From positions 1 through 64,000 of the forward strand of contig NZ_LUJK01000001.1 in NCBI RefSeq assembly GCF_001601825.1: a stretch of DNA of 64,000 bases. Direction: 5' to 3'. This document shows, in pieces, positions 1 to 64,000 of the stretch. The first letter of the stretch is position 1; each line of letters starts with the position of its first letter. Position numbers and translations under genes: made by a program. The notes under the pieces are model-generated. The model worked only from the letters and a program-made list of their open reading frames with translations. It was not told where the DNA came from and searched no databases. Source of the stretch: Limnobacter sp. CACIAM 66H1 (lineage in GTDB: Bacteria; Pseudomonadota; Gammaproteobacteria; Burkholderiales; Burkholderiaceae_B).

Positions 1-1
1 G

Positions 2-133
2 GTGAAATACCACTTGCGAAATATTTTTTCGAAAATGGGTGTGAAATCTCGTCTTGAAGCAATTCGCCTTGGTCAACTCATTCCAGCGGAATACCTTCTT
101 TCTTCAGACGGTAAGCCAGTTGAGGACGGGTAA
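2..133 (+). CDS. LuxR-type transcriptional regulator, C-terminal end only (partial)
   Basis: An open frame enters from the left edge and ends at TAA 131-133. The 43 visible residues begin VKYHLRNIFSKMGVKSR, which is the recognition-helix part of a LuxR/GerE helix-turn-helix, followed by a short non-conserved tail. The N-terminal signal domain lies outside the window, so the inducer cannot be inferred. Its last 56 bases overlap the 3' end of the convergent dmpR gene. Family assignment is good; everything upstream is unseen. Confidence 0.75.
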   Translation: MKYHLRNIFSKMGVKSRLEAIRLGQLIPAEYLLSSDGKPVEDG

Positions 134-1742
134 TGCCCAACACCCGTGCAGCTTGAGACAGATTACCTTTGGCCTGTTTCAAGGCAGTTTGCATCAGTCG
201 GCGTTCCAAGGTGTCTAGCCCCACATTCTTGGTTAAAATTTCATTGCACAAGTCATCAATAGGGCGCGTTTCAACTGGCGCCAACTCGCCTTGCGCATTA
301 AGCTGCGATTTTTCTTTGCAGGGTTCGATGCGGTCGTCAAACAAGTGGCAGGCCTCCACATACCCCCCGTCGGGTGCCAGCACCACGGCGCGCTCAATCA
401 GGTTTTCCAATTCGCGAATATTGCCGGGCCATTCATAGCTCATCACCTCTTGCATGGCTTTGTCGGTCAGCCCTTGCAGCTTCTTGTTGTAGCTTGTGCA
501 GTACTTGGTCATGAAGCGGTTGATCAGTGGCGAAATGTCTGCTTGGCGTTCCCGCAGGGGGGGGATTTTGATGGGGAAGGTGTTGAGGCGGTAGTACAAA
601 TCAATACGGAATTTGTTCTCGCGTATGGCTTGTTGCAGCTCCACGTTGGTGGCCGCCACAATACGAACATTCACCTTTTGTACGCGTTCCGAACCCAATC
701 TTTCGAACTCGCCGGTTTGCAACACGCGCAGCAGTTTCACTTGCGTTGACAAAGGCAGATCGCCCACTTCATCAAGAAACAGGGTGCCGTGGTCGGCACG
801 TTCGAAGCGGCCTGCGCGTGGTGTGTGCGCTCCCGTGTAAGCGCCTTTTTCCACACCAAACAACTCGGCTTCAATCAATTCATGTGGAATGGCTGCACAG
901 TTGACGGCCAGAAAGGGCCCCTTGGCACGAGGGCTTTTGTCGTGCAACCAGCGAGCAAACATTTCCTTGCCTACCCCAGTTTCGCCCAGGAGCAATACAG
1001 TGATGCTGCCCTGTGCCGCGCGCTGCAGCAATTCGAAAGCATTCATGAAGGCAGGAGATACGCCCACCAAATCGTCATTGCTGCGCCGGCGAACCAGAGC
1101 TGTGTCCAGTTTCTCTGCACCCATGTGGTATTCGATCAATTCTTCGGCGAAGGCTTGGGCTTTGAAATATTCCTCATACTCGGGGTCATTCCAAGCCTCT
1201 GCACTTTGACCGATGATCAGGCACTGTGAATCGCCCTGGCTCATGCATTCCATTTCTCGATACAGCACCAGTCTGCCCATGAAGGCACTGGAGTAGCCGG
1301 AGGCATAGCCAATCATGGTCCAACAGGCTGGTTCATCGCCTTGGCCATAGTCGGCCACGTGAGCCTCGTCTTCCCACGAGTTCTTCCAGACAAATTCACC
1401 GTAAAAGTGTTTGGTTGGCAAATTAATTTCCAAGCTGAGCTTTTCAACCTGCACCATGCCTTCCAGTGTGTGCAGTTGAGGGCCCAGCATGAAAGCTTCT
1501 TCAACTGAACCGCCAGGGCGTTTGTGCTTCAAGGCCACTTGTCCATCCCGAATGCCTGAGGCGAAACCCAGGCGGATCAGCAGCCCGCGCGCGCGTTTCA
1601 GGCCCAGGGTTTCAAACAATTCTTTGCGCAGCGCGCCCAGCGCGCGGGCATGCATCAATAGCATGCGTTGCTCGTCCAACCAGATGTGGCCTGACGGGTA
1701 ATTGAATTTCAACAGGGATTGCAGGTCGGTCACAGTATTCAT
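78..1742 (-). CDS. dmpR: Sigma-54-dependent phenol-responsive activator (DmpR/MopR/PoxR family)
   Basis: A 554-residue NtrC-type activator with an N-terminal aromatic-sensing XylR_N/V4R module (about 15-200), a B-linker, an AAA+ domain (Walker A GETGVGKE 253-260, sigma-54 contact loop GAYTGA 300-305) and a C-terminal Fis-type helix-turn-helix. Aligning with MopR by a constant offset of 15 recovers its zinc site (Cys140, Glu163, Cys166, Cys174) and the two phenol-contact residues (His91, Trp119), so phenol or a close analogue is the likely effector. It would act on the sigma-54 promoter in front of dmpK. Unlike the classic divergent arrangement, it lies downstream of the catabolic genes on the same strand, separated from dmpB by a terminator. 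Confidence 0.95.
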   Translation of the reverse strand: MNTVTDLQSLLKFNYPSGHIWLDEQRMLLMHARALGALRKELFETLGLKRARGLLIRLGFASGIRDGQVALKHKRPGGSVEEAFMLGPQLHTLEGMVQVEKLSLEINLPTKHFYGEFVWKNSWEDEAHVADYGQGDEPACWTMIGYASGYSSAFMGRLVLYREMECMSQGDSQCLIIGQSAEAWNDPEYEEYFKAQAFAEELIEYHMGAEKLDTALVRRRSNDDLVGVSPAFMNAFELLQRAAQGSITVLLLGETGVGKEMFARWLHDKSPRAKGPFLAVNCAAIPHELIEAELFGVEKGAYTGAHTPRAGRFERADHGTLFLDEVGDLPLSTQVKLLRVLQTGEFERLGSERVQKVNVRIVAATNVELQQAIRENKFRIDLYYRLNTFPIKIPPLRERQADISPLINRFMTKYCTSYNKKLQGLTDKAMQEVMSYEWPGNIRELENLIERAVVLAPDGGYVEACHLFDDRIEPCKEKSQLNAQGELAPVETRPIDDLCNEILTKNVGLDTLERRLMQTALKQAKGNLSQAARVLGITRPQLAYRLKKEGIPLE

Positions 1743-1804
1743 GTCTCCAATGTGCCTTTGGCTTTTTTCTTTTGATTATGCCTTGTTTTTAATCCAGAAA
1801 ATGT

Positions 1805-1841
1805 AAAAAAGCCCAAGCGGGACTGTTACCCCGTTTGGGCT
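1805..1841 (-). terminator. Rho-independent terminator after dmpB
   Basis: On the minus strand GCCCAAACGGG and CCCGCTTGGGC form an 11-bp stem with one mismatch around an 8-base loop, followed by six T. It sits 43 bases past the dmpB stop and about 60 bases before dmpR. It should end the phenol transcript, so dmpR expression depends on read-through or on a promoter in the short gap 1743-1804. Confidence 0.8.
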
Positions 1842-1883
1842 CTTTCAGGCCATGCCAATGGCCCGTCAAAAGCATTGTATTGC

Positions 1884-2819
1884 TTAGGTAAATACGCCCA
1901 GGAAGTTTTCGTTCAGCTTTCTGTCGTGGTAAAAAATCGCCCTGCCTAAGTCGTCGCTGGTCCAGGTAATCACAGGTTTGTCAGGGTAATGAATGTAACC
2001 ACCCGCAAAGACTTCGTTGCGGTTGCCCGAGGGGTCGAAGAAGTAAATCGTCTCACCACGGGTAATACCGTGGCGTGTGGGCCCAAGGTCGAGTGACACT
2101 TTCTTCTTGGAAATAATATCCGCAGCTTTCAGTACCTCGCCCCAGTTGTCCAGAATAAATGAGGCATGGTGAAACGCCCCTTTCATGGGCTGCCGAATGA
2201 AGGCCACATCATGCGGTTTGGTTGAACAGCTCAAGAACACACTGATGCGGAAGTTGTGGTCATCTTCGGTGACTACCTGCTCCGTGATATCGAAGCCCAG
2301 CACCTCGGTGAATAACTTCACCACGCCATCCAGGTCATCGCCATACAGCAGGCAGTGGTCAAAACGCGAAGGTGCCATGCCTTTCAAGCCGTCTGGCCAG
2401 GGGTCTGGGTTCACCAGCGGCAGGCAATTGCCCACCTTGTTTTTTTCGGCCAATAGTTCCATGGTGTGGCCTGTGGTGGTGGTGAAACGAAAGCGCTCGC
2501 CGGTTTCCAGGTGTTCTCCGGCGGGAATCCAGCAGCAGTCGGTGGCAAGACCACTCTCGCCCACTTTTTTCGAAAGGTCTTTTAACGTTTCAATGCTGTC
2601 GACGCGCCATCCCATGTAGTCCATGCCGGCGGCATCTGCTTCACGCAGCACTACGCTGTGGTGGTCATGCTCATCCCATGCTTTCAAATACACGCGACCC
2701 TGTATGTCGCGTCCGGTTTCAAGCAGGCCCAGTACCTCGGTGTAGTGTTTCACGGCTGGTTCCAAATCCAGCACCCGAAGCGCCACGTGGCTTGGCCTTA
2801 TTACGCCTGTCATTGCCAT
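1884..2819 (-). CDS. dmpB: Catechol 2,3-dioxygenase (extradiol, type I)
   Basis: Opens catechol by meta cleavage to 2-hydroxymuconic semialdehyde, the step after phenol hydroxylase. The 311 residues match the usual length of two-domain vicinal-oxygen-chelate dioxygenases. The 2-His-1-carboxylate iron ligands are visible as His155 (RFDHCLLYG), His218 (AFHHASF) and Glu269 (GNRNEVFAGG), with the family GPTRHG segment near 247. The ATG has a strong AAGGAGATC site. It lies directly after dmpQ, whose product reactivates this enzyme class. The lower meta-pathway genes (dmpC onward) do not follow; a terminator and dmpR come next. Confidence 0.95.
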   Translation of the reverse strand: MAMTGVIRPSHVALRVLDLEPAVKHYTEVLGLLETGRDIQGRVYLKAWDEHDHHSVVLREADAAGMDYMGWRVDSIETLKDLSKKVGESGLATDCCWIPAGEHLETGERFRFTTTTGHTMELLAEKNKVGNCLPLVNPDPWPDGLKGMAPSRFDHCLLYGDDLDGVVKLFTEVLGFDITEQVVTEDDHNFRISVFLSCSTKPHDVAFIRQPMKGAFHHASFILDNWGEVLKAADIISKKKVSLDLGPTRHGITRGETIYFFDPSGNRNEVFAGGYIHYPDKPVITWTSDDLGRAIFYHDRKLNENFLGVFT

Positions 2820-2849
2820 GTTGATCTCCTTATCCCTATGGTTTTATTG

Positions 2850-3176
2850 CTATGTGTGCATGGGTTGCTTGGCAAAATGCTTCGCAATGCACTTTTCCAT
2901 TTTTCCGAGGGCCGACAGTTCAAGGTCGGTCAGCGGAAAACATCGGCAGGCCAACACCACGCCTTGGGCTTGTTCTTCAGCCGTCACATGCTGTCGACTC
3001 ATTTTCAGGGTGCGGTATTCGCCCGATTCAATGCGGACACGGCATACGCCGCATCCACCACCACGGCATCCCACCGGGATGCCTTTGCGGTTCAGTTGCT
3101 CCATGCCTTTCAGCAGGTTGTCTTCTGAGCTGCAGGTGTACTCTTCCTTTGTGTTTTGAATGGCCACGCGGTGCAT
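2850..3176 (-). CDS. dmpQ: Plant-type [2Fe-2S] ferredoxin that reactivates catechol dioxygenase (XylT/DmpQ)
   Basis: A 108-residue ferredoxin with the cysteine pattern GCRGGGCGVC plus a distal ACRC, ligating one [2Fe-2S] cluster. In phenol and toluene operons the XylT/DmpQ ferredoxin reduces the oxidised Fe(III) of catechol 2,3-dioxygenase back to the active Fe(II) form, and its place between dmpP and dmpB fits that role. GGAGGG lies nine bases before the ATG. Only about 15 bases separate it from dmpP, so it is probably translated from the same mRNA. Confidence 0.9.
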   Translation of the reverse strand: MHRVAIQNTKEEYTCSSEDNLLKGMEQLNRKGIPVGCRGGGCGVCRVRIESGEYRTLKMSRQHVTAEEQAQGVVLACRCFPLTDLELSALGKMEKCIAKHFAKQPMHT

Positions 3177-3191
3177 GTGTGCAGCCCTCCA

Positions 3192-4250
3192 TCACACGTG
3201 TTTGAACAGCGGACTTTTCTTGGCCAGTCCTTCTGCATCGGCCGAGGTCAGGAACCGCTCGGTGTAAATATCCCGTTCAAACAACTGGCCTTGCATCAGG
3301 GTTGAAATACACGCTTCAATCATGGGCGGTGGTCCGCACATGTAAGCCTTGTGGCCCCGAAAATCATTGTTGAAGTGCGCCTTCAATGCCTCGTGAACAA
3401 AACCTTTTGCTCCGGTCCAGCTTTCACTGATGTCTGCATCTGACAAGGCAGGGATGTAAGTGAAGTTGGGGTGCTTTGCAGCCAACTCGACAAAGTGACT
3501 GTAGTAGTACAGTTCAGCCTGATTGCGAGCGCCTTGCACCAGAGTGATGGGCAGTGTGCAGCCTTCGTTGAACAGTTCTTCAATCATGGCTTTGGGGCTT
3601 GACAGACCTGAACCACCGGCCAGAAAAATCATGGGTAGATTGGCCGATTTGCGTGTGAAAAAGCGACCCAGCGGGGCGGTGAATTCCAGTGTGTCACCCA
3701 CCTTCAGTTCGTCATGCAGCCAGGTGGTGGCCGCACCGCCTGGTACTTTTCGAATATGCAATTCAACCAGGTTTGTGCCCGGAGCATTGCCGATTGAAAA
3801 TGCACGTTCGCCTTGCACGCCCGGTACTTTCAGCATGACGTACTGCCCAGCTTGAAAGTGAACCGGCTCATCGACTTCAAGCCAGATACCGCGAATGGTG
3901 GGGGTGAGCATGTCAGCTTTGACCACACGCCCGGAGAAGTCCTGAAGTCCAATGAATTGTGCATCCGGGTCTTCGTCCACCTCAGCTTCAATCACGGTGT
4001 CGCATTCAACGGTTGCGCAGCACGCCAGAATTTTTCGTTCATCGCGTTCAAAGTCCATCAGCGCAAACGGCGAGGCTTCCCCATGTTCGAATTCACCTTC
4101 CAACACTTGTACCTTGCAAGTGGCGCACAGGCCATGACCACAGGCGTGGGGTAGCCAAACACCTGCACGAAGGCAGGCGTCCAGCACGGTTTGCCCTTCC
4201 TCGATGTCGATTGTTTGACCAATCGGTTCGATGGTGAGTTGATAGCTCAT
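3192..4250 (-). CDS. dmpP: Phenol hydroxylase reductase component
   Basis: NADH:acceptor reductase that feeds electrons to the diiron oxygenase DmpLNO. The 352 residues hold an N-terminal plant-type [2Fe-2S] ferredoxin domain (Cys37, Cys42, Cys45 and a distal Cys in ILACC), an FAD domain with the RAFSIG motif, and an NAD domain with GGSGLSSP and the C-terminal MCGPPPM. Length and order match DmpP. AAGGGGA precedes the ATG. It lies between dmpO and dmpQ with gaps of 15-20 bases, as in other multicomponent phenol hydroxylase operons. Confidence 0.95.
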   Translation of the reverse strand: MSYQLTIEPIGQTIDIEEGQTVLDACLRAGVWLPHACGHGLCATCKVQVLEGEFEHGEASPFALMDFERDERKILACCATVECDTVIEAEVDEDPDAQFIGLQDFSGRVVKADMLTPTIRGIWLEVDEPVHFQAGQYVMLKVPGVQGERAFSIGNAPGTNLVELHIRKVPGGAATTWLHDELKVGDTLEFTAPLGRFFTRKSANLPMIFLAGGSGLSSPKAMIEELFNEGCTLPITLVQGARNQAELYYYSHFVELAAKHPNFTYIPALSDADISESWTGAKGFVHEALKAHFNNDFRGHKAYMCGPPPMIEACISTLMQGQLFERDIYTERFLTSADAEGLAKKSPLFKHV

Positions 4251-4269
4251 TGCGGGTTCCCCTTTGCGC

Positions 4270-4632
4270 TTACGCGCCCGAACCAGACAGGCCTGTCAAG
4301 CCGGGGGTGGTGAAGCGCAACACCGACTTGTGCGTCAAACCGTTTTCATCCAGCGATTTGCCCAAGTCGGGAGTGAAGTTTTCACGCCCGTGTTTCCACT
4401 GAACGGTACTCCAATCAATTTTTGCAAAGTCGGGGTGACTTCCGTATAGCGAAGGCAGTACCTCATTCACCAATGCCCCGAAGGGCATGGCGGGTGGTAG
4501 TGGCAAGGCCATGGGTGCGCAAAACATCAGGTGGTGTTCCCAGTTCACGAACAACAAGCGGTTGCCGTGAAAGTTCTCTTCAAGATCGCGTACAACGCCG
4601 GTGTAGCCTGGTTGCAATGAAACGAGTGCCAT
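4270..4632 (-). CDS. dmpO: Phenol hydroxylase small oxygenase subunit
   Basis: The 120-residue gamma-type subunit of the (alpha-beta-gamma)2 phenol hydroxylase. The N-terminal part carries the family segment LEENFHGNRLLFVNWEHH, followed by a proline-rich stretch. It has no cofactor motif, as expected: the subunit is structural. An excellent AAGGAGGAG site precedes the ATG, and the order N-O-P is preserved. The assignment rests on both sequence and position. Confidence 0.9.
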   Translation of the reverse strand: MALVSLQPGYTGVVRDLEENFHGNRLLFVNWEHHLMFCAPMALPLPPAMPFGALVNEVLPSLYGSHPDFAKIDWSTVQWKHGRENFTPDLGKSLDENGLTHKSVLRFTTPGLTGLSGSGA

Positions 4633-4654
4633 GTTGTTCTCCTCCTTGTTGTTG

Positions 4655-6196
4655 TCAGGCCGCCGGTGCGTCTTTGTGGTCGCGCCCTGTCCATTGCTCC
4701 CAGTTCATCTGGTCCTGACTGCCCATGTACTCGCCGTTGTCCTGGCCAGGCACCAGGTTGTAGTACTTCAGAACGTTATCCAATCCTTCGCCACCACAAT
4801 TACCCTGGAAGATTTGATGCACAGGCAGCCAGCTTTGAACGTACTTCTCGGGCTCGTTCTCGAAAATGTCTTTACAGCCATCCGAGCAGAAGTGGTACTT
4901 CATACCGTGGTAGGTTGTTTCCCGCAGGCAGGTGGTTGTGGGGTCATCGGGTTCCGTGAAAATTGCCGGCACTTGGCACAACTGGCACAGCATCGGCAGG
5001 CCTGGGTTGCTCCAGCGCTTACCTTCTTTTTGAAGGGCATCCCAGTGCTCAAAACGTGGACGATAGTGCTTGTCGAAAGTGTCGGGGTACTTCTCGCTCA
5101 ACCACTTCAGTTCGCTTTCTTCGGGTACCCAAGTGTGAAATGCAGCGGCATGGCTGAAGTTGTAGAAAGTAGCCCACACTTCATGGCTCAAACGGCTTTT
5201 CTCTTTGCTGGCTACTTCGTGGTACTTGGGCATACGAATACCGTAGCGGCTCAAGTCTTCGAACAGTGCGCCACCGTTTTTCTCGAAATAGGTTTCCCAT
5301 GCTTCCTGCCAGCTCATCACGCGTTTGGGCAGCATGTAGTCCATCATCATCGAAACCAAGGCCAGCAAGCGGTAACCGCGCCAGAACCACTTGTCGATCC
5401 ACTTTTGAACGATGTCTTTGTTGCCCGGGTCTTGTTCCAGCATGAACTTGACCACCTCAAGACCAAGTGTCATGTGGCGGGATTCATCTGATTGGGCGGA
5501 AAAGCCGAAAGTAACCGTGGCCATGTCGCCGTTGTAGGCAGCACCGCTCATGAATGGCATAAACAACAGGTTGGTCAATACATACTCAAAAGAAAACGAG
5601 ATGGCTGTAATGAATTCAAAGGGACCTGCAGACTGTGCATCTTCAAAGTAGCTCTTGGGTACGCTGAGGTACCACACGCGGTCGTGCATGTGGCGGAAGT
5701 CGTGCAAGCCGTTGAAAAACTTGTTGTAGTGGCTGATGGTGTGCACCTGGGTTTGTGCATGGCGCAATTCATCAATGGCCTGCATCTGCGATGCAATGCG
5801 TGCACTGACGCCACGGAAAGAGCGACCCACGTGGGCATAGCCACGGTGTGCAGCGTATTCCAGAGGGGATACACCAGTCAGGAACAGCTTGAGCGTGTTG
5901 ATGTAGCGAGCATCCGTTACGTTGAACTGACCATTGTTCTGAGCAAACGCGTCAATAATGGCGTACAGTTTTTTCTCTTTTTCGCCCTGGAATTTCCAGT
6001 AGGCGTCCATGGTCAAGCGGAACGGATCTTCCCACTTGTCCCAGTCGTGAATCTTGATCCCTTCGAATTTGTCATAGGGAAATACATCGTCCATGGCCTG
6101 GTAGGTGGTGTCCCAGCCAAGTCCGCGGGTCATCATGCCGTATTTCTCTTTCAGGCCCAGTTTTTTGTTGCCTGTGTTCTTGGGTACTGCGCTCAT
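4655..6196 (-). CDS. dmpN: Phenol hydroxylase large (diiron, catalytic) subunit
   Basis: Carries the carboxylate-bridged diiron site that inserts oxygen into phenol to give catechol. Two ExxH pairs are visible, Glu143/His146 (DELRH) and Glu238/His241 (DESRH), together with Glu113 and Glu204, giving the full six-ligand set of bacterial multicomponent monooxygenases. A C-terminal YHS-like module with CQLC and CSDGC cysteines (about 425-475) fits the structural zinc site of DmpN. The 513 residues are full length. AAGGAG precedes the ATG. It is followed by dmpO and preceded by the effector dmpM. Confidence 0.97.
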   Translation of the reverse strand: MSAVPKNTGNKKLGLKEKYGMMTRGLGWDTTYQAMDDVFPYDKFEGIKIHDWDKWEDPFRLTMDAYWKFQGEKEKKLYAIIDAFAQNNGQFNVTDARYINTLKLFLTGVSPLEYAAHRGYAHVGRSFRGVSARIASQMQAIDELRHAQTQVHTISHYNKFFNGLHDFRHMHDRVWYLSVPKSYFEDAQSAGPFEFITAISFSFEYVLTNLLFMPFMSGAAYNGDMATVTFGFSAQSDESRHMTLGLEVVKFMLEQDPGNKDIVQKWIDKWFWRGYRLLALVSMMMDYMLPKRVMSWQEAWETYFEKNGGALFEDLSRYGIRMPKYHEVASKEKSRLSHEVWATFYNFSHAAAFHTWVPEESELKWLSEKYPDTFDKHYRPRFEHWDALQKEGKRWSNPGLPMLCQLCQVPAIFTEPDDPTTTCLRETTYHGMKYHFCSDGCKDIFENEPEKYVQSWLPVHQIFQGNCGGEGLDNVLKYYNLVPGQDNGEYMGSQDQMNWEQWTGRDHKDAPAA

Positions 6197-6235
6197 GTCT
6201 CTACTCCTTCAAGTTGAAAATTTCCGGGACTGGCA

Positions 6236-6538
6236 TTACGCCGCGTGGCCCCAGTACAGTTCAAATTCATCCTCTGTTTCATTGATGCTGCCCGACAGGG
6301 AAATCAGGTTCAGGTGAATTTCCTGAAGATCCCAGTCACGCCCCATCAGGTCGGACACGCTTTGGCGCTTGACCACCAAACGGCCGGGCGACTCGATCTT
6401 GACCATTGCCGGAAACTCCTCGACTGTGGCTTGCGGGTTGTCTTCCCGAATGGCCTCGACAATGTTGCGGGTATCGTCGTTGGTGACAAATGCAATAAAC
6501 ACCGGCGTTTTCGTTCGTTCTGGGGTTGGCGTGTTCAT
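6236..6538 (-). CDS. dmpM: Phenol hydroxylase regulatory (effector) protein
   Basis: The 100-residue cofactor-free effector of the MmoB/DmpM family. It binds the diiron oxygenase and controls substrate and electron access. The segment PVFIAFVTNDDTRNIVEAI and a central acidic FPAMVKIESPGRLVV region are typical. Its start overlaps the end of dmpL by four bases (ATGA), so translation is probably coupled. Some homologues have about 10 fewer N-terminal residues; the MNTPTPERTK extension here looks unstructured. Confidence 0.93.
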   Translation of the reverse strand: MNTPTPERTKTPVFIAFVTNDDTRNIVEAIREDNPQATVEEFPAMVKIESPGRLVVKRQSVSDLMGRDWDLQEIHLNLISLSGSINETEDEFELYWGHAA

Positions 6539-7548
6539 GCTGTAGCTCCGGGTGTTTTCAAACCGATCTTCTTGGCGCGCACCAGCAGGTCTTCCTTAAT
6601 CTGCATGAAAATGCTGGCGGCTTCTTCTGCAAACAATGAGGTCATCAAAGGCTGCAAAGCGCGGGTAGTTTCTGTCATCCAGATGTCGAACCAGCGGCTC
6701 AGTATTTCCTTGTTCTCTGGTGATTCATCCACTGCGGTTTTGATGGTGGAGTCCACCCAACGTTGGGTTTCGGCAAACCATTCCTGCATGAAGTTGGTAC
6801 ACATGGAGAAGGTTTGGCCAGCCATTGGATTCAGGCGTGTTTCAAGGTGCTTGTAAAACATGGGGTACACCAGTCCGTCCATCACAAAATTCTGTGCCAG
6901 AAAAACTTCAAACCAGTCTTTTGTGACAAACAGGTTTTCCATGCTGCGGCGAAGTTCTTGCCACTCGGGCGTGTGCAGCCAGTGCTGCTTGCCCACTTCC
7001 AATGAGTCGCCCGTGTTGCCATCCAGCAGCAAACCAAGGCGGCTGACGTATTGCGCGAGGCCCAAGCGGTCCATGGTGTTGTACATGGTGGCTTGTGTAA
7101 TTGCAGCGCCGTAACCGAAGCTGGTACAAAAGCAGTTGTTCATGTTGGCGCCCCACTCGTAGTGGCGAAGCGGCAGCACAGCGAAAATTAAATGTTCTTT
7201 GTCTTTTTCGCTCAGGTTGTAGAACACACCACGCTTTTCTGCGAACTCAAACTGCTTTTCGGCCGCATCCTGTTGCTTGGCACGGTTCATGGTGTACACG
7301 CCGTAGTAGTACTGTCGTGGGTCTTTGAAGCTGTACCAATCGGCCATTTTGATGGCTGTACGGGCAGTGTCGTACAGGTCGTACTGTGGGTCCCAAATGG
7401 GGCGGTAGTGGAAGTTGGTGTCCGACTGCATGTCGAACGTGGCTTCCTGATAGCGCGACGCAGGCTTGTCTGCACCCAACCGGCGGGCCACATTCGAGAA
7501 TGTGTTGCGAAGTTGTTTGATGTTCGACGTTTTGATGTCGACTTGCAT
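6535..7548 (-). CDS. dmpL: Phenol hydroxylase beta oxygenase subunit
   Basis: Second large subunit of the oxygenase: a ferritin-like helical fold without the metal ligands of DmpN, which scaffolds the dimer. The 337 residues match DmpL in length, and the region RPIWDPQYDLYDTARTAI is characteristic. AAAGGAGAAG precedes the ATG. It overlaps dmpM by four bases downstream and follows dmpK after a gap of about 35 bases. Identity is clear from sequence and operon order. Confidence 0.95.
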   Translation of the reverse strand: MQVDIKTSNIKQLRNTFSNVARRLGADKPASRYQEATFDMQSDTNFHYRPIWDPQYDLYDTARTAIKMADWYSFKDPRQYYYGVYTMNRAKQQDAAEKQFEFAEKRGVFYNLSEKDKEHLIFAVLPLRHYEWGANMNNCFCTSFGYGAAITQATMYNTMDRLGLAQYVSRLGLLLDGNTGDSLEVGKQHWLHTPEWQELRRSMENLFVTKDWFEVFLAQNFVMDGLVYPMFYKHLETRLNPMAGQTFSMCTNFMQEWFAETQRWVDSTIKTAVDESPENKEILSRWFDIWMTETTRALQPLMTSLFAEEAASIFMQIKEDLLVRAKKIGLKTPGATA

Positions 7549-7582
7549 GATGTCTTCTCCTTTCCTCTATTTATTTGGTTTT

Positions 7583-7879
7583 TTATTCGCTGACGCCGGC
7601 CTGGCCGAATTGCCACTTCAGGCGTTCGTAGTCCAGCCAGGCGCATTGCTCGGCAGTCAATTCCACAGCATTGTGTTGTTTGCAAAATTCGCGGAACTGA
7701 TCGAATTGCATCACCAGTTCCACGCAAAGCTCTGGATCGCCAATCGAAAACTCGAACTCGACAAAGCGATTGTTCAAGGTGCCGGTGACGCGCACATAAC
7801 GTGGAATGGACGCCTCCAGAATTCCGTTCAGCTCCGGTGGCGGGGTATCGCTTTTGGATGTTTTGACTTCTTTGATCAT
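7583..7879 (-). CDS. dmpK: Phenol hydroxylase assembly protein DmpK
   Basis: First gene of the phenol operon. DmpK-type proteins are not needed for catalysis in vitro but help build active oxygenase, probably during iron loading. I start it at the ATG at 7879 (MIKEVKTSKSD, 98 residues) rather than at the upstream ATG at 7906. Only the inner start has a ribosome site (AGAGGG). The outer ATG falls at or within a few bases of the expected transcription start, about 12 bases past the sigma-54 -12 element. Conserved features include the FVEFEF strand and the C-terminal WLDYERLKWQFG. Confidence 0.9.
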   Translation of the reverse strand: MIKEVKTSKSDTPPPELNGILEASIPRYVRVTGTLNNRFVEFEFSIGDPELCVELVMQFDQFREFCKQHNAVELTAEQCAWLDYERLKWQFGQAGVSE

Positions 7880-7914
7880 TTGGAACCCTCTTGCTTGATT
7901 TCCCATGTAAAGGG

Positions 7915-7930
7915 GGCAAGGGGTATGCCA
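7915..7930 (-). promoter_or_regulatory. Sigma-54 (-24/-12) promoter of the phenol operon
   Basis: Read on the minus strand the site is TGGCATACCCCTTGCC, against the consensus TGGCAC-N5-TTGC. The invariant GG (-24) and GC (-12) are ten bases apart. It faces dmpK and predicts a transcription start near 7903-7905. It is the expected target of the DmpR-like activator encoded in this window. Confidence 0.88.
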
Positions 7931-8004
7931 TGTTATCTAAGTGATTGAAATGATGGGAATTATAAAAAATAGAGGATGGATTCTAAGAAATTTACGGGTG
8001 CTGA

Positions 8005-8037
8005 AAAGATCAATTGCTGCGGTGCAAGTTGATCAAA
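8005..8037 (-). promoter_or_regulatory. Probable DmpR upstream activating sites
   Basis: Two imperfect copies of the DmpR/XylR-type palindrome (TTGATCAATTGATCAA in the Pseudomonas Po promoter): AAGATCAATTGC at 8006-8017 and AGTTGATCAAAT at 8027-8038. They lie roughly 100-135 bases upstream of the predicted start, the usual enhancer distance. The spacing between the two is shorter than in Po, so the exact protein footprint is uncertain. Confidence 0.6.
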
Positions 8038-8050
8038 TGGTGAAACGAGG

Positions 8051-8079
8051 GCGGGGTGCCCACTCATGTGGTTCCCCGC
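8051..8079. other. Hairpin at the end of the S15 pseudogene
   Basis: GCGGGG ... CCAC / GTGG ... CCCCGC forms a stem with small internal mismatches just past the 3' end of the broken S15 gene and upstream of the phenol promoter elements. There is no T-run on the strand of that gene; the only T-rich flank (TTCTTTT) is on the plus strand. It may be a transcription boundary, but a terminator call is not secure. Confidence 0.35.
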
Positions 8080-8087
8080 TTCTTTTG

Positions 8088-9792
8088 TCAGGGCTGAGGC
8101 ACCGGATTATTTCTGCACGGTTGTGAATCCACCGTGCCACATTCGGTCAACTCTGGTTTCACATTCGCATTGGTCAATTCACCCAGTACGATCTTGGACG
8201 GATGCTCGGCATCGTGATGCACAGTCACGGTTTGTGGCGTCAGGATTGATTGAAACCCCCAAAGTCCGATCATGCTGGGGTTTTCAACATACATACGGAT
8301 GCTGGAGCCTTTGCGAAACACATGGCTGAAGGGCATCATCTCAACCCGAAGCAATTCCGGTACGCCAGGTGTCATGTCTTTCAGCGATTCAGCGGTGTGC
8401 GGGTGGTAGGGTTGTAGCGCGCTTGAACGTTGTTCGTCCAGGGCGCGATGTGATGCACGCAGCCATCCGCGCTGAACGTATTGTTCTTGTCCATCAGGCC
8501 GAACCTCCACCATGGTCACCTGCAGGTCAACATCGTTGGCAGTGGTGGATACCCACAAATCTGCACTTGAGACGCCGTAGCTGGTGAAGGTGTTCAACAA
8601 CGGTTTGGTGGTGAACACGGCACGACCCAAGGGATTGTCAGGAGAAACAGTCCATGTGTTGGCGGTAACACCGCCAGTTTGCGTGCGGTCAAACACCCCT
8701 GTACTGTCAATTACATTGGGTGCGGGCAGCGGGTAGCTGTAGCTGGTGCCGGGCCCTGCTGCTGCGGTCTCTTTGTCGTTCAGCATCAAGCCACCAGGAG
8801 CCAGATGAAACTCCTTTGCTTTTACTTTCACTGGAAGTTTTGGCAGTGTTGTCACGCTGTTGGGAGCCAAGTTGGCTGCGTCGGTTTCGTGCCAAATGTG
8901 TACCTTGGGTGTTTTGTCGAAACCGTTGTCGATTCCTTTCAAGAAGTGATCATAAAACGATTGAAGTTGGGCCATGATGCCGTGGGAATACTGATGTATG
9001 GTGTGGTGGCCATTGCTGGTGATGATCCAGGTTTTGTTGGGATCCAGTTGGTCGTAGAAGTAAGCACCTCGGCCCCCTGTTTGTTCATCTTGCCAGGCCT
9101 GGGTCGCAAACACGGGCACATTGATATTGGACACCCAGTTTTTGATGCTGTGCGCGTGGTGCCAGGCGTCGTCGTTCGGGTGCTGCGGAATTTGAACCGC
9201 CAGTGAGTTCAGGTTGTTTTGAGCGGCATGAAGTGCGCCGTGTTGCAAACACTTGTTGTCGCCAATTTGCAGGGCGTCGCGATAGGCGATGGCCCAGTCG
9301 GCATTCAACCCAGCACCCCAAGCGGGTGGAAATGCGGCGTTCAGAATACCCCCCGGAAAACCGATGTCCCGGTAGGTGTCCACCACTGGCATACCGGGGC
9401 CTACAGCCACCAAGTGTTTAGGCTGCATGCTGGCGACCCACAATCGCATATCCTTTGGCGAGCATGTCATACACGAAAATGTTGGCTGCACGCGATGGAT
9501 CGCTGCCACCAAAATAGCCCTCGTACATCATCAGTACTGGAAAGGGGCCTTCACCTTCGGGTAACCAGGCGGTGTAACGCAGCTCGTTGCCATCGGGCAA
9601 CGGAATGTAGCCCCATTCAGTAACTGAGGCTGTGGCTGGGTTGACGGCTACGTCGGATGGCTGCACCTGAGGTGCTGCGGTACCCGAGGGGCTTGTCCGC
9701 GCGGCGCTGTTTTCACCCGATCCACCGCAGCCTGCAAGCAGTGTGAAGCATGTGGTGAGCACGATGGATGTGAATAAATGATACGTCCTCAA
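8088..9792 (-). pseudogene. Peptidase S15 / CocE-NonD hydrolase lipoprotein, internally deleted and out of frame
   Basis: The 5' part (TTG start at 9792, GGAG seven bases before it) encodes a lipoprotein signal with lipobox LLAGC (Cys22) and the first hydrolase strands up to GYAIVG. The frame then stops after a few residues. Homology resumes in another frame at VASMQPKHLVAVGPG (about 9437) and runs through the alpha/beta core and the C-terminal jelly-roll (VENPSMIGLWGF) to 8088. From the family, roughly 60 codons are missing at the junction, including the RGTG loop and the GxSxxG catalytic serine. This cannot be a simple homopolymer error. The start codons open in the downstream frame do not restore a catalytic site, so I call it non-functional. 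Confidence 0.75.
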
Positions 9793-9907
9793 AGTCTGTC
9801 TCCGGTATTGATTTCTTTTTGTGTATCTTGTGGTGATGCTTCGGAAGCAGAATAGGTGGATGTTGGGCAGTGCGATAGAAGGCAGTTGCTACTTTTGTAT
9901 GTACTTG

Positions 9908-10691
9908 CTACGAGTCATCACAAATTTGTAATTCAACCAGCTTGTTGTTTGCAAGGTACGAGGGAGTGAGTGCAAAGTAACGCGTGAAAGTACGGCTTAG
10001 GTGCGAGGAATCAGAGAAGCCGATTTCATGGGCCACCTCAGACAATGTTTTGTTGCGCACAAAAAGCTCTGCCGCGTAACGCATCTTGATCCACAGCAGG
10101 TATTGCCGAATTGAAATGCCCACTTCGTCTGTGAACAGGTGGGCCAGACGGCTCTCCGACAAGCCGCACAGAGCCGACAGCTTTTTTAGTTCAGCAACTT
10201 GAGGAATGTGGGTGTGAAGCCAGGAGGCGACCATGTCTACACGCCGGTCAAGTGGTGGTGCCCCAATAATTTCCGGAAAAAGGCGCCTGAAGAATTACCT
10301 CGGAACTGTGACGAAGTTCGTGGCAAGTGCGTTTGCCCGACATGCTGTCATACGCATGTTGCTGTGCGGTTTCATTCAGTCGTGACTGCAGGTCAAGAAT
10401 ATCCCTGCCATCCAGAATTTCGCGCAGTTTTCGGGCGTAAGGGTTGATTGGATCCACATTCAAACTGTAAAGACAGGTGTTGTTGGCGCTCAGCGTACGG
10501 GCCACGTTGGACCCAATCAAAAATGCGCGACCACTGTGTTTGTGGCCAGACGACTCCACTTCAAAGTCGCCATCCGTGCCGATCAGGATGACCGTGGATG
10601 GACGGCAGCTTTGCTCGCCCAAAAAGTAGGGGGACATGTAGATAAAACGATCTCGCCAGATCGACAGTGATGAGATGTGCGCATGGCTCAT
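9908..10691 (-). pseudogene. AraC-family transcriptional regulator, frameshifted
   Basis: The first frame (ATG at 10691, AAGG before it) encodes about 130 residues of an AraC-type N-terminal region and then goes out of frame near 10290-10300. The rest follows in the next frame: RRLFPEIIG, then VDMVASWLHTHIPQ and a complete AraC DNA-binding domain with two helix-turn-helices (LSESRLAHLF and GFSDSSHLSRTF), ending at 9908. One extra base in CAGGCGCC would explain the shift. It lies upstream of the broken S15 gene on the same strand, so it may have regulated it. A sequence error cannot be excluded. Confidence 0.75.
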
Positions 10692-10761
10692 CGTTGTGCC
10701 TTGGTTGGGTCAACATATCCTTGATACATGTTTTTCTGTGAATGGATTGATTCACTCAAAA

Positions 10762-11343
10762 TTAAAGCCCAAATCCTGCCCCAACGCCAAAGAGGGTGGC
10801 CGCACCCAGTGCTGCAAACATCGCAGCAGCTGTTCGGTGCACCAGCTTCATCGGAATTTTTTCAGCCAGCTTGTCGCCAGCAAACACCGCAGGCACGTCG
10901 GCAATCAGCATGCCCAGTGTAGTGCCCGCAACTACCATGAGCACATCGTTGTAGTGTGCTGACATGGCCACGGTGGCGATTTGGGTTTTGTCGCCCATTT
11001 CCGCTAAAAAGAAGGTGATGAAGGTGGCACCGAACACCCCCAGCTTGGTCGCCAGTTGGGTTTCTTCATCTTCGATTTTGTCAGGAATGAGTGTCCACAC
11101 TGCCATGGCGATGAAGGATGCGCCAAGCACCCAACGCAGAACGGATTGATCCACATTGGCGGTGATCCAGCTACCCACCACGCCAGCCAGGCCGTGATTG
11201 ATCAGGGTGGCCAAAGTAATTCCAATGATGATGGGGACTGGTTTTTTGAAACGTGTGGCCAACAGAAATGCAAGAAGCTGGGTTTTATCCCCAATTTCAG
11301 CAAGTGCAATTACACCGGTGGATACGAGAAGTGCCGAAGACAT
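10762..11343 (-). CDS. TMEM165/GDT1 (UPF0016) family manganese exporter
   Basis: Inner-membrane cation exporter of 193 residues with six predicted helices in two repeats, each with the family signature: EIGDKTQ near residue 16 and EMGDKTQ near 115. Bacterial members (MneA type) export Mn2+. The leader contains a yybP-ykoY manganese riboswitch, which independently supports that substrate. AGGAAC lies eight bases before the ATG. No operon partner is evident: the upstream gene on the same strand is 236 bases away and the downstream neighbour is the AraC remnant. Confidence 0.92.
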   Translation of the reverse strand: MSSALLVSTGVIALAEIGDKTQLLAFLLATRFKKPVPIIIGITLATLINHGLAGVVGSWITANVDQSVLRWVLGASFIAMAVWTLIPDKIEDEETQLATKLGVFGATFITFFLAEMGDKTQIATVAMSAHYNDVLMVVAGTTLGMLIADVPAVFAGDKLAEKIPMKLVHRTAAAMFAALGAATLFGVGAGFGL

Positions 11344-11410
11344 TTAAAAGTTCCTGGGCCTGGAAAAACCGAATGACCACGCAGCTTCTCCAGGCCAATC
11401 TGGAAGCCGT

Positions 11411-11520
11411 GTAGTCAAAGGTCTTGCCAAGTTCAAAAACCGCTTACGCCATAGCCTGTATAAGATGTTAGGCCAAGTGTGTTGACGTAAGCCTTTCCGA
11501 GCGGAAAGAGGCTACTCCCC
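11411..11520 (-). promoter_or_regulatory. yybP-ykoY manganese riboswitch
   Basis: The minus-strand leader of the GDT1 gene starts with GGGGAGTAGCC, continues with a CTTTCCG/CGGAAAG hairpin, then CTTACGTCAACA, and ends with GGCAAGACCTTTGACTAC. These are the conserved blocks of the yybP-ykoY aptamer, in order. Mn2+ binding normally raises expression of the downstream exporter. The roughly 65 bases between aptamer and ATG hold CCTGGAGAAGC and TTCCAGG segments that could form the expression switch. Confidence 0.9.
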
Positions 11521-11579
11521 AATGAGTGTCGCAATGATAGGACTTGCCATTCAAAAAATCAAGTCGATCGAGATTGGAT

Positions 11580-12701
11580 TCAAAGGCAAATTGACAAATC
11601 GTTCAAGGGGTGCAACCCGAGAAATCGTGGTTTCAAGAGATCGTGAATCGTTGCTTCACTCACCTCACTTAACTTGCCCGGGTTCCACTTGGGCGATTTG
11701 TCTTTGTCCACCAGCAATGCACGTACGCCTTCCGGAAAGTCTGGATGTACGCAGCAGCCCACGGAAGCCTGATACTCCAGCCGCAATACATCGGCGAGAT
11801 CTGCGCCCGCATGGCGCTTCATCAATTCAAATGACAGCGCGGCCGAAGTGGGAGAGCCATGCGCATATGCCTGAGCAGCTTTGGCCAGCCAGACCACCTC
11901 GCTTTGTTGCAGCGCGCGCAAGGACACGTCGATTTCAGCCAGTGTGTCATGGTTCATTACGGCATCAATTTCTTTGGCGTGTGTATGTAACAAAGGTGTG
12001 GGCGCGTTCACTTCGAACTGTCTTAGCACGGCAGACAATTTTTCCCTGTCCGATTTCAGCTCACCCTGCCAGCTGGTGTTTTCAATGGCATGCAGTACAT
12101 TTGAAAACTGCGCATGTTCTATCGCCGCATCGGCCCATTTGCCCAGCAAAGCATCACCCGCGTTGATGATTGCGCCGGTCAGCGCCAGAAACAAACCCGT
12201 GCGCTCGGGCATTCGATGCAAGAACCAGGTGCCGGCCACATCCGGGTACAAACCAATGTGAATTTCCGGCATGGCGATCCGTGCATTGGGGCTGACCACG
12301 CGGTGTGAAGCCCCAACCATCAAACCCACACCACCACCCATCACAATGCCGTGTGCCCAACACAAAATGGGTTTGGGGTAGGTGTGTATGCGGTAGTCCA
12401 AGCGATACTCACGTTCGAAAAATGCCTCGGCTTCAGGCGGTATTACGCCTGCCCCTACACGCTTGCTGGCGTGGTGCAAACTCACCACATCACCGCCTGC
12501 ACAAAAGGCTTTGTCGCCTGCAGCACTCAGCACCACACCTGCAATCGAATCGTCTTCTGCCCAGCTTTTTAATTGGGGATCGAGCAGGTCGATCATGGGC
12601 AAGGTGAGTGCATTCAAGGCTGCAGGATTGTTCAAGACTGCATGACCAAACTTGTGGCCACTGGCGGTGCTGAAAGTACTGAATGTGACAGGTGCGGACA
12701 T
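11580..12701 (-). CDS. 3-hydroxyisobutyryl-CoA hydrolase (enoyl-CoA hydratase/isomerase family)
   Basis: Crotonase-fold enzyme of about 373 residues, probably releasing 3-hydroxyisobutyrate from its CoA ester in valine degradation. The oxyanion-hole segment AFCAGGDVVSLH and the MPEIHIGLYPDVAG catalytic segment (Glu and Asp) place it in the HIBCH branch, as does the long C-terminal extension compared with 260-residue hydratases. The open frame extends to a TTG at 12728, but I prefer the ATG at 12701 (MSAPVTFS), where family homology begins. It stands alone, 100 bases past the katG terminator. The regulatory region was not recognised. Confidence 0.85.
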   Translation of the reverse strand: MSAPVTFSTFSTASGHKFGHAVLNNPAALNALTLPMIDLLDPQLKSWAEDDSIAGVVLSAAGDKAFCAGGDVVSLHHASKRVGAGVIPPEAEAFFEREYRLDYRIHTYPKPILCWAHGIVMGGGVGLMVGASHRVVSPNARIAMPEIHIGLYPDVAGTWFLHRMPERTGLFLALTGAIINAGDALLGKWADAAIEHAQFSNVLHAIENTSWQGELKSDREKLSAVLRQFEVNAPTPLLHTHAKEIDAVMNHDTLAEIDVSLRALQQSEVVWLAKAAQAYAHGSPTSAALSFELMKRHAGADLADVLRLEYQASVGCCVHPDFPEGVRALLVDKDKSPKWNPGKLSEVSEATIHDLLKPRFLGLHPLNDLSICL

Positions 12702-12752
12702 AGGGTGATTGGCGTGTAATGTTCTCAAAGTGACTCAAGAAGATACACCAAT

Positions 12753-12787
12753 AAAAAAAGCCCGGTGCTTTCACACCGGGCTTTTTT
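12753..12787 (-). terminator. Rho-independent terminator after katG
   Basis: A perfect stem, AGCCCGGTG / CACCGGGCT around a short loop, flanked by A-runs on one side and T-runs on the other, so it could work in both directions. It begins 16 bases past the katG stop and separates katG from the hydrolase gene downstream. Confidence 0.92.
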
Positions 12788-12802
12788 CACAGCCAGTTCA
12801 AA

Positions 12803-15034
<2,232 letters not shown>

Positions 15035-15172
15035 TTATTAACTGCTGAATTCAGTGTAGGGTGCTAAATCCTATCAATCAAGTTGTTTTTATAAATTTAC
15101 CCTATAGGCAGGGGCAATTGATATTTTTGACCTTCAGCATGTCTTCCATATTAATACCTGAAAAAAAGTTGG

Positions 15173-16087
15173 TCACTCCTCATCGAAGGAGTCGTACTTC
15201 TGGCAGAGAAAGTCGATCAGTGCACGCACTGCGGGCAGCATGCCGCGCCTCGATGGAAACACCACGTGAATGATTTCGCGACGCGGAGACCACTCTGGAA
15301 GCAATTTGACCAATCGCCCGTCGGCGACCTGTTCGGGCACCATCAGATTGGGCAATTGAACCACCCCCACCCCTGCCATCGCACTGGCCCGCAGGGCTGT
15401 CATGTCGGTCGTTACCAGTCGGGGAGAAAAAGGCACGACCACTCGCTCCCCACTGAGATGAGTCAGGCACCACTCAAAGTTGTTTTGTACATTCCCCTGT
15501 GTTTGTCCCAAACCAAGACTTGGCCATTCAGTCAACTCAGTGGGATGTTTTGGAAGCCCCATTTTTCGGATCAACCGGGGAGACGCAACCAGACACAGTC
15601 CCCTGTCTGAAAGAACTTTGAGCACCAGATCGCTGTTTTCAAGCGGCAAGGGGCGAACCCGTATGGCCAGGTCAACTCCCTCGGCCACCACATCCACCCG
15701 CCTGTTGCTGGCTTCCATGTGCACTGTCACTTGCGGATGTTTCACCAGAAATTCTGCCAGCATGTCGCCAATGTGTGCATGCAGCAATGCGATGGGGCAG
15801 GTCATGCGGATCAGGCCACGTGGCTCGGAATGATTTTGTTCAATCAATTCCTGTGCACTTTCGGCCTCAATCAACATGGCCTTGCAGTGCTGGTAGTAAG
15901 TTTTTCCGATTTCTGTGATGTGTAGCTTGCGCGTTGATCGATACAGCAGTTGCGTGTTCAGGCGCTTTTCAAGCTCGGCGATGCGGCGGCTTATTTTTGA
16001 TTTCGGAACACCCAGAGCACGCGCCGCAGCTGAGAAACCCTGATGTTCAACCACCTTGGCAAAGTAATACAGGTCGTTGAGGTCCAT
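15173..16087 (-). CDS. LysR-family transcriptional regulator
   Basis: 304 residues: an N-terminal winged helix-turn-helix (FSAAARALGVPKSKISRRI, about 18-36) and a periplasmic-binding-like effector domain. The DLNDLYYFAKVVEHQGFS start and GVPKSKISRRIAELE resemble the subgroup that often sits divergently from small redox or hydrolase genes. It is divergent from the isochorismatase-like gene, with an inverted repeat in the 122-base gap, so that gene (with pirin) is the probable target. The effector is unknown. Confidence 0.88.
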   Translation of the reverse strand: MDLNDLYYFAKVVEHQGFSAAARALGVPKSKISRRIAELEKRLNTQLLYRSTRKLHITEIGKTYYQHCKAMLIEAESAQELIEQNHSEPRGLIRMTCPIALLHAHIGDMLAEFLVKHPQVTVHMEASNRRVDVVAEGVDLAIRVRPLPLENSDLVLKVLSDRGLCLVASPRLIRKMGLPKHPTELTEWPSLGLGQTQGNVQNNFEWCLTHLSGERVVVPFSPRLVTTDMTALRASAMAGVGVVQLPNLMVPEQVADGRLVKLLPEWSPRREIIHVVFPSRRGMLPAVRALIDFLCQKYDSFDEE

Positions 16088-16103
16088 GTGTATTTGCTTT
16101 TTA

Positions 16104-16123
16104 TTGTTCCATCAATAGAACAA
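16104..16123. promoter_or_regulatory. Probable LysR operator in the divergent intergenic region
   Basis: TTGTTC and GAACAA form a perfect 6-bp inverted repeat with an 8-base spacer, which contains the T-N11-A pattern of LysR boxes. It is 17 bases before the lysR start and about 86 bases before the isochorismatase start, suitable for autoregulation and divergent activation. Confidence 0.5.
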
Positions 16124-16209
16124 ATTGTTGAGTTTATGCCAGCTTATCAATGATTGATTGTTTCAATAGCATATTGCCATTATTAACTGTCAATGAAAAG
16201 GAAGACAGC

Positions 16210-16830
16210 ATGAGCAAGCCTTACATTCGTCTCGACAAAAACAACGCTGCGGTGCTGCTGGTGGATCATCAGGCCGGTTTGTTGTCGCTGGTGCGTGACA
16301 TCGATCCTGATCGTTTCAAAAACAATGTGTTGGCCCTGGCCGATCTCGCGAAATACTTCAAATTGCCCACTATTTTGACCACCAGTTTTGAAACCGGCCC
16401 GAACGGCCCCTTAGTGCCCGAGTTGAAAGAGATTTTTCCGGATGCACCTTACATTGCCCGCCCGGGACAGATCAATGCCTGGGACAATGACGAGTTTCTG
16501 GCTGCAGTCAAAGCCACCGGCAAAAAACAGTTGATTATTGCGGGTGTGGTGACTGAGGTGTGTGTGGCTTTCCCGACTTTGTCTGCGCTTGAAGAGGGCT
16601 ACGAGGTGTTTGTGGTGACCGATGCTTCGGGCACCTTCAATGAACTGACGCGCGATTCCGCTTGGGAAAGAATGAGCAATGCAGGAGCACAGTTGATGAC
16701 CTGGTTTGGTGTGGCATGTGAACTGCACCGTGATTGGCGCAACGACATTGAAGGCTTGGGTGCCTTGTTCTCGAATCACATTCCAGACTATCGCAACCTG
16801 ATTACCAGCTACACGGCACTGACGAAGTAA
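16210..16830 (+). CDS. Isochorismatase-family cysteine hydrolase (YcaC-like)
   Basis: A 206-residue cysteine hydrolase. The catalytic triad is recognisable as Asp in AVLLVDHQAG, a lysine near the middle, and Cys in GVVTEVCVAFPT. The sequence is closest to the YcaC-type group, whose substrates are mostly unknown, rather than to true isochorismatases. The start is set at ATG 16210 because AAAGGAAG lies five bases upstream; the longer frame to 16150 has no such site. It is followed after 23 bases by a pirin gene, a common pairing under LysR control. Confidence 0.85.
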   Translation: MSKPYIRLDKNNAAVLLVDHQAGLLSLVRDIDPDRFKNNVLALADLAKYFKLPTILTTSFETGPNGPLVPELKEIFPDAPYIARPGQINAWDNDEFLAAVKATGKKQLIIAGVVTEVCVAFPTLSALEEGYEVFVVTDASGTFNELTRDSAWERMSNAGAQLMTWFGVACELHRDWRNDIEGLGALFSNHIPDYRNLITSYTALTK

Positions 16831-16853
16831 GCGCAAACCGTTATGATTTTGAC

Positions 16854-17744
16854 ATGAACAAAATCAAGCGAATTGAACTGCGCAGTGCAGACTTGGGCGA
16901 AGGCATGTTGGTGAAACGTGCCTTGCCCAGTCGCCACCAGCGCATGGTTGGGGCATGGTGTTTTCTGGACCACGCAGGGCCAGTGGACTTTGCCCCGGGC
17001 AAAGGCATGCACGTGGGCGCACACCCGCACACCGCATTACAAACATTCACCTGGTTGATCGATGGCGAAGTGCTGCACAAAGACAGCCTGGGCAATGCGC
17101 TGATTATTCGCCCAGGGCAGGTGAACCTCATGACTGCGGGGCGTGGCATTGTGCACACGGAAGATTCAGTGGTGAATGGTGGCCGCCTGCATGCTGCGCA
17201 GTTGTGGATCGCATTGCCAGAAGAACTGGCCAATTGTGAACCCGATTTTGCGCATTATCCAGAATTGCCTGTTTGGCATGTCGAGGACGTTCAATACACC
17301 TTGCTGGCTGGCACCTACGAGGGATACAACGCACCCACCGCAGTGCATTCGCCAATGCTTGGCATGGACTTGTTTAGCCTGCACGGCGGGCAAGCCACGC
17401 TGCATTTGAACCCGGAGTTTGAGTACGGATTTTTGCCATTGACCGGGCAGTTGAGTGTGCAAGGCGAAAATTACACGCCTGAAGAATTCGCCTACATCGA
17501 GAAAGACTCCGAACGTCTGGAGATAACGCTCGGCGCCAATACACGCGTCTTGTTGTTGGGCGGTGTGCCGTTCGAGTCACCCGTGCAAATGTGGTGGAAT
17601 TTCGTGGGGCACAGCAAGGAAGCGATTGCACAAGCCCAAAAGGATTGGGAGCAGGGCGATCCGCGTTTTGGCGATGTGCTCAACGAATCAGCCAGCACCG
17701 GTGTTGCGCCACGCCTGGCTGCACCAGCACTGCCCTGGAAGTAA
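16854..17744 (+). CDS. Pirin family protein
   Basis: A bicupin of 296 residues. The N-terminal cupin carries the pirin metal-site pattern: HVGAHPHTALQTFTWL, where two histidines precede a later Glu/His in LMTAGRGIVHTEDS. Some bacterial pirins oxidise quercetin and others bind regulators or enzymes, so the role here is open. No clear ribosome site precedes the ATG; translation may be coupled to the hydrolase gene 23 bases upstream. Confidence 0.88.
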   Translation: MNKIKRIELRSADLGEGMLVKRALPSRHQRMVGAWCFLDHAGPVDFAPGKGMHVGAHPHTALQTFTWLIDGEVLHKDSLGNALIIRPGQVNLMTAGRGIVHTEDSVVNGGRLHAAQLWIALPEELANCEPDFAHYPELPVWHVEDVQYTLLAGTYEGYNAPTAVHSPMLGMDLFSLHGGQATLHLNPEFEYGFLPLTGQLSVQGENYTPEEFAYIEKDSERLEITLGANTRVLLLGGVPFESPVQMWWNFVGHSKEAIAQAQKDWEQGDPRFGDVLNESASTGVAPRLAAPALPWK

Positions 17745-17812
17745 GGTTTTTCCCGCTTTTCAGGGTAATCCATAGGACAGGCCTACCTCTTGTATTTTGG
17801 CTGTCGTGTTGA

Positions 17813-17838
17813 AGTCGATTACAGTAGATGTATCGACT
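17813..17838 (+). promoter_or_regulatory. Palindromic operator before the acyl-CoA dehydrogenase operon
   Basis: AGTCGAT (17813-17819) and ATCGACT (17832-17838) form a perfect 7-bp inverted repeat with a 12-base spacer, ending 15 bases before the start codon at 17854. Size and position suit a TetR-type repressor site. No cognate regulator is encoded nearby. Confidence 0.5.
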
Positions 17839-17853
17839 GACACGGAGTGCCCC

Positions 17854-19023
17854 ATGGATTTTTCCCTGACCCCTGCATTGAAATCACTTCAAGATGAGGT
17901 GAGAACTTTCATTGCTGAACAGATCATTCATCTGGAGAAAGACCCACGTCAAACTGCACATGGACCTTCTGAGGAACTGCGCGAGGAATTGGTGGGTTTG
18001 GCCCGCAGGGCAGGTTTGCTGACCCCACATGCGTCCAAAGAACTGGGTGGGCGCGGCTGGAGCCACATTGAAAAAGCAATTGCATTTGAAGAGGCTGGTT
18101 ACTCCACCTTGGGGCCCACGGCCATGAATATTCATGCGCCCGATGAAGGCAATATTCACTTGCTGGAAGTGGTGGCCACACCCGAACAAAAAGAACGCTG
18201 GCTCAAACCCATGGTGCAGGGAAAAATTCGTTCGTGTTTCGCCATGACCGAGCCCGCGCCCGGCGCTGGTGCTGACCCCTCGATGATGCAAACCACCGCA
18301 GTGAAAGATGGCGACCACTACGTGATCAACGGTGACAAGTGGTTTATCACCGGCGCGGAAGGGGCGAGCTTTGCCATCATCATGGCGAAGATGGAAGACG
18401 GCACTGCCACCATGTTTTTAAGCGATATGAATGCCCCCGGCATTGAGTATGTGCGCACCATGGATGCAATGGACGCCTGTTTTACTGGTGGGCATGGCGT
18501 GTTGAAGTTCAACAATTTGCGTGTGCATGAAAGCAGTGTATTGGGTGAAATTGGCAAGGGGTTTCGATATGCGCAAGTGCGCCTTGCACCGGCCCGTTTA
18601 ACCCATTGCATGCGCTGGCTGGGGCAGGCACGCCGCACACACGACATTGCATTGAACTACGCCCGCAAACGGCAGGCCTTTGGTGTGCAGTTGGGTGCAC
18701 ATGAGGGTGTTAGTTTTATGTTGGCTGACAATGAAATGGATTTGCACACGGCGCGTTTGCACATTTGGCACACCGCCTGGATGCTGGACCAAGGCGAGCG
18801 ATGTAATTTTGAATCGAGCCGTGCGAAGGTGGTGTGCTCCGAAGCCGAGTGGCGGGTCGTGGATCGCAGCGTGCAAATTCTGGGTGGGCAGGGCGTCACA
18901 GGTGAAACCATCGTGAGCCGCATTTTCACGGACATGCGCGCTTTCAGAATTTATGATGGCCCCAGTGAAGTGCACCGCTTCAGCATGGGCAAAAAACTGA
19001 TTGCAGGCCTGGACAAACAATAA
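17854..19023 (+). CDS. Acyl-CoA dehydrogenase family protein
   Basis: FAD-dependent acyl-CoA dehydrogenase of 389 residues. Visible signatures are CFAMTEPAPGAG, INGDKWFITGAEGA, YARKRQAFGVQ and ILGGQGVTGE, with the probable catalytic glutamate in YDGPSEVHR near the C-terminus. The start is ATG 17854 (MDFSLTP) with GGAG seven bases before it; the in-frame TTG at 17797 would place the operator inside the gene. It heads an operon with an SDR, a phosphotransferase of the ACAD10/11 type, a DUF6285 protein and a phosphatase. This set suggests degradation of an unusual, perhaps hydroxylated, acyl-CoA. Confidence 0.92.
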   Translation: MDFSLTPALKSLQDEVRTFIAEQIIHLEKDPRQTAHGPSEELREELVGLARRAGLLTPHASKELGGRGWSHIEKAIAFEEAGYSTLGPTAMNIHAPDEGNIHLLEVVATPEQKERWLKPMVQGKIRSCFAMTEPAPGAGADPSMMQTTAVKDGDHYVINGDKWFITGAEGASFAIIMAKMEDGTATMFLSDMNAPGIEYVRTMDAMDACFTGGHGVLKFNNLRVHESSVLGEIGKGFRYAQVRLAPARLTHCMRWLGQARRTHDIALNYARKRQAFGVQLGAHEGVSFMLADNEMDLHTARLHIWHTAWMLDQGERCNFESSRAKVVCSEAEWRVVDRSVQILGGQGVTGETIVSRIFTDMRAFRIYDGPSEVHRFSMGKKLIAGLDKQ

Positions 19024-19032
19024 GGAAAAACC

Positions 19033-19806
19033 ATGAGCAACAATGATCTGTTTTCCATGCAAGGCAAATTGGCGCTGGTGACTGGTGCTTCGAGTGGTCT
19101 GGGAAAACACTTTTCGCAGGTGCTCGCCAATGCCGGGGCAACCGTGGTGTTGAGTGCCCGCAACGTTGAGAAATTGCAGCAAGTGATGGATCAAATTCAG
19201 GCAGCTGGTGGCAGAGCTTTTTCGGTGGCCATGGACGTCAGCAAATCGTCTTCAGTGAGCGCAGCCATGGCGAACATTACTCAGCACCATGGTGTGCCTG
19301 ATGTGTTGATCAACAATGCCGGCCAGTCGATTGCCAAACCCATGCTGGAGCAAACCGAAGACGACTGGGACCAAATACTGGATACCAACCTGAAAGGTTG
19401 CTGGCTGGTGGGCACTGAATTTGCGCGCGCCTTGGCTGCTGCAGGTAAACCGGGGGCGATTGTGAACATCGCATCCATTTTGGGTGAACGAGTTGGCGGC
19501 TCAGTAGGGCCTTACGCCATTTCAAAAGCAGGTTTGGTGCAGGCCACCAAGGTCATGGCGCTTGAACTGGCGCGTTACAACATTCGCGTGAATGCAATTT
19601 TGCCCGGCTATGTGGCCACTGACATGAACAGCGAGTTTTTGGCCAGTGAATTGGGAGAAAAACTGCGCAAACGAATCCCGACGCGGCAATTTTGTGAGCT
19701 GAGTGACTTGACCGGGCCACTATTGCTGTTGGCCTCCAATGCTGGGGTGGGGATGACTGGCGCTTGCGTGGCAGTGGACCGCGGGCATTTGGTCAGCGCT
19801 TTGTAG
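19033..19806 (+). CDS. Short-chain dehydrogenase/reductase
   Basis: Classical 257-residue SDR with the cofactor motif TGASSGLG near residues 16-23, NNAG, the catalytic serine in NIASILGE, and YAISKAG (Tyr-x3-Lys). It probably oxidises a hydroxyacyl intermediate in the same pathway as its neighbours. AAGGAAAA precedes the ATG. It begins nine bases after the acyl-CoA dehydrogenase stop and is followed after 11 bases by the phosphotransferase gene. Confidence 0.92.
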   Translation: MSNNDLFSMQGKLALVTGASSGLGKHFSQVLANAGATVVLSARNVEKLQQVMDQIQAAGGRAFSVAMDVSKSSSVSAAMANITQHHGVPDVLINNAGQSIAKPMLEQTEDDWDQILDTNLKGCWLVGTEFARALAAAGKPGAIVNIASILGERVGGSVGPYAISKAGLVQATKVMALELARYNIRVNAILPGYVATDMNSEFLASELGEKLRKRIPTRQFCELSDLTGPLLLLASNAGVGMTGACVAVDRGHLVSAL

Positions 19807-19817
19807 GTTAGCTCGCG

Positions 19818-20846
19818 ATGAACGACAGTCAAAAGCAGTCACTGGAAAAATACTTGACGCAGGCCCTGCTGGCTGACAGGGTTGAAATCTTGCAAGCTGC
19901 CTTACTTTCAGGCGGTGCTGTGCAGGAAAACTGGGCACTGGATTTGCGAGTCACTGGTGGTGTTCATGAAAGTACTCAAGGTGGCCGATTGAACACTGTA
20001 TTGCGCTGCGATTCACCCACTGCAGGTGTGGCCATCAGCCACGGTCGTGCGCAGGAATTCGCTTTGTTGCAAACCGTGTTTAATGCAGGTGTGACCGTGC
20101 CGCAACCCTTGTGTTTGTGCACCGACACTTCCGTGGTTGGTCGCCCGTTTTTTGTGATGCGCAGAATAGGCGGCACAGCAGCAGGCCATGTATTGGTGAA
20201 GAACACCACTTATGCACCCGATCGTGTTGAACTGGCTCATCGTTTGGGCAAAGAATTGGCGCGTATCCATTCGATCAGGCCGCCCCTGGAGGCACTGAGG
20301 TTTTTGCATGCTTACGCTGAATCGCCCGCGCAGTATCGGATCAACACCCATCGCATGTTTCTGGATCAACACCACATGGCATACCCTGCATTGGAGTGGG
20401 GTTTGCGTTGGCTTGAGCGCCACGCGCCGGCACGCGACTTGATTACACTGGCACATGGCGATTTTCGCACCGGCAATTACATGGTGGATGAACATGGGCT
20501 GACCGGTATTCTGGACTGGGAGTTTGCGGGTTGGAGCGATCCGCTGGAGGATATTGGCTGGTTCTGTGCCAAATGCTGGCGCTTTGGGCAAGACGATTTA
20601 CAGGCAGGCGGCATTGGCGAGCGTGAACATTTCTACGAAGCTTATGAAGCTGAATCAGGCCGCATGATTGATCGCGATCAAATCCATTATTGGGAAGTGA
20701 TGGCCCATGTGCGTTGGGCGGTGGTGGCCATTGAACAGGCACAACGCTTTTGTTCCGGGCAAGAAAACTCCCTGTTGCTTGCGTTGACTGGCCACATTGT
20801 GCCGGAGCTGGAATGGGAAATTTTGAACATGACGGAGCACAACTGA
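19818..20846 (+). CDS. Phosphotransferase family protein (APH fold, ACAD10/11 kinase-like)
   Basis: 342 residues with a protein-kinase-like aminoglycoside phosphotransferase fold: the catalytic loop HGDFRTGN and the metal-binding ILDWEFAGWSDP are both intact. In mammals the equivalent domain is fused to acyl-CoA dehydrogenase in ACAD10/11, where it phosphorylates 4-hydroxyacyl-CoAs. The adjoining acyl-CoA dehydrogenase here supports the same chemistry. This is not an antibiotic-resistance gene. Its stop overlaps the next start by one base (TGATG). Confidence 0.88.
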   Translation: MNDSQKQSLEKYLTQALLADRVEILQAALLSGGAVQENWALDLRVTGGVHESTQGGRLNTVLRCDSPTAGVAISHGRAQEFALLQTVFNAGVTVPQPLCLCTDTSVVGRPFFVMRRIGGTAAGHVLVKNTTYAPDRVELAHRLGKELARIHSIRPPLEALRFLHAYAESPAQYRINTHRMFLDQHHMAYPALEWGLRWLERHAPARDLITLAHGDFRTGNYMVDEHGLTGILDWEFAGWSDPLEDIGWFCAKCWRFGQDDLQAGGIGEREHFYEAYEAESGRMIDRDQIHYWEVMAHVRWAVVAIEQAQRFCSGQENSLLLALTGHIVPELEWEILNMTEHN

Positions 20847-21220
20847 TGCGTGAACAACCCACTGGTGAATTGCTTTTGCGGTGTGCGCGTGAGCTGCTTA
20901 AAAGCAAAGTGTTGCCTATGCTGCAGGGCGATGCCAAGCGAGATGTGTTGATGGTGATGAATGCCATGTCGATTGCGCAGCGAGAATTTCAGCAGGGAAC
21001 AGCCCCTGATGAGCGCGAACAGCAAGCGTTGGCCCAGTTGTTGGGTGAGCCCGTGTTCGATGTGGCACAAGCCAATCGTGAACTTGCGGCGCGCATTCGT
21101 GCAGGGTTTGCTGACCCCGAAAGCACTGAACGTGGGGTGGTGTTGAATCATTTGCGCGATATGGGCAAAAGCCGCTTGCTGGCCAGCAACCCCAAAGTAT
21201 TGAAAGGCGAGTTGGCATGA
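20846..21220 (+). CDS. DUF6285-type small protein
   Basis: 124 residues from the ATG that overlaps the phosphotransferase stop (GGAG upstream). The longer frame from 20750 is only a run-in over the previous gene. The sequence is mostly helical, with LLRCARELLKSKVLPMLQ and VMNAMSIAQREF, which I recognise as the DUF6285 pattern; those proteins regularly follow this phosphotransferase and probably bind it. No catalytic motif is seen. It overlaps the phosphatase gene by four bases. Confidence 0.75.
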   Translation: MREQPTGELLLRCARELLKSKVLPMLQGDAKRDVLMVMNAMSIAQREFQQGTAPDEREQQALAQLLGEPVFDVAQANRELAARIRAGFADPESTERGVVLNHLRDMGKSRLLASNPKVLKGELA

Positions 21221-21891
21221 GTACCTTGGTGTTGATGCGGCACGGTCAAGCCTCTTTTGGCGCAGCGCGATATGATGCCTTGTCAGAACTGGGGCAAGCA
21301 CAAGCACGTGCCACAGGGCAGTGGATGAAAGCGCATGGCATTACACCGGATAAGGTGTTTCATGGCCCTCGCCAAAGGCAGGCGAACACGGCTTCGTTGC
21401 TACTGGCAGGTGCAGGGTTTGATTCACCTGCAATAACGCATGCAGCGCTTGATGAGTTTGCTGAAGGAGAGGAAATTTTCAGTGCCGCAGAGCAGTTTCT
21501 GGGTCGATCCGTGGCGCTGAATTCTGGGCGCGAACGTATCGGGATATTGCGTGATTACGATGCAACCTGCCGGGCCTGGGCCAATGGTGAAGTGCGTATC
21601 CCGGGGCGATTAAGCCTTGGTGAATTTCGTGAACAGTTACGCGATTGGTTAAGTTCGCACACACAGGCGCAACAAGCTTCAGGGCAAACTCAACTGGTCG
21701 TGACCTCGGCGGGGTCGATCGCCGCGCTGGTGTGTGAAGTCATGAATCTTCCCAACTCCAGTTGGTACAGCCTGTTGCGTGTCATTCGAAATGCTTCGCT
21801 CACCGAGGTACTGTATTCAAAAGGCAAAGTCAGCTTACTCAGTTTCAATGGTGTGAACCATCTGCCACCGCATTTGAATACATCGATGTAA
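21217..21891 (+). CDS. Histidine phosphatase family protein
   Basis: 224-residue phosphoglycerate-mutase-like phosphatase. The RHGQ catalytic motif (residues 8-11) and a second conserved region, VVTSAGSIAAL, are visible; the latter has Ser where many members carry the second catalytic His. As last gene of the acyl-CoA operon, overlapping DUF6285 by four bases (ATGA), it may remove the phosphate added by the phosphotransferase or act on a phosphorylated acyl-CoA. Its substrate is unknown. Confidence 0.85.
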   Translation: MSTLVLMRHGQASFGAARYDALSELGQAQARATGQWMKAHGITPDKVFHGPRQRQANTASLLLAGAGFDSPAITHAALDEFAEGEEIFSAAEQFLGRSVALNSGRERIGILRDYDATCRAWANGEVRIPGRLSLGEFREQLRDWLSSHTQAQQASGQTQLVVTSAGSIAALVCEVMNLPNSSWYSLLRVIRNASLTEVLYSKGKVSLLSFNGVNHLPPHLNTSM

Positions 21892-21912
21892 TTTAATTGC
21901 GGCAAAGCAAGG

Positions 21913-22299
21913 TCAGATTGCCTGCTCTCCACCTGCTGCATTGCCATGGCTCACGAGTTCTCGTGCAGGCCGTACTTCGATTGAGCCATAACGGGCGGGT
22001 GGAATTTTCTCGGCCAGTGCAATTGCTTCATTCAGATCCTGGGCTTCCAGCATGTAAAAACCTGCGAGCTGTTCTTTGGTCTCTGCAAAGGGGCCGTCGG
22101 TCGTGTGGGTTTTACCATTTCTGACCCGTACGGTGGTCGCCGTATTGACCGGCAACAAAGGGCTACCTGTGATGAAGTGCCCCTTGCGGCTTAAATTTTC
22201 AACGCAGGCGATGCACTCGTTGTTCAGCGCATCCCATTCCTGTTGCGACATGCTGTTCATGATGTTCTCGTCGTAATACACCAAGGCAAGATATTTCAT
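21913..22299 (-). CDS. YciI/DGPF family protein, copy 1
   Basis: 128 residues of the dimeric alpha-beta YCII fold with the DGPF motif in TDGPFAETKEQLAGF. I start at ATG 22299 (MKYLALVYY), which has CGGAGAT before it, not at the upstream TTG. This family is the regular partner of ECF42 sigma factors, one of which lies three genes upstream on this strand. It lies three bases after the second copy. Biochemical function is unknown; related YciI proteins bind or transform small ligands. Confidence 0.88.
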   Translation of the reverse strand: MKYLALVYYDENIMNSMSQQEWDALNNECIACVENLSRKGHFITGSPLLPVNTATTVRVRNGKTHTTDGPFAETKEQLAGFYMLEAQDLNEAIALAEKIPPARYGSIEVRPARELVSHGNAAGGEQAI

Positions 22300-22301
22300 A
22301 T

Positions 22302-22676
22302 TTAATCTCCGTAGCGACAATCTTCGCGAAGTGATTCTTCAATCGGGCGGACTTCAATCGTACCCAGTCGGGCAGAAGGCCATTGCGATGCAATTCGCAA
22401 GGCCTCGTTGAAATCATGGGCTTCAATCAGAAAAATACCACCCAGTTGTTCCTTGGTTTCTACAAAGGGGCCGTCGGTGGTTACCAACCTTTGATTGCGC
22501 ACCCGCACCAGCACACCATGGTTGGCGCTCTGAAGTGCATAGGTGGTAATCAAGTGGCCGCTTGCTCTCAAGGATTCCACATAACTCAAGGTTTCCTGCC
22601 TCAAAGCCAGCCATTCCTCGTGGGGCATGGCTTTGAACAGGGCCTCTTCTTCGTGGGCCAGGCACAGGTATTTCAT
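22302..22676 (-). CDS. YciI/DGPF family protein, copy 2
   Basis: 124 residues, a diverged paralogue of the neighbouring gene, with TDGPFVETKEQLGGIFLIEA. The start is ATG 22676 (MKYLCLAHEEE) behind GAGAGG; the frame extends further upstream over the NTF2-like gene but shows no homology there. Two such proteins next to one sigma factor is typical of ECF42 clusters. The gap to each neighbour is under 15 bases, so the cluster is probably one transcript. Confidence 0.88.
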   Translation of the reverse strand: MKYLCLAHEEEALFKAMPHEEWLALRQETLSYVESLRASGHLITTYALQSANHGVLVRVRNQRLVTTDGPFVETKEQLGGIFLIEAHDFNEALRIASQWPSARLGTIEVRPIEESLREDCRYGD

Positions 22677-22689
22677 GGCATGTTGCCTC

Positions 22690-23106
22690 TCAAGGTTGGG
22701 CACTGAAAATGGCCTTGCCGCTTTCAGGGTCGAATGGTGAGGAAAAATGCTCATGCACAATTTTCCATTCATTTTCTTCCTGGCGCAGGCACACGGTGGC
22801 ACGCATCCAGCCAACGTTTTCATTGCCAAAGTCTTGAACCGAACCACAGCGCGACAGGTAATGACAAAAAGCCAGATCGCCGCTGTGTTGAATACTCAAT
22901 TGATGAATTTCAAAGATGATGCCGCCACTGCACAACTGCATGCAGTATTTCCAGTGTTCTTCGTAATCGGCTTTGCCGACGATGTGCAGCACTTTGACTG
23001 CATCAAACGACACTACATTCTCGCTGTAGTGGCTCATGATTTTTTCCAGGTCTTCGTCGACCACCGCTTGCTGCCAGCTTTCCAGTACTGCCTTGATTGC
23101 GTTCAT
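22690..23106 (-). CDS. NTF2-like (SnoaL/YybH type) protein
   Basis: 138 residues with the helix-helix-strand start of the NTF2 fold (IKAVLESWQQAVVDEDLEKIMSHYSENVVSFD) and the C-terminal WKIVHEHFSSPF typical of YybH/SgcJ-type members. Such proteins are ligand-binding or small-molecule-modifying; no substrate can be read from the sequence. GAGGAA precedes the ATG. It sits between the sigma factor and the DGPF genes in the same direction. Confidence 0.85.
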   Translation of the reverse strand: MNAIKAVLESWQQAVVDEDLEKIMSHYSENVVSFDAVKVLHIVGKADYEEHWKYCMQLCSGGIIFEIHQLSIQHSGDLAFCHYLSRCGSVQDFGNENVGWMRATVCLRQEENEWKIVHEHFSSPFDPESGKAIFSAQP

Positions 23107-23187
23107 GGTTGTTCCTCAAGTTGGGGGTGTCATGAATTAGTCGAACGGCGGTTTCTGAAATCGACATTGTTTGAAATTTTTTTAAAA

Positions 23188-24438
23188 TTAATTATTCGCG
23201 CTGCCCAAGTCATCCAGACGTTGTTGTAAAAAGCGCTGCTCTGGCCCTTGTCTAGTCAAGCGAAGCGCGTCTTGATAGGCATCATGGGCTTGCTTCAGGC
23301 GGCCCATTCGCCTGTACAGGTCTGCGCGTGTGGCATGGGCCAAGTGGTAGTCCTGCAGGTGGCCTTGCGCCATCAGCTCGTCGACCAGTTCAAGCCCTGC
23401 TTGCGGACCATCGCGCATGGCCACTGCCACTGCACGGTTCAATGCAACAACTGGCGAATGGGTGTGTTCCAGCAGGGCGTCGTAAAGACCAACAATTTGT
23501 ATCCAGTCTGTTTTCTCCGCGCTGGGGGCCTCGGCATGGACGGCACTGATTGCTGCCTGCAGCGTGTACGCGCCAAATCGGCGTGAGGCCAAGGCCTGCA
23601 ACACCAACTGGCAGCCTTCGCGAATCTGTGCCTGATTCCACAGTGTGCGGTTTTGATCGGCGAGCAAAACCAAATCGCCATCGGGTGTGCTGCGTGCTTG
23701 TTGACGAGAGTCATTCAAGAGCATCAATGCAAGCAGACCCAATACCTCTGGTTCAGGCAGCAGTTCAGCCAGCAGGCGGCCAAGGCGAATGGCTTCACGG
23801 CAGAGTTCTTTGCGAATCAAGGCTTCGCCGGTCGAGGCCGAGTAGCCTTCATTGAACACCAGATAGATCACATGCAGTACGGCATGCAAACGCTCTTGAA
23901 GCTGATCGGCTTGAGGCACTTCATACGGAATTTTGGCATCACGAATTTTGGTTTTGGCGCGAACAATTCGTTGCGCCATGGTGGGCGTAGTGCTTAAAAA
24001 TGCGCTGGCAACTTCTTCGGTTGAAAGCCCGCACACTTCCCGCAAGGTGAGCGCCAATTGGGCTTCAGGCGACAGGCTGGGGTGACAACAGGTGAAAATC
24101 AACCGCAAGCGATCGTCTTCAATGGTTTCGTCGACGTGATCGGGTTCATGGTGCAATCGTTCGGACAGCTCGTCAGCAACCTCTTCAAAAGAGGTGTCGA
24201 ATTTTGCACGGCGGCGGATTTGATCAATGGCTTTAAATCGGGCGGTGGACACCATCCAGGCCCGTGGGTTGGCAGGGATGCCTTCGACTTCCCACCGCTG
24301 TAATGCAATTGAAAATGCCTCGTGCATGGCTTCCTCTGCCAAATCAAAGTCGCCAAGCAGGCGAATGAGTGTTGCCAGAATTCGGCGGGACTCCTGTTGG
24401 TAAAAAGTGTCTAGCCAAGGTCGCAGGGCAGTTTTCAT
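23188..24438 (-). CDS. ECF42-group RNA polymerase sigma factor
   Basis: 416 residues: sigma region 2 ([31 protein letters not shown]), sigma region 4 ([21 protein letters not shown]), then the long C-terminal extension of the group (DUF6596, [14 protein letters not shown]) and a helical TPR-like end. Members have no anti-sigma factor; the extension is thought to control activity. The DGPF genes downstream are the known associated targets. It is divergent from a TonB receptor; a Fur box lies in the 81-base gap between them, so both could respond to iron. Confidence 0.92.
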
Positions 24439-24467
24439 GTGATTAAATTAACATTCGTTAATACAAA

Positions 24468-24482
24468 TGATAATAATTAACA
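24468..24482. promoter_or_regulatory. Fur box between the sigma factor and the TonB receptor
   Basis: TGATAATAATTAACA matches the 7-1-7 Fur consensus TGATAAT-N-ATTATCA with one mismatch, and lies within a very AT-rich promoter region. It is 38 bases before the receptor start and 30 bases before the divergent sigma-factor start. Confidence 0.82.
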
Positions 24483-24519
24483 TTATAATTGGCGGATTCT
24501 CCATTCTCTGAAGTTTCTC

Positions 24520-26671
24520 ATGATCTCCCAGAATCCCAAAGTCAGCTTGTTGGCTCTCGCAGTATTTTCAGCCCTGTCATCCAATGCTTTCGCCCAAACC
24601 AACGAGCTGCCTGCAGTGCAGGTCAATGCCAGCGCCGATGCCTCAGCCGACGGACTTGCACCCGAATACGCAGGTGGCCAGGTTGCCAAGGGCGGGCGTG
24701 TGGGTTTGTTGGGTACCCAGTCAAATATGGATACGCCATTTAACCTGACCAGTTACACCTCAAAGCTGATTCAAGACCAGCAAGCAGCCAGTGTGGGCGA
24801 GGTGTTATTGAACGATCCAGCGGTTCGTGTGGCACGTGGTTTCGGAAATTTTCAACAAGTCTATTTGGTGCGCGGTTTGCCAATTTTTTTCGGACGATAT
24901 GTCGTACAACGGTTTGTATGGTCTGTTGCCACGCCAGTACATAGCTTCGGAATTGGTGGAGCGTGTGGAAGTGCTGCGTGGTGCGAATGCATTTCTGAAC
25001 GGTGCCGCACCCGGTGGCAGCGGCTTGGGTGGCGCCATTAATGTGGTGCCCAAACGTGCACCCAATTACGACATCAATCAGGCCACCGTGGGCATTCAGG
25101 ATGGCGGAGAGGCTTACCTTGCAGGTGACTTTGCACGCCGTTTCAACGATGGTTCTACTGGCGTGCGAGCAACCATTGCCAAGCGCGACGGCGACACCAA
25201 TGTGGAAGGAGAATCGCGAGAACTAAGCTTGTTCGCTGTGGGCGCAGATTTCCGCAGTGAGAGGTTAAGAATTTCCGCCGATGTGGGCTATCAAGAGCAC
25301 AAGTTGCAAGCCTCGCAACCCAACATCACCATTGGCGCCGGCCTTGCCATTCCAACCACGCCGCGTGCAGACCGCAGCATTGCGCAGCCCTGGACCTTCT
25401 CCAACGCAGAGGACACTTTCGGCACTGTACGTGCTGAATATGATTTCAATGACACTGTGACTGGCTGGTTGGCCGGTGGTATTCGGGAGGGTGTTGAGGC
25501 CGGCAATTTTGCCAACCCGACTGTGGATGACTCCAATGGCGATTATGATGCCAACCGGTTTGCGAACGTGCGTGAAGATTCTATTCAAACCGCTGAAGCT
25601 GGATTGCGTTTCAAGTTCAACACCGGTGCAGTGAAGCACACCGTGAGCACCTCGGCCATGATTTATGAGTTGGAGTCAAAAAATGCCTTCAATTTCTATG
25701 ACAGCTTCTCAGGCAATATTTACAATCCGCAGCCTGTGTCAGAGCCCACAGTAGTGACTTTTCCTGGCGGCAGTTTCAGCAGTCCTTTCATTACAGAGAC
25801 CACCAAAAACTCCAGCTTCGCAGTTGCAGATTCAATGGCTTTTCTGAACGACAAATTATTGCTGACCTTGGGCGCTCGGCATCAGGAAATCGAGGCGATG
25901 AGTTTTAATGCAGCGGATGGTTCTCAAACAGCCAGCTACTCGGAAAGCGCCACTACACCGGTGGCAGGAGTGGTATTCAAACTTGGCCCGCAGTATTCCG
26001 TGTATGCCAACTACATTGAAGGACTGGTGAAGGGTGACTCGGCACCTGCCACCACGGGTGGAGGCACACCTGTGACCAATGCAGGCACTGTGTTCAAGCC
26101 TTTCAAAACCGAGCAAGTTGAGCTGGGTGTGAAATACGACGGCGGCAGCGTGGGTGGTTCCGTGTCGGTGTTTCAAAGCGAGAAGCCCAGCTACGGGATT
26201 GACGGTACCAACACGTTTTCTCAAATTGGTGACCAAACCAACGAGGGCCTGGAAATTATGGCGTTCGGCAAAGCGAGCAAAACTGTCAAGGTGCTGGGCG
26301 GCTTGAGCGTGTTGAACACCGATGTCGATGGGCAGGATGCAATTGGTGCACCTTCTGCACAGGCCAATGTGGGCCTTGAATGGAGCCCTGAACAGGTGCA
26401 GGGACTTGCATTCGAGACTCGCGCAATTTATACCAGCAGTCAGTACGCCAATGCAAACAATACGCAGGAGCTGCCTTCATGGACCCGCCTGGATTTCGGG
26501 GTGCGTTATGTGATGCCAGTGGGCAACGAGCAAGCACTGACCTTGCGTGCTCGTTTGGACAATGTGACGGATCGCAATTACTGGGCATCTGCCGGCGGTT
26601 TCCCGGGTTCAGGCTACTTGACGATTGGTAACCCGCGAACATTGACAGTGTCGGCCTCGCTAGATTTCTGA
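24520..26671 (+). pseudogene. TonB-dependent siderophore-type receptor, frameshifted at a T7 run
   Basis: Outer-membrane iron-siderophore receptor. The first frame has a signal peptide ending SSNAFAQ and the plug region up to FQQVYLVRGLPIF. Homology continues in the next frame as SDDMSYNGLYGLLPRQY, VERVEVLRGANAFLNG and the whole 22-strand barrel, ending in the usual terminal phenylalanine (SASLDF). The break coincides with seven T at 24884-24890; six would restore one reading frame of about 717 residues. This may be a sequence error, a recent mutation or slippage-based phase variation. A Fur box lies upstream. Confidence 0.8.
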
Positions 26672-26682
26672 GTGGCATGTTG

Positions 26683-26706
26683 CAGCGCAGTGTTGACCCT
26701 GCGCTG
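26683..26706 (+). terminator. Hairpin after the TonB receptor
   Basis: CAGCGCAG and CTGCGCTG form a perfect 8-bp stem around eight bases, starting 12 bases past the receptor stop. There is no T-run, so if it ends transcription it does so weakly. Confidence 0.35.
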
Positions 26707-26716
26707 TGAATAGCAG

Positions 26717-26742
26717 CAGATGTAACTGCTCAGTTACATCTG
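26717..26742 (+). promoter_or_regulatory. 26-bp palindrome before the periplasmic binding protein gene
   Basis: CAGATGTAACTG and CAGTTACATCTG are perfect 12-bp inverted repeats separated by two bases, 36 bases before the start at 26778. The two-base centre is too tight for a good RNA hairpin loop, so a dimeric repressor operator is more likely. No regulator is adjacent. Confidence 0.5.
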
Positions 26743-26777
26743 TGTTGCAGTACTTTTTCCCTCACTGGAACACCACC

Positions 26778-27887
26778 ATGCCCACCCGTATTCTGATCGC
26801 ATCAATGGCTTTGGCCTGCGCTGTCGTTTTCACTCCGGCACATTCTCAAGTCAAAGGCCCTGAAATTCCGCCCAACCTTATCGGCAATGTGTCGCGCCAG
26901 TTGATGAAGGAAATGAAGCCGCTGGACAAGCCATTGCATATCAAAATTTGTATTTTTGACATTCTGGGCAAAGCAGGACCCGTGTTCAGTATTGCGCAAG
27001 ATGTAGCACTGGAAGCGCGAAAATGGAATGTATTTGCCGAGCTGATTCCCCACACCAATGAAACGGTGGCGGCAGAGTCTTTCCGCACTGGGCAGTGCGA
27101 GGCGGTGGGTATTACCACTCTGCGTGCAAGATTATTTAATCAATTCATGGGCAGCTTCGATGCAGTAGGGGCATTGCCATCGTATGAACACCTGAAGACT
27201 GCATTGCAGGTGTTGATGGGCAATGACGCTTTGTATGATTTGTCGATTCAAGGCAAGTACCAAGTGGTTGGCATGGCCCCATTGGGTGCAGCGTACGTGA
27301 TGGTGAACGACCGATCCATTGATTCGATTGAAAAGGCTGCTGGCAAGAAAGTGGCGGTGATGGATTGGGATAAAAGCCAGGCCAAAATGATTCAGCAATT
27401 GGGCGCACAAGCTGTGCCCAGCGACATCACCAACTTTGCCCAAAAATTCAACAACGGCGTGGTGGACATTGTCGCCGCTCCAGCAGTGGCCTTCGCTCCG
27501 CTTGAGTTGTACCGTGGCTTGGGCACCAAGGGGGGCGTTTACAAAATGCCGCTGCTGAACGTCACGGGCTCGGCCATCATCAACCGCACTCGACTGGAGA
27601 AAGAAGTGCCTGATCTGGACGATCGTTTGAAAAAGATGCGCAAGTTCGGTTTGGGTTTTATTGACCAGGCGCTGGACGCAGTAAAAACCATCGAAAAGCA
27701 GGTTCCAGCCAAATACTGGATGAATGTGACGCCTGCGGATCAGGAAAAATACAACGTGATGATGCAGCAGGCGCGGGTTCAATTAACCCAAGAAGGCGTG
27801 TACGACAAACGCATGATGAGTTTGTTGAAAAAGGTACGCTGCCACCACACACCCAGTGCTGCAGAGTGCAGCACGAATGTGGAGTAA
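26778..27887 (+). CDS. Putative periplasmic solute-binding protein
   Basis: 369 residues from ATG 26778, with a signal peptide ending near TPAHSQ. The body resembles the putative solute-binding proteins of the DUF6091 group, distantly related to TRAP DctP or phosphonate-binding proteins: LHIKICIFDILGKAGPVFS, QCEAVGITTLRARLFNQFMGS and KVAVMDWDKSQAKMI. No transporter membrane genes are adjacent, so the substrate and even a transport role are uncertain. The nearest neighbours are an iron receptor upstream and lipid hydrolases downstream. Confidence 0.65.
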   Translation: MPTRILIASMALACAVVFTPAHSQVKGPEIPPNLIGNVSRQLMKEMKPLDKPLHIKICIFDILGKAGPVFSIAQDVALEARKWNVFAELIPHTNETVAAESFRTGQCEAVGITTLRARLFNQFMGSFDAVGALPSYEHLKTALQVLMGNDALYDLSIQGKYQVVGMAPLGAAYVMVNDRSIDSIEKAAGKKVAVMDWDKSQAKMIQQLGAQAVPSDITNFAQKFNNGVVDIVAAPAVAFAPLELYRGLGTKGGVYKMPLLNVTGSAIINRTRLEKEVPDLDDRLKKMRKFGLGFIDQALDAVKTIEKQVPAKYWMNVTPADQEKYNVMMQQARVQLTQEGVYDKRMMSLLKKVRCHHTPSAAECSTNVE

Positions 27888-27896
27888 GGTGGCTTT

Positions 27897-29159
27897 TTAT
27901 TGCCTCAGGTAGCTGGCTGCTTGGCGTTGCGCCAGTCGAATCAAATCGCCTTGCACAATCGATACATCAATCAGGTGAAGTCCCCAATTCGATCCGCCAA
28001 TGAATTCACCGGGATAGTCGTCCGCACGAGGGTCGTCCGGATCGGCCACGATACTCGCTTCAAGATAACTGACACCATTGGGCCCAACCTTGCATTGTCC
28101 TTTCACCTGCCCTGGCATGGAGTAGTAAGGGGTGGGAATGGTGAGATTGCTGATCGGATTCGCGTAGGGGCCGCCAGGCCCACGTGGAATCAGTAATAAA
28201 CGAAACACCGGTGGCTGCTGGCGAGGCACAATCGGAAACAAATCTGCGGGTCCGCCTGCCAGTGCTGCGGGGTTTGTGCAAAGCGCTTGTTGCCCTTCTT
28301 CAGCACTTAAACCAAAGCGCGGGTTTTCAAGTTGAGGGTCGCCAGCGCGGTAGGTGACATAGGCCACCACGCAGCCCAGTTGGTCGGCATCGCGACAAGC
28401 GGGTACCTTTTTAAACGATCCGCCCACATCGAGACCCTTGGGCACCAGTACATTGGTGCCAGGGATGTGCGCGGAAATGAAACGGCTCATCAACTCGGGC
28501 CGGGTTTCAATTTCTTCAGCAATCAGTCTGCGTAAAATGCCTGATCCCTGTGAGTGCCCCACCAATATAAAACCGCGTCCTTCACTTTGGTTGGCGATGT
28601 ATTCCTTGAACGCATCCAGTACATCGGCATAGGCCACTTCACCGGCATTCGGTGCAATGTCGATACCGCCCAGTGCACCCGTGAATGTGGTCAGGCCCAG
28701 CGCGGTCAATGTGCGCTGTCGGTAAACGGGTGCGAATTGCCTGCACACTTCGCCATAACGGCCAAACTGTAGAGCAGTGGTTTGTTGTTCTTGCAAATCG
28801 TCATTCAAATCTGAGTTGCCCATCAGGTCGATGCTGGTGGTTGGATAGACGTAGAAACAATCCACTTGGGGCGCTGTGGCAGGTGCGTAGCTGAGTGTGG
28901 TAGCAGAGGCATCGGCGGCCACTGCGGTGCTGTCAAAGTTGCCGTTACACACGTTGCTGGTCCCCATCAAGTCGGGGTGACACAACCAATTGCTGGTGCC
29001 GGTGTACAGGGTGCTCTGATAGCCCGGGAAAGGGTTGCTGGTATTGGCGGCACTTGCGCCCACGCGTGCGCTCGTGCTGCCTGTATTGCTTGAGTCGCTG
29101 CCGCAGGCTGACAACAGCAGTGATACTGTTACAACGCCGAACAAAAATTGATGAATCAC
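27897..29159 (-). CDS. DUF3089 alpha/beta-hydrolase lipoprotein
   Basis: 420 residues with a lipoprotein signal (lipobox LLSAC) and a lipase-like core: strand VDCFYVYPTTS, the nucleophile elbow GHSQGSGIL and later HxPG segments. DUF3089 proteins are serine hydrolases of unknown substrate. The start is a GTG at 29159 with GGAGAAG before it; it overlaps the ceramidase stop by four bases, so the two are translationally coupled and probably act on the same substrate class outside the inner membrane. Confidence 0.85.
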   Translation of the reverse strand: MIHQFLFGVVTVSLLLSACGSDSSNTGSTSARVGASAANTSNPFPGYQSTLYTGTSNWLCHPDLMGTSNVCNGNFDSTAVAADASATTLSYAPATAPQVDCFYVYPTTSIDLMGNSDLNDDLQEQQTTALQFGRYGEVCRQFAPVYRQRTLTALGLTTFTGALGGIDIAPNAGEVAYADVLDAFKEYIANQSEGRGFILVGHSQGSGILRRLIAEEIETRPELMSRFISAHIPGTNVLVPKGLDVGGSFKKVPACRDADQLGCVVAYVTYRAGDPQLENPRFGLSAEEGQQALCTNPAALAGGPADLFPIVPRQQPPVFRLLLIPRGPGGPYANPISNLTIPTPYYSMPGQVKGQCKVGPNGVSYLEASIVADPDDPRADDYPGEFIGGSNWGLHLIDVSIVQGDLIRLAQRQAASYLRQ

Positions 29160-31606
29160 AATCTTCTCCCGTCACCGCAGGTGGCCCCAGTGGCCGTGAC
29201 ATCAAATGCTTCGCTGACCCCTTCAAACTCCTCTGGCGTTCCAGCCGGCACCGCCACCCCACGGTGCTTGATTCGATATTTGCCCGCCGGCGTGTTGGCG
29301 GGAATTTTCCATTCCGCCAAGGCAGTGGATACAAAGCCGGGCAGGGGAACCGGGCTGAGGTAAGGTGTGGGCTCGAAGGGCTGCCAGCGGAAAATCAGTT
29401 CGGGTGAGCGGTCGTGTGTGAAACTTTCCCACTCACCTTTCGCATTCATTCGCTCCACTTCCACAATCGCCAAGCCGCGGGTTTTCATATTGCGCGGATG
29501 AGCGCTTTGAAATTGTGCCGTCACCGTGTTGCCGGCCGCCACCGTGGGTGTGGGTTGGGTCAATACATCGCCAAATGCGGCACTGGGGGCCTGGTCAAAG
29601 GGCACATAGGGTGGGCGGGGAATCGGGTTGCTGGTCACTGTGCGGGGTGGGCCGGCAGGTGGTTGGTTTTGCTGGGCCAATGACAGAGCCAGCCTGCGGC
29701 TTTCCTGTTGCACGGCGGCCAGCGTCCAGGGCCCAAATTGCGTGGAGGCGCCCTCATATTGCTGAATGGAATATTCTTCGCGCGTGGTCAGATAATTGAC
29801 AAAATCATTGCTCAGGCCACTGATGATCACTTGGTCAATGCCTTGTGGCTCCAACACTTCCAGCACGGTTTGACGAATGCGCCGTCCGGCCATGGTGGTA
29901 ATTTCCCAAGGCAAGCCCAACACTGCCACATTGCCAATGGTGAACAACTGAAATGGCAGCACATTGTTACTGAAGTTCAGGGGCGGGCCGAGTACAAACA
30001 GCACAGGTTTTTCAGCCTGACAGCTTAAGCTGGTGCCCGCCGGTATGGCGTCAAAGGGCAGGTCGTTCAAATTGCACAGCACGGCAGTCGCCAATACTTC
30101 CGGTGGCAGTTTGCCTGCGGCCAGCGCAGCCAGGTCGCGGGTGAGGCGGGCCGGGTCGGTGCGGCCGTTGCAGCTTGCACCTTCCACTGTGGGTCCGGGG
30201 CCGTCTTCAGCGCCTGCTCCAAACGACACGCCCATGGCGGCGGTGCAGGTTTTTTTCACGGCGCTGTTCAGCGATTCAGGGTGGCGCAGTGAATTCAGCA
30301 CCACGGGGTCTGTAATTTCCACTTCGTCCATCTTCACGTGAAATTGTGCGAAGTTCACGCCACCACGCACCATCTGGTTGGCGTCACGATACAAGGTGAG
30401 CGCGCGTGCCAGTTGCTTGCTGCCGTTGATTTCCACAGCCTTCAATTCGTCGGTGGAACCACCACGTTCTTCAAATGGTTTGTCTTTGAAGAATATATTC
30501 GGACTGCTGTCACCTTCATCGGTTTGCGCAAATGCAGCCACGAATGTGTCTTTCCCCGCAGGTGCTTCGTATTGCGTGCCCATGAGTTTTTCAAAGGCCA
30601 ATGCAGCCCAACCTTTGTTGTCTGAGGAAATCAATGGATTGGTGTTCCCTGTGGTGGTGGGGTGCACACCAAACCAGTTGATTTGTCCGATGGGTGTGCC
30701 ATCGGCACGACGCAATTTAAGCAGCGCCATTTCCTTGTTCACATTCTGGCTTTCACCGCGCTGGTTCAAATACTGGTTGCGTTCTTCTTGCGGGTTTTGA
30801 TCGTAGGCAATCGCAGAGCGATTCACATTGGCATTCAACAGTTCACCATTGTTGACCAACAGGCGACCCGGTTCCGGGTTGGCCTGCAGGTTGGCATGTG
30901 CGCGTCGAATGGCCTCCACAATGCCGTCGACAATGAAGTTGTAAACCTCTTCGTCATGCCCTAAACGGAACGCATTGAACGCAGTGAAGTGCGCATAGCC
31001 ACCGGGCCCGGCGTGGGTGTGGGTGGCGTTCAGCATGATGTTCTGTTCGTTGTAGAACGGCGCCAATTGGGCATCTGCTGCCACCTTGTTCAAAACCCCT
31101 TGGCGCACAGCATGGAAAATCATGCCGAGGTCGTTGACCACATACACCACGCGATTGCCGTTGCAAGGCGAGCCGATCACATAAGCCCGGGAAAACTGCC
31201 GGGTGTGCAGGCCAAGGCTGGCGTGGGTGGGGCTCTCATAACCCATCATCACGGACCCCGCCGCGGGACCTGTGATGTCGACAATGCCCGTGCCCATGGT
31301 AAAAGCGGTGTTGTTTTTGCAAGCGCCACTGTTCAAACCTGTGCTGGGTTGAACATTGCGGTTCGGCTTGCTGGCTGGCGAAATGGAAGGGCTGTCTTGC
31401 CCCTCACCGATCAACAAGTTGGGGTCAGTCAGCGCACATTGCAAACCCGCGGTGTCGACAAACTCATTGTTGCCGGGGTTTTCATTGGGGTTGGTACGAC
31501 CATCGGTTTGGGCCAGATCGCTGCTTTCGCCCAGGCAGCCTGTCAAAGTGGCTGCAGCCAGCAAAACTGCGACAGCGCGTGTTGTGCGATACAAATGGAT
31601 GTTCAT
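29156..31606 (-). CDS. Neutral/alkaline ceramidase lipoprotein
   Basis: Hydrolyses the amide bond of ceramide to sphingosine and a fatty acid. The 816 residues carry a lipoprotein signal (LTGC) and a linker, then the NEUT/ALK ceramidase domain: GTGIVDITGPAAG start, zinc histidines in NATHTHAGPGGYAHF and NWFGVHPTT, and the nucleophile serine in DEGDSSPNIF, equivalent to GDVSPN of the Pseudomonas enzyme. The C-terminal third is the Ig-like beta domain (FQSAHPRNMKTRG). Bacteria of this kind usually lack sphingolipids, so the substrate is probably from eukaryotes or other bacteria. Confidence 0.88.
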   Translation of the reverse strand: MNIHLYRTTRAVAVLLAAATLTGCLGESSDLAQTDGRTNPNENPGNNEFVDTAGLQCALTDPNLLIGEGQDSPSISPASKPNRNVQPSTGLNSGACKNNTAFTMGTGIVDITGPAAGSVMMGYESPTHASLGLHTRQFSRAYVIGSPCNGNRVVYVVNDLGMIFHAVRQGVLNKVAADAQLAPFYNEQNIMLNATHTHAGPGGYAHFTAFNAFRLGHDEEVYNFIVDGIVEAIRRAHANLQANPEPGRLLVNNGELLNANVNRSAIAYDQNPQEERNQYLNQRGESQNVNKEMALLKLRRADGTPIGQINWFGVHPTTTGNTNPLISSDNKGWAALAFEKLMGTQYEAPAGKDTFVAAFAQTDEGDSSPNIFFKDKPFEERGGSTDELKAVEINGSKQLARALTLYRDANQMVRGGVNFAQFHVKMDEVEITDPVVLNSLRHPESLNSAVKKTCTAAMGVSFGAGAEDGPGPTVEGASCNGRTDPARLTRDLAALAAGKLPPEVLATAVLCNLNDLPFDAIPAGTSLSCQAEKPVLFVLGPPLNFSNNVLPFQLFTIGNVAVLGLPWEITTMAGRRIRQTVLEVLEPQGIDQVIISGLSNDFVNYLTTREEYSIQQYEGASTQFGPWTLAAVQQESRRLALSLAQQNQPPAGPPRTVTSNPIPRPPYVPFDQAPSAAFGDVLTQPTPTVAAGNTVTAQFQSAHPRNMKTRGLAIVEVERMNAKGEWESFTHDRSPELIFRWQPFEPTPYLSPVPLPGFVSTALAEWKIPANTPAGKYRIKHRGVAVPAGTPEEFEGVSEAFDVTATGATCGDGRRL

Positions 31607-31762
31607 TGTGAATACTTGTTGTGTGGGTGTCTCCTTTGATTCTTACTGCAGTGGGCCCTGCGCAGATTCAGGCGCCTGCCGATAGAAAGTGCCAATGTCG
31701 TGTAACCGACACTAGTCACTTTTGAATCCAATTTGGAAGTGTGGAAGTAAGAATGGAGAAAC

Positions 31763-31783
31763 CATAATCATCATTATAATTTC
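31763..31783. promoter_or_regulatory. Possible Fur box before the di-haem DUF1111 gene
   Basis: The stretch CATAATCATCATTATAATTT resembles overlapping Fur hexamers (reverse strand ATTATAATGATGATTATG). It ends only five bases before the start codon of the next gene, so bound Fur would block initiation directly. It is less exact than the other Fur boxes in the window. Confidence 0.4.
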
Positions 31784-31788
31784 GAGAC

Positions 31789-33096
31789 ATGATCAAGAGT
31801 TCACGCCATGTGGCGGCCTTCGCAGCCATCGGTCTGATGTTGGGCGCCTGTACTTCAGAAGACAATTCAATCAATACCAACTCCCCGAACAATTCGATAC
31901 GGGCTGCCGAGCAAACGCGAGCTGAAACACGCGACCTTGAACTGCACGACTGGTCGGCCCCAATTGATGGTTTGACACCCACACAACTGGCCCGTTTTGA
32001 GCAGGGCAAAGCCATGTTTGAAAAGGTGTTCACGCCCAGCAATGGTTTGGGTGCCGTATTCAATGCGCAAAGCTGTGTGGAATGTCATGGTCAGCCTGCT
32101 GTGGGTGGTACCGACCCCACCAAAACCATTCAGCGTTTCACCACATTACTGGCACCGCATTTTGCCGTGGGGTTGGTGACGCAGGCCGATGGTGCGCCCC
32201 ATGTTCATGCGCGTTCTGTGGCCACGGAATTTCCGGATGAAGTACCCGGCTGTGTGTTGGGTGGTGAGTTGGTGCCTCCCCATGCCATGGCCAGCACCAC
32301 TCGGGTTACGCCTCATCTGTTCGGCATTGGATTGCTGGAGAATATTCCTGACAGCACCTTGATTGAAAATGGTTTGGCCAGTGAGCAGGCGAACCCGGAG
32401 GTAAGTGGTCGACCTGGTGTGATGTTTCCAGGAGGGGTGAACGACTTGAATGCCGCAGACCAATTGGTGGGCCGTTTGGGAGCACGCGGTTTTGTGGCCG
32501 ATGTGCAATCATTCACGCAGGGAGCATTTTCAACTGAACTGGGCATTGCCACTTTCCACCCCTTGTTTGCAGCACCGGTACGGCCCAAGGGCAACCTGGC
32601 AACAGCAGATTGCACACCTTTTGTGGGCGAGGCAGTCAGCCTTGCTGAAACACAGGCCACGGCAGATTTCCAACGCTGGCTGGCGCCACCGCCAAGGCCG
32701 CAACTGACGGGCATTGCTTTGCGAGGACAGCAGTTATTCAACGACATTCAATGCAGCAGTTGCCACACACCCATGATGAAAACATCGCCCATGGCACCCG
32801 CGCCCTTGAACGACCGGGAGGTATGGCTTTATTCCGATTTGTTGCTGCATGACATGGGGCCGGCTTTGGCTGACAACGCACCCGAAGGTCTGGGGCTACC
32901 CACTGAGTGGAAGACAGCACCGCTGTGGGGTGTTGGCCAAACCAGCAAACCCCTGTTGCACGATGGTCGCGCAGGCAGGGATTTCAGGAAAGCGATTGAT
33001 TTTCACGGTGGTGAGGCCGAGGGGGCAAAACGCCGCTTTCAGGATTTAAACCCTGCGGACCAAGCGGCGTTGATTGCGTTCCTGGAAAAGCTCTAA
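31789..33096 (+). CDS. Di-haem c-type oxidoreductase (DUF1111/DHOR), lipoprotein
   Basis: 435 residues with a lipoprotein signal (lipobox MLGAC) and two c-haem motifs, CVECH near residue 99 and CSSCH near 324, in the DUF1111 'thiol oxidoreductase' arrangement; related to di-haem peroxidases but without proven activity. Members often accompany iron-acquisition lipoproteins such as imelysins, which fits the possible Fur box, though no imelysin is present here. The ribosome site before the ATG is weak. Confidence 0.82.
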   Translation: MIKSSRHVAAFAAIGLMLGACTSEDNSINTNSPNNSIRAAEQTRAETRDLELHDWSAPIDGLTPTQLARFEQGKAMFEKVFTPSNGLGAVFNAQSCVECHGQPAVGGTDPTKTIQRFTTLLAPHFAVGLVTQADGAPHVHARSVATEFPDEVPGCVLGGELVPPHAMASTTRVTPHLFGIGLLENIPDSTLIENGLASEQANPEVSGRPGVMFPGGVNDLNAADQLVGRLGARGFVADVQSFTQGAFSTELGIATFHPLFAAPVRPKGNLATADCTPFVGEAVSLAETQATADFQRWLAPPPRPQLTGIALRGQQLFNDIQCSSCHTPMMKTSPMAPAPLNDREVWLYSDLLLHDMGPALADNAPEGLGLPTEWKTAPLWGVGQTSKPLLHDGRAGRDFRKAIDFHGGEAEGAKRRFQDLNPADQAALIAFLEKL

Positions 33097-33102
33097 GGCC
33101 TT

Positions 33103-33705
33103 TTAGAATTTGTTGTTGACCAACACTTCATTCAGGGTGAGCTGACCGGGTTTTGGCCAAGGCGCTTTGGTTCCTTTGCCGATCGCTACCATAGGGCCCA
33201 TGACATGGTCGGCTGGCAAGTTGATCAACTTGGCCACTGCTTCGATGTCGAAGCCGATCATGGGGCAGGAGTCCAGGCCAATCCCTTTGGCAGCAAGCAT
33301 CAAGGTTTGCATGGCCATACCGATGGATCGCTGAGCTTCGTCGCGCTGCAGCCACTCGCGGCCATCGTGGAAAGGCCCCATCCAGCCGACCAGCAGGTCG
33401 GCTACTTCTTTGGGAGCTTGCTCCCAATAACGGGCGGGGTTCTTCTGCCAAGCCTTGGTGTCTGCGGTCATGATGACCAGCAAAGACGCATCCGTGATTT
33501 GAGCCTGATCATTGCCCAGTTTGCGCATTTCAGCGCGCAAGGCTTTATCGCGCACTACCACAAAACGCCAATGCTGAATGTTGAAACTGGTCGGTGCCTG
33601 AATGGCGGCCTCGAACAGTTTCTTTTCGTCGTTTTCAGAGACGATGTGCTCGGGATCGAATGCCTTGATGGCTCGGCGTTGATAAATTGCGTCAAATAAT
33701 TCCAT
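33103..33705 (-). CDS. Nitroreductase family protein
   Basis: 200-residue FMN-dependent oxidoreductase. The N-terminal RRAIKAFDPEH and PTSFNIQHWRFVVV segments form the FMN phosphate and isoalloxazine site; MIGFDIEAVAKLINLP is the typical C-terminal part. The physiological substrate cannot be inferred. AAGGAG precedes the ATG. It converges with the di-haem gene, with only six bases between the stops, and is followed upstream by a terminator that closes the catalase-like gene. Confidence 0.88.
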   Translation of the reverse strand: MELFDAIYQRRAIKAFDPEHIVSENDEKKLFEAAIQAPTSFNIQHWRFVVVRDKALRAEMRKLGNDQAQITDASLLVIMTADTKAWQKNPARYWEQAPKEVADLLVGWMGPFHDGREWLQRDEAQRSIGMAMQTLMLAAKGIGLDSCPMIGFDIEAVAKLINLPADHVMGPMVAIGKGTKAPWPKPGQLTLNEVLVNNKF

Positions 33706-33739
33706 GTACTGCTCCTTGTGTACTGCTGGCGAACTGCAT

Positions 33740-33773
33740 AAAAAAAGCCGGAACCCTGGAGGGGGAACCGGCC
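33740..33773 (-). terminator. Rho-independent terminator after the catalase-related gene
   Basis: On the minus strand GCCGGTTCCCCC pairs imperfectly with GGGTTCCGGC and is followed by six or seven T. It sits 31 bases past the stop of the catalase-related gene. Confidence 0.75.
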
Positions 33774-33804
33774 AATAGTGTACAGGCTAAAAGGGGAACG
33801 TCGT

Positions 33805-34806
33805 TTATTTGGCCAAACGACGCGCCTGTGACACTGCGTAGCTTCCTGCCCGTGCTGCAAGCAAAGGATCGTCCGATCCTTCAATGCCGGTAGGCAATAC
33901 CAGCGGGTTGAAATTGATGCCATCGCAAGTTGATTTGTCAGTCACTGCCGTCACTTTCAAACGACCCGCCACCACCTTCTTGCGGTCATCGGGCCATGCC
34001 ACTGTGGCATTGTCAGTGGGGTCACCAGGCTGCGCCAATTGCAGCACCATGTCGAATTCCACTGGAATTTGTGCAACGCGACCTTTCAACTCGTCTTCCA
34101 GAAACACCTTCGCATAAGTAGCCAATTTGTCATCAGGAATGAACTCTTGGCCGGTTACGGGCACAAACATCCACTTTGCAAACTGGGTTTTTCCAGCGGC
34201 GTTGGTGAATTTGAATGCGTTGGTACTCCAATAATTTACAGCAGCATAGCTTGCGGGTACGCCGGTTTTGGCAACCCATTCCATTTGGGGTTTGAAGTCA
34301 GGGTACTTGGCTGCGGCGGCCGCGATTTTTGCGGGGTCCGGTTTTTTGGTGGCTGGGTCAGGTTTTCGTGCTTCCAGGAATGCCAGGAATGCATCGGGTG
34401 TCGCGGCGGTGAAGAAGGGGGCTGAAATGTTGGCCATTAGCCATTGTTCACCATTGGGCAGATCGAATTGGGCAGCCAAGCCACGCACGCCCTTGCCGTT
34501 TTCGGGTGCATTTGGATTGCCACCGCCCACCGAGAAGCGCAGGGTGACAGGTACTGGTTTACCAGAGAAAGCGGAGGCCTTGGAAATGGCGGAAGCAGCC
34601 TTGTTGCCAACGAATTCACCTGCTGCGCATACGCCTCGGGCACCCGATCGGCGGAAACCTGCGTGGGTGCCAAATACACCCTCGAGACCGTCTACCAGGT
34701 TCACCGCATTGGCCGGCTCGCTGGGGATTGGAGTTTGCGCTACCGCTGCCTGTGTACCAATTGCGGCCAGTGCCGCAACAACTGCCATACCGATTGCTGT
34801 TCTCAT
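33805..34806 (-). CDS. Periplasmic catalase-related peroxidase (SrpA-like)
   Basis: A shortened haem catalase fold of 333 residues, exported (signal peptide ending GTQAAVAQ). Family marks are the distal histidine in VFGTHAGFRRSGARG, VTLRFSVGGGNPNAP and the proximal segment with the haem tyrosine near the C-terminus less clear than in true catalases. Members act mainly as peroxidases. I choose the ATG at 34806, with AAGGA eight bases before it, because the signal peptide then has normal length; upstream TTG and ATG codons are in frame. Confidence 0.85.
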   Translation of the reverse strand: MRTAIGMAVVAALAAIGTQAAVAQTPIPSEPANAVNLVDGLEGVFGTHAGFRRSGARGVCAAGEFVGNKAASAISKASAFSGKPVPVTLRFSVGGGNPNAPENGKGVRGLAAQFDLPNGEQWLMANISAPFFTAATPDAFLAFLEARKPDPATKKPDPAKIAAAAAKYPDFKPQMEWVAKTGVPASYAAVNYWSTNAFKFTNAAGKTQFAKWMFVPVTGQEFIPDDKLATYAKVFLEDELKGRVAQIPVEFDMVLQLAQPGDPTDNATVAWPDDRKKVVAGRLKVTAVTDKSTCDGINFNPLVLPTGIEGSDDPLLAARAGSYAVSQARRLAK

Positions 34807-34845
34807 TTCCTGCATCCTTCTTTTGATGGTCATCAATCTCGCAAC

Positions 34846-34865
34846 CCACCCGGTTGGTCGGGTGG
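34846..34865 (-). promoter_or_regulatory. Inverted repeat before the catalase-related gene
   Basis: CCACCCG and CGGGTGG form a perfect 7-bp inverted repeat around GTTGGT, about 40 bases before the chosen start. It could be a leader hairpin or an operator; no regulator is adjacent. Confidence 0.35.
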
Positions 34866-34951
34866 TCTAGGCTATAGATCGTCGATGCAGGTAAAAAGTT
34901 ACAGCGTCACGAAAAAATAATGTAACGCTGACTTGCGGCAGGTGCGCAGTT

Positions 34952-36169
34952 CTAGGTGTTGGTAGGAAGCAGATTCTTGATTACCGACTCAGCCACACGC
35001 TGGTTCATGTAGCGGGGCACTGCGTAGGTGAACCGCGCCTCCGCAATCGCAGACTTGGCCACTGCTGGAATATCGGCCGCTTTCAGCGCTGCCAATTGGG
35101 TCGGGATTCCGAATTTTGCATTCATCTCGCGAATACGGGCGATGAAGGCGCGGGCCAGGTGCACATCGTCTGCCCCTTTGTCGCCGATGCCACATGCGCG
35201 AGCCAGGATGGCCAGGCGGTCGGCGCAGTTGGGCAATGAATAGTCCAGCACATGGGGCATTACAATCGCGTTGGCCAAGCCATGGGGCGTGTGGTAGAGA
35301 GCGCCAAACTTGTGGGCAATGCCATGCACATAACCCACTCCGGCTTGTGTGAAAGCAATGCCAGCCAGGTGCGATGCCCGTGCCATTTTCTGGCGGGCTT
35401 CGAGGTTGTTGCCATCGGCCACAGCCGTTTCCAGATATTTCATGATGAGTTGAGTGGCTTCCAGTGCCTTCTCGTCGGTTTTTTTCATGGCGTTTCGCGA
35501 CACAAAGGCTTCAACCGCATGTGTCAGTGCATCCATGCCGGTGGCTGAAGTGATGTGTGCAGGCAAGCCTGTCATCAGTGATCCATCCAATGCCGCGGCG
35601 GTGGGCAACAAGCGAATGTCCATGGCGGCTACTTTGCGTTTGTTTTCTGTGTCGCTGACCACTGCCGCAATGGTGACTTCTGCACCGGTACCCGCAGTAG
35701 TCGGCACAGCGAACAGGGGAATCATGCCTTTGTGCACCCGCAGCAAACCGGTCAGTTTCAACACGGGCTTGTTGTTCTTGGCGCGTGCACCAATCATTTT
35801 GGCGGCATCAATCGGGCTTCCACCACCCACGGCCAGAATGGCCTGACAGCCGTTTTCCATCAACATGCGGTAACCGGCTTCGATTTGCTCCACAGTGGGG
35901 TTGGGTTCAACACCGTCGTACACCACGTATTTCACGCCCTGGGTATCAAGCTCGGCTTTCATTTTGTCCAGCACGCCCAGTTTCACCAGTACCGCGTCTG
36001 TGACCACCAACACATTGCGGTGCCCTGCATCGGCCATGTGTCGAATCAAATCAAGCGAGGAGCCAGTCCCTTCGAACATGCGGGGCCATTTGAAGGGCAT
36101 TAGGGCAGTGACCACTTTGAAAATGGCCATGTAAATGCGAAGCGCGAACACTTCCAGTGCATGCAACAT
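34952..36169 (-). CDS. Iron-containing alcohol dehydrogenase
   Basis: 405-residue type III NAD(P)-dependent dehydrogenase. The nucleotide motif GGGSPIDAAK and the metal region with DALTHAVEAFVS and the HGIAHKFGALYHTPHGLANA histidines are intact. AGGAG precedes the ATG at 36169. It is divergent from the PQQ-receptor-like gene and near a PQQ alcohol dehydrogenase; exa-type alcohol loci of pseudomonads also include an iron ADH (ErcA), so a catabolic or signalling role in alcohol use is plausible. It shares the intergenic region holding motif site A. Confidence 0.9.
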   Translation of the reverse strand: MLHALEVFALRIYMAIFKVVTALMPFKWPRMFEGTGSSLDLIRHMADAGHRNVLVVTDAVLVKLGVLDKMKAELDTQGVKYVVYDGVEPNPTVEQIEAGYRMLMENGCQAILAVGGGSPIDAAKMIGARAKNNKPVLKLTGLLRVHKGMIPLFAVPTTAGTGAEVTIAAVVSDTENKRKVAAMDIRLLPTAAALDGSLMTGLPAHITSATGMDALTHAVEAFVSRNAMKKTDEKALEATQLIMKYLETAVADGNNLEARQKMARASHLAGIAFTQAGVGYVHGIAHKFGALYHTPHGLANAIVMPHVLDYSLPNCADRLAILARACGIGDKGADDVHLARAFIARIREMNAKFGIPTQLAALKAADIPAVAKSAIAEARFTYAVPRYMNQRVAESVIKNLLPTNT

Positions 36170-36246
36170 GCGGGTGTCTCCTAACTTTTATTGTGGGGTT
36201 AACAGTTGTTACTATGATTGTACAAAGAGTAGGCGGTGTAGAGGCA

Positions 36247-36269
36247 GAGGAAATATTCCACTTTTCTTG
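36247..36269 (+). promoter_or_regulatory. Alcohol-locus motif, site A
   Basis: GGAAATATTCC at 36249-36259 followed after two bases by TTTTCTTG. The same layout occurs before the PhaC-like gene (site C) and, less exactly, before exaA (site B). It lies 78 bases before the receptor start and also upstream of the divergent iron alcohol dehydrogenase. Probable binding site of the NarL-type regulator of this locus. Confidence 0.55.
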
Positions 36270-36346
36270 ACGATCGGGAAAATTTCACGAGCCGTTTCCG
36301 TCAAGCTTGCCGCACTGTTCACTACAACATTTCAGAGACACCGTTC

Positions 36347-38380
36347 ATGAAGCATCGCAGTACACCCTTGATTGCCGCTTTGGCCACTTTGGGCATGGCC
36401 TCACCTGCATGGTCACAAACCGAAAGCCTGGACACCTTCGTGGTCTCGGCCACCCGCGAGGCACGCGACCCGTTTGAGGTGCCAGCTTCGGTCGACAAGA
36501 TTAACCAGAACACTCTGGAGAAGGCGGCGAGCTTTCAGGTCAATTTGTCGGAAACGCTGACCCGTGTGCCCGGCCTTGTGATCAACAATCGCAACAATTT
36601 TGCGCAAGACCTTCAAATTTCAATTCGGGGTTTTGGGGCGCGGGCAACTTCGGGTGTCCGTGGTGTTCGTCTTTTCTCCGATGGCATACCCGCTACCATG
36701 CCGGATGGTTCCGGCCAAATTTCCCACTTCAGTTTGAGCTCAACCGAGTCAATAGAAGTGCTGCGCGGGCCGTTTTCATCCCTGTATGGCAATTCCTCGG
36801 GCGGCGTGATCTTGCTGACCACCGAAAACCCACGCGTGGGCACTGAGCTGGAGGTGAACCAGATATTTGGAACCGACAGCACCCGCAGAAGCGGTATCAA
36901 GCTGAACAAGGGCAATGAGGAGGTGGGCATTGTGATAGATGCATCCACCTTCCGAACGGATGGATACCGCGACCACAGCAAAGCGCGTCGAGACAATTTC
37001 AACAGCAAAATTGTGTGGAGTTTAAGCAGCGACACTCGCTTAAGCTGGGTTGTGAACTACGTGGATATTCCCCTGGCGCAAGACCCGGCTGGCCTGACTG
37101 CTGCGCAACTGGCCAGCAACCGCCGGCAGGCGGGCACCAACACGGTGGCCAACAACACCAACAAAACAGTGGAACAAAGCCAAACCGGTATTGTGCTGGA
37201 GCACAAGTTCAGCCCCAGCACCAATGTGACTTTCAGCCCTTATTACGGAGACCGGAAGATTCGCCAGGTGTTGGCCAGCACTGCGGTGATTGATTTGAAA
37301 AACGAATACAGCGGCGCTGATTTGCGATTTGGGCACCAAACCAGTCTGTTGGAAAGACCTTTGTTTTTGAATGCGGGCTTGACCGTCGGTGAACTGGAGC
37401 AGGCTCGTTTGGGCTTCTTTGGTGCCAGCACCACACCCAACCGGGATGAGGCCAACACGGCGAGCCAGTTCGATCAGTACTTGCAGGCGGAGTATTTTTT
37501 CACCGACAAGTTCAGCGTGCTGGGCGGGGTTCGAAATTCGTCCATCGAGATCGAATCCAATGATCAATTCTTGAGCAACGGCGACGGCAGTGGCAGCAAA
37601 AAGTACGATGAGGTCACCAGCAATGTGGGCCTCACCTACCGTTTGCAACCCAACATCAACACCTATATTTCTTATGGCGAAGGGTTTGAAACCCCCACCC
37701 TGCTGGAAACCGCGTATTTGTCGGTTGCACCACCCAGTCCAAACTTCAACTCCCAGCTGGAAGCCGCAAAAAGTGAGCAACTGGAAATCGGTGTGAAAGC
37801 CAAATTTGGTGGCACCTTGGTGAATGCGGCGCTGTACACGGTAGACACCGACAACGAGATCGTGGTGTTGGCTGCGAACGGTGGTGCCACCTCATTTCAG
37901 AATGCTGGTTCGACCAGTCGCGAAGGTGCGGAACTGGCCCTGCAACATGCTTTCAACAGGCAATGGCAAGCCAATGCGGCGGTGAATTACATTCGCGCTA
38001 CTTACGACACCTCGGTCAACAGCATTCAGGCCGGCAACAGCTTGCCCAGCATTCCGAAAAAAACCTTTTTTGGTGAACTGGTCTACAAGCCTTCAAGCCT
38101 GTATGAGGCAGCCACAGAATTGCGGTATGTCGACAAGCTGTTCGCCAACGATGCAAACGATGCCTTCGCCCCTTCCTACTCGGTGGTGAACTTGCGCGCG
38201 AGCAAGGACTGGCCTTTGAATGGTGGCTGGAATGTGCGCACTTATGCCCGTGTGGACAATGTGTTCGATAAGGAATACGTAGGGTCGGTGATTGTGAACC
38301 AAGGGGCAGGGCAGTTTTTCGAGCCTGCCAGCGAACGCCAGTACTTGTTGGGTATCACGGTCGGTTTGTCATGGAAGTAA
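36347..38380 (+). CDS. TonB-dependent receptor of the PqqU/YncD type (probable PQQ uptake)
   Basis: Outer-membrane transporter of 677 residues with a signal peptide ending MASPAWSQ and a TonB-box-like DTFVVSA. The plug carries NNRNNFAQDLQISIRGFG, GVRGVRLFSDGIPATMPDG and VLRGPFSSLYGNSSGGV, which closely follow E. coli YncD, now known as the PQQ receptor PqqU. The barrel ends RQYLLGITVGLSWK. The next gene is a PQQ-dependent alcohol dehydrogenase and no pqq biosynthesis gene is in the window, so PQQ import to supply that enzyme is a good hypothesis. No Fur box is seen; motif site A lies upstream. Confidence 0.85.
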   Translation: MKHRSTPLIAALATLGMASPAWSQTESLDTFVVSATREARDPFEVPASVDKINQNTLEKAASFQVNLSETLTRVPGLVINNRNNFAQDLQISIRGFGARATSGVRGVRLFSDGIPATMPDGSGQISHFSLSSTESIEVLRGPFSSLYGNSSGGVILLTTENPRVGTELEVNQIFGTDSTRRSGIKLNKGNEEVGIVIDASTFRTDGYRDHSKARRDNFNSKIVWSLSSDTRLSWVVNYVDIPLAQDPAGLTAAQLASNRRQAGTNTVANNTNKTVEQSQTGIVLEHKFSPSTNVTFSPYYGDRKIRQVLASTAVIDLKNEYSGADLRFGHQTSLLERPLFLNAGLTVGELEQARLGFFGASTTPNRDEANTASQFDQYLQAEYFFTDKFSVLGGVRNSSIEIESNDQFLSNGDGSGSKKYDEVTSNVGLTYRLQPNINTYISYGEGFETPTLLETAYLSVAPPSPNFNSQLEAAKSEQLEIGVKAKFGGTLVNAALYTVDTDNEIVVLAANGGATSFQNAGSTSREGAELALQHAFNRQWQANAAVNYIRATYDTSVNSIQAGNSLPSIPKKTFFGELVYKPSSLYEAATELRYVDKLFANDANDAFAPSYSVVNLRASKDWPLNGGWNVRTYARVDNVFDKEYVGSVIVNQGAGQFFEPASERQYLLGITVGLSWK

Positions 38381-38407
38381 GTTGAGTAAAGAGTGCATTG
38401 GTTTTTC

Positions 38408-38429
38408 GGGAATAAATCCCGGTTTACTG
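38408..38429 (+). promoter_or_regulatory. Alcohol-locus motif, site B
   Basis: GGGAATAAATCCC at 38408-38420 (core GGAATAAATCC), followed by GGTTTACTG, a looser version of the TTTTCTTG tail of sites A and C. It is about 105 bases before the exaA-like start. Confidence 0.5.
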
Positions 38430-38465
38430 CGGGAATTCTGCTCTGGAGAATACGGGGTGCTCTCC

Positions 38466-38517
38466 TTAATCTGAAACGAGTCCGAAAGAAGAGTCGGATT
38501 ACAACAAATCAGATTAA
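38466..38517 (+). promoter_or_regulatory. Nested inverted repeats in the leader of the PQQ dehydrogenase gene
   Basis: TTAATCTG (38466-38473) pairs perfectly with CAGATTAA (38510-38517), and inside it TCCGA (38481-38485) pairs with TCGGA (38494-38498). In RNA this would form one long interrupted hairpin just upstream of the AGAGGAGAG ribosome site, so it may stabilise or control the leader. It could equally be two protein sites. Confidence 0.45.
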
Positions 38518-38534
38518 ACAAAGAGGAGAGATCA

Positions 38535-40397
38535 GTGAGAAATTCAAGTTTTAAACTCAGCGCCCTGACGCTTGCTGTTGTCGCTGCAACAGCTGGCCTG
38601 GCGTTGCAGAGTGGTTCTGTGTCGGCCAAGTCAGGTGGTGTTACCTGGGAAGACATCGTCAACGATGAAAACACTCCGAAAGACATTTTGAGCTACGGCT
38701 TTGGGCCGAAGGCGCAGCGCTACAGTGCCATGACCGCGATCAATGACAAGAACGTGGCCAATCTGGTGCCAGCGTGGTCTTTCAGTTTTGGCGATGAAAA
38801 GCAGCGCGGCCAGGAAACGCAGGCCCTGGTTCATGATGGCGTTATTTATGTTACGGGTTCCTATTCCCGAATGTATGCATTGGATGCGAGAACAGGTGCA
38901 AAACTTTGGCAGTATTCTCATCGATTGCCTGAAGATATTCGACCCTGTTGCGACGTGGTCAACCGCGGGGCGGCCATTTTTGGCGACAAGGTTTTCTTCG
39001 GCACCTTGGACGCGGGCATTGTTGCGCTAGACAAGAAAACCGGCAAGGTGGCTTGGCGTGAAAAGTTCGAAGACCACACCGCTGGCTACACCATGACAGG
39101 GGCTCCCACCTTGGTGAAGGATCAAAAAACAGGCAAGGTACTGTTGATTCATGGTTCTTCCGGAGACGAATTCGGTGTGGTGGGCAAGCTCTACGCACGT
39201 GATCCGGAAACAGGCAAGGAAATCTGGATGCGTCCTTTTGTTGAAGGACACATGGGGCGACTCAATGGAAAAGAAAGCACTCCTACAGGTGATCCTCGAG
39301 CGCCGTCCTGGCCGGATGATCCGAACAGCCCCACTGGCAAAGTGGAAGCCTGGAGCCAGGGTGGTGGCGCTCCATGGCAGTCTGCCAGCTTTGACGTTGA
39401 AAACAATCTGATCATCGTGGGCGCAGGTAATCCCGCTCCCTGGAACACTTGGTATCGCACACCCAAAGGTGGAAATCCGCTGGAGTACGACAACCTGTAC
39501 ACCTCAGGTCAAGTTGCCGTAGACCCCAGCACGGGAGAAGTGAAGTGGTTTTACCAACATACACCCAATGACGCTTGGGACTTCTCTGGCAACAATGAAC
39601 TGGTTTTGTTTGAGTACAAAGATGGCGGCAAAACCATCAAGGCCACAGCACACGCTGACCGAAACGGGTTTTTTTATGTAGTGAATCGAGCGGACGGCAA
39701 ATTCATTCGGGGTGTGCCTTTCGTAGACGGCGTGACCTGGGCCAAGGGCATTGACCCGAAAACCGGCAGGCCGATTGAAGTGGCCGGGCAGCGTCCTCCT
39801 CCCCCGGAGCCAGGTCAGGATCGCGGCAAATCTGTTGAAGTATCTCCTCCGTTCCTGGGTGGCAAGAACTGGAACCCCATGGCCTACAGTCAGGATACTG
39901 GCTTGTTTTATATCGGCGCCAATCACTGGAAGGAAGATTACTGGACAGAAAACGTGACCTACAAGAAGGGGTCTGCGTATCTTGGTCAGGGGTTCAGGAT
40001 CAAGCGTATGTACGACGACCATGTGGGTGTATTGCGTGCCATGAATCCTGTTACAGGAAAAGTGATCTGGCAGCACAAAGAGAAGTTACCGCTTTGGGCC
40101 GGCGTCATGGCCACCAAAGGCAATCTGGTGTTCACAGGGACAGGCGATGGCTTCTTCAAGGCCTTTGATGCAAAAACCGGCAAAGAGCTTTGGAAATTCC
40201 AGACGGGTTCAGGAATTGTTTCCTCCCCGATTACTTGGGAAATGGATGGCGAACAGTACATTGGTGTGGCCAGTGGTTATGGTGGTGCAGTGCCACTTTG
40301 GGGTGGTGACATGGCCGAGCTGACCAAGCCAGTGCCGCAAGGCGGTTCATTCTGGGTATTCAAGCTGCCCAAGATGATTCAGCAAGCCTCGCGTTAA
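38535..40397 (+). CDS. exaA: PQQ-dependent alcohol dehydrogenase, calcium type (quinoprotein ethanol dehydrogenase)
   Basis: Periplasmic eight-bladed quinoprotein of 620 residues with signal peptide (ends SGSVSA). Against P. aeruginosa ExaA a constant offset of 33 recovers the calcium ligands Glu212, Asn299 and Asp349 (catalytic base, in [10 protein letters not shown]), and the vicinal disulfide Cys138-Cys139. The residue two after the catalytic Asp is Ser351, not the second Asp of lanthanide enzymes, so it should use Ca2+. The start is GTG 38535 with AGAGGAGAG. No c-haem domain is fused, and no cytochrome c550 gene (exaB) lies nearby. Confidence 0.93.
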
Positions 40398-40444
40398 TAC
40401 GACGTCAATTTTCCTCTCTTCATCCTGGAAGACGTTGTTGCTTA

Positions 40445-40489
40445 GGATGGGTTTGCTTTGCAGGGCAATCCCATCCGTTTTTCTTTTTT
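40445..40489 (+). terminator. Rho-independent terminator after exaA
   Basis: GGATGGGTTTGC and GCAATCCCATCC pair over 12 bp with one mismatch around an 8-base loop, followed by GTTTTTCTTTTTT. It starts 48 bases past the exaA stop and ends just before the next gene, which therefore needs read-through or its own promoter. Confidence 0.88.
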
Positions 40490-40500
40490 GGAATGACTCA

Positions 40501-41124
40501 ATGAACTCAATCAAGTGTTATGGATTGACAATAATGGCGGGGCTAATGGTTGCCGTGAATGTTCAAGCCTGTGAACTACAGCCCGGAAGCCACTGTAAAA
40601 ACGCCAACCTCACCGGCATGGATTTACGAAATATGGAATTGAGTGCGATCGATTTGTCGGGTGCGGACCTAAGGGGAGCGGACCTGCGGCATGCTGATTT
40701 GCGGGGGGCTAATCTTGAAGGAGCCAACCTGACTGGTGCCAATCTGACCAGGGCTGATTTGAAGCGCGCCAATTTGCGCAGAGCCGATTTTACCGATGCA
40801 ACATTAGATGCCGTGCAGGCTTACGCGGCTTTTGGTCAAGTAGCAAACTTCACACGCACGAGTCTGATAGCGGCTGATTTTTCGTTTGCCAGGGTTAATC
40901 GGGCCAACTTTACCGGTGCTAACGCACAGATGGCCAGTTTCGAGAAAGCCTGGATGGAGAAATGCAGCCTGGTGGATTCCAACTTCAACAATGCCAATTT
41001 GCAGGAAGCCAAAATGAATATGGTTGACTTTGATGGCAGCACAATAACAGGGGCCCGAATTCATTACGCCACGTTTCAGGATGCCAATTTTGAGGGTTGT
41101 ACTGGCTGCCCCGTGGGTTGGTAA
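40501..41124 (+). CDS. Secreted pentapeptide-repeat protein
   Basis: 207 residues from ATG 40501 with a signal peptide (MAGLMVAVNVQA). After a short cysteine-containing start (CELQPGSHCKNANL) come many A(D/N)LxX pentapeptides, such as ADLRGADLRHADLRGANLEG, interrupted at about residue 100 and resuming to the end, where CTGCPVGW adds two cysteines. The fold should be a right-handed quadrilateral beta-helix in the periplasm, with disulfides. Position between exaA and its probable regulators suggests a role with the dehydrogenase, but none is known. Its 3' end overlaps the convergent regulator gene by 49 bases. Confidence 0.82.
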   Translation: MNSIKCYGLTIMAGLMVAVNVQACELQPGSHCKNANLTGMDLRNMELSAIDLSGADLRGADLRHADLRGANLEGANLTGANLTRADLKRANLRRADFTDATLDAVQAYAAFGQVANFTRTSLIAADFSFARVNRANFTGANAQMASFEKAWMEKCSLVDSNFNNANLQEAKMNMVDFDGSTITGARIHYATFQDANFEGCTGCPVGW

Positions 41125-41750
41125 ACTTCAATCAACTGGAGACTCACTGCAAGGTGAGTCATCGCTGCTGTGGTGTCTACATTCAACTTCTGTTTGATAA
41201 TAGAAAGGTTGTTGGCGACTGTTTTTGCACTGAGATTCAATAGTTTGCCGATTTGTCTGGATGAATATCCCTTTGCAATCATCAGAAAAATTTCATTCTC
41301 ACGACCTGATAGTGTGGCGAGTGCGTTGCTTCCTGTGTGTTTTGAGCAAACAAGCCCGGTGGCCAGACGATGCTCAACATAGAATTCGCCCTCCGAAATT
41401 GTCCGAATCGCCCGGGCAAACTCTTCAGGTTCAGCTGATTTGCTGACGAAAGCGCATGCACCAAGTTTCATGGCACGACTCACCAGGCCAAGCTCATCGT
41501 GCATGCTGAAAAACATTACACGAGTCGCCGGTTGTCTGCGCAAAATTTTTGTTGCCAGATCCAGACCGGAGATGTCGGGGAGATTGACGTCAAGTACGAC
41601 CAGTTCGTGTCGTATTTCTGTCCACTTGAGCCAAGCTGATTGGGCGTTGTCCGCATGATCGATTTGCGCCAAGCCATTGCAAATCTGATTAATGATTTGT
41701 GAGTAGCTTTGACGAATTAGTGGATGATCATCAACAATCAAGTAATTCAT
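41076..41750 (-). CDS. NarL/LuxR-family response regulator
   Basis: 224 residues: receiver domain (VDDHP acidic pair, phosphorylation site Asp54 in VVLDVNLPD, and a conserved Lys in VSKSAEP) and a C-terminal LuxR helix-turn-helix (LSGRENEIFLMIAKGYSSRQIGKLLNLSAKTV). It overlaps its kinase gene by 20 bases and converges with the pentapeptide-repeat gene. Comparable EraR-type regulators control exaA in pseudomonads; I infer that it controls this alcohol locus, possibly through motif sites A-C. Confidence 0.9.
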   Translation of the reverse strand: MNYLIVDDHPLIRQSYSQIINQICNGLAQIDHADNAQSAWLKWTEIRHELVVLDVNLPDISGLDLATKILRRQPATRVMFFSMHDELGLVSRAMKLGACAFVSKSAEPEEFARAIRTISEGEFYVEHRLATGLVCSKHTGSNALATLSGRENEIFLMIAKGYSSRQIGKLLNLSAKTVANNLSIIKQKLNVDTTAAMTHLAVSLQLIEVYQPTGQPVQPSKLAS

Positions 41751-43032
41751 TCGAGTGTGCTCTCTGGTGTGTTTTGTGCAAATGCACGGTCACGCCCGTG
41801 CTGTGTTTTTGTATACGAAGACGTGCTCCAAGTTCTTTTGCCCTCACTTGCATAGAGCGAAGACCATAACCGGATTTCAACTCTTTTGATGAGACACCGT
41901 TGTCTTCAATTTTCAAATCGAGGTAGTCCCGAGTGTTGACCAAGCTCACGGTGACTTTATTTGCATTCGAGTGTTTGTAAATGTTGTGAAGGGACTCTTG
42001 GACAATCCGGATGATGTGTACTACTTCTTGTGCGACCAAGGTTATCGCTGGTGACACTTCACACGAGGCTTCAAGTTCACATTCAATGTAAGTGACTTGC
42101 ATCCATTTCATGCAAATCTGGTTCAAGGCCTCATTCAGGTTGACTGTTTGTAGATCCATTGGATCTAACTCGGTGATCAGATTCCGGATCACGCGGTGGG
42201 CCTCTTCCAGTTCGTCGGATACTGATTTCAGGGTCTCTAGACCAGAGGCTGACATCTCAGACTGAGTTTGAATGTTTAGTAAATAGACTCGGGCACGAAG
42301 ACCTGCGATTATCTGTCCCAGATTGTCGTGCAGTTCACTGCCAAGGCGTCTGCGTTCCTGTTCTTGAGAGTTAATCAGTGAAATCGACAAAGACTTATTG
42401 TCTTCTCTGGCTTGCTTGAGTGTCAGTGTGGTGGCATTGAATTGACGGGCTATAGCCTGAAGTTCCACAATCGGGCTGGTTTCAGGCAGCTTTGTTTCAA
42501 GGTGGCCATCGCGCATTTCTGTCATGGCGCGACTAAACTGACGCATTCGTTTAAGAACGTCATTGAGCCCAAACTGAATTAACGCGATGCACAAAAGTGC
42601 GGAGACAAGAAATACAAAAAATGTCGAAGTCAGACTTTCCCAGACTTCATCGAGCTCATCCTCCGGTGTGGCGTACACAGTCCACATCTGAACCGGGTCG
42701 AGGTGAATTGAATACTTTTGCCAATCACTGCCAACATCACCCAAAGTCCAGTTAGCCAGCCAGGAAGGCATGCTCACATTGAGGCTTTGATTCACCAAGT
42801 GCGGTGGCTGCGTTGAAATCCGGATGTGTCTGAACTGCAGATTTTTCGCCTCTTGCGCACCGATTCGGTCATATTCAATCAGCAGTGCCAGGCTTTTCGC
42901 GACATGCGTTGCGGATTCCAGTTCTTCTCGGATGTCATCCCTCGCTTGTATCACAATAAGACTGGCAGACAAAGCGAAGCCAATTGAGAAGGTCAGGGGA
43001 ACCCATATCAATGATCGTAGTGAGAATTTCAT
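41731..43032 (-). CDS. NarX/DegS-type sensor histidine kinase
   Basis: 433 residues from ATG 43032 (MKFSLRSLIW); the frame extends upstream, but a transmembrane anchor starts exactly here. Two membrane segments (about 8-29 and 170-192) enclose a periplasmic sensor region, followed by HAMP, HisKA_3 with the phospho-acceptor histidine in GSELHDNLGQIIAGLR, and a HATPase_c domain (N-box ESLHNIYKHSN, DNGVS, GYGLRSMQ). The periplasmic location suits sensing of alcohol oxidation or its products. It is cotranscribed with the response regulator. Motif site C lies 36 bases upstream. Confidence 0.9.
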   Translation of the reverse strand: MKFSLRSLIWVPLTFSIGFALSASLIVIQARDDIREELESATHVAKSLALLIEYDRIGAQEAKNLQFRHIRISTQPPHLVNQSLNVSMPSWLANWTLGDVGSDWQKYSIHLDPVQMWTVYATPEDELDEVWESLTSTFFVFLVSALLCIALIQFGLNDVLKRMRQFSRAMTEMRDGHLETKLPETSPIVELQAIARQFNATTLTLKQAREDNKSLSISLINSQEQERRRLGSELHDNLGQIIAGLRARVYLLNIQTQSEMSASGLETLKSVSDELEEAHRVIRNLITELDPMDLQTVNLNEALNQICMKWMQVTYIECELEASCEVSPAITLVAQEVVHIIRIVQESLHNIYKHSNANKVTVSLVNTRDYLDLKIEDNGVSSKELKSGYGLRSMQVRAKELGARLRIQKHSTGVTVHLHKTHQRAHSNELLDC

Positions 43033-43067
43033 GCAAATATCTTCGAATAAGCCGTGCGCTGACGCCA

Positions 43068-43089
43068 GGGAATATTTCCCGTTTTCTTG
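43068..43089 (+). promoter_or_regulatory. Alcohol-locus motif, site C
   Basis: GGGAATATTTCCC at 43068-43080, followed directly by GTTTTCTTG. It is the best palindrome of the three related sites. It lies between the divergent kinase and PhaC-like genes; the orientation of the TTTTCTTG tail points to the PhaC-like gene, as it does toward the receptor and exaA at sites A and B. Confidence 0.55.
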
Positions 43090-43208
43090 GACTCTGCTTG
43101 CCCACACAATGAGCTCGGCGGGATTTTTTAGAGACAGCACCCCAATCAATTCATTGGCGGCGCTGTTAGAATCTGACACACATAATTTTCACAATCAGGT
43201 TTGCCGCC

Positions 43209-44312
43209 ATGTCCACTGCACTCAGCCTTCGTCGAATCAGCCGCATGTCCAGCAACGGCTGGGATCGTTTGTTCAAATCAGAATCCATGGTTCGCGCTGG
43301 TTTGCAGCCGTTTGAAATCGTTCATCAAAGCGGTATTCACAGCGTTCGCCATTACCTGCCCTTGACTGAAGAAAGCATCACCGTGGGTGACGACACGCTG
43401 CCAGTGAGCAAAAAGCGCAACGCAATTCCGCTCGTGCTGATCGCACCCCTGGCCGTGAACATGTATGTGTATGATTTGCTGCCTGAGCGCAGTTTTGTTC
43501 GCTACCTGATGGCGCAGGGATTTGATGTGTACCTGATCGATTGGGGCAAGCCCACGCGCAAACAGGCTGGTTTAACTCTTGAGAATTACATCAAGGAATT
43601 TCTGCCCGCGTGCCTGAATGCCGTGCGTGAACACAGCGGTTCCAAAAAGCTCAATCTGCAGGGTTGGAGCATGGGTGGTGGCATGGCCTTGGCTTACACC
43701 GCTTTATTCAAAGACGAAAACATCAACAAAGTGGTCACCTATGGAACGCCCATCGATGGCCACGCCAATGGCGCCATCGGTCAGCAATACAAGCGCCTGG
43801 CACACTTGTTGAAGTCTGCGCGAATCAATTTCAGAAAGGTACCCGCCAAACTGTTGTACACACCGGGCTGGGCCAACGTGATCGGCTTTAAATTGCTCGA
43901 TCCAGTGGGTAGCCTGAAAGGTTACTGGAACCTGATTTCACAGTTGCATGACCGAGAGTTCGTGGCCCAGCATGCCAACCAAGCTGCATTTATTGACAGC
44001 CTGGAAGCCTACCCTGGTGGTGCATTGCGCGACTGGTTCGCCAGCATTTGGCTTGAAAATGAAACAGCGCACGGCCACTTCAAAGTGGGCAAGGCCGTGG
44101 CCAACTTCAAAGACATCACTTGCCCGGTGTTGGGGATTGCAGGCAAATCGGACAACCTGGCCAACGTAGCCTGCTGCAAGCCGATTACCAAGGTTGTTGG
44201 TTCGGAGAACTCCGAATTCTTCATCGGCCCGGGCGGCCATATCGGCATCATGAGCGGCAAGGAATCGCCCAATACCATCTGGGCGAAAACCGTGAGCTGG
44301 CTAAATAGCTAA
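43209..44312 (+). CDS. PhaC-like alpha/beta hydrolase
   Basis: 367 residues resembling class III polyhydroxyalkanoate synthases: PLVLIAPLAVNMYVYDLLPERSFVRYL, YLIDWGKPT, and a nucleophile elbow GWSMGGGMA. Real PHA synthases have cysteine in that lipase box; here it is serine, so a hydrolase or a different acyltransferase is more likely. The later acid and histidine positions (GKSDNLA, GPGGHIGI) are present. No phasin or phaA/phaB gene is near. Motif site C upstream suggests co-control with the alcohol locus. Confidence 0.78.
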   Translation: MSTALSLRRISRMSSNGWDRLFKSESMVRAGLQPFEIVHQSGIHSVRHYLPLTEESITVGDDTLPVSKKRNAIPLVLIAPLAVNMYVYDLLPERSFVRYLMAQGFDVYLIDWGKPTRKQAGLTLENYIKEFLPACLNAVREHSGSKKLNLQGWSMGGGMALAYTALFKDENINKVVTYGTPIDGHANGAIGQQYKRLAHLLKSARINFRKVPAKLLYTPGWANVIGFKLLDPVGSLKGYWNLISQLHDREFVAQHANQAAFIDSLEAYPGGALRDWFASIWLENETAHGHFKVGKAVANFKDITCPVLGIAGKSDNLANVACCKPITKVVGSENSEFFIGPGGHIGIMSGKESPNTIWAKTVSWLNS

Positions 44313-44380
44313 CTTCGTGCAGCCACCCTTGCTTTTGGTTATAGTGAACTCACTCAGCACCAAAAGCAGTAGGAGGTGGC

Positions 44381-44974
44381 ATGCTGAAATTCAGACGAAA
44401 AATTCTTCAGGCCGGCGCGGGCCTTGTGCTTGCAGACCCCATGTTTAGTCAACGCCGTGCCTTGGCGCAAACTCCCGAGTGCGTGGACAACCCCACACCC
44501 CGTCAAATTGAGGGGCCTTATTACACGCCTCAAACTCCCAGGCGCAGCAATTTAATCGACGGTTTGCCCGGAGAAATTCTGGTGCTCGAGGGCAGGGTAT
44601 TGTCCACCGCCTGCCAACCCGTTGCCGGTGCAATAGTGGATTTGTGGAGTTGCGATGCTCAAGGTGTTTACGACAACACGGGTTTCAAGTTGCGTGGGCA
44701 TCAAATCACCAATGCGCAAGGCTGGTACCGGTTTGAAACACTCATGCCCGGCGCTTACGGCAATTCAAGTTTCAGGCGAACCCCCCATTTGCATGTCAAA
44801 ATTCAGCCTCCGGCAAGTTCATTGCTGACCACACAATTGTATTTTCCAGATCAACCCCTGAACCAACGCGATGGTTTCTTCAATCCAGCCTTGTTGGTGA
44901 AGATTGAACAAAAGGCGAAACAGCCCAAGCGGGCCTTGTTTGATTTTGTAGTGCCTGTGCAGGCCAGGGGATAA
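44381..44974 (+). CDS. Exported intradiol ring-cleavage dioxygenase-like protein
   Basis: 197 residues of the protocatechuate 3,4-dioxygenase beta-like fold. The Fe(III) ligand set is traceable: Tyr in GVYDNTG, Tyr in GWYRFET, and two histidines in TPHLHVKI. Unlike catabolic dioxygenases it has an N-terminal twin-arginine-like signal (FRRKILQAGAGLVL), so it acts outside the cytoplasm, and it lacks the catechol-dioxygenase linker domain. AGGAGG precedes the ATG. It heads a close-packed run with ChaN-like and HExxH genes; substrate unknown. Confidence 0.8.
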   Translation: MLKFRRKILQAGAGLVLADPMFSQRRALAQTPECVDNPTPRQIEGPYYTPQTPRRSNLIDGLPGEILVLEGRVLSTACQPVAGAIVDLWSCDAQGVYDNTGFKLRGHQITNAQGWYRFETLMPGAYGNSSFRRTPHLHVKIQPPASSLLTTQLYFPDQPLNQRDGFFNPALLVKIEQKAKQPKRALFDFVVPVQARG

Positions 44975-44979
44975 CTTCT

Positions 44980-45816
44980 ATGGCAGTCTTGACACGAAGT
45001 CTGTTTGCCTTGTCGGCAGTGTGGGTGACCACTGCCTGCTCCATGCAGCACACCGCAGAATCTGCCATGCGTTCAGCGCCCACTGTGTGGCTCATGGGTG
45101 AGGTTCATGACAACCCCCAAGCCCACCAGGCGCGGTATGAAATCATTGCTGAGAAGGTCAAGCAAGGTTGGCGACCTGCCATTGTGATGGAACAGTTTGA
45201 CCGCGAACACCAAGGCCTGCTGCGTACGGCGCAAGATGAATGCAAAACAGCAGCTTGCATCACTTCCAAACCATGGGCGGAAAAGTGGCAGTGGGAACTC
45301 TACGAGCCAATCATTCAGCTGGCGCTTGATTACCAATTGCCTTTGTTGGCGGCCAATGTGTCGCGCGAGGACGCAAACCGCATTGTAAAGGGCGGCTACA
45401 GCGCGGCATTGGACCCTGACACGGTTGCCCACTATGAATTAAACAAACCTTTGCCACCGGCACTGGCTGAACAGCATCGGCAAAACATTGTGGAGGGGCA
45501 TTGCAATATGCTGCCACCCCAGGTGGCCGAGAAGATGATTGCGGCGCAAGTGGCCCGAGATGTCTGGATGGCCAAGGTCATCGAGCAGCAAGCTGAACAG
45601 CGCGATGTGGTTTTGATTGCCGGCAACGGCCATGTTCAAAAAGATGTCGGCGTGGTGCAATGGTTGCCCGTTACACTACAAGAAACAACAACCGTGTATG
45701 GTTTCATTGAGAATTCGCAAGCGGGTGGCTCTAAGCAATTCGATGTACTGGCGCAGGTGCCGGCGCATCCCCGTGAAGACCCTTGCGAGGCATTCAAAGC
45801 CATGATGAAAAAATAA
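44980..45816 (+). CDS. ChaN-family lipoprotein (haem-binding/iron-regulated)
   Basis: 278 residues with lipobox VTTAC (Cys20) and the ChaN/PhuW core: VWLMGEVHDNPQAHQARYE at the start and VVLIAGNGHVQKDVGV later. Campylobacter ChaN binds stacked haems and is iron-regulated; PhuW homologues occur with haem uptake genes. Here no haem system is adjacent. It lies five bases after the intradiol dioxygenase gene, so the two are probably one transcript. The TraB/EreA-like fold leaves room for another role. Confidence 0.85.
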   Translation: MAVLTRSLFALSAVWVTTACSMQHTAESAMRSAPTVWLMGEVHDNPQAHQARYEIIAEKVKQGWRPAIVMEQFDREHQGLLRTAQDECKTAACITSKPWAEKWQWELYEPIIQLALDYQLPLLAANVSREDANRIVKGGYSAALDPDTVAHYELNKPLPPALAEQHRQNIVEGHCNMLPPQVAEKMIAAQVARDVWMAKVIEQQAEQRDVVLIAGNGHVQKDVGVVQWLPVTLQETTTVYGFIENSQAGGSKQFDVLAQVPAHPREDPCEAFKAMMKK

Positions 45817-45842
45817 ACCACACAGGCAGAGGGGACAAACAG

Positions 45843-46511
45843 GTGGGTAGTTCATTGCATTGGCGGTGCGCTGGCGCGCTCCTGCTCGGCGCAGCGGCGT
45901 TTTATTCTCAACCATTGAAGGCCAATGGATTTGAGGATTTTGACGACGCAGAGTTGATTGACCACATTGCAGGCAGCGTGGCCCGTGGATACGGACGCAT
46001 GTATGGCTATGGCGTCGATTTCAAATTGATCGGAAAAGAAACGCCTCACCAGTCACCTTTGCTGGTTCAGTACAACGCCCCGCTTAAGCGCTGTACGTTT
46101 TTTATCAGCACTCGTGACAAAACATGGCACAGCTTTGAGCAATATCTCGAGTTTTTCGAAGGGCTGCCCAAGCAGGTGGTGTACGAGGCTTTTTTCGCGC
46201 ATGAATCAGGCCATTGCGTTCAAATGCGGGAGCAAATTGATTTTGGACCTGTTCGGCGTCGTCACCGTGAGGAATTGTATGCCGACGTCTTTGCCCTGTC
46301 GCATGTCGAGCGTTATTACCCCAAGCATCGTAAGGCATTTCAAGAAGCGCAGTTAAAAATGCGTCGCGCAGCGCTGGGCATTCAAAACGAATACGACTTT
46401 TACAAAGAATTACTGAGATTGCATTACAGCCCTGGTCTTCAATCGGCATTGAAAGTGAAAAATCCGCAGGAAAGAGCGTACTCAATAGCCAAGGCAGTCG
46501 ATCTCTTGTGA
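45843..46511 (+). CDS. Secreted HExxH protein of unknown family
   Basis: 222 residues from GTG 45843 (AGGGG nine bases before), with a signal peptide ending near SQPLKA. The motif HESGHC in EAFFAHESGHCVQMRE is a canonical zincin signature, and EELYADVFAL about 35 residues later could give the third zinc ligand, as in gluzincin-like proteases. I do not recognise the family. It follows the ChaN-like gene after 26 bases. A periplasmic metalloprotease is the natural reading, but activity is inferred from motif only. Confidence 0.7.
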   Translation: MGSSLHWRCAGALLLGAAAFYSQPLKANGFEDFDDAELIDHIAGSVARGYGRMYGYGVDFKLIGKETPHQSPLLVQYNAPLKRCTFFISTRDKTWHSFEQYLEFFEGLPKQVVYEAFFAHESGHCVQMREQIDFGPVRRRHREELYADVFALSHVERYYPKHRKAFQEAQLKMRRAALGIQNEYDFYKELLRLHYSPGLQSALKVKNPQERAYSIAKAVDLL

Positions 46512-46517
46512 TAGTTT

Positions 46518-46531
46518 GTTATCGTGATAAG
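46518..46531. promoter_or_regulatory. OhrR-like operator candidate before the dienelactone hydrolase gene
   Basis: GTTATCGTGATAAG contains the perfect inverted repeat TTATC-GT-GATAA. It closely resembles the two repeats before ohr (GTTATTGCGATAAC and GTTACTGCGATAAC) and lies about 40 bases before the start codon. Confidence 0.5.
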
Positions 46532-46571
46532 CAATCAAGCTTAATCCCAAGGAAGCACAGGAGTAGTTAGC

Positions 46572-47438
46572 ATGGATCAAATGAAATTTGGCTTGGCAGA
46601 GAAAATCAGGGAAACAACAGTCAATCGAAGGGGCTTTTTGCTCACGTCGCTCGCAGGCGGCTTTGCCGTGGCCTCTGAGCCTCTGTTCGCCCAAGCGATC
46701 AAAACAGACACGCAGGGCATCACCGCCGGTGAAGTGAAAGTACCGGTCAAAGACGGGCAAATTCCAGCTTACCGGGCCATGCCAGCCAAAGGTGGAAGTT
46801 TCCCTGTCATCCTTGTGATTCAGGAAATTTTCGGTGTTCACGAATACATTCAGGACATTTGCAGACGCTTGGCCAAGCAAGGCTACTATGCGATTGCCCC
46901 GGCGCTGTTCAGCCGCGAAGCGGATGTTTCCAACATGAGTCTCGATGCAATCTTGAAGGAAGTGGTGCCAGTGGTGCCCGATGCCCAAGTGATGACCGAT
47001 ATTGATTCCACCGTGGCTTTTGCCAAGGCCAGCGGCAAGGTCAATACCGCCCGTTTGGGTATTGTTGGCTACTGCTGGGGAGGCCGCACGGTATGGCTTT
47101 ACGCGAACCACAATCCGGCCGTGAAAGCGGGTGTGTCTTACTACGGTTTGTTGGCAGGTCTAAAAGGACCGAACAAACCCGCAGACCCGGTGGATGTGGC
47201 CGCAAGCCTGAAGGTGCCCGTGCTGGGTCTGTATGCGGGCGAGGATAGTTTCGTGCCCGATGAGGTGGTGGACAAGATGCGTAATGAGCTGGGCAAAGGC
47301 AACAGTGCCTCTGAAATCGTGGTATTCCCAGCGGTCAACCATGGTTTTCATGCAGATTACCGCCCCACTTACGACCGACGGGCCGCCACGTATGCCTGGA
47401 AGCTGACTTTGGACTGGTTTAAGGAACGAGGCGTGTAA
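46572..47438 (+). CDS. Dienelactone hydrolase family protein with Tat signal
   Basis: 288 residues with a twin-arginine signal (TVNRRGFLLTSLAGG, cleavage near LFAQA) and an alpha/beta-hydrolase with the dienelactone-type triad: Cys168 in GYCWGGR, Asp225 in AGEDSFVP, and His257 in NHGFH. The segment QEIFGVHEYIQD is a family mark. Export by Tat argues against a plain catechol-pathway role. AGGAG precedes the ATG. A sequence like the ohr operators lies upstream, so it may belong to the peroxide/electrophile response. Confidence 0.88.
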   Translation: MDQMKFGLAEKIRETTVNRRGFLLTSLAGGFAVASEPLFAQAIKTDTQGITAGEVKVPVKDGQIPAYRAMPAKGGSFPVILVIQEIFGVHEYIQDICRRLAKQGYYAIAPALFSREADVSNMSLDAILKEVVPVVPDAQVMTDIDSTVAFAKASGKVNTARLGIVGYCWGGRTVWLYANHNPAVKAGVSYYGLLAGLKGPNKPADPVDVAASLKVPVLGLYAGEDSFVPDEVVDKMRNELGKGNSASEIVVFPAVNHGFHADYRPTYDRRAATYAWKLTLDWFKERGV

Positions 47439-47582
47439 TTCGGGGTTCAGACGGGTGCGGTTTGAGGTGAATTGTCTGCATTCATGCAAGATTGTCTTGG
47501 ATTGACTTAGACAAGGATGACTCAAACCGCTCAAGCGTTTACACTTGATACACCCCAATCGTTTGGTTAAAACTCCAACAAC

Positions 47583-48020
47583 ATGAAAACCGAGAATCCT
47601 TTAGCGCTAGACAATCAGCTTTGTTTCTCTTTGTATGCCACTTCCCTGGCAATCACCCAGGTTTACAAGCCCCTGTTGCAACCTTTGGGCTTAACCTTTC
47701 CGCAGTATCTGGTGATGATGATCCTGTGGAAAGAGGACGGTGTCAGCCTCATCAATGTGGCCCGTCAGCTGGGCCAACAGCCAGGCGCACTGACGCCAGT
47801 GATCAAACGCATGGCTGAACAAGGCCTGTTGACCCGCAATCGAAGTACCGATGATGAAAGGCAACTGCAAATTTACCTCACTGAAGAAGGCAAGCGGATT
47901 CGGGAAAAAGCGCTGGACGTTTACGCGTGTGTGGTTGAACAATGTGGCATGACACCCATGGACATTCATCGATTGAAATGCGAATTGGATGCCTTGCGTG
48001 AACGACTGCTAAAAGCCTGA
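47583..48020 (+). CDS. ohrR: MarR-family organic-peroxide sensor OhrR
   Basis: 145-residue winged-helix repressor. LALDNQLCFSLYATS contains the reactive Cys14 of OhrR, which lipid or alkyl hydroperoxides oxidise; LGQQPGALTPVIKRMAEQGLL is the recognition helix and wing region. A further cysteine pair near the C-terminus (about 116 and 122) would allow a two-Cys mechanism. It is followed by ohr after 133 bases containing two strong inverted repeats. The ribosome site is weak. A separate TTGTCT/AGACAA repeat lies in its own promoter region at 47492-47514. Confidence 0.92.
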   Translation: MKTENPLALDNQLCFSLYATSLAITQVYKPLLQPLGLTFPQYLVMMILWKEDGVSLINVARQLGQQPGALTPVIKRMAEQGLLTRNRSTDDERQLQIYLTEEGKRIREKALDVYACVVEQCGMTPMDIHRLKCELDALRERLLKA

Positions 48021-48037
48021 TCGCTTGTTCGTAATTG

Positions 48038-48051
48038 GTTATTGCGATAAC
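48038..48051. promoter_or_regulatory. OhrR operator candidate 1 before ohr
   Basis: GTTATTGCGATAAC: a 5-bp perfect inverted repeat (GTTAT/ATAAC) around TGCG, 103 bases before the ohr start. It shares the core GTTAyyGyGATAA with the second site and with the one before the dienelactone hydrolase gene. Confidence 0.6.
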
Positions 48052-48091
48052 ATTTGCCGATCACTGGCAAATTTTATTGAATTGTTCTTGT

Positions 48092-48115
48092 AAATAGTTA
48101 CTGCGATAACTATTT
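48092..48115. promoter_or_regulatory. OhrR operator candidate 2 before ohr
   Basis: AAATAGTTA and TAACTATTT form a perfect 9-bp inverted repeat around CTGCGA, 39 bases before the ohr start. It is the strongest palindrome in the region and well placed to overlap the ohr promoter. Confidence 0.68.
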
Positions 48116-48153
48116 GCTGCTTCATCCACCTAATCAAAGCAAAGGAGAAAACA

Positions 48154-48576
48154 ATGCAAGTCGTGTACTCAACCAAAGCCACATCCACCGGCGGCCGTGA
48201 AGGCGGCTCAGCCACCGACGACGGGCGCTTGAAAGTGCAACTCAGCACGCCCAAGGAGTTGGGTGGTGCCGGCGGCCCAGGTACCAACCCTGAGCAATTG
48301 TTTGCAGCAGGCTACTCGGCCTGTTTTATCGGCGCAATCAAATTTGTGGCTGGACAGGAAAAAATCAGCTTGCCTTCCGAGCCTGAAATTACCGCCACAG
48401 TGGGGATCGGTGGCAACCCGAAAGGTGTGGGTTTTGCAATCACTGTGGACATGAGTATCAAGCTGGACGGCATGGACAAAGCCGCCGCCAATGCGCTGGT
48501 GGAGAAGGCGCATCAGGTGTGCCCTTACTCCAACGCAACCCGTAACAATGTGGATGTAAAGTTGACTGTGGTGTAA
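48154..48576 (+). CDS. ohr: Organic hydroperoxide resistance protein
   Basis: Thiol peroxidase that reduces fatty-acid and alkyl hydroperoxides with lipoyl electrons. The 140 residues carry both catalytic cysteines, Cys57 in AAGYSACFIGA and Cys123 in AHQVCPYSNATR, and the N-terminal GGREGGSATDDG loop. AAAGGAG precedes the ATG. It stands directly after ohrR and is closed by a strong terminator. Confidence 0.96.
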   Translation: MQVVYSTKATSTGGREGGSATDDGRLKVQLSTPKELGGAGGPGTNPEQLFAAGYSACFIGAIKFVAGQEKISLPSEPEITATVGIGGNPKGVGFAITVDMSIKLDGMDKAAANALVEKAHQVCPYSNATRNNVDVKLTVV

Positions 48577-48601
48577 GCGCTCACAGGCTGTTAACCGTTT
48601 G

Positions 48602-48643
48602 AAAAGCGGTGGGCTTGAAAAAGCCCGCCGCTTTTGTTTTTTG
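48602..48643 (+). terminator. Rho-independent terminator after ohr
   Basis: AAAAGCGGTGGGCTT and AAGCCCGCCGCTTTT pair with a single G-T wobble around GAAA, followed by GTTTTTTG. It starts 26 bases past the ohr stop and ends just before the amidoligase gene. Confidence 0.92.
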
Positions 48644-48656
48644 TAGGGAAAATTGA

Positions 48657-49646
48657 ATGGTCAAGCACTATGCCAAACCTGCGTGGATGAACAATGCCGA
48701 GGGGCAGGTACGCTGTGCAGGTTTCGAATTGGAATTTGCCGGGCTTGATTTGCAAACCGCAGCCAGTGCAGTGGCGCAAGCGGTGCGCGGCGAGGTGATC
48801 AAGGATACCCAGGCCGAATGCAAGGTAAAGCACCCACAATTTGGCGATTTCAAGATTGAACTGGACTGGAGCTTTGCCAAGAACATGGCACGCAAGCGGC
48901 TCGAAGAGCAGGGGGCCAGCGAGGATGCCGTGCTGGAATTGATGACCGACCTGGCACGTCAGGTTGTGCCTCTTGAGGTGGTTTGTCCACCAGTTCCAGT
49001 TGATCAACTCGGCATACTTGACGACATGGTGAGCGCCTTGCAACACGCTGGTGCGCTGGGTACGTCCGATTCACTGCTTTACGCATTTGGCGTGCACATC
49101 AACACCGAATTGCCTGCGCTGGATTCGAAAACACTGGTGCCCTATTTGCAGGCCTATTGCGTGTCGCAGTACTGGTTGATGAAGGCACATGACGTGGACA
49201 CACTGCGTCGCTTAACGCCTTACATCGACACCTATCCCAAAAAGTACATCCATGAGGTGATGACCTACACGGCCGATACACCCTTGGAACAAATCATGGA
49301 CGATTACCTGGAATACAACCCCACGCGGAACCGGGGCATGGATTTGCTGCCTTTGTTCAAACAGATTGATGAAGCGAGGGTGCTGGCTGCGGTGCAGGAT
49401 GAACGCGTCAACGCCCGACCTACATTCCATTACCGCTTGCCCAACTGCGAGATTGAAAAGCAGGGTTGGGGCTTGGCCGACAGCTGGAATATTTGGTGCG
49501 TGGTGGAACACTTGGCTGCGGACCCGGTCACATTAAGGTCCATGTGTGAACAATGGACTGATTACAACGAAAACCTGATCAACTTGAAGGAAGAGCCTTG
49601 GCACCAGCAACTGGCGACCATTCACGAAAACCTGTTGTCGGTGTGA
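48657..49646 (+). CDS. Amidoligase_2 family protein
   Basis: 329 residues. The N-terminal RCAGFELEFAGLDL is the metal/ATP-binding strand of the glutamine-synthetase-like amidoligase fold, with CKVKHPQFGDFKIELDW following, and the C-terminal FHYRLPNCEIEKQGWGLADSWN is typical of the family. Such enzymes should join a carboxylate to an amine using ATP; substrates are unknown. The next gene, a class I glutamine amidotransferase, overlaps it by 49 bases, and a YqaA membrane protein follows. The conserved trio points to synthesis and trimming of a gamma-glutamyl-like amide or peptide. Confidence 0.82.
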   Translation: MVKHYAKPAWMNNAEGQVRCAGFELEFAGLDLQTAASAVAQAVRGEVIKDTQAECKVKHPQFGDFKIELDWSFAKNMARKRLEEQGASEDAVLELMTDLARQVVPLEVVCPPVPVDQLGILDDMVSALQHAGALGTSDSLLYAFGVHINTELPALDSKTLVPYLQAYCVSQYWLMKAHDVDTLRRLTPYIDTYPKKYIHEVMTYTADTPLEQIMDDYLEYNPTRNRGMDLLPLFKQIDEARVLAAVQDERVNARPTFHYRLPNCEIEKQGWGLADSWNIWCVVEHLAADPVTLRSMCEQWTDYNENLINLKEEPWHQQLATIHENLLSV

Positions 49647-50302
49647 CCGGCAATGCCAAATGGTGGTCGCCCTCGTGGTTCAGTATCCGGTTTGCCGTGT
49701 GGCTGGCCGGCGGCACAGCCCGGCGCATCAGCGTGAGGCACCCGTGGCCGATTTCAAAAATTGATGCCTTGATTGTGAGTGGTGGTGACGACATTCACCC
49801 CTCCCTGTATGGCGAAGAGGAAGCGCCCAAAGCGCATTACGACCCTGATCGCGATGCCCTGGAGCAGGCGCATATCGCCTGGGCTTTAAAGCACCAGTTG
49901 CCCATGCTGGGAATTTGCCGCGGCACCCAGTTGATCAATGTTAGCTTGGGTGGCAGTTTGCACATCGACATTCGCGCAAAGCGCAAGTTAACCTCAAACA
50001 GGGGCACGGTATTGCCACGTAAGACCGCTGCCTTGCGGGCCAGCAGTTGTCTGGCCTCAGTAACCCGTGCCAGCAGGTTGCGAATAAACAGCCTTCATCA
50101 TCAGGCCATTGACCAACTCGGTGAGGGTATTCGAATCGTGGCTCGAGATCTGGATGGATTCGTGCAGGCCATTGAACCCGCAGAGCACTGTCACTGGTTG
50201 GGTGTGCAATGGCATCCGGAATATTTACTCTACCGCCCGCAGCAACGGCGCCTGTTCAAATGGCTTGTGCAACAATGCAAGCAAGCTTCCCTCCGCGTGT
50301 AA
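49598..50302 (+). CDS. Class I glutamine amidotransferase / gamma-glutamyl hydrolase family protein
   Basis: 234 residues of the PuuD-like peptidase C26 fold. The catalytic cysteine is in LGICRGTQLIN, and the His/Glu pair in GVQWHPEYLL. The start is a TTG at 49598 with AAGGAAG just before it, inside the amidoligase gene; homology begins at once with RKPVVGVTGNAKWW. It probably hydrolyses a gamma-glutamyl amide made or used by the partner amidoligase. It ends three bases before the YqaA gene. Confidence 0.85.
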   Translation: MAPATGDHSRKPVVGVTGNAKWWSPSWFSIRFAVWLAGGTARRISVRHPWPISKIDALIVSGGDDIHPSLYGEEEAPKAHYDPDRDALEQAHIAWALKHQLPMLGICRGTQLINVSLGGSLHIDIRAKRKLTSNRGTVLPRKTAALRASSCLASVTRASRLRINSLHHQAIDQLGEGIRIVARDLDGFVQAIEPAEHCHWLGVQWHPEYLLYRPQQRRLFKWLVQQCKQASLRV

Positions 50303-50305
50303 TCC

Positions 50306-50737
50306 ATGTCGTATCTATTGCTGTTTGCCTCTGCTTTTTTGGCGGCCACCATTTTGCCCTTTTATTCCGAAGTGGTTTTGTTTGCCATGATTCGTGCCGG
50401 TGAACCCGCTGGTTTGTTGCTGGCTGTGGCGGCAGTTGGCAATACCTTGGGATCGGTGGTGAATTGGGTGTTGGGGCGCTACTTGCTGCATTTCCAGCAT
50501 AAAAAATGGTTTTACTTCAAGCCTGAGCAAATCGAGAAAATGCAAACCTGGTTTCAGCGCTACGGTGTTTGGAGTTTGTTGTTGGCCTGGATGCCGATTG
50601 GTGGCGACCCTTTAACCCTGGTCGCCGGTATCATGCGAGTGAAGCTATGGCTTTTTATTGTGCTGGTCGGTATTGGAAAAACATTGCGCTATGTGGCGGT
50701 AATTTATTTTTCTGAAATGTCGGTGGCCTGGTTTTAA
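50306..50737 (+). CDS. YqaA/DedA-family small membrane protein
   Basis: 143 residues with about four hydrophobic segments and the family marks [25 protein letters not shown], and [17 protein letters not shown]. DedA/VTT relatives move lipids or support membrane homeostasis; YqaA itself is uncharacterised. The ATG lies three bases after the amidotransferase stop with no strong ribosome site, so translation is probably coupled. This ties a membrane protein to the amidoligase pair. Confidence 0.85.
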
Positions 50738-50768
50738 TCAGTTCGAACAAGAGGGAAACAAAGTAGTC

Positions 50769-51479
50769 ATGAACCCGAGTGATTTGCCCAACCTGGATGC
50801 CAACTGTTTCAAGCAACCTGATCGTGAACTGCTGGGCGACAGCTTGTTGCATCCGCCGCGCATTTTGATTCTGTATGGTTCGTTGCGTGCACGTTCATTC
50901 AGCCGTTTGGCAGCCGAGGAAGCTGGGCGCTTGCTAACCTTGATGGGGGCCGAGGTCCGGTTTTTTAACCCGGAAGGCTTGCCTTTGGTGGATGAAGCGA
51001 ATGAGCAACACCCCAAGGTTCAAGAACTTCGCGAGCTGGCGGATTGGTCGGAAGGTCAGGTGTGGAGTTCGCCCGAGCGCCATGGTGCCATGACAGGCGT
51101 GATGAAAACACAAATTGACTGGTTGCCCCTGACCGGTGGTGCCAAGCGGCCCACACAGGGCAAAACTCTGGCTGTGATGCAGGTGTGCGGTGGTTCGCAA
51201 TCATTTAATGTGGTGAACCAGTTACGCGTGTTGGGGCGGTGGATGCGCATGATCACCATTCCCAATCAATCATCAATTGCCAAAGCATTTATGGAGTTTG
51301 ATGAGAACAACCGCATGAAACCTTCGCCGTATTACAACCGACTGGTGGACGTGATGGAAGAGCTTATGAAATTCACCTTGCTGACGCGCGGCCACGCGCA
51401 ATACCTGGTTGATCGCTATTCCGAGCGTGTAGAGTCTGCAGAAGAGTTGTCCAGACGTGTGAATCAGCGCAGCATTTAA
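50769..51479 (+). CDS. arsH: NADPH-dependent FMN reductase ArsH
   Basis: 236-residue flavodoxin-like reductase. The FMN phosphate loop [20 protein letters not shown] and the [16 protein letters not shown] segment are ArsH signatures; ArsH proteins oxidise methylarsenite or reduce quinones and azo dyes. No arsB, arsC or arsR is adjacent, so it may serve general redox or quinone detoxification here. GAGGGAAA precedes the ATG at 12 bases. It lies 31 bases after the YqaA gene and 24 before modA. Confidence 0.92.
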
Positions 51480-51503
51480 TGTTGAATAGGTAGGCGAAAC
51501 ACT

Positions 51504-52268
51504 GTGTTGAAAACATTGGCCTGTTTTGTTTTACTGATCAGTCTGGGCGCAGCCCATGCGGGCAGCGCCACGGTTGCCGCCGCTGCCACCCTGCGCTACG
51601 CGCTGGATGAAATTTCTCCGCAATTTACCAAAGCCACTGGGCACAGCCTGAAGGTGGCATATGGCTCTTCAGGCAACTTCTACAGCCAGATTAAACAAGG
51701 TGCGCCGTTTGATGTGTTTTTGTCAGCCGACATGGTGTTTCCTCAAAAGCTGGTGGATGAAAAACTGGCTGCATCGCCGGCATTGCCCTATGCCGAGGGG
51801 CGTTTGGTGTTGTTGTTGCCGCATAAAAGCCGCCTGAAACCCGATGGCACGCTGGCAGACCTGGCCGCCGCATTGAAGGATGGACGTTTGAGCAAGTTGG
51901 CCATGGCCAATCCCACCGTGGCACCGTATGGCATGCGCGCGCAAGAAGCGCTGATGCATGTTGATTTGTGGGTTGAAGCAAAACCGCGACTGGTCACTGG
52001 CGAGAATGTGGGCCAGGCGACGCAATTTGTGGCCTCAGGCGCTGCACAGGCTGGGTTGGTGGCCTTGTCGCTGGCCCTTGCGCCCGAGCTGGCTGCACGT
52101 ACCCAATATGCCTTGGTGCCCCGTGAATGGCATCAACCTTTGGTACAGGGCATGGTGTTGATTCGCCCCGGTAACCCGGCTGCAAAGGCATTTGCAGATT
52201 TCATGAGCTCGGCACCTGCTCGCGCCATACTCAAGAGGTACGGCTATGACGAGGTGCGTGAACGATGA
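51504..52268 (+). CDS. modA: Molybdate ABC transporter, periplasmic binding protein
   Basis: 254 residues with a signal peptide ending GAAHA. The mature protein opens SATVAAAATLRYALDEI; the oxyanion-contacting serines lie in AYGSSGNFYSQI, and the FDVFLSAD segment is typical. The start is a GTG at 51504 behind TAGGTAGG. It overlaps modB by four bases. I see no ModE-type box, and no modE gene, nearby. Confidence 0.93.
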   Translation: MLKTLACFVLLISLGAAHAGSATVAAAATLRYALDEISPQFTKATGHSLKVAYGSSGNFYSQIKQGAPFDVFLSADMVFPQKLVDEKLAASPALPYAEGRLVLLLPHKSRLKPDGTLADLAAALKDGRLSKLAMANPTVAPYGMRAQEALMHVDLWVEAKPRLVTGENVGQATQFVASGAAQAGLVALSLALAPELAARTQYALVPREWHQPLVQGMVLIRPGNPAAKAFADFMSSAPARAILKRYGYDEVRER

Positions 52269-52933
52269 TGGATTGGTCTGCGTTTTCGCTGTCCATTCAA
52301 CTTGCCTTGGGCACCCTCTTGGTGTTGTTGCCGCTGGGCCTGCTCGCGGGTCGATGGTTGGCCCGCACAGCCTTCAAAGGCCGCACCTGGATCGAGGCCG
52401 CCATTTTGTTGCCCTTGGTGTTGCCACCCACAGTGATGGGTTATTACCTGTTGGTTGCCTTGGGCGGTGGGTCGCCTGTGGGGCAGTGGCTTCAAAACAA
52501 TTTTGGCGTGTCGCTCACTTTCAATTTTGCGGGTCTGTTACTGGCCTCGGTGTTGTTCAATATTCCTTTCATGTTGCAACCCATTCAGCGGGCATTTGAG
52601 TCCATTCCCTACAATCTGAATGAGGCCGCACAGGTGAGCGGTTTGAGCAGTTGGGCCATTTTCACCAAAGTGGAATTGCCTTTGGCCTGGCCCGGCATTT
52701 TGTCGGCGATGGTGCTCACTTTTGTGCATACCCTGGGTGAGTTCGGCGTGGTGCTGATGATAGGCGGGAGCATTCCCGGAGAAACGAAAACCCTGGCGAT
52801 TTCAATTTACGACAGCGTGCAAAGTTTTGACTTGAATGCAGCCCACACCATGTCGCTGGCCCTGTTGATGTTTTCGCTGGTGGCGGTGGCCACTTCGCTG
52901 TGGCTGTCTGGCCGAAGAAGGCGCAAACCATGA
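52265..52933 (+). CDS. modB: Molybdate ABC transporter permease
   Basis: 222-residue inner-membrane permease with about five hydrophobic helices. The ABC-contact EAA loop reads EAAQVSGLSSWAIFTKVELPLAWPG in a typical place (about residues 119-143), and HTLGEFGVVLMIGGSIPGET is characteristic of ModB. It overlaps modA and modC by four bases each, so the three genes form a tight operon. Confidence 0.94.
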   Translation: MMDWSAFSLSIQLALGTLLVLLPLGLLAGRWLARTAFKGRTWIEAAILLPLVLPPTVMGYYLLVALGGGSPVGQWLQNNFGVSLTFNFAGLLLASVLFNIPFMLQPIQRAFESIPYNLNEAAQVSGLSSWAIFTKVELPLAWPGILSAMVLTFVHTLGEFGVVLMIGGSIPGETKTLAISIYDSVQSFDLNAAHTMSLALLMFSLVAVATSLWLSGRRRRKP

Positions 52934-54093
52934 GCCAGATGCAGCACACAAGTAGCGTATTGCATGTTGAAATTGAGCAGCAAAAGCCCATGCCGCTGCG
53001 TGCAAATTTTTCCTGTGAGGCCGGGCAATTGCTTGCCCTGGTGGGGCCTTCCGGGGCGGGCAAGTCGTCCATTTTGCGCGTGTTGGCAGGCTTGATGAAA
53101 CCAGCGAGTGGTCGCATCGAAGTGGGCGGGCAGGTGTGGCTCGACACACAGAAAGGAATTTTTCAAACGCCTCAGCAGCGTCGGGTTGGTTTGGTCTTTC
53201 AGAATTACGCCTTGATGCCCCACCTTAGCGCTGCTGCCAACGTGGCGCTGGCTTTGCAACACTTGCCCAAGGGTGAACAAATTATTGAAGCGGTGCAGTG
53301 GCTCAAGCGCGTGCGCTTGACCGCGGACGAAGCCATGCGCAAACCAGCCCGCTTATCCGGTGGGCAACAACAACGCGTTGCGCTGGCCAGGGCCCTGGCC
53401 CGTCAGCCCCAGTTGCTGTTGCTGGATGAGCCTTTTTCCGCGGTGGATCAAATGAACCGTGAAGGCTTGTACCGATTGTTGGCGGAACTGCGGGCCGACC
53501 TGAATATCCCGATTGTGCTGGTCACCCACGACTTGAATGAAGCCCGCATGCTGTGCGACAAACTGGTGGTGCTGGACCAAGGGCAGGTGCTGCAGGAAGG
53601 TCCGGCCTTTGAGGTGCATCGAAGACCCCGTAACTCCAGAGTGGCTGACCTGGTGGGCATTCAAAACCGCTTTCATGGGGCATGGCTTGGACCCGGCCAG
53701 GAAGCAGGCGTGGGGCATTTGCAATGGACCCGTGCACTGGATACTCAGCAGGCAATACCTTCCAACAGCTTTCAGCTTCGGGTGAAGGACAAAGGCAAGA
53801 TTCCACCCGGTTTCCCGGTGAACTGGGTGGTGCATGCAGATGGCTTGGCCTTGAAGCCGGCAGCTTACAACTTGCAGCGTGAGGGTTTTGTAGCGTTGCC
53901 TGTCCTGGTACAAGCGCACCGTGATCTGGGTGAACTCAGCTTGATTGATCTGGCCCTGGATGTGGCGCCGTTCGAGACGCTGAAGATGGCTGTGTCCGGG
54001 GCGCAGCGCTTGGGTCTGAAAAAGGGCGAGGCCTGTGTGGTGGAAATGGATTTGGGATTAATTCACATCATGCCGAAAAAACACCGACAGTAA
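52930..54093 (+). CDS. modC: Molybdate ABC transporter ATP-binding protein
   Basis: 387 residues from the ATG overlapping the modB stop. Walker A GPSGAGKSS, signature LSGGQQQR, Walker B LLLLDEPFSAVD and the switch histidine in LVTHD are all intact. The C-terminal about 130 residues form a mop/TOBE-like regulatory domain, longer than in many ModC and weakly conserved. It energises molybdate uptake with ModA and ModB. Confidence 0.93.
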   Translation: MSQMQHTSSVLHVEIEQQKPMPLRANFSCEAGQLLALVGPSGAGKSSILRVLAGLMKPASGRIEVGGQVWLDTQKGIFQTPQQRRVGLVFQNYALMPHLSAAANVALALQHLPKGEQIIEAVQWLKRVRLTADEAMRKPARLSGGQQQRVALARALARQPQLLLLDEPFSAVDQMNREGLYRLLAELRADLNIPIVLVTHDLNEARMLCDKLVVLDQGQVLQEGPAFEVHRRPRNSRVADLVGIQNRFHGAWLGPGQEAGVGHLQWTRALDTQQAIPSNSFQLRVKDKGKIPPGFPVNWVVHADGLALKPAAYNLQREGFVALPVLVQAHRDLGELSLIDLALDVAPFETLKMAVSGAQRLGLKKGEACVVEMDLGLIHIMPKKHRQ

Positions 54094-54214
54094 TAAACTG
54101 TAACTGTGATTAGGTAAAGTACGAAACAAAGTAAGTAACTGATTTACAAGATGAATCTGAAAGTGTTGGCTTGAAGTATGAAGGTTTGGAGACAATTCAA
54201 ACTTACAATACAAA

Positions 54215-56812
54215 ATGAGCAAAACACTTCAGTCCGCGCTGGCGCTCAGCACGCTTGCGCTTCTTGCCGGTTGCCTGGGTGGCAACGATTCCAGCATTCT
54301 GGCTGGGGGTGATGGCCCCACGGTCACCAACCCCAACGAAGAGACGCCGGTCGAACTGGAGCCGGGGGATGGCATTCGTGTTTTGTCCAATCGTGCCGAC
54401 TTGATCAGCGACGGCAATGCCTTGGTTGAAATTACGGCCGAAGACCCTGCCAATTTGCAGAATGTCAAAGTGATGCTGGGCTCCGTGGATGTAAGCGACC
54501 AGTTTGCGCTGCGCGAAAATGGCCGTTACATGGGTCGCATTCAGGGCTTGGCCTTGGGTGAAAACCGCATCATGGCAGTGTTGAAAAACACAGGCCGAAT
54601 TGTGACCACCATCACCAATCACCCCAACGGTGGACCGGTGTTCTCCGGGCCGCAAGTGCAACCGTGGACCTGCACCAACGAGGGCACCATGGATGCCCAG
54701 TGCAATCAGCCGGCCGTGTTCAGTTTTTCATATCTGCCTGCCAACAAACTGCAACACGTACTCACCAACTCCAATTTCCAGGAACAGGAATTTGCACCCA
54801 CTTTCCTGCCATACGATCCGGAAAACCCACCGCCCGCCAGTGAAATTGCGATGACCACAACCGACAACGGTGTGACTGTACCCTTTATTGTTCGCACTGA
54901 ACGGGGTGTGCAAAACCGCGATCGTTATCAAATCCGCACACTGTTCAACCCGGCCGAGGATTGGCAACCGTGGAAGCCTCAGCCGCAGTGGAATGGCAAA
55001 GTACTGATTCACCATGGTGGCAACGTGGGCGTCACCTATGGTCCGGGCAATCCACCGAATGGTGACATTTCGGGTACAGCGCCAGACGGTGCGGAGTTTT
55101 TGCTGGGTGACAGCATTACAGTGGCTTTGGGGCGCGGCTTTATTGCCACCTCAACTGCCCTGGCCAATTTGGGGCACAACGTGAATCTGGTGACTGCCGC
55201 TGAATCGCTGATGATGGTGAAGGAACGGATTGTTGAGCAATATGGCGAAATCCGCTACACCATGGGCACAGGCTGCTCGGGTGGTGCGATTGCCCAGCAA
55301 CACATTGCCAATGCCTACCCTGGTATTTATCAGGGCATCATCGTGCAGTGTTCATACCCCGATGTCTGGACCACAGCCACTCAGTTTGCGGACTACAACC
55401 TGTTGAACTCCTATTTCGGCAATCGCTACCAAGGGGTGAATGAAGCAGACAATTCCCGCCAGTTTCCGCAATTTGCTCCCAACTTCCTGCCTTACGTGCA
55501 GTGGAGTGCCGTGTATGGGCATTTGCCAATCAACCCAGTGCTGTCGGACAACGCATTTTTTCCAAAAGCCTACCCATATGCCCAGAATTGTCGTGGCTTG
55601 AATGGCGCGGCCACGCCCTACGATCCAGTCAACAATCCGGGCGGTTTGCGTTGTGGTTTGATCGATTACATGAGCACCCAGTTTGGCTTCAGAACACCCG
55701 ATGTGTGGAGTGCCAACGAAAAGAAAATCGGACGTGGATTTGGTGGTATTCCCTTGGACAACGTGGGTGTTCAATACGGTTTGGGTGCCTTGAAGCAAGG
55801 CACCATCACAGCCGATCAGTTTCTGGACTTGAACCGCAATATTGGCGGTTTTGATGTGGACATTCAACGCGTGGCCAACCGCACCGTGGCGGACCCATTG
55901 GCTTTGGCCAATTCCTATAAAACAGGCGCGGTGAACACGGCCGAGCACCTCAGCAATATCCCGATTATCGACTTGCGGGGCCCCGATCCCGGCATTGCAC
56001 ACGATGCTTTCCACAGTTGGCAAATGCGCGCCCGTTTGAATGCCACACAGGGGCACTTTGACAACCATGTCATCTGGTTCGGGCAATTGGTGTTGGCCGG
56101 TGACTCCACCTACAGCACCGAGGCCTTGCTGGTGATGGATCGTTGGTTGAGTCAGATTGAGGCTGATGACAGCAACAAGCCACTGCGCGAAAAAGTAGTG
56201 GCCAACAAACCGCGCGCAGCCCGCGACAAATGCTTGTCAGCGCAAAGCATTTATGCAGATGACGGGCCTTTTGTTCCGCTCAGTGGTAACCTGTTTTATC
56301 CAGATCCCGTGTTGCCCATGGCCAACTCGAGCAGTATTCCGAAGCCACCTCCCGAGGCGGGTCAAATTTTTGATCAACTCAGCAATCAGGTGTGTGGTCT
56401 GGACTTCTCGGCTTTTGACGCCACGGGCATGTCGGGCCAACTCACCGGCCCCATTGCAGAGCTGCAACATGTCTTGGTGCAAACCCGGTTTGGCACACCG
56501 CGCACAGTGGCGGGTGACGATATTCGCACCCTCGCCAACAAATGCGTATTGAAGCCAGTGGATGCAGCCGACTATGCGGGGGTAATGTCCATCACCGACC
56601 CCGCAGCCTTTGTGGCCCAGGTGAAGGAAATTTTCCCGCAAGGTGTGTGCGACTATACCAAACCGGGAGTAGGTACACAGCCCACACAAACCTGGTTGCG
56701 ATATGGCACTGCCACCGAGAAGTTGATTGGCGGTACGCCGTTGCCGGCAAAGCCTGCCAACTCTCGCCAGGGGTGGTCAGCACCTGCTTTTAGAAATGTT
56801 AATTCACAGTAA
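54215..56812 (+). CDS. DUF6351-type large lipoprotein
   Basis: 865 residues with lipobox LLAGC near residue 20 and a short linker. An N-terminal Ig-like region (GDGIRVLSNRADLISDGNALVEI, about 50-140) is followed by an alpha/beta-hydrolase-like body with MGTGCSGGAIAQQHIA, whose GCSGG resembles the nucleophile elbow of tannase/feruloyl esterase relatives, and late WSAPAFRN. I recognise this as DUF6351. The substrate is unknown; a cell-surface esterase is the best guess. It has its own promoter gap of 121 bases, and a terminator follows. Confidence 0.78.
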   Translation: MSKTLQSALALSTLALLAGCLGGNDSSILAGGDGPTVTNPNEETPVELEPGDGIRVLSNRADLISDGNALVEITAEDPANLQNVKVMLGSVDVSDQFALRENGRYMGRIQGLALGENRIMAVLKNTGRIVTTITNHPNGGPVFSGPQVQPWTCTNEGTMDAQCNQPAVFSFSYLPANKLQHVLTNSNFQEQEFAPTFLPYDPENPPPASEIAMTTTDNGVTVPFIVRTERGVQNRDRYQIRTLFNPAEDWQPWKPQPQWNGKVLIHHGGNVGVTYGPGNPPNGDISGTAPDGAEFLLGDSITVALGRGFIATSTALANLGHNVNLVTAAESLMMVKERIVEQYGEIRYTMGTGCSGGAIAQQHIANAYPGIYQGIIVQCSYPDVWTTATQFADYNLLNSYFGNRYQGVNEADNSRQFPQFAPNFLPYVQWSAVYGHLPINPVLSDNAFFPKAYPYAQNCRGLNGAATPYDPVNNPGGLRCGLIDYMSTQFGFRTPDVWSANEKKIGRGFGGIPLDNVGVQYGLGALKQGTITADQFLDLNRNIGGFDVDIQRVANRTVADPLALANSYKTGAVNTAEHLSNIPIIDLRGPDPGIAHDAFHSWQMRARLNATQGHFDNHVIWFGQLVLAGDSTYSTEALLVMDRWLSQIEADDSNKPLREKVVANKPRAARDKCLSAQSIYADDGPFVPLSGNLFYPDPVLPMANSSSIPKPPPEAGQIFDQLSNQVCGLDFSAFDATGMSGQLTGPIAELQHVLVQTRFGTPRTVAGDDIRTLANKCVLKPVDAADYAGVMSITDPAAFVAQVKEIFPQGVCDYTKPGVGTQPTQTWLRYGTATEKLIGGTPLPAKPANSRQGWSAPAFRNVNSQ

Positions 56813-56840
56813 TTAATTATTTATCAATTGAACGAACAGA

Positions 56841-56876
56841 GGGGGCTTTACCACGGTAATGCCCCCTTGTTTTTTC
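56841..56876 (+). terminator. Probable terminator after the DUF6351 gene
   Basis: GGGGGC and GCCCCC pair around a 14-base loop (which itself holds TTACC/GGTAA), followed by TTG and TTTTTT. It covers the first ATG of the next open frame, which raises doubt about that start. Confidence 0.75.
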
Positions 56877-58493
56877 TCTGACTCGGGCAAACTGCTTGTA
56901 TTGAATCCAGTGACCCCATTCCCTTTGAACTCAGAACAAGTAACTCCCGATGTGTTGGAGCACAGCCCTGTTGGCCTGATGCAGGTTGATCACACCGGGA
57001 GAATCCTCTCCATGAATTCCTATTGCGCCGATATCTTTGGATACTCGGTCGCTGAATTGCTGGATCAGCCTTTTGAAATGCTGCTGCCGCCCGAGTTGAG
57101 GCCGGGCCACGCCGGGCTGTTTCAGGAATTCATGCAGTCCTCAAGAGGCCGCATGATGGGGCAGGGTACCGGGCAAAAATACTTCCCTGCCCACCACAAA
57201 GCGGGCCATGAAATTTCCGTTCAAATTGGTCTGAATGTCAACAGGGAAGGGGTAAGGCCAGTTGTAATTCTGGCTATTGTGGATGTGACTGACAAAGCCA
57301 GGTTATTGAATGAACTCAAGCATGGCAATGAACGCCTTCGTCACAAAACCAAAGAATTGATGCAAGTGGTGAGGCAACAGAACCATTTTTTGAACGTGGT
57401 CAGCCACGAGTTGCGTACGCCTTTGAATAACTCGCTGGAGATGTTGAACCAGCTGTCGGCCACGCAATTGGATGAGGATCAGGCTGAATTGTTTCAAGAC
57501 CTGGACAAAGCCAATATTGATGTCACGCGCAGTGTAAAAATGTTGATGGATTATGCCGACAGCATGCTGGGTGAGCTGCAACTGGAAGAGGAAGAGTTTG
57601 ACCTGCGTGCCCTGTGGCTTGATCGCTTGCGACTGGTGCAACGCGCGCACCCGGGGCAAATTCACTTGCTGCAAATCCGTGAGGAATTCGAATTTGATCC
57701 TGTGGTGTTGGGCGACAAAGTGCGCATTGGGCGAATGATGCACGGCCTGATCGACAACGCCATGAAGTTTTCCGATGCACATCAGATCAAAGTGCATATT
57801 GCCTTCAAAGCGGAGCCCCAGGCTCAACTGTTCTTTGAGATCAGCGATGATGGAATTGGTATGGCCGATTCACTGATTCAATCGATAGGTCAGCCGTTTG
57901 CCAATCAGGCGGTGCGCCGTACCCGTGGCGGTGGCGGTATGGGAGTGGGGTTTTATCTGACCCACAAATATCTGGAGTTGATGGGTGGGCAGTTTTCATT
58001 GAAAAGCCGTCAGGGTGAAGGCACCGTCAGCAGTTTTGAATTGCCGCTTCATTTAATGGGGCGAGCCGCTGCGCAGGCCTTGTCGGCCGAACAGGTCGGT
58101 GATGATTTGCCTTTGAGCAAGCTGCGGCTTTTGCTGGTGGAAGATGATCCCACTGTGGCGAAAATCAATGCCATTCGACTTCGCAAACTGGGTGCCCAGG
58201 TGGTGGTGGCAGGCAATGGTCAGGTGGCCGTGGAAATGCTTCAAGACAAAAACGTCGAAATTGCCGCGATACTGATGGACTTGCACATGCCGGTGATGGA
58301 TGGTTTCAGCGCAACACGCCACATTCGGGACATGGTTGAATACGTAAAAATTCCGATTGTGGCAGTGACTGCAGGTTCGCGTTTGGCTGAATATGCACGC
58401 GCCATGGCGGCTGGTATTGATGCTTTTTACTCCAAGCCTTTTGAGCCCAACGTGCTGGTTCAATACTTCAAGGCGCGTGGTTTGATTCGCTAG
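56859..58493 (+). CDS. Hybrid sensor histidine kinase with PAS and receiver domains
   Basis: 544 residues in the longest frame: PAS (about 33-145, GLMQVDHTGRILSMNS), HisKA with the phosphorylated histidine in NVVSHELRTPLNNSL, HATPase_c (DNAMKFSDAH, DDGIGM, GGGMGVGFYL) and a C-terminal receiver (LLVEDDP, phospho-acceptor in ILMDLHMPVMDG, Lys in YSKPF). There are no membrane segments, so it is a cytoplasmic sensor. The ATG at 56859 lies inside the terminator stem; GTG 56910 or TTG 56901 are alternative starts that leave all domains intact. No separate output protein is adjacent. Confidence 0.87.
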   Translation: MPPCFFSDSGKLLVLNPVTPFPLNSEQVTPDVLEHSPVGLMQVDHTGRILSMNSYCADIFGYSVAELLDQPFEMLLPPELRPGHAGLFQEFMQSSRGRMMGQGTGQKYFPAHHKAGHEISVQIGLNVNREGVRPVVILAIVDVTDKARLLNELKHGNERLRHKTKELMQVVRQQNHFLNVVSHELRTPLNNSLEMLNQLSATQLDEDQAELFQDLDKANIDVTRSVKMLMDYADSMLGELQLEEEEFDLRALWLDRLRLVQRAHPGQIHLLQIREEFEFDPVVLGDKVRIGRMMHGLIDNAMKFSDAHQIKVHIAFKAEPQAQLFFEISDDGIGMADSLIQSIGQPFANQAVRRTRGGGGMGVGFYLTHKYLELMGGQFSLKSRQGEGTVSSFELPLHLMGRAAAQALSAEQVGDDLPLSKLRLLLVEDDPTVAKINAIRLRKLGAQVVVAGNGQVAVEMLQDKNVEIAAILMDLHMPVMDGFSATRHIRDMVEYVKIPIVAVTAGSRLAEYARAMAAGIDAFYSKPFEPNVLVQYFKARGLIR

Positions 58494-58534
58494 TACAATG
58501 TAATTTTATTACTTCGGGTTTGCCCCGCTTGTGC

Positions 58535-59389
58535 ATGAATTTACTTGACCGAATCCGAATGGAATTGGGCCAATTCTCTGCTGCTGAACAGGCAGTAGCG
58601 CAGTTGGTGTTGAAAGATCCCAGTGGTTTTCAAAAAATGCCAGTGACCGAGTTGGCCAAACGCGCGGGTGTCAGCAGCCCATCGGTGGTTCGGTTTTGTC
58701 GTTCCCTGGGTTATGAGGGTCTAAGTGACTTCAAATTGAAACTCGCTGCCAGTCTGAATGCAGGCGTGCCCTTCATCCACCAATCCGTGCAGGCCGGTGA
58801 CAACGGCGAAACCTTGATTCAAAAGGTACTCGACAACGCCATACACACCCTGAATACCTTTCGCAATACCGTTCCGGTCAAACCGATTGACAAAGCCACG
58901 CAGCTTCTTGCCAAAACGATTGCAAGAAAGGGTCGGCTGGTTTTTTACGGTGTGGGAAATTCAGGTTTTGTGGCGATGGATGCCGAGCACAAGTTTTTCA
59001 GGATGGGCTGCACGGCACATGCCTACTCGGATGGGCATTTACAGATTATGGCAGCGTCTATGTTAAACAAAGCCGATTGTCTCATCATCATTTCCAATTC
59101 AGGCCGCAGTCAGGATTTGCTGGATGCGACACAAATTGCACGTGCCGCGGGTGCAAGCACCATTGCCATCACAGCGTCGGGTTCGCCACTGGCACAGGCG
59201 GTACAGGTGCATATTCCAGCCGATCACGGCGAGTATTATGAGCAGTACAGTCCCATGGTGTCGCGTTTGTTGCACCTGTGTGTGGTGGATGTGTTGGCCA
59301 CGCAAGTGGCCTTGCAACTGGGCGATTCAGTGCAAAAGAACATGGCTCGCTTGAAGAAAAACCTGATCGACAGCCGTTACACCAAATAG
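58535..59389 (+). CDS. hexR: HexR-like MurR/RpiR family regulator
   Basis: 284 residues from ATG 58535 (MNLLDRIRMELG, aligning with the start of E. coli HexR): an N-terminal HTH_6 domain (MPVTELAKRAGVSSPSVVRF) and a SIS sugar-phosphate-binding domain (LVFYGVGNSGFVAMDAEHK, IIISNSGRSQDLL). HexR represses Entner-Doudoroff and glucose genes and responds to KDPG. It converges with the lactonase and pgi genes, which fits sugar-phosphate control. Its last 13 bases overlap the lactonase gene's end. Confidence 0.85.
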   Translation: MNLLDRIRMELGQFSAAEQAVAQLVLKDPSGFQKMPVTELAKRAGVSSPSVVRFCRSLGYEGLSDFKLKLAASLNAGVPFIHQSVQAGDNGETLIQKVLDNAIHTLNTFRNTVPVKPIDKATQLLAKTIARKGRLVFYGVGNSGFVAMDAEHKFFRMGCTAHAYSDGHLQIMAASMLNKADCLIIISNSGRSQDLLDATQIARAAGASTIAITASGSPLAQAVQVHIPADHGEYYEQYSPMVSRLLHLCVVDVLATQVALQLGDSVQKNMARLKKNLIDSRYTK

Positions 59390-60273
59390 GCCGGATTGGC
59401 GAAATTTTCTGGCAAGGCTTTAAAGCCTGTTTCACAGGCAATCAGGCTGGTGTTTTCGAAACCCGGCAGGTTCGGAAACTTCTCATCAGCCTGGGCTGAG
59501 CACACCAGCAACACGTTACCCTGTGCGCCGCCAAAGCAGGGCATGGTGGGCTTGGCCAAGGGCAGTTCGATGCTCTCAATGTATTCGCCACGCTCGCTAA
59601 AGCGGTCCAGCCGGTAACCCTCCAGAATGGCAGCCCAGTAGCTGCCATCGGCAGAAAAGCAAGCGCCATCCGGTCGAGCAGTGCCCTCTGTGTATTGCCT
59701 GATCAATTGCCGATTGCTCAACTCTCCGGTCTCGACTGCATAATCAAATCGCCATATGCATTTGTGCCGTGTGTCGCTCAGGAAAACCGAGTCCCCTTGG
59801 GGCGAAAAGGCAAGGCCATTGCCCACGATCAAATCGTTTATCTTTGGTTGGGCTTGTCCTGCCTCAATGCAATACAGGACGGCAGTGGCGGGGCTGCGGG
59901 CATCCACCAGTGTGGATATCCAGATTCGGCCCGCGTGGTCGGCGCGGCCGTCGTTGAAACGATGTTTGCTTGAATCGAAAGGAGCATCCAATTTCAGGGT
60001 GCAGCTGTCGCCCTCGATCAGCCAGCCGCCTTGTCTGCCCAGTCCAACCCAAATGTTCTTATTCGCAGTGGGCAATACGCAGCCTATTTCGTCGGGCAGT
60101 TGCAAGGTACTGAGTAACGCGGTGTTGTCCAGCGCTGTGTTCAGCACATCGCTTTGATTCAAGCGGTACAGGGTACGCGTGTTGATGTCTACCCAAGTCC
60201 AGCCACCATGCGCATACCGAGGGCTTTCGGCCAGGCTGCAGGCAGGCAGTGGCAAGGCTTGCCAATCCATCAT
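59377..60273 (-). CDS. SMP-30/gluconolactonase family protein
   Basis: 298-residue six-bladed beta-propeller. The metal ligands of the regucalcin family are seen as Glu in LAESPRYAHGG, Asn/Asp in FNDGRADHAGR, Asn in VGNGLAFSPQG and Asp in RPDGACFSADG. It should open a sugar lactone, perhaps gluconolactone. Its start overlaps the pgi stop by four bases, so sugar-phosphate isomerase and lactonase are co-expressed. Family members vary in substrate. Confidence 0.88.
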   Translation of the reverse strand: MMDWQALPLPACSLAESPRYAHGGWTWVDINTRTLYRLNQSDVLNTALDNTALLSTLQLPDEIGCVLPTANKNIWVGLGRQGGWLIEGDSCTLKLDAPFDSSKHRFNDGRADHAGRIWISTLVDARSPATAVLYCIEAGQAQPKINDLIVGNGLAFSPQGDSVFLSDTRHKCIWRFDYAVETGELSNRQLIRQYTEGTARPDGACFSADGSYWAAILEGYRLDRFSERGEYIESIELPLAKPTMPCFGGAQGNVLLVCSAQADEKFPNLPGFENTSLIACETGFKALPENFANPAYLV

Positions 60274-61817
60274 TGCGCTGAATTCTTCAGGAAATGGTTG
60301 ATCAGGTGCGCTGTCACCGGGTTCTCTGCAGGGGCGTGGCCAGGTGGTACGCTCTGTTCCAGTTGCTCTGCAATGCCTTTGCCCAATTCAACCCCCCATT
60401 GATCAAATGGATTGATGTTCTGCATGGCAGCCAGCGCTGCGGTGCGGTGTTCCCACATACACAACATTGCGCCAAGTGAGTAGGGGGTTAGCGAATCGAG
60501 AAACACCATTTGAACTGGACGGTGTCCTGGGCAGGATTTGAAATTGGTGGCGGTGTTGTTGAGCTCCTCGGGTGAGTTCAAGCGGCCCACCGAGAACGCT
60601 TCAGACTGCGCCAAGGCATGCGAGAGCAACACTTGGTGCGACTGGATTTCATCATGATCGGGTTGCACCACGGCGATCAATTCAACCGAACTGGCAATTT
60701 TGCTTTGGTGCAGCATCTGGAAAAAAGCATGTTGCCCATTGGTGCCCACATCGCCCCACAAAATCGGGCAGGCGGGTTTGCCGAGCAACTCGCCTTGGTT
60801 GTTCACACCTTTGCCCAGCGATTCCATCCAAAGTTGTTGCAGGTAGGGCACCAGCTGGCTCAAGCGGGAATCGTAAGGGCTTAACATCAGCGAGGCGGCA
60901 CCGTGTTCCAGGTTGTACAGGTCGCTTAACGCAAGAAGTGTGGGAATACACTGGCTGGCTTTGTTTTGCAATACGTGGCCGTCCATCAAGGCGGCGCCTT
61001 CAAGCAGTTCATTGAACACCGGGTTGCCGTGCACCATGCGCACACCAATGGATACGGGTCCCCACAGTGAATATCTACCGCCCACAGTTTCACTGAATTC
61101 AAACACCCGGTCCGCTGCCACGCCCAACTCGATGGCTTTGTTGGGTTTGCAGGTTGCAGCCACCAGCGCCTTGGGGCGGTACGCTGGCCCCGCAGCATCC
61201 AGCCACTTGAAAATATGCTGTGCGTTGTGCAAGGTTTCACGGGTTGAAAACGATTTGCTGGCAATCACGACCAAAGTGGTTTTCGGGTTCAATGAGGCCA
61301 GCGCGGCTTTCATTTCATGAAAGTCCACATTCGCGGCAAACCGAATGTTCATTGCGGGTGCTTCACCCAGATCCAGTTTGCTGAACACGTCATTCAACAG
61401 CCGGGGGCCGAGGTCCGAGCCACCAATGCCCAGATGCAACACGCTGTCGTAGCGTTCACCGTCGGGCGTGGTGTAACGGCCTGAGCGCACCTGGTCGACA
61501 AAGCTTTCCATGTGTTGTTGTACTTGCCTGGTCAGCGCCAACTCGTCTCGACCATTCACCACCAAAGAAATTGGTGAATGATAGGCCTGCATGTTGCAGG
61601 CTGCACGCAAGGCCCAATGGCCTGCAGGCCGGTTTTCAGTACCGTTGACCACCTCGCCACTGAACATGCGGCGAAGGAAGGTGGACAAATGCTGATGTGC
61701 CTGCGTTCTTTCAAAGTTCAACACATGGCTGGCGTTGTAAAGCTGTCGATCCAGATTGATGTGAACAGGCCCGACACTGCGGGAGAGAAAACCAGGATTG
61801 AAAGCGGATGTGTTCAT
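60270..61817 (-). CDS. pgi: Glucose-6-phosphate isomerase
   Basis: 515 residues, interconverting glucose 6-phosphate and fructose 6-phosphate. Conserved parts are LGIGGSDLGPRLL, VIASKSFSTRET (phosphate binding), GGRYSLWGPVSIG and the C-terminal QWGVELGK. Somewhat shorter than the 545-550 of E. coli but with all catalytic regions. The ATG at 61817 has no strong ribosome site. It is the first gene of a two-gene unit with the lactonase. The terminator of the exb operon lies just upstream. Confidence 0.96.
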   Translation of the reverse strand: MNTSAFNPGFLSRSVGPVHINLDRQLYNASHVLNFERTQAHQHLSTFLRRMFSGEVVNGTENRPAGHWALRAACNMQAYHSPISLVVNGRDELALTRQVQQHMESFVDQVRSGRYTTPDGERYDSVLHLGIGGSDLGPRLLNDVFSKLDLGEAPAMNIRFAANVDFHEMKAALASLNPKTTLVVIASKSFSTRETLHNAQHIFKWLDAAGPAYRPKALVAATCKPNKAIELGVAADRVFEFSETVGGRYSLWGPVSIGVRMVHGNPVFNELLEGAALMDGHVLQNKASQCIPTLLALSDLYNLEHGAASLMLSPYDSRLSQLVPYLQQLWMESLGKGVNNQGELLGKPACPILWGDVGTNGQHAFFQMLHQSKIASSVELIAVVQPDHDEIQSHQVLLSHALAQSEAFSVGRLNSPEELNNTATNFKSCPGHRPVQMVFLDSLTPYSLGAMLCMWEHRTAALAAMQNINPFDQWGVELGKGIAEQLEQSVPPGHAPAENPVTAHLINHFLKNSAQ

Positions 61818-61829
61818 GAATATGGCAAT

Positions 61830-61862
61830 AAAAAAAGGCGTTGAATAATCGCTTCAACGCCC
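61830..61862 (-). terminator. Rho-independent terminator after exbD
   Basis: GGCGTTGAA and TTCAACGCC form a perfect 9-bp stem; on the minus strand it is followed by seven T. It starts about 50 bases past the exbD stop and just upstream of pgi, closing the tonB-exbB-exbD unit. Confidence 0.9.
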
Positions 61863-61912
61863 AGTTTCGCATGACTTCAAGAAAGTGTGTTTACTCTGCC
61901 CACAAATTTGAA

Positions 61913-62326
61913 TCAGGGTGTGTTTTGGGGTTCAGTCATGAAGCCCAGTTTCTCGACGCCTGCACGTTGTGCTGCGGCCATCACCTGTATCACTTTTTCG
62001 TATTCCACCGCTTTGTCGCCCTGAATGCGCAACTCTGGTTGCTTGTCTTGTTGTGCCACAGCCTGCAGGCGAAGCTCCAGGTTTTCAAAGGTCAGTGTTT
62101 CATCGTTCCACATCAGGCTGCCATCCCGTTGCACGGTGAGTGTAACCACGTCGGGTTTGACCTCTGTGGGTTGCTGGCTGGCCTGCGGCAAATCAACTTT
62201 CACCGAATGCGTAATCACCGGCACGGTGATGATGAAAATAATCAGCAGCACCAACATCACGTCCACCAGCGGCGTCATGTTGATTTCACTCATTTCCTGC
62301 TGATCGTCGTAAGAATTGAACGACAT
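61913..62326 (-). CDS. exbD: Biopolymer transport protein ExbD/TolR
   Basis: 137 residues: a short cytoplasmic start (QQEMSEINMTPLVDVMLVLLIIFIIT) with the essential membrane aspartate in PLVDVMLVLL, one transmembrane helix and a periplasmic domain. With ExbB it converts proton flow to energise TonB. AAGGAGG precedes the ATG, four bases after the exbB stop. It is the last gene of the unit, in the order tonB-exbB-exbD. Confidence 0.93.
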   Translation of the reverse strand: MSFNSYDDQQEMSEINMTPLVDVMLVLLIIFIITVPVITHSVKVDLPQASQQPTEVKPDVVTLTVQRDGSLMWNDETLTFENLELRLQAVAQQDKQPELRIQGDKAVEYEKVIQVMAAAQRAGVEKLGFMTEPQNTP

Positions 62327-62329
62327 GGC

Positions 62330-63049
62330 TTACGCCTCCTTTTTCAAGGGCATGGTGCGTACGGCAGAGTCTTTTTGCATGGGGGACCCGGTCAGGAAGT
62401 AGGCGTGCAACTGGCGCGCAAATCGGTTCAACTTGCTCAGCAAGCCTTTGTTGGCCCGGGTCAGTGCGTTGTAGCCCAGCACCGCTGGAATGGCCACGGC
62501 AAGGCCGAATGCAGTCATGATCAGGGCCTCGCCCACCGGGCCTGCGACTTTGTCGATACTGGCCTGGCCTGAAACACCAATGCCCACCAGCGCATGGTAA
62601 ATGCCCCACACCGTACCGAACAGGCCAACAAACGGGGCTGTAGAACCCACTGAAGCCAAAATGGACAGACCAGACTGCAGCTTTTCAGCGGCTTCATCCA
62701 TGGCGCCGCGCAGCGCTTCGCTGAGCCAGTCGGCCAGGCTGATTTGCCCGTGCAGGTCGTCTTTGTTCGTGCTGTGATGGTTCACAGCCGCCTGGCCCTC
62801 GATCGCCATGTGGTGAAACGGGTTGCCGGTGTCTTTGCCCAGCACCTGAAGACCTTCTGCGAAGCTGTGGGTGTGCCAGAACTTGTCGACTGCGCCAACA
62901 TTTTTACGCAGGCGATACAGGCGAATGCTGCGGGTGATGATGACGTACCAGGACGCAATCGACATGATCAACAGCAGCAGTGCCACGCTTTTGATGACCC
63001 AGTCACCTTGGGCCCACATGGCGGCCATACCGTAAGGGTTGTTTTCCAT
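62330..63049 (-). CDS. exbB: MotA/TolQ/ExbB proton channel protein
   Basis: 239 residues with three transmembrane helices (about 16-36, and two later). LSILASVGSTAPFVGLFGTVWGIYHALVGI is the pore helix region, and GPVGEALIMTAFGLAVAIPAVLGYN the third helix. It forms the pentameric motor around ExbD. Its position between tonB and exbD makes ExbB more likely than TolQ. Confidence 0.93.
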   Translation of the reverse strand: MENNPYGMAAMWAQGDWVIKSVALLLLIMSIASWYVIITRSIRLYRLRKNVGAVDKFWHTHSFAEGLQVLGKDTGNPFHHMAIEGQAAVNHHSTNKDDLHGQISLADWLSEALRGAMDEAAEKLQSGLSILASVGSTAPFVGLFGTVWGIYHALVGIGVSGQASIDKVAGPVGEALIMTAFGLAVAIPAVLGYNALTRANKGLLSKLNRFARQLHAYFLTGSPMQKDSAVRTMPLKKEA

Positions 63050-63079
63050 TTCAATAAACCTCGCTTAAATTCAATGTTC

Positions 63080-63793
63080 TCAGTTATTCAATACAAAAGA
63101 AACCGGTTGCACATACCAAAACGGAATTGGCTTGTCGCCTCGTTTCGCGGGCACGTACTTCCAGGTTTTCACAGCCTGAAGGGCTGCATTGTCCAGTCGC
63201 GGAAATCCGCTTGACCGGTTCAGCTTGATTTCACCCACACTACCGTCAGGGAGAATGTACACATCCAGCATCACCCGCCCTTGCTCGCCCAATCGGCGTG
63301 ACAGTGCCGGGTATTGCGGCGCCGGGTTGTTCAGGTGCGCGGCGTCCGTGCGTGGCGGCGTTACAGGTGCTGGCGCCTCGGGTGCTGGCGTGGCCTGTTG
63401 AACAGGCGCAGATGGCGGCGCAGGTGGAGTTGGGGCCGCTTGCTGTACCGGTTCCTGCGCCACTTCACGCACAGGCTCGGGCTTTGGTGTTGGCTTGGGC
63501 GTCGGTTTGGCCACAGGCTTTGGTGTGGGTACGGGTTTTGGTTCCGGCTTGGGCGGCGGCACTGGCTTGGGCGGTGGCGGGGCGGGTTCAGGTTCAGGCG
63601 CTACCAATACACCCACTACGCTGGGTGGCGTAACAACAGGCTCACTGACGCTGAGTTGTTGCGCGGCCCAAACCAAACCCAGCACGTGCAACAACACCAC
63701 ACCGGCGAAGGTGACGGCATTGCTGATTGTTTGAGTGTTGTTGCCCTGTAGAGCACTCATTGGAACGGACATGGTGTTCAACGTTGTGTTCAT
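63080..63793 (-). CDS. tonB: Energy-transducing protein TonB
   Basis: 237 residues: one N-terminal membrane anchor (AVTFAGVVLLHVLGLVWAA), a long Pro-Lys/Pro-Glu periplasmic spacer (about 70-150) and the C-terminal TonB domain (PAPQYPALSRRLGEQGRVML, SSGFPRLDNAALQAVKTWKYVPA). It contacts the TonB box of outer-membrane receptors such as those encoded in this window. A Fur box lies 74 bases upstream, and the gene leads the exb unit. Confidence 0.95.
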   Translation of the reverse strand: MNTTLNTMSVPMSALQGNNTQTISNAVTFAGVVLLHVLGLVWAAQQLSVSEPVVTPPSVVGVLVAPEPEPAPPPPKPVPPPKPEPKPVPTPKPVAKPTPKPTPKPEPVREVAQEPVQQAAPTPPAPPSAPVQQATPAPEAPAPVTPPRTDAAHLNNPAPQYPALSRRLGEQGRVMLDVYILPDGSVGEIKLNRSSGFPRLDNAALQAVKTWKYVPAKRGDKPIPFWYVQPVSFVLNN

Positions 63794-63866
63794 TGAGTCA
63801 ATTGCTTCGATCTTGCTTGCTGACTATTCAATCAGCAAGCAATTTTCATGCACTCCAATTTGTGAA

Positions 63867-63881
63867 TGAGAATTAATATCA
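63867..63881. promoter_or_regulatory. Fur box before tonB
   Basis: Read on the minus strand, TGATATTAATTCTCA matches the 7-1-7 consensus TGATAAT-N-ATTATCA with two mismatches. It lies between the end of a TonB receptor gene and tonB, so iron should repress tonB-exbB-exbD. Confidence 0.7.
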
Positions 63882-63906
63882 AAAAGAGTGTAGCAGATCT
63901 TGGCGA

Positions 63907-64000
63907 TTAGAATTCGACCGACAAGCTCACATTGACGGTTCTCGGCGTGCTGGTACCCACACGCACTGCACCGAATGAATCGGTGGTAGTGCCTGCTTGC
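63907..64000 (-). CDS. TonB-dependent receptor, C-terminal end only (partial)
   Basis: An open frame enters from the right edge and ends at TAA (63907-63909). The visible residues QAGTTTDSFGAVRVG and STPRTVNVSLSVEF are the last barrel strands with the terminal phenylalanine required for outer-membrane insertion. It lies directly upstream of tonB on the same strand. Ligand cannot be inferred. Confidence 0.8.
   Translation of the reverse strand, partial: QAGTTTDSFGAVRVGTSTPRTVNVSLSVEF

Follow-up and report, generated by a model that had tools for sequence, protein, structure and literature searches.

GGGA-N5-TCCC palindromes as probable operators of a NarL-type regulator in a Limnobacter alcohol dehydrogenase cluster

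The window (the stretch of 64,000 nucleotides that was analysed, from Limnobacter sp. CACIAM 66H1) contains a cluster of genes for alcohol oxidation in which three intergenic regions carry a similar short palindrome. The locus raises the question of which protein binds the palindrome and which promoters it serves. An earlier note on this DNA described the three sites as defining a possible alcohol/PQQ regulon and named the response regulator at 41076 as the obvious candidate binder.

Genes of the cluster

The leftmost gene considered here encodes an iron-containing alcohol dehydrogenase (34952..36169, minus strand; Pfam PF00465 and PF25137), which scores 297 bits against a cut-off of 550 for ErcA and so is not ErcA by that measure. 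It is followed on the plus strand by a PqqU-like TonB-dependent receptor (36347..38380), whose 554.8 bits with NF041535 fall below the cut-off of 1200 for a true PqqU. The next plus-strand gene encodes an exaA-like PQQ alcohol dehydrogenase (38535..40397; TIGR03075 765.5 bits, cut-off 480) with the residues WDFSG, which we take to mark the Ca-type enzymes, just as WDYDG presumably marks the lanthanide-type ones. Next comes a pentapeptide-repeat protein (40435..41124, plus strand; PF00805), whose true start may be internal and which is PedD-like by position (for PedD, see PMC12997753).

The response regulator (41076..41750, minus strand) combines a receiver domain (PF00072, 2.8e-24) with a GerE (LuxR-type) DNA-binding domain (PF00196, 4.6e-12), the arrangement of the NarL/FixJ type, and has the recognition helix KTVANNLS. 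Beside it lies a sensor histidine kinase (41731..43032, minus strand) with HisKA_3 and HAMP matches and a weaker HATPase_c match; its start is taken to be the ATG at 43032, not the GTG at 43179. The last gene considered here encodes a PhaC-like alpha/beta hydrolase (43209..44312, plus strand; TIGR01836 177.7 bits, cut-off 365).

Redefinition of the motif

The earlier note had defined the motif as GGAAWWWWTCC followed by a tail, TTTTCTTG, that points rightward. The three core sequences are present where that note placed them, and none is assigned a strand here: site A (AGGAAATATTCCA, 36248..36260), site B (GGGAATAAATCCC, 38408..38420) upstream of exaA, and site C (GGGAATATTTCCC, 43068..43080) between the kinase and PhaC-like genes. 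The sites are real, and the motif needs to be redefined as GGGA-N5-TCCC; B and C carry all eight of its letters and A (AGGA-N5-TCCA) six.

Conservation in related strains had been offered as a test, and its outcome is favourable: in the sole other genome of the genus found to have the cluster (G015), A, B and C can each be made out in the corresponding position. None of the 24 half-site letters is changed there (A and B keep both half-sites, and C reads GGGAACAGTTCCC), as against 5/15 spacer letters and 9/24 letters of the tail. The tail is identical in A and C and differs at 3/8 letters in B. Because the tail varies while the half-sites are constant, neither its inclusion in the operator nor the rightward polarity that rested on it is supported.

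Association with a regulator subfamily

Beside homologous NarL-type regulators, in a comparison that took in 18 of the 19 other genomes (all except G599), GGGA-N5-TCCC occurs 54 times in 19 loci, and seven other spacings give 0-5 matches. The recognition helix has the form KT[VI]xN in 39 of the 40 regulators from the loci compared. Only two of the eight NarL-type regulators of the host have the operator within 1.5 kb, namely the regulator of the window and a second one, RR2 (C1:114546-115178; helix KTVSNNLS); one host regulator, L132, dropped out of the helix comparison by its length. Since the palindrome is common to the promoters of the cluster and also lies beside related regulators elsewhere, it is probably bound by the cluster's own two-component regulator. 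The comparison thereby upholds the earlier proposals of a common operator for the cluster and of the 41076 regulator as its likeliest binder, with the iron alcohol dehydrogenase (A), the kinase gene (C) and exaA as likely targets.

RR2, a kinase of its own and a TonB receptor are grouped about an operator (C1:116421). As a member of the same subfamily in the same genome, it could bind sites A, B and C. More generally, TonB-receptor-linked relatives of the window's regulator, one of them in the host genome, carry the same operator at TonB-receptor promoters, and the alcohol/PQQ label is therefore too narrow for the motif itself.

One might suppose that A, B and C are bound mainly by RR2, whose helix is near-identical and whose own locus also has the operator, and that the window's regulator has another role. 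We regard this as unlikely: RR2 is also present in a genome (G001) that has neither the window's regulator nor a close dehydrogenase, which means that RR2 does not depend on the cluster, and elsewhere the exaA operator usually goes with a kinase-regulator pair adjacent to exaA. It is less likely still that the palindrome is the target of a factor of another type, such as a global repressor, with the regulator no more than a neighbour. The palindrome is short and symmetric, and its link to the regulator is drawn from comparison; it nevertheless tracks the regulator subfamily across unrelated neighbourhoods and is absent near 6/8 of the host's NarL-type regulators. Binding by the cluster's own regulator thus remains the reading that we prefer.

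Association with Ca-type alcohol dehydrogenases

The exact operator lies upstream of 16/22 genes for Ca-type PQQ alcohol dehydrogenases and of 3/42 lanthanide-type genes (Fisher P 1e-7, an optimistic value because the loci are not independent, several coming from one genus). PQQ alcohol dehydrogenases in general are accordingly rejected as the carriers of the operator. With the window and G015 removed, the Ca-type count is 14/20. Six control spacings give no match in the 22 Ca-type loci and four in the lanthanide-type loci, and six of the 22 Ca-type exaA genes are without the exact operator. These counts come from 65 loci, 64 of them testable, four order-level matches without a locus being left aside; among plasmid records, eight were picked by hand from 20 with 60-80% identity, and the other 98 of 106 lay outside the comparison. 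One further locus match was too weak for use (31% over 69 residues).

Other Ca-type exaA genes have upstream operators to which site B corresponds. The operator also accompanies an exaA on a plasmid of A. brasilense MTCC4039, and in two genomes (G467 and G814) it is found at the lanthanide-type gene as well as at the Ca-type gene. The host itself has both types, the Ca-type gene of the window and a lanthanide-type paralogue (C1:91652, WDYDG). Throughout the genus this paralogue carries, in place of the operator, a recurring TTGGCATGAAGCTTGC, which we take to resemble a sigma54 promoter.

Frequency in the window and the host genome

In the window GGAAWWWWTCC occurs at four places (seven strand matches, whereas 100 shuffles give an expectation of 0.40). 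The fourth place, at 56626, had gone unmentioned in the earlier note. Genome-wide there are 27 forward and 28 reverse matches, with 6 and 7 for the reversed control. The stricter GGGAAN4TCCC is no commoner in the genome than its control (10 versus 10 forward, 6 versus 5 reverse), so frequency by itself is no proof, and the check for random occurrence that had been suggested goes partly against the earlier proposal. By a count of the listed matches GGGAAN4TCCC has 12 places in the genome, of which two (B and C) fall within a 7.8-kb stretch where 0.029 would be expected (Poisson P 4e-4, for a stretch chosen because of the sites). That the operator matches are chance similarities with no function, as this control-level frequency might suggest, is very improbable in view of the half-site conservation, the spacing-specific enrichment and the association with dehydrogenase type.

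Promoter geometry and second copies

Hexamers resembling a -10 element are found 23-24 nt from the operator edge on 11/56 gene-facing sides and 5/54 others. This clustering would place the regulator dimer near -43, in the manner of class II activation. Sequences upstream of two of the window's genes fit this pattern. A putative -10 of the iron alcohol dehydrogenase, TACAAT (36217..36222, minus strand), has a distance of 25 nt to the edge of A, with hexamer and distance the same in G015, and a weak putative -10 of exaA, TAATCT (38467..38472, plus strand), is likewise conserved there. The PhaC-like and kinase genes on either side of C fit weakly, the -10 candidates of both being weak; the one toward the PhaC-like gene, CACAAT (43105..43110, plus strand), is 24 nt from C and has no recognisable counterpart at that distance in the G015 sequence. 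Site A had been thought to act toward the PqqU-like receptor, which finds no support here. On that side no -10-like hexamer occurs at 23-25 nt, and the conserved TACAAT faces the iron alcohol dehydrogenase instead.

A second copy of the operator tends to occur at +22 bp before exaA (mean 6.2/8 letters; baseline 2.1, sd 0.68). At the window's own site B the second copy scores 4 at +22 and 6 at +23, the latter being the degenerate B2 (GGGAATTCTGCTC, 38431..38443, no strand assigned), which lies 23 bp after B, matches 6/8 letters and is conserved in G015. A similar copy near site A, 28 bp from it, is tentative (A2, GGGAAAATTTCAC, 36276..36288, no strand assigned; GGGAAATTTTCAC in G015). A search of 399 genomes for tandem operators did not set signal apart from control in its counts, with 9 sites in 8 genomes versus 15 control sites in 5 genomes. 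Ten of the 15 control sites fall in one genome. The gap is exactly 9 at 7/9 tandem sites. Three of the nine are at exaA (in G323, G375 and G619), and another two, both in G416, precede TonB-type receptors; one of the remaining four is within a gene-like frame (in L201), and family search did not resolve the other three.

A model for regulation of the cluster

We think it likely, from these sequence comparisons, that A, B and C are operators of the cluster's NarL-type regulator (41076-41750), acting under control of the kinase by class II activation. In the mechanism that we infer, the adjacent membrane histidine kinase would control the regulator in response to a signal; phosphorylation would be needed, and the phosphorylated dimer would bind the palindrome centred near -43 and activate transcription rather than repress it. 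At exaA a second dimer would probably bind 22-23 bp away. The likely targets would be exaA and the pentapeptide gene from B, the iron alcohol dehydrogenase from A, and the kinase-regulator pair from C, with the PhaC-like gene a possible further target of C.

A broader generalization is more doubtful, and we offer it tentatively: GGGA-N5-TCCC read by a KT[VI]xN helix may be one code of many proteobacterial NarL-type systems, may be the missing site of the regulators of the Ca/lanthanide dehydrogenase switch, and may also serve sister systems for TonB-receptor uptake clusters.

Relation to known systems

DosR (DevR) of Mycobacterium tuberculosis is likewise a NarL-family regulator, and DevR is among the solved relatives of the 41076 regulator (E 1.3e-17). 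Its half-site is of the GGGAC type, with the half-sites one base further apart than in the window's operator, and within the helix of the window's regulator (KTVAN) the lysine and the asparagine presumably match its Lys179 and Asn183. DosR differs in answering to other signals and in belonging to another phylum. According to the part of PMC4082495 consulted, its Lys179, Lys182 and Asn183 contact bases.

CrbS/CrbR also has a LuxR-family regulator, which works through an inverted repeat located between -52 and -36; in contrast, its targets are acetate genes, and the ACTU sequences listed in the portion of PMC5715377 consulted do not contain GGGA-N5-TCCC. Identity with the CrbR/ACTU motif is rejected, since the listed type (e.g. 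TACTACCATCGTCGAAT), compared by eye, is not matched. The exaA gene of Azospirillum brasilense Sp7, a PQQ alcohol dehydrogenase gene, is under sigma54 and LuxR-type control (Singh et al. 2017, as cited in the part of PMC6115532 consulted).

Among the open-access sources consulted in part, no binding site was found for the regulators of Ca-type PQQ alcohol dehydrogenases; 'binding site' and 'motif' have no occurrence in the text of PMC6115532, on PedS2/PedR2, and a 2024 review, in the part consulted, describes the mechanism of the PedH/PedE switch as still unknown (PMC11845868). With an operator defined and its position predicted near -43, regulons of this kind could be predicted from sequence and tested by point mutations, and alcohol oxidation would be connected with a wider set of TonB-linked two-component systems. 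PedS2/PedR2 of Pseudomonas putida, the homologue of EraR/ExaE of P. aeruginosa, resembles the Limnobacter pair in joining a kinase with periplasmic and HAMP regions to a LuxR-type regulator, which in P. putida activates the gene of a Ca-type PQQ alcohol dehydrogenase, as is proposed here for exaA (PMC6115532, in part). A further feature of the rare-earth switch that the Limnobacter host shares is the presence of both types of alcohol dehydrogenase gene in one genome, the lanthanide-type gene lying outside the cluster.

Definition and conservation of the proposed operator

Sites A (36249; between the iron alcohol dehydrogenase and PqqU-like receptor genes), B (38409; before the exaA-like PQQ alcohol dehydrogenase gene) and C (43069; between the sensor kinase and PhaC-like genes) are present as an earlier note described them. 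The cluster is syntenic in G015, another genome of the genus, and all half-site letters are kept there: differences number 0/24 in the half-sites, 5/15 in the spacers and 9/24 in the tails. The tail is therefore not supported as part of the motif; judged from the aligned sequences, the element is GGGA-N5-TCCC (AGGA-N5-TCCA at A). The chance of 24 unchanged letters is 0.8^24 = 0.005, and the sites are telling only jointly, since the DNA next to them is in part well conserved too (84-89% near A and B, 74% near C). Among 16 genus genomes, only the host and G015 contain the regulator (41076-41750, minus strand; 86% identical) together with a dehydrogenase closely matching the window's (98%). In 268 family genomes, scored for the best candidates per genome, all matches at E 1e-30 fell within this genus.

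GGAAWWWWTCC occurs at 4 places in the window versus 0.40 expected, and across the host genome (3.2 Mb, 108 contigs) it is commoner than its reversed control, whereas GGGAAN4TCCC occurs there about as often as its control (10 versus 10 forward, 6 versus 5 reverse) and not clearly above control in most of 10 other genomes. A fourth palindrome of the same form, AGGAAATTTTCCC, lies at 56625-56637.

The proposed operator beside homologous regulators

At E 1e-38, regulator homologues were found in 20 of 399 genomes of the order, host included. The surroundings of 18 of these and one Ideonella plasmid (19 loci, 289 kb) contain GGGA-N5-TCCC 54 times, with at least one copy in every locus; the same half-sites at spacings of 2, 3, 4, 6, 7, 8 and 9 occur 0, 5, 4, 1, 0, 4 and 5 times. 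Permuted halves AGGG, GAGG and GGAG at spacing 5 gave 7, 1 and 4. For CACC and GGTG the counts were 42 and 43, but spacing 8 gave them 38 and 34 as well, a pattern resembling a codon period. A kinase gene on one side and a gene of TonB-receptor size on the other flank many of the sites. Some ten sites sit inside receptor frames, where they probably arise by coincidence from the coding sequence. Two sets of ten neighbouring proteins were identified. Three loci (L096, L097, L098) have regulator homologues close to PqqU-like receptors (38-41% identical to the window's), with several operators, and L098 also encodes a PQQ-catabolism-like beta-propeller protein.

The host has eight NarL-type regulators at E 1e-8, and an operator lies within 1.5 kb of two, the window's and a second member of its subfamily (C1:114546-115178). 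The latter belongs to a kinase-regulator pair with a TonB receptor (C1:114546-119000; L143, L115). Its operator, at C1:116421 between kinase and receptor, is a 13-mer identical in G001 and G015; the longest receptor frame begins just before it. Another operator (C37:17195-17207; L117) separates a TonB receptor gene, whose best NCBIfam match, FecA, falls far under cut-off, from a putative Na+/H+ antiporter gene, and has counterparts in G015 and G001 flanked by similar-sized genes. A KT[VI]xN helix is found in 39/40 regulators from operator loci, the exception being an extra regulator in L176, and in 1/5 other host regulators aligned; that one, on C57, has a related site, GGGAAGATTTCCT, 2.5 kb away.

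In 7/8 order-level loci the kinase-regulator pair and exaA-pentapeptide point away from each other; the eighth, L176, has an 853-aa frame between them. G797 and G814 share the window's convergent arrangement of the pair and exaA-pentapeptide, and the regulators of these two genomes cluster with the window's (100/99), the deeper order of the tree being unsure because of many long branches. The window's receptor is PqqU-like, far under the family cut-off. An 816-aa frame at 29156-31606 (minus strand) scores 325 bits against the neutral ceramidase family, short of its cut-off of 1200.

Association with Ca-type exaA

A Ser two residues past the catalytic Asp marks Ca-type enzymes. The window's dehydrogenase has this Ser (WDFSG) and is presumably Ca-type; the genus-wide paralogue has Asp there. 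In the order, all 8 dehydrogenases at 70-74% identity are Ca-type, each with an exact operator 106-158 bp ahead of the position aligned to residue 1. Across all the loci collected, and counting operators no more than 500 bp from where the match starts, an exact one precedes 16/22 Ca-type versus 3/42 testable lanthanide (Ln)-type genes (Fisher P 1e-7, optimistic because several loci come from one genus), and 14/20 Ca-type genes without the window and G015. Named carriers of the operator are Azospirillum brasilense MTCC4039, Azospirillum sp. B510, Aquabacterium olei and Sphaerotilus sulfidivorans.

Two Ln-type exceptions (L168 in G467, L193 in G814) come from genomes that also hold an operator-bearing Ca-type gene; the third, L188, has its operator at -416. 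The Ca-type genes lacking an exact operator are those of 4/4 Rhodobacterales plasmids, where nearby regulators carry TVKAH or KTAAN helices, that of L180, where the operator precedes the kinase gene instead, and that of L183, which has near-operators some 1 kb upstream. The genus-wide Ln-type gene (C1:91652-93358, L064; also L054-L059, L061, L065) has no operator. Upstream of most of these lies GGCATGAAGCTTGCGC, which we take to resemble a sigma54 promoter.

Probable promoter arrangement

Before Ca-type exaA, a second site at +22 matches in a mean of 6.2 of 8 letters over 10 loci (2 loci with an exact copy, 7 with at least 6 letters), versus 2.1 (sd 0.68) at other offsets; the window's degenerate copy, B2, has 4 letters at +22 and 6 at +23. 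Hexamers resembling a -10 element lie 23-24 nt past the operator edge on 11/56 gene-facing and 5/54 other sides; the remaining offsets between 10 and 45 have 0-2 each, apart from offset 45, whose 4 would be expected from a tandem site. On the iron alcohol dehydrogenase side of A the window has TACAAT at 25 nt, and after B2 comes TAATCT, 24 nt from the +22 copy; both hexamers are conserved in G015. CACAAT, 24 nt from C on the PhaC side, is unrecognisable there. Toward the kinase, C has only weak candidates, and the receptor side of A has no such hexamer at 23-25 nt, so that the proposal that A acts toward the PqqU-like receptor is not supported.

Counted back from these hexamers, the operator's centre would fall near -43, where class II activators bind. 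The CrbR site at -52 to -36 (PMC5715377) is a published parallel. This scheme is inferred from sequence, and on it the element probably behaves as a NarL-type activator's operator would.

Comparison with known systems

No GGGA-N5-TCCC site was found in the portions of the literature on such regulators that were surveyed; the motif's novelty is provisional because Singh et al. 2017, which bears most directly on it, lies outside that survey. The window's pentapeptide gene is reminiscent of PedD from the ped cluster (PMC12997753). The closest described system is PedS2/PedR2 (PMC6115532).
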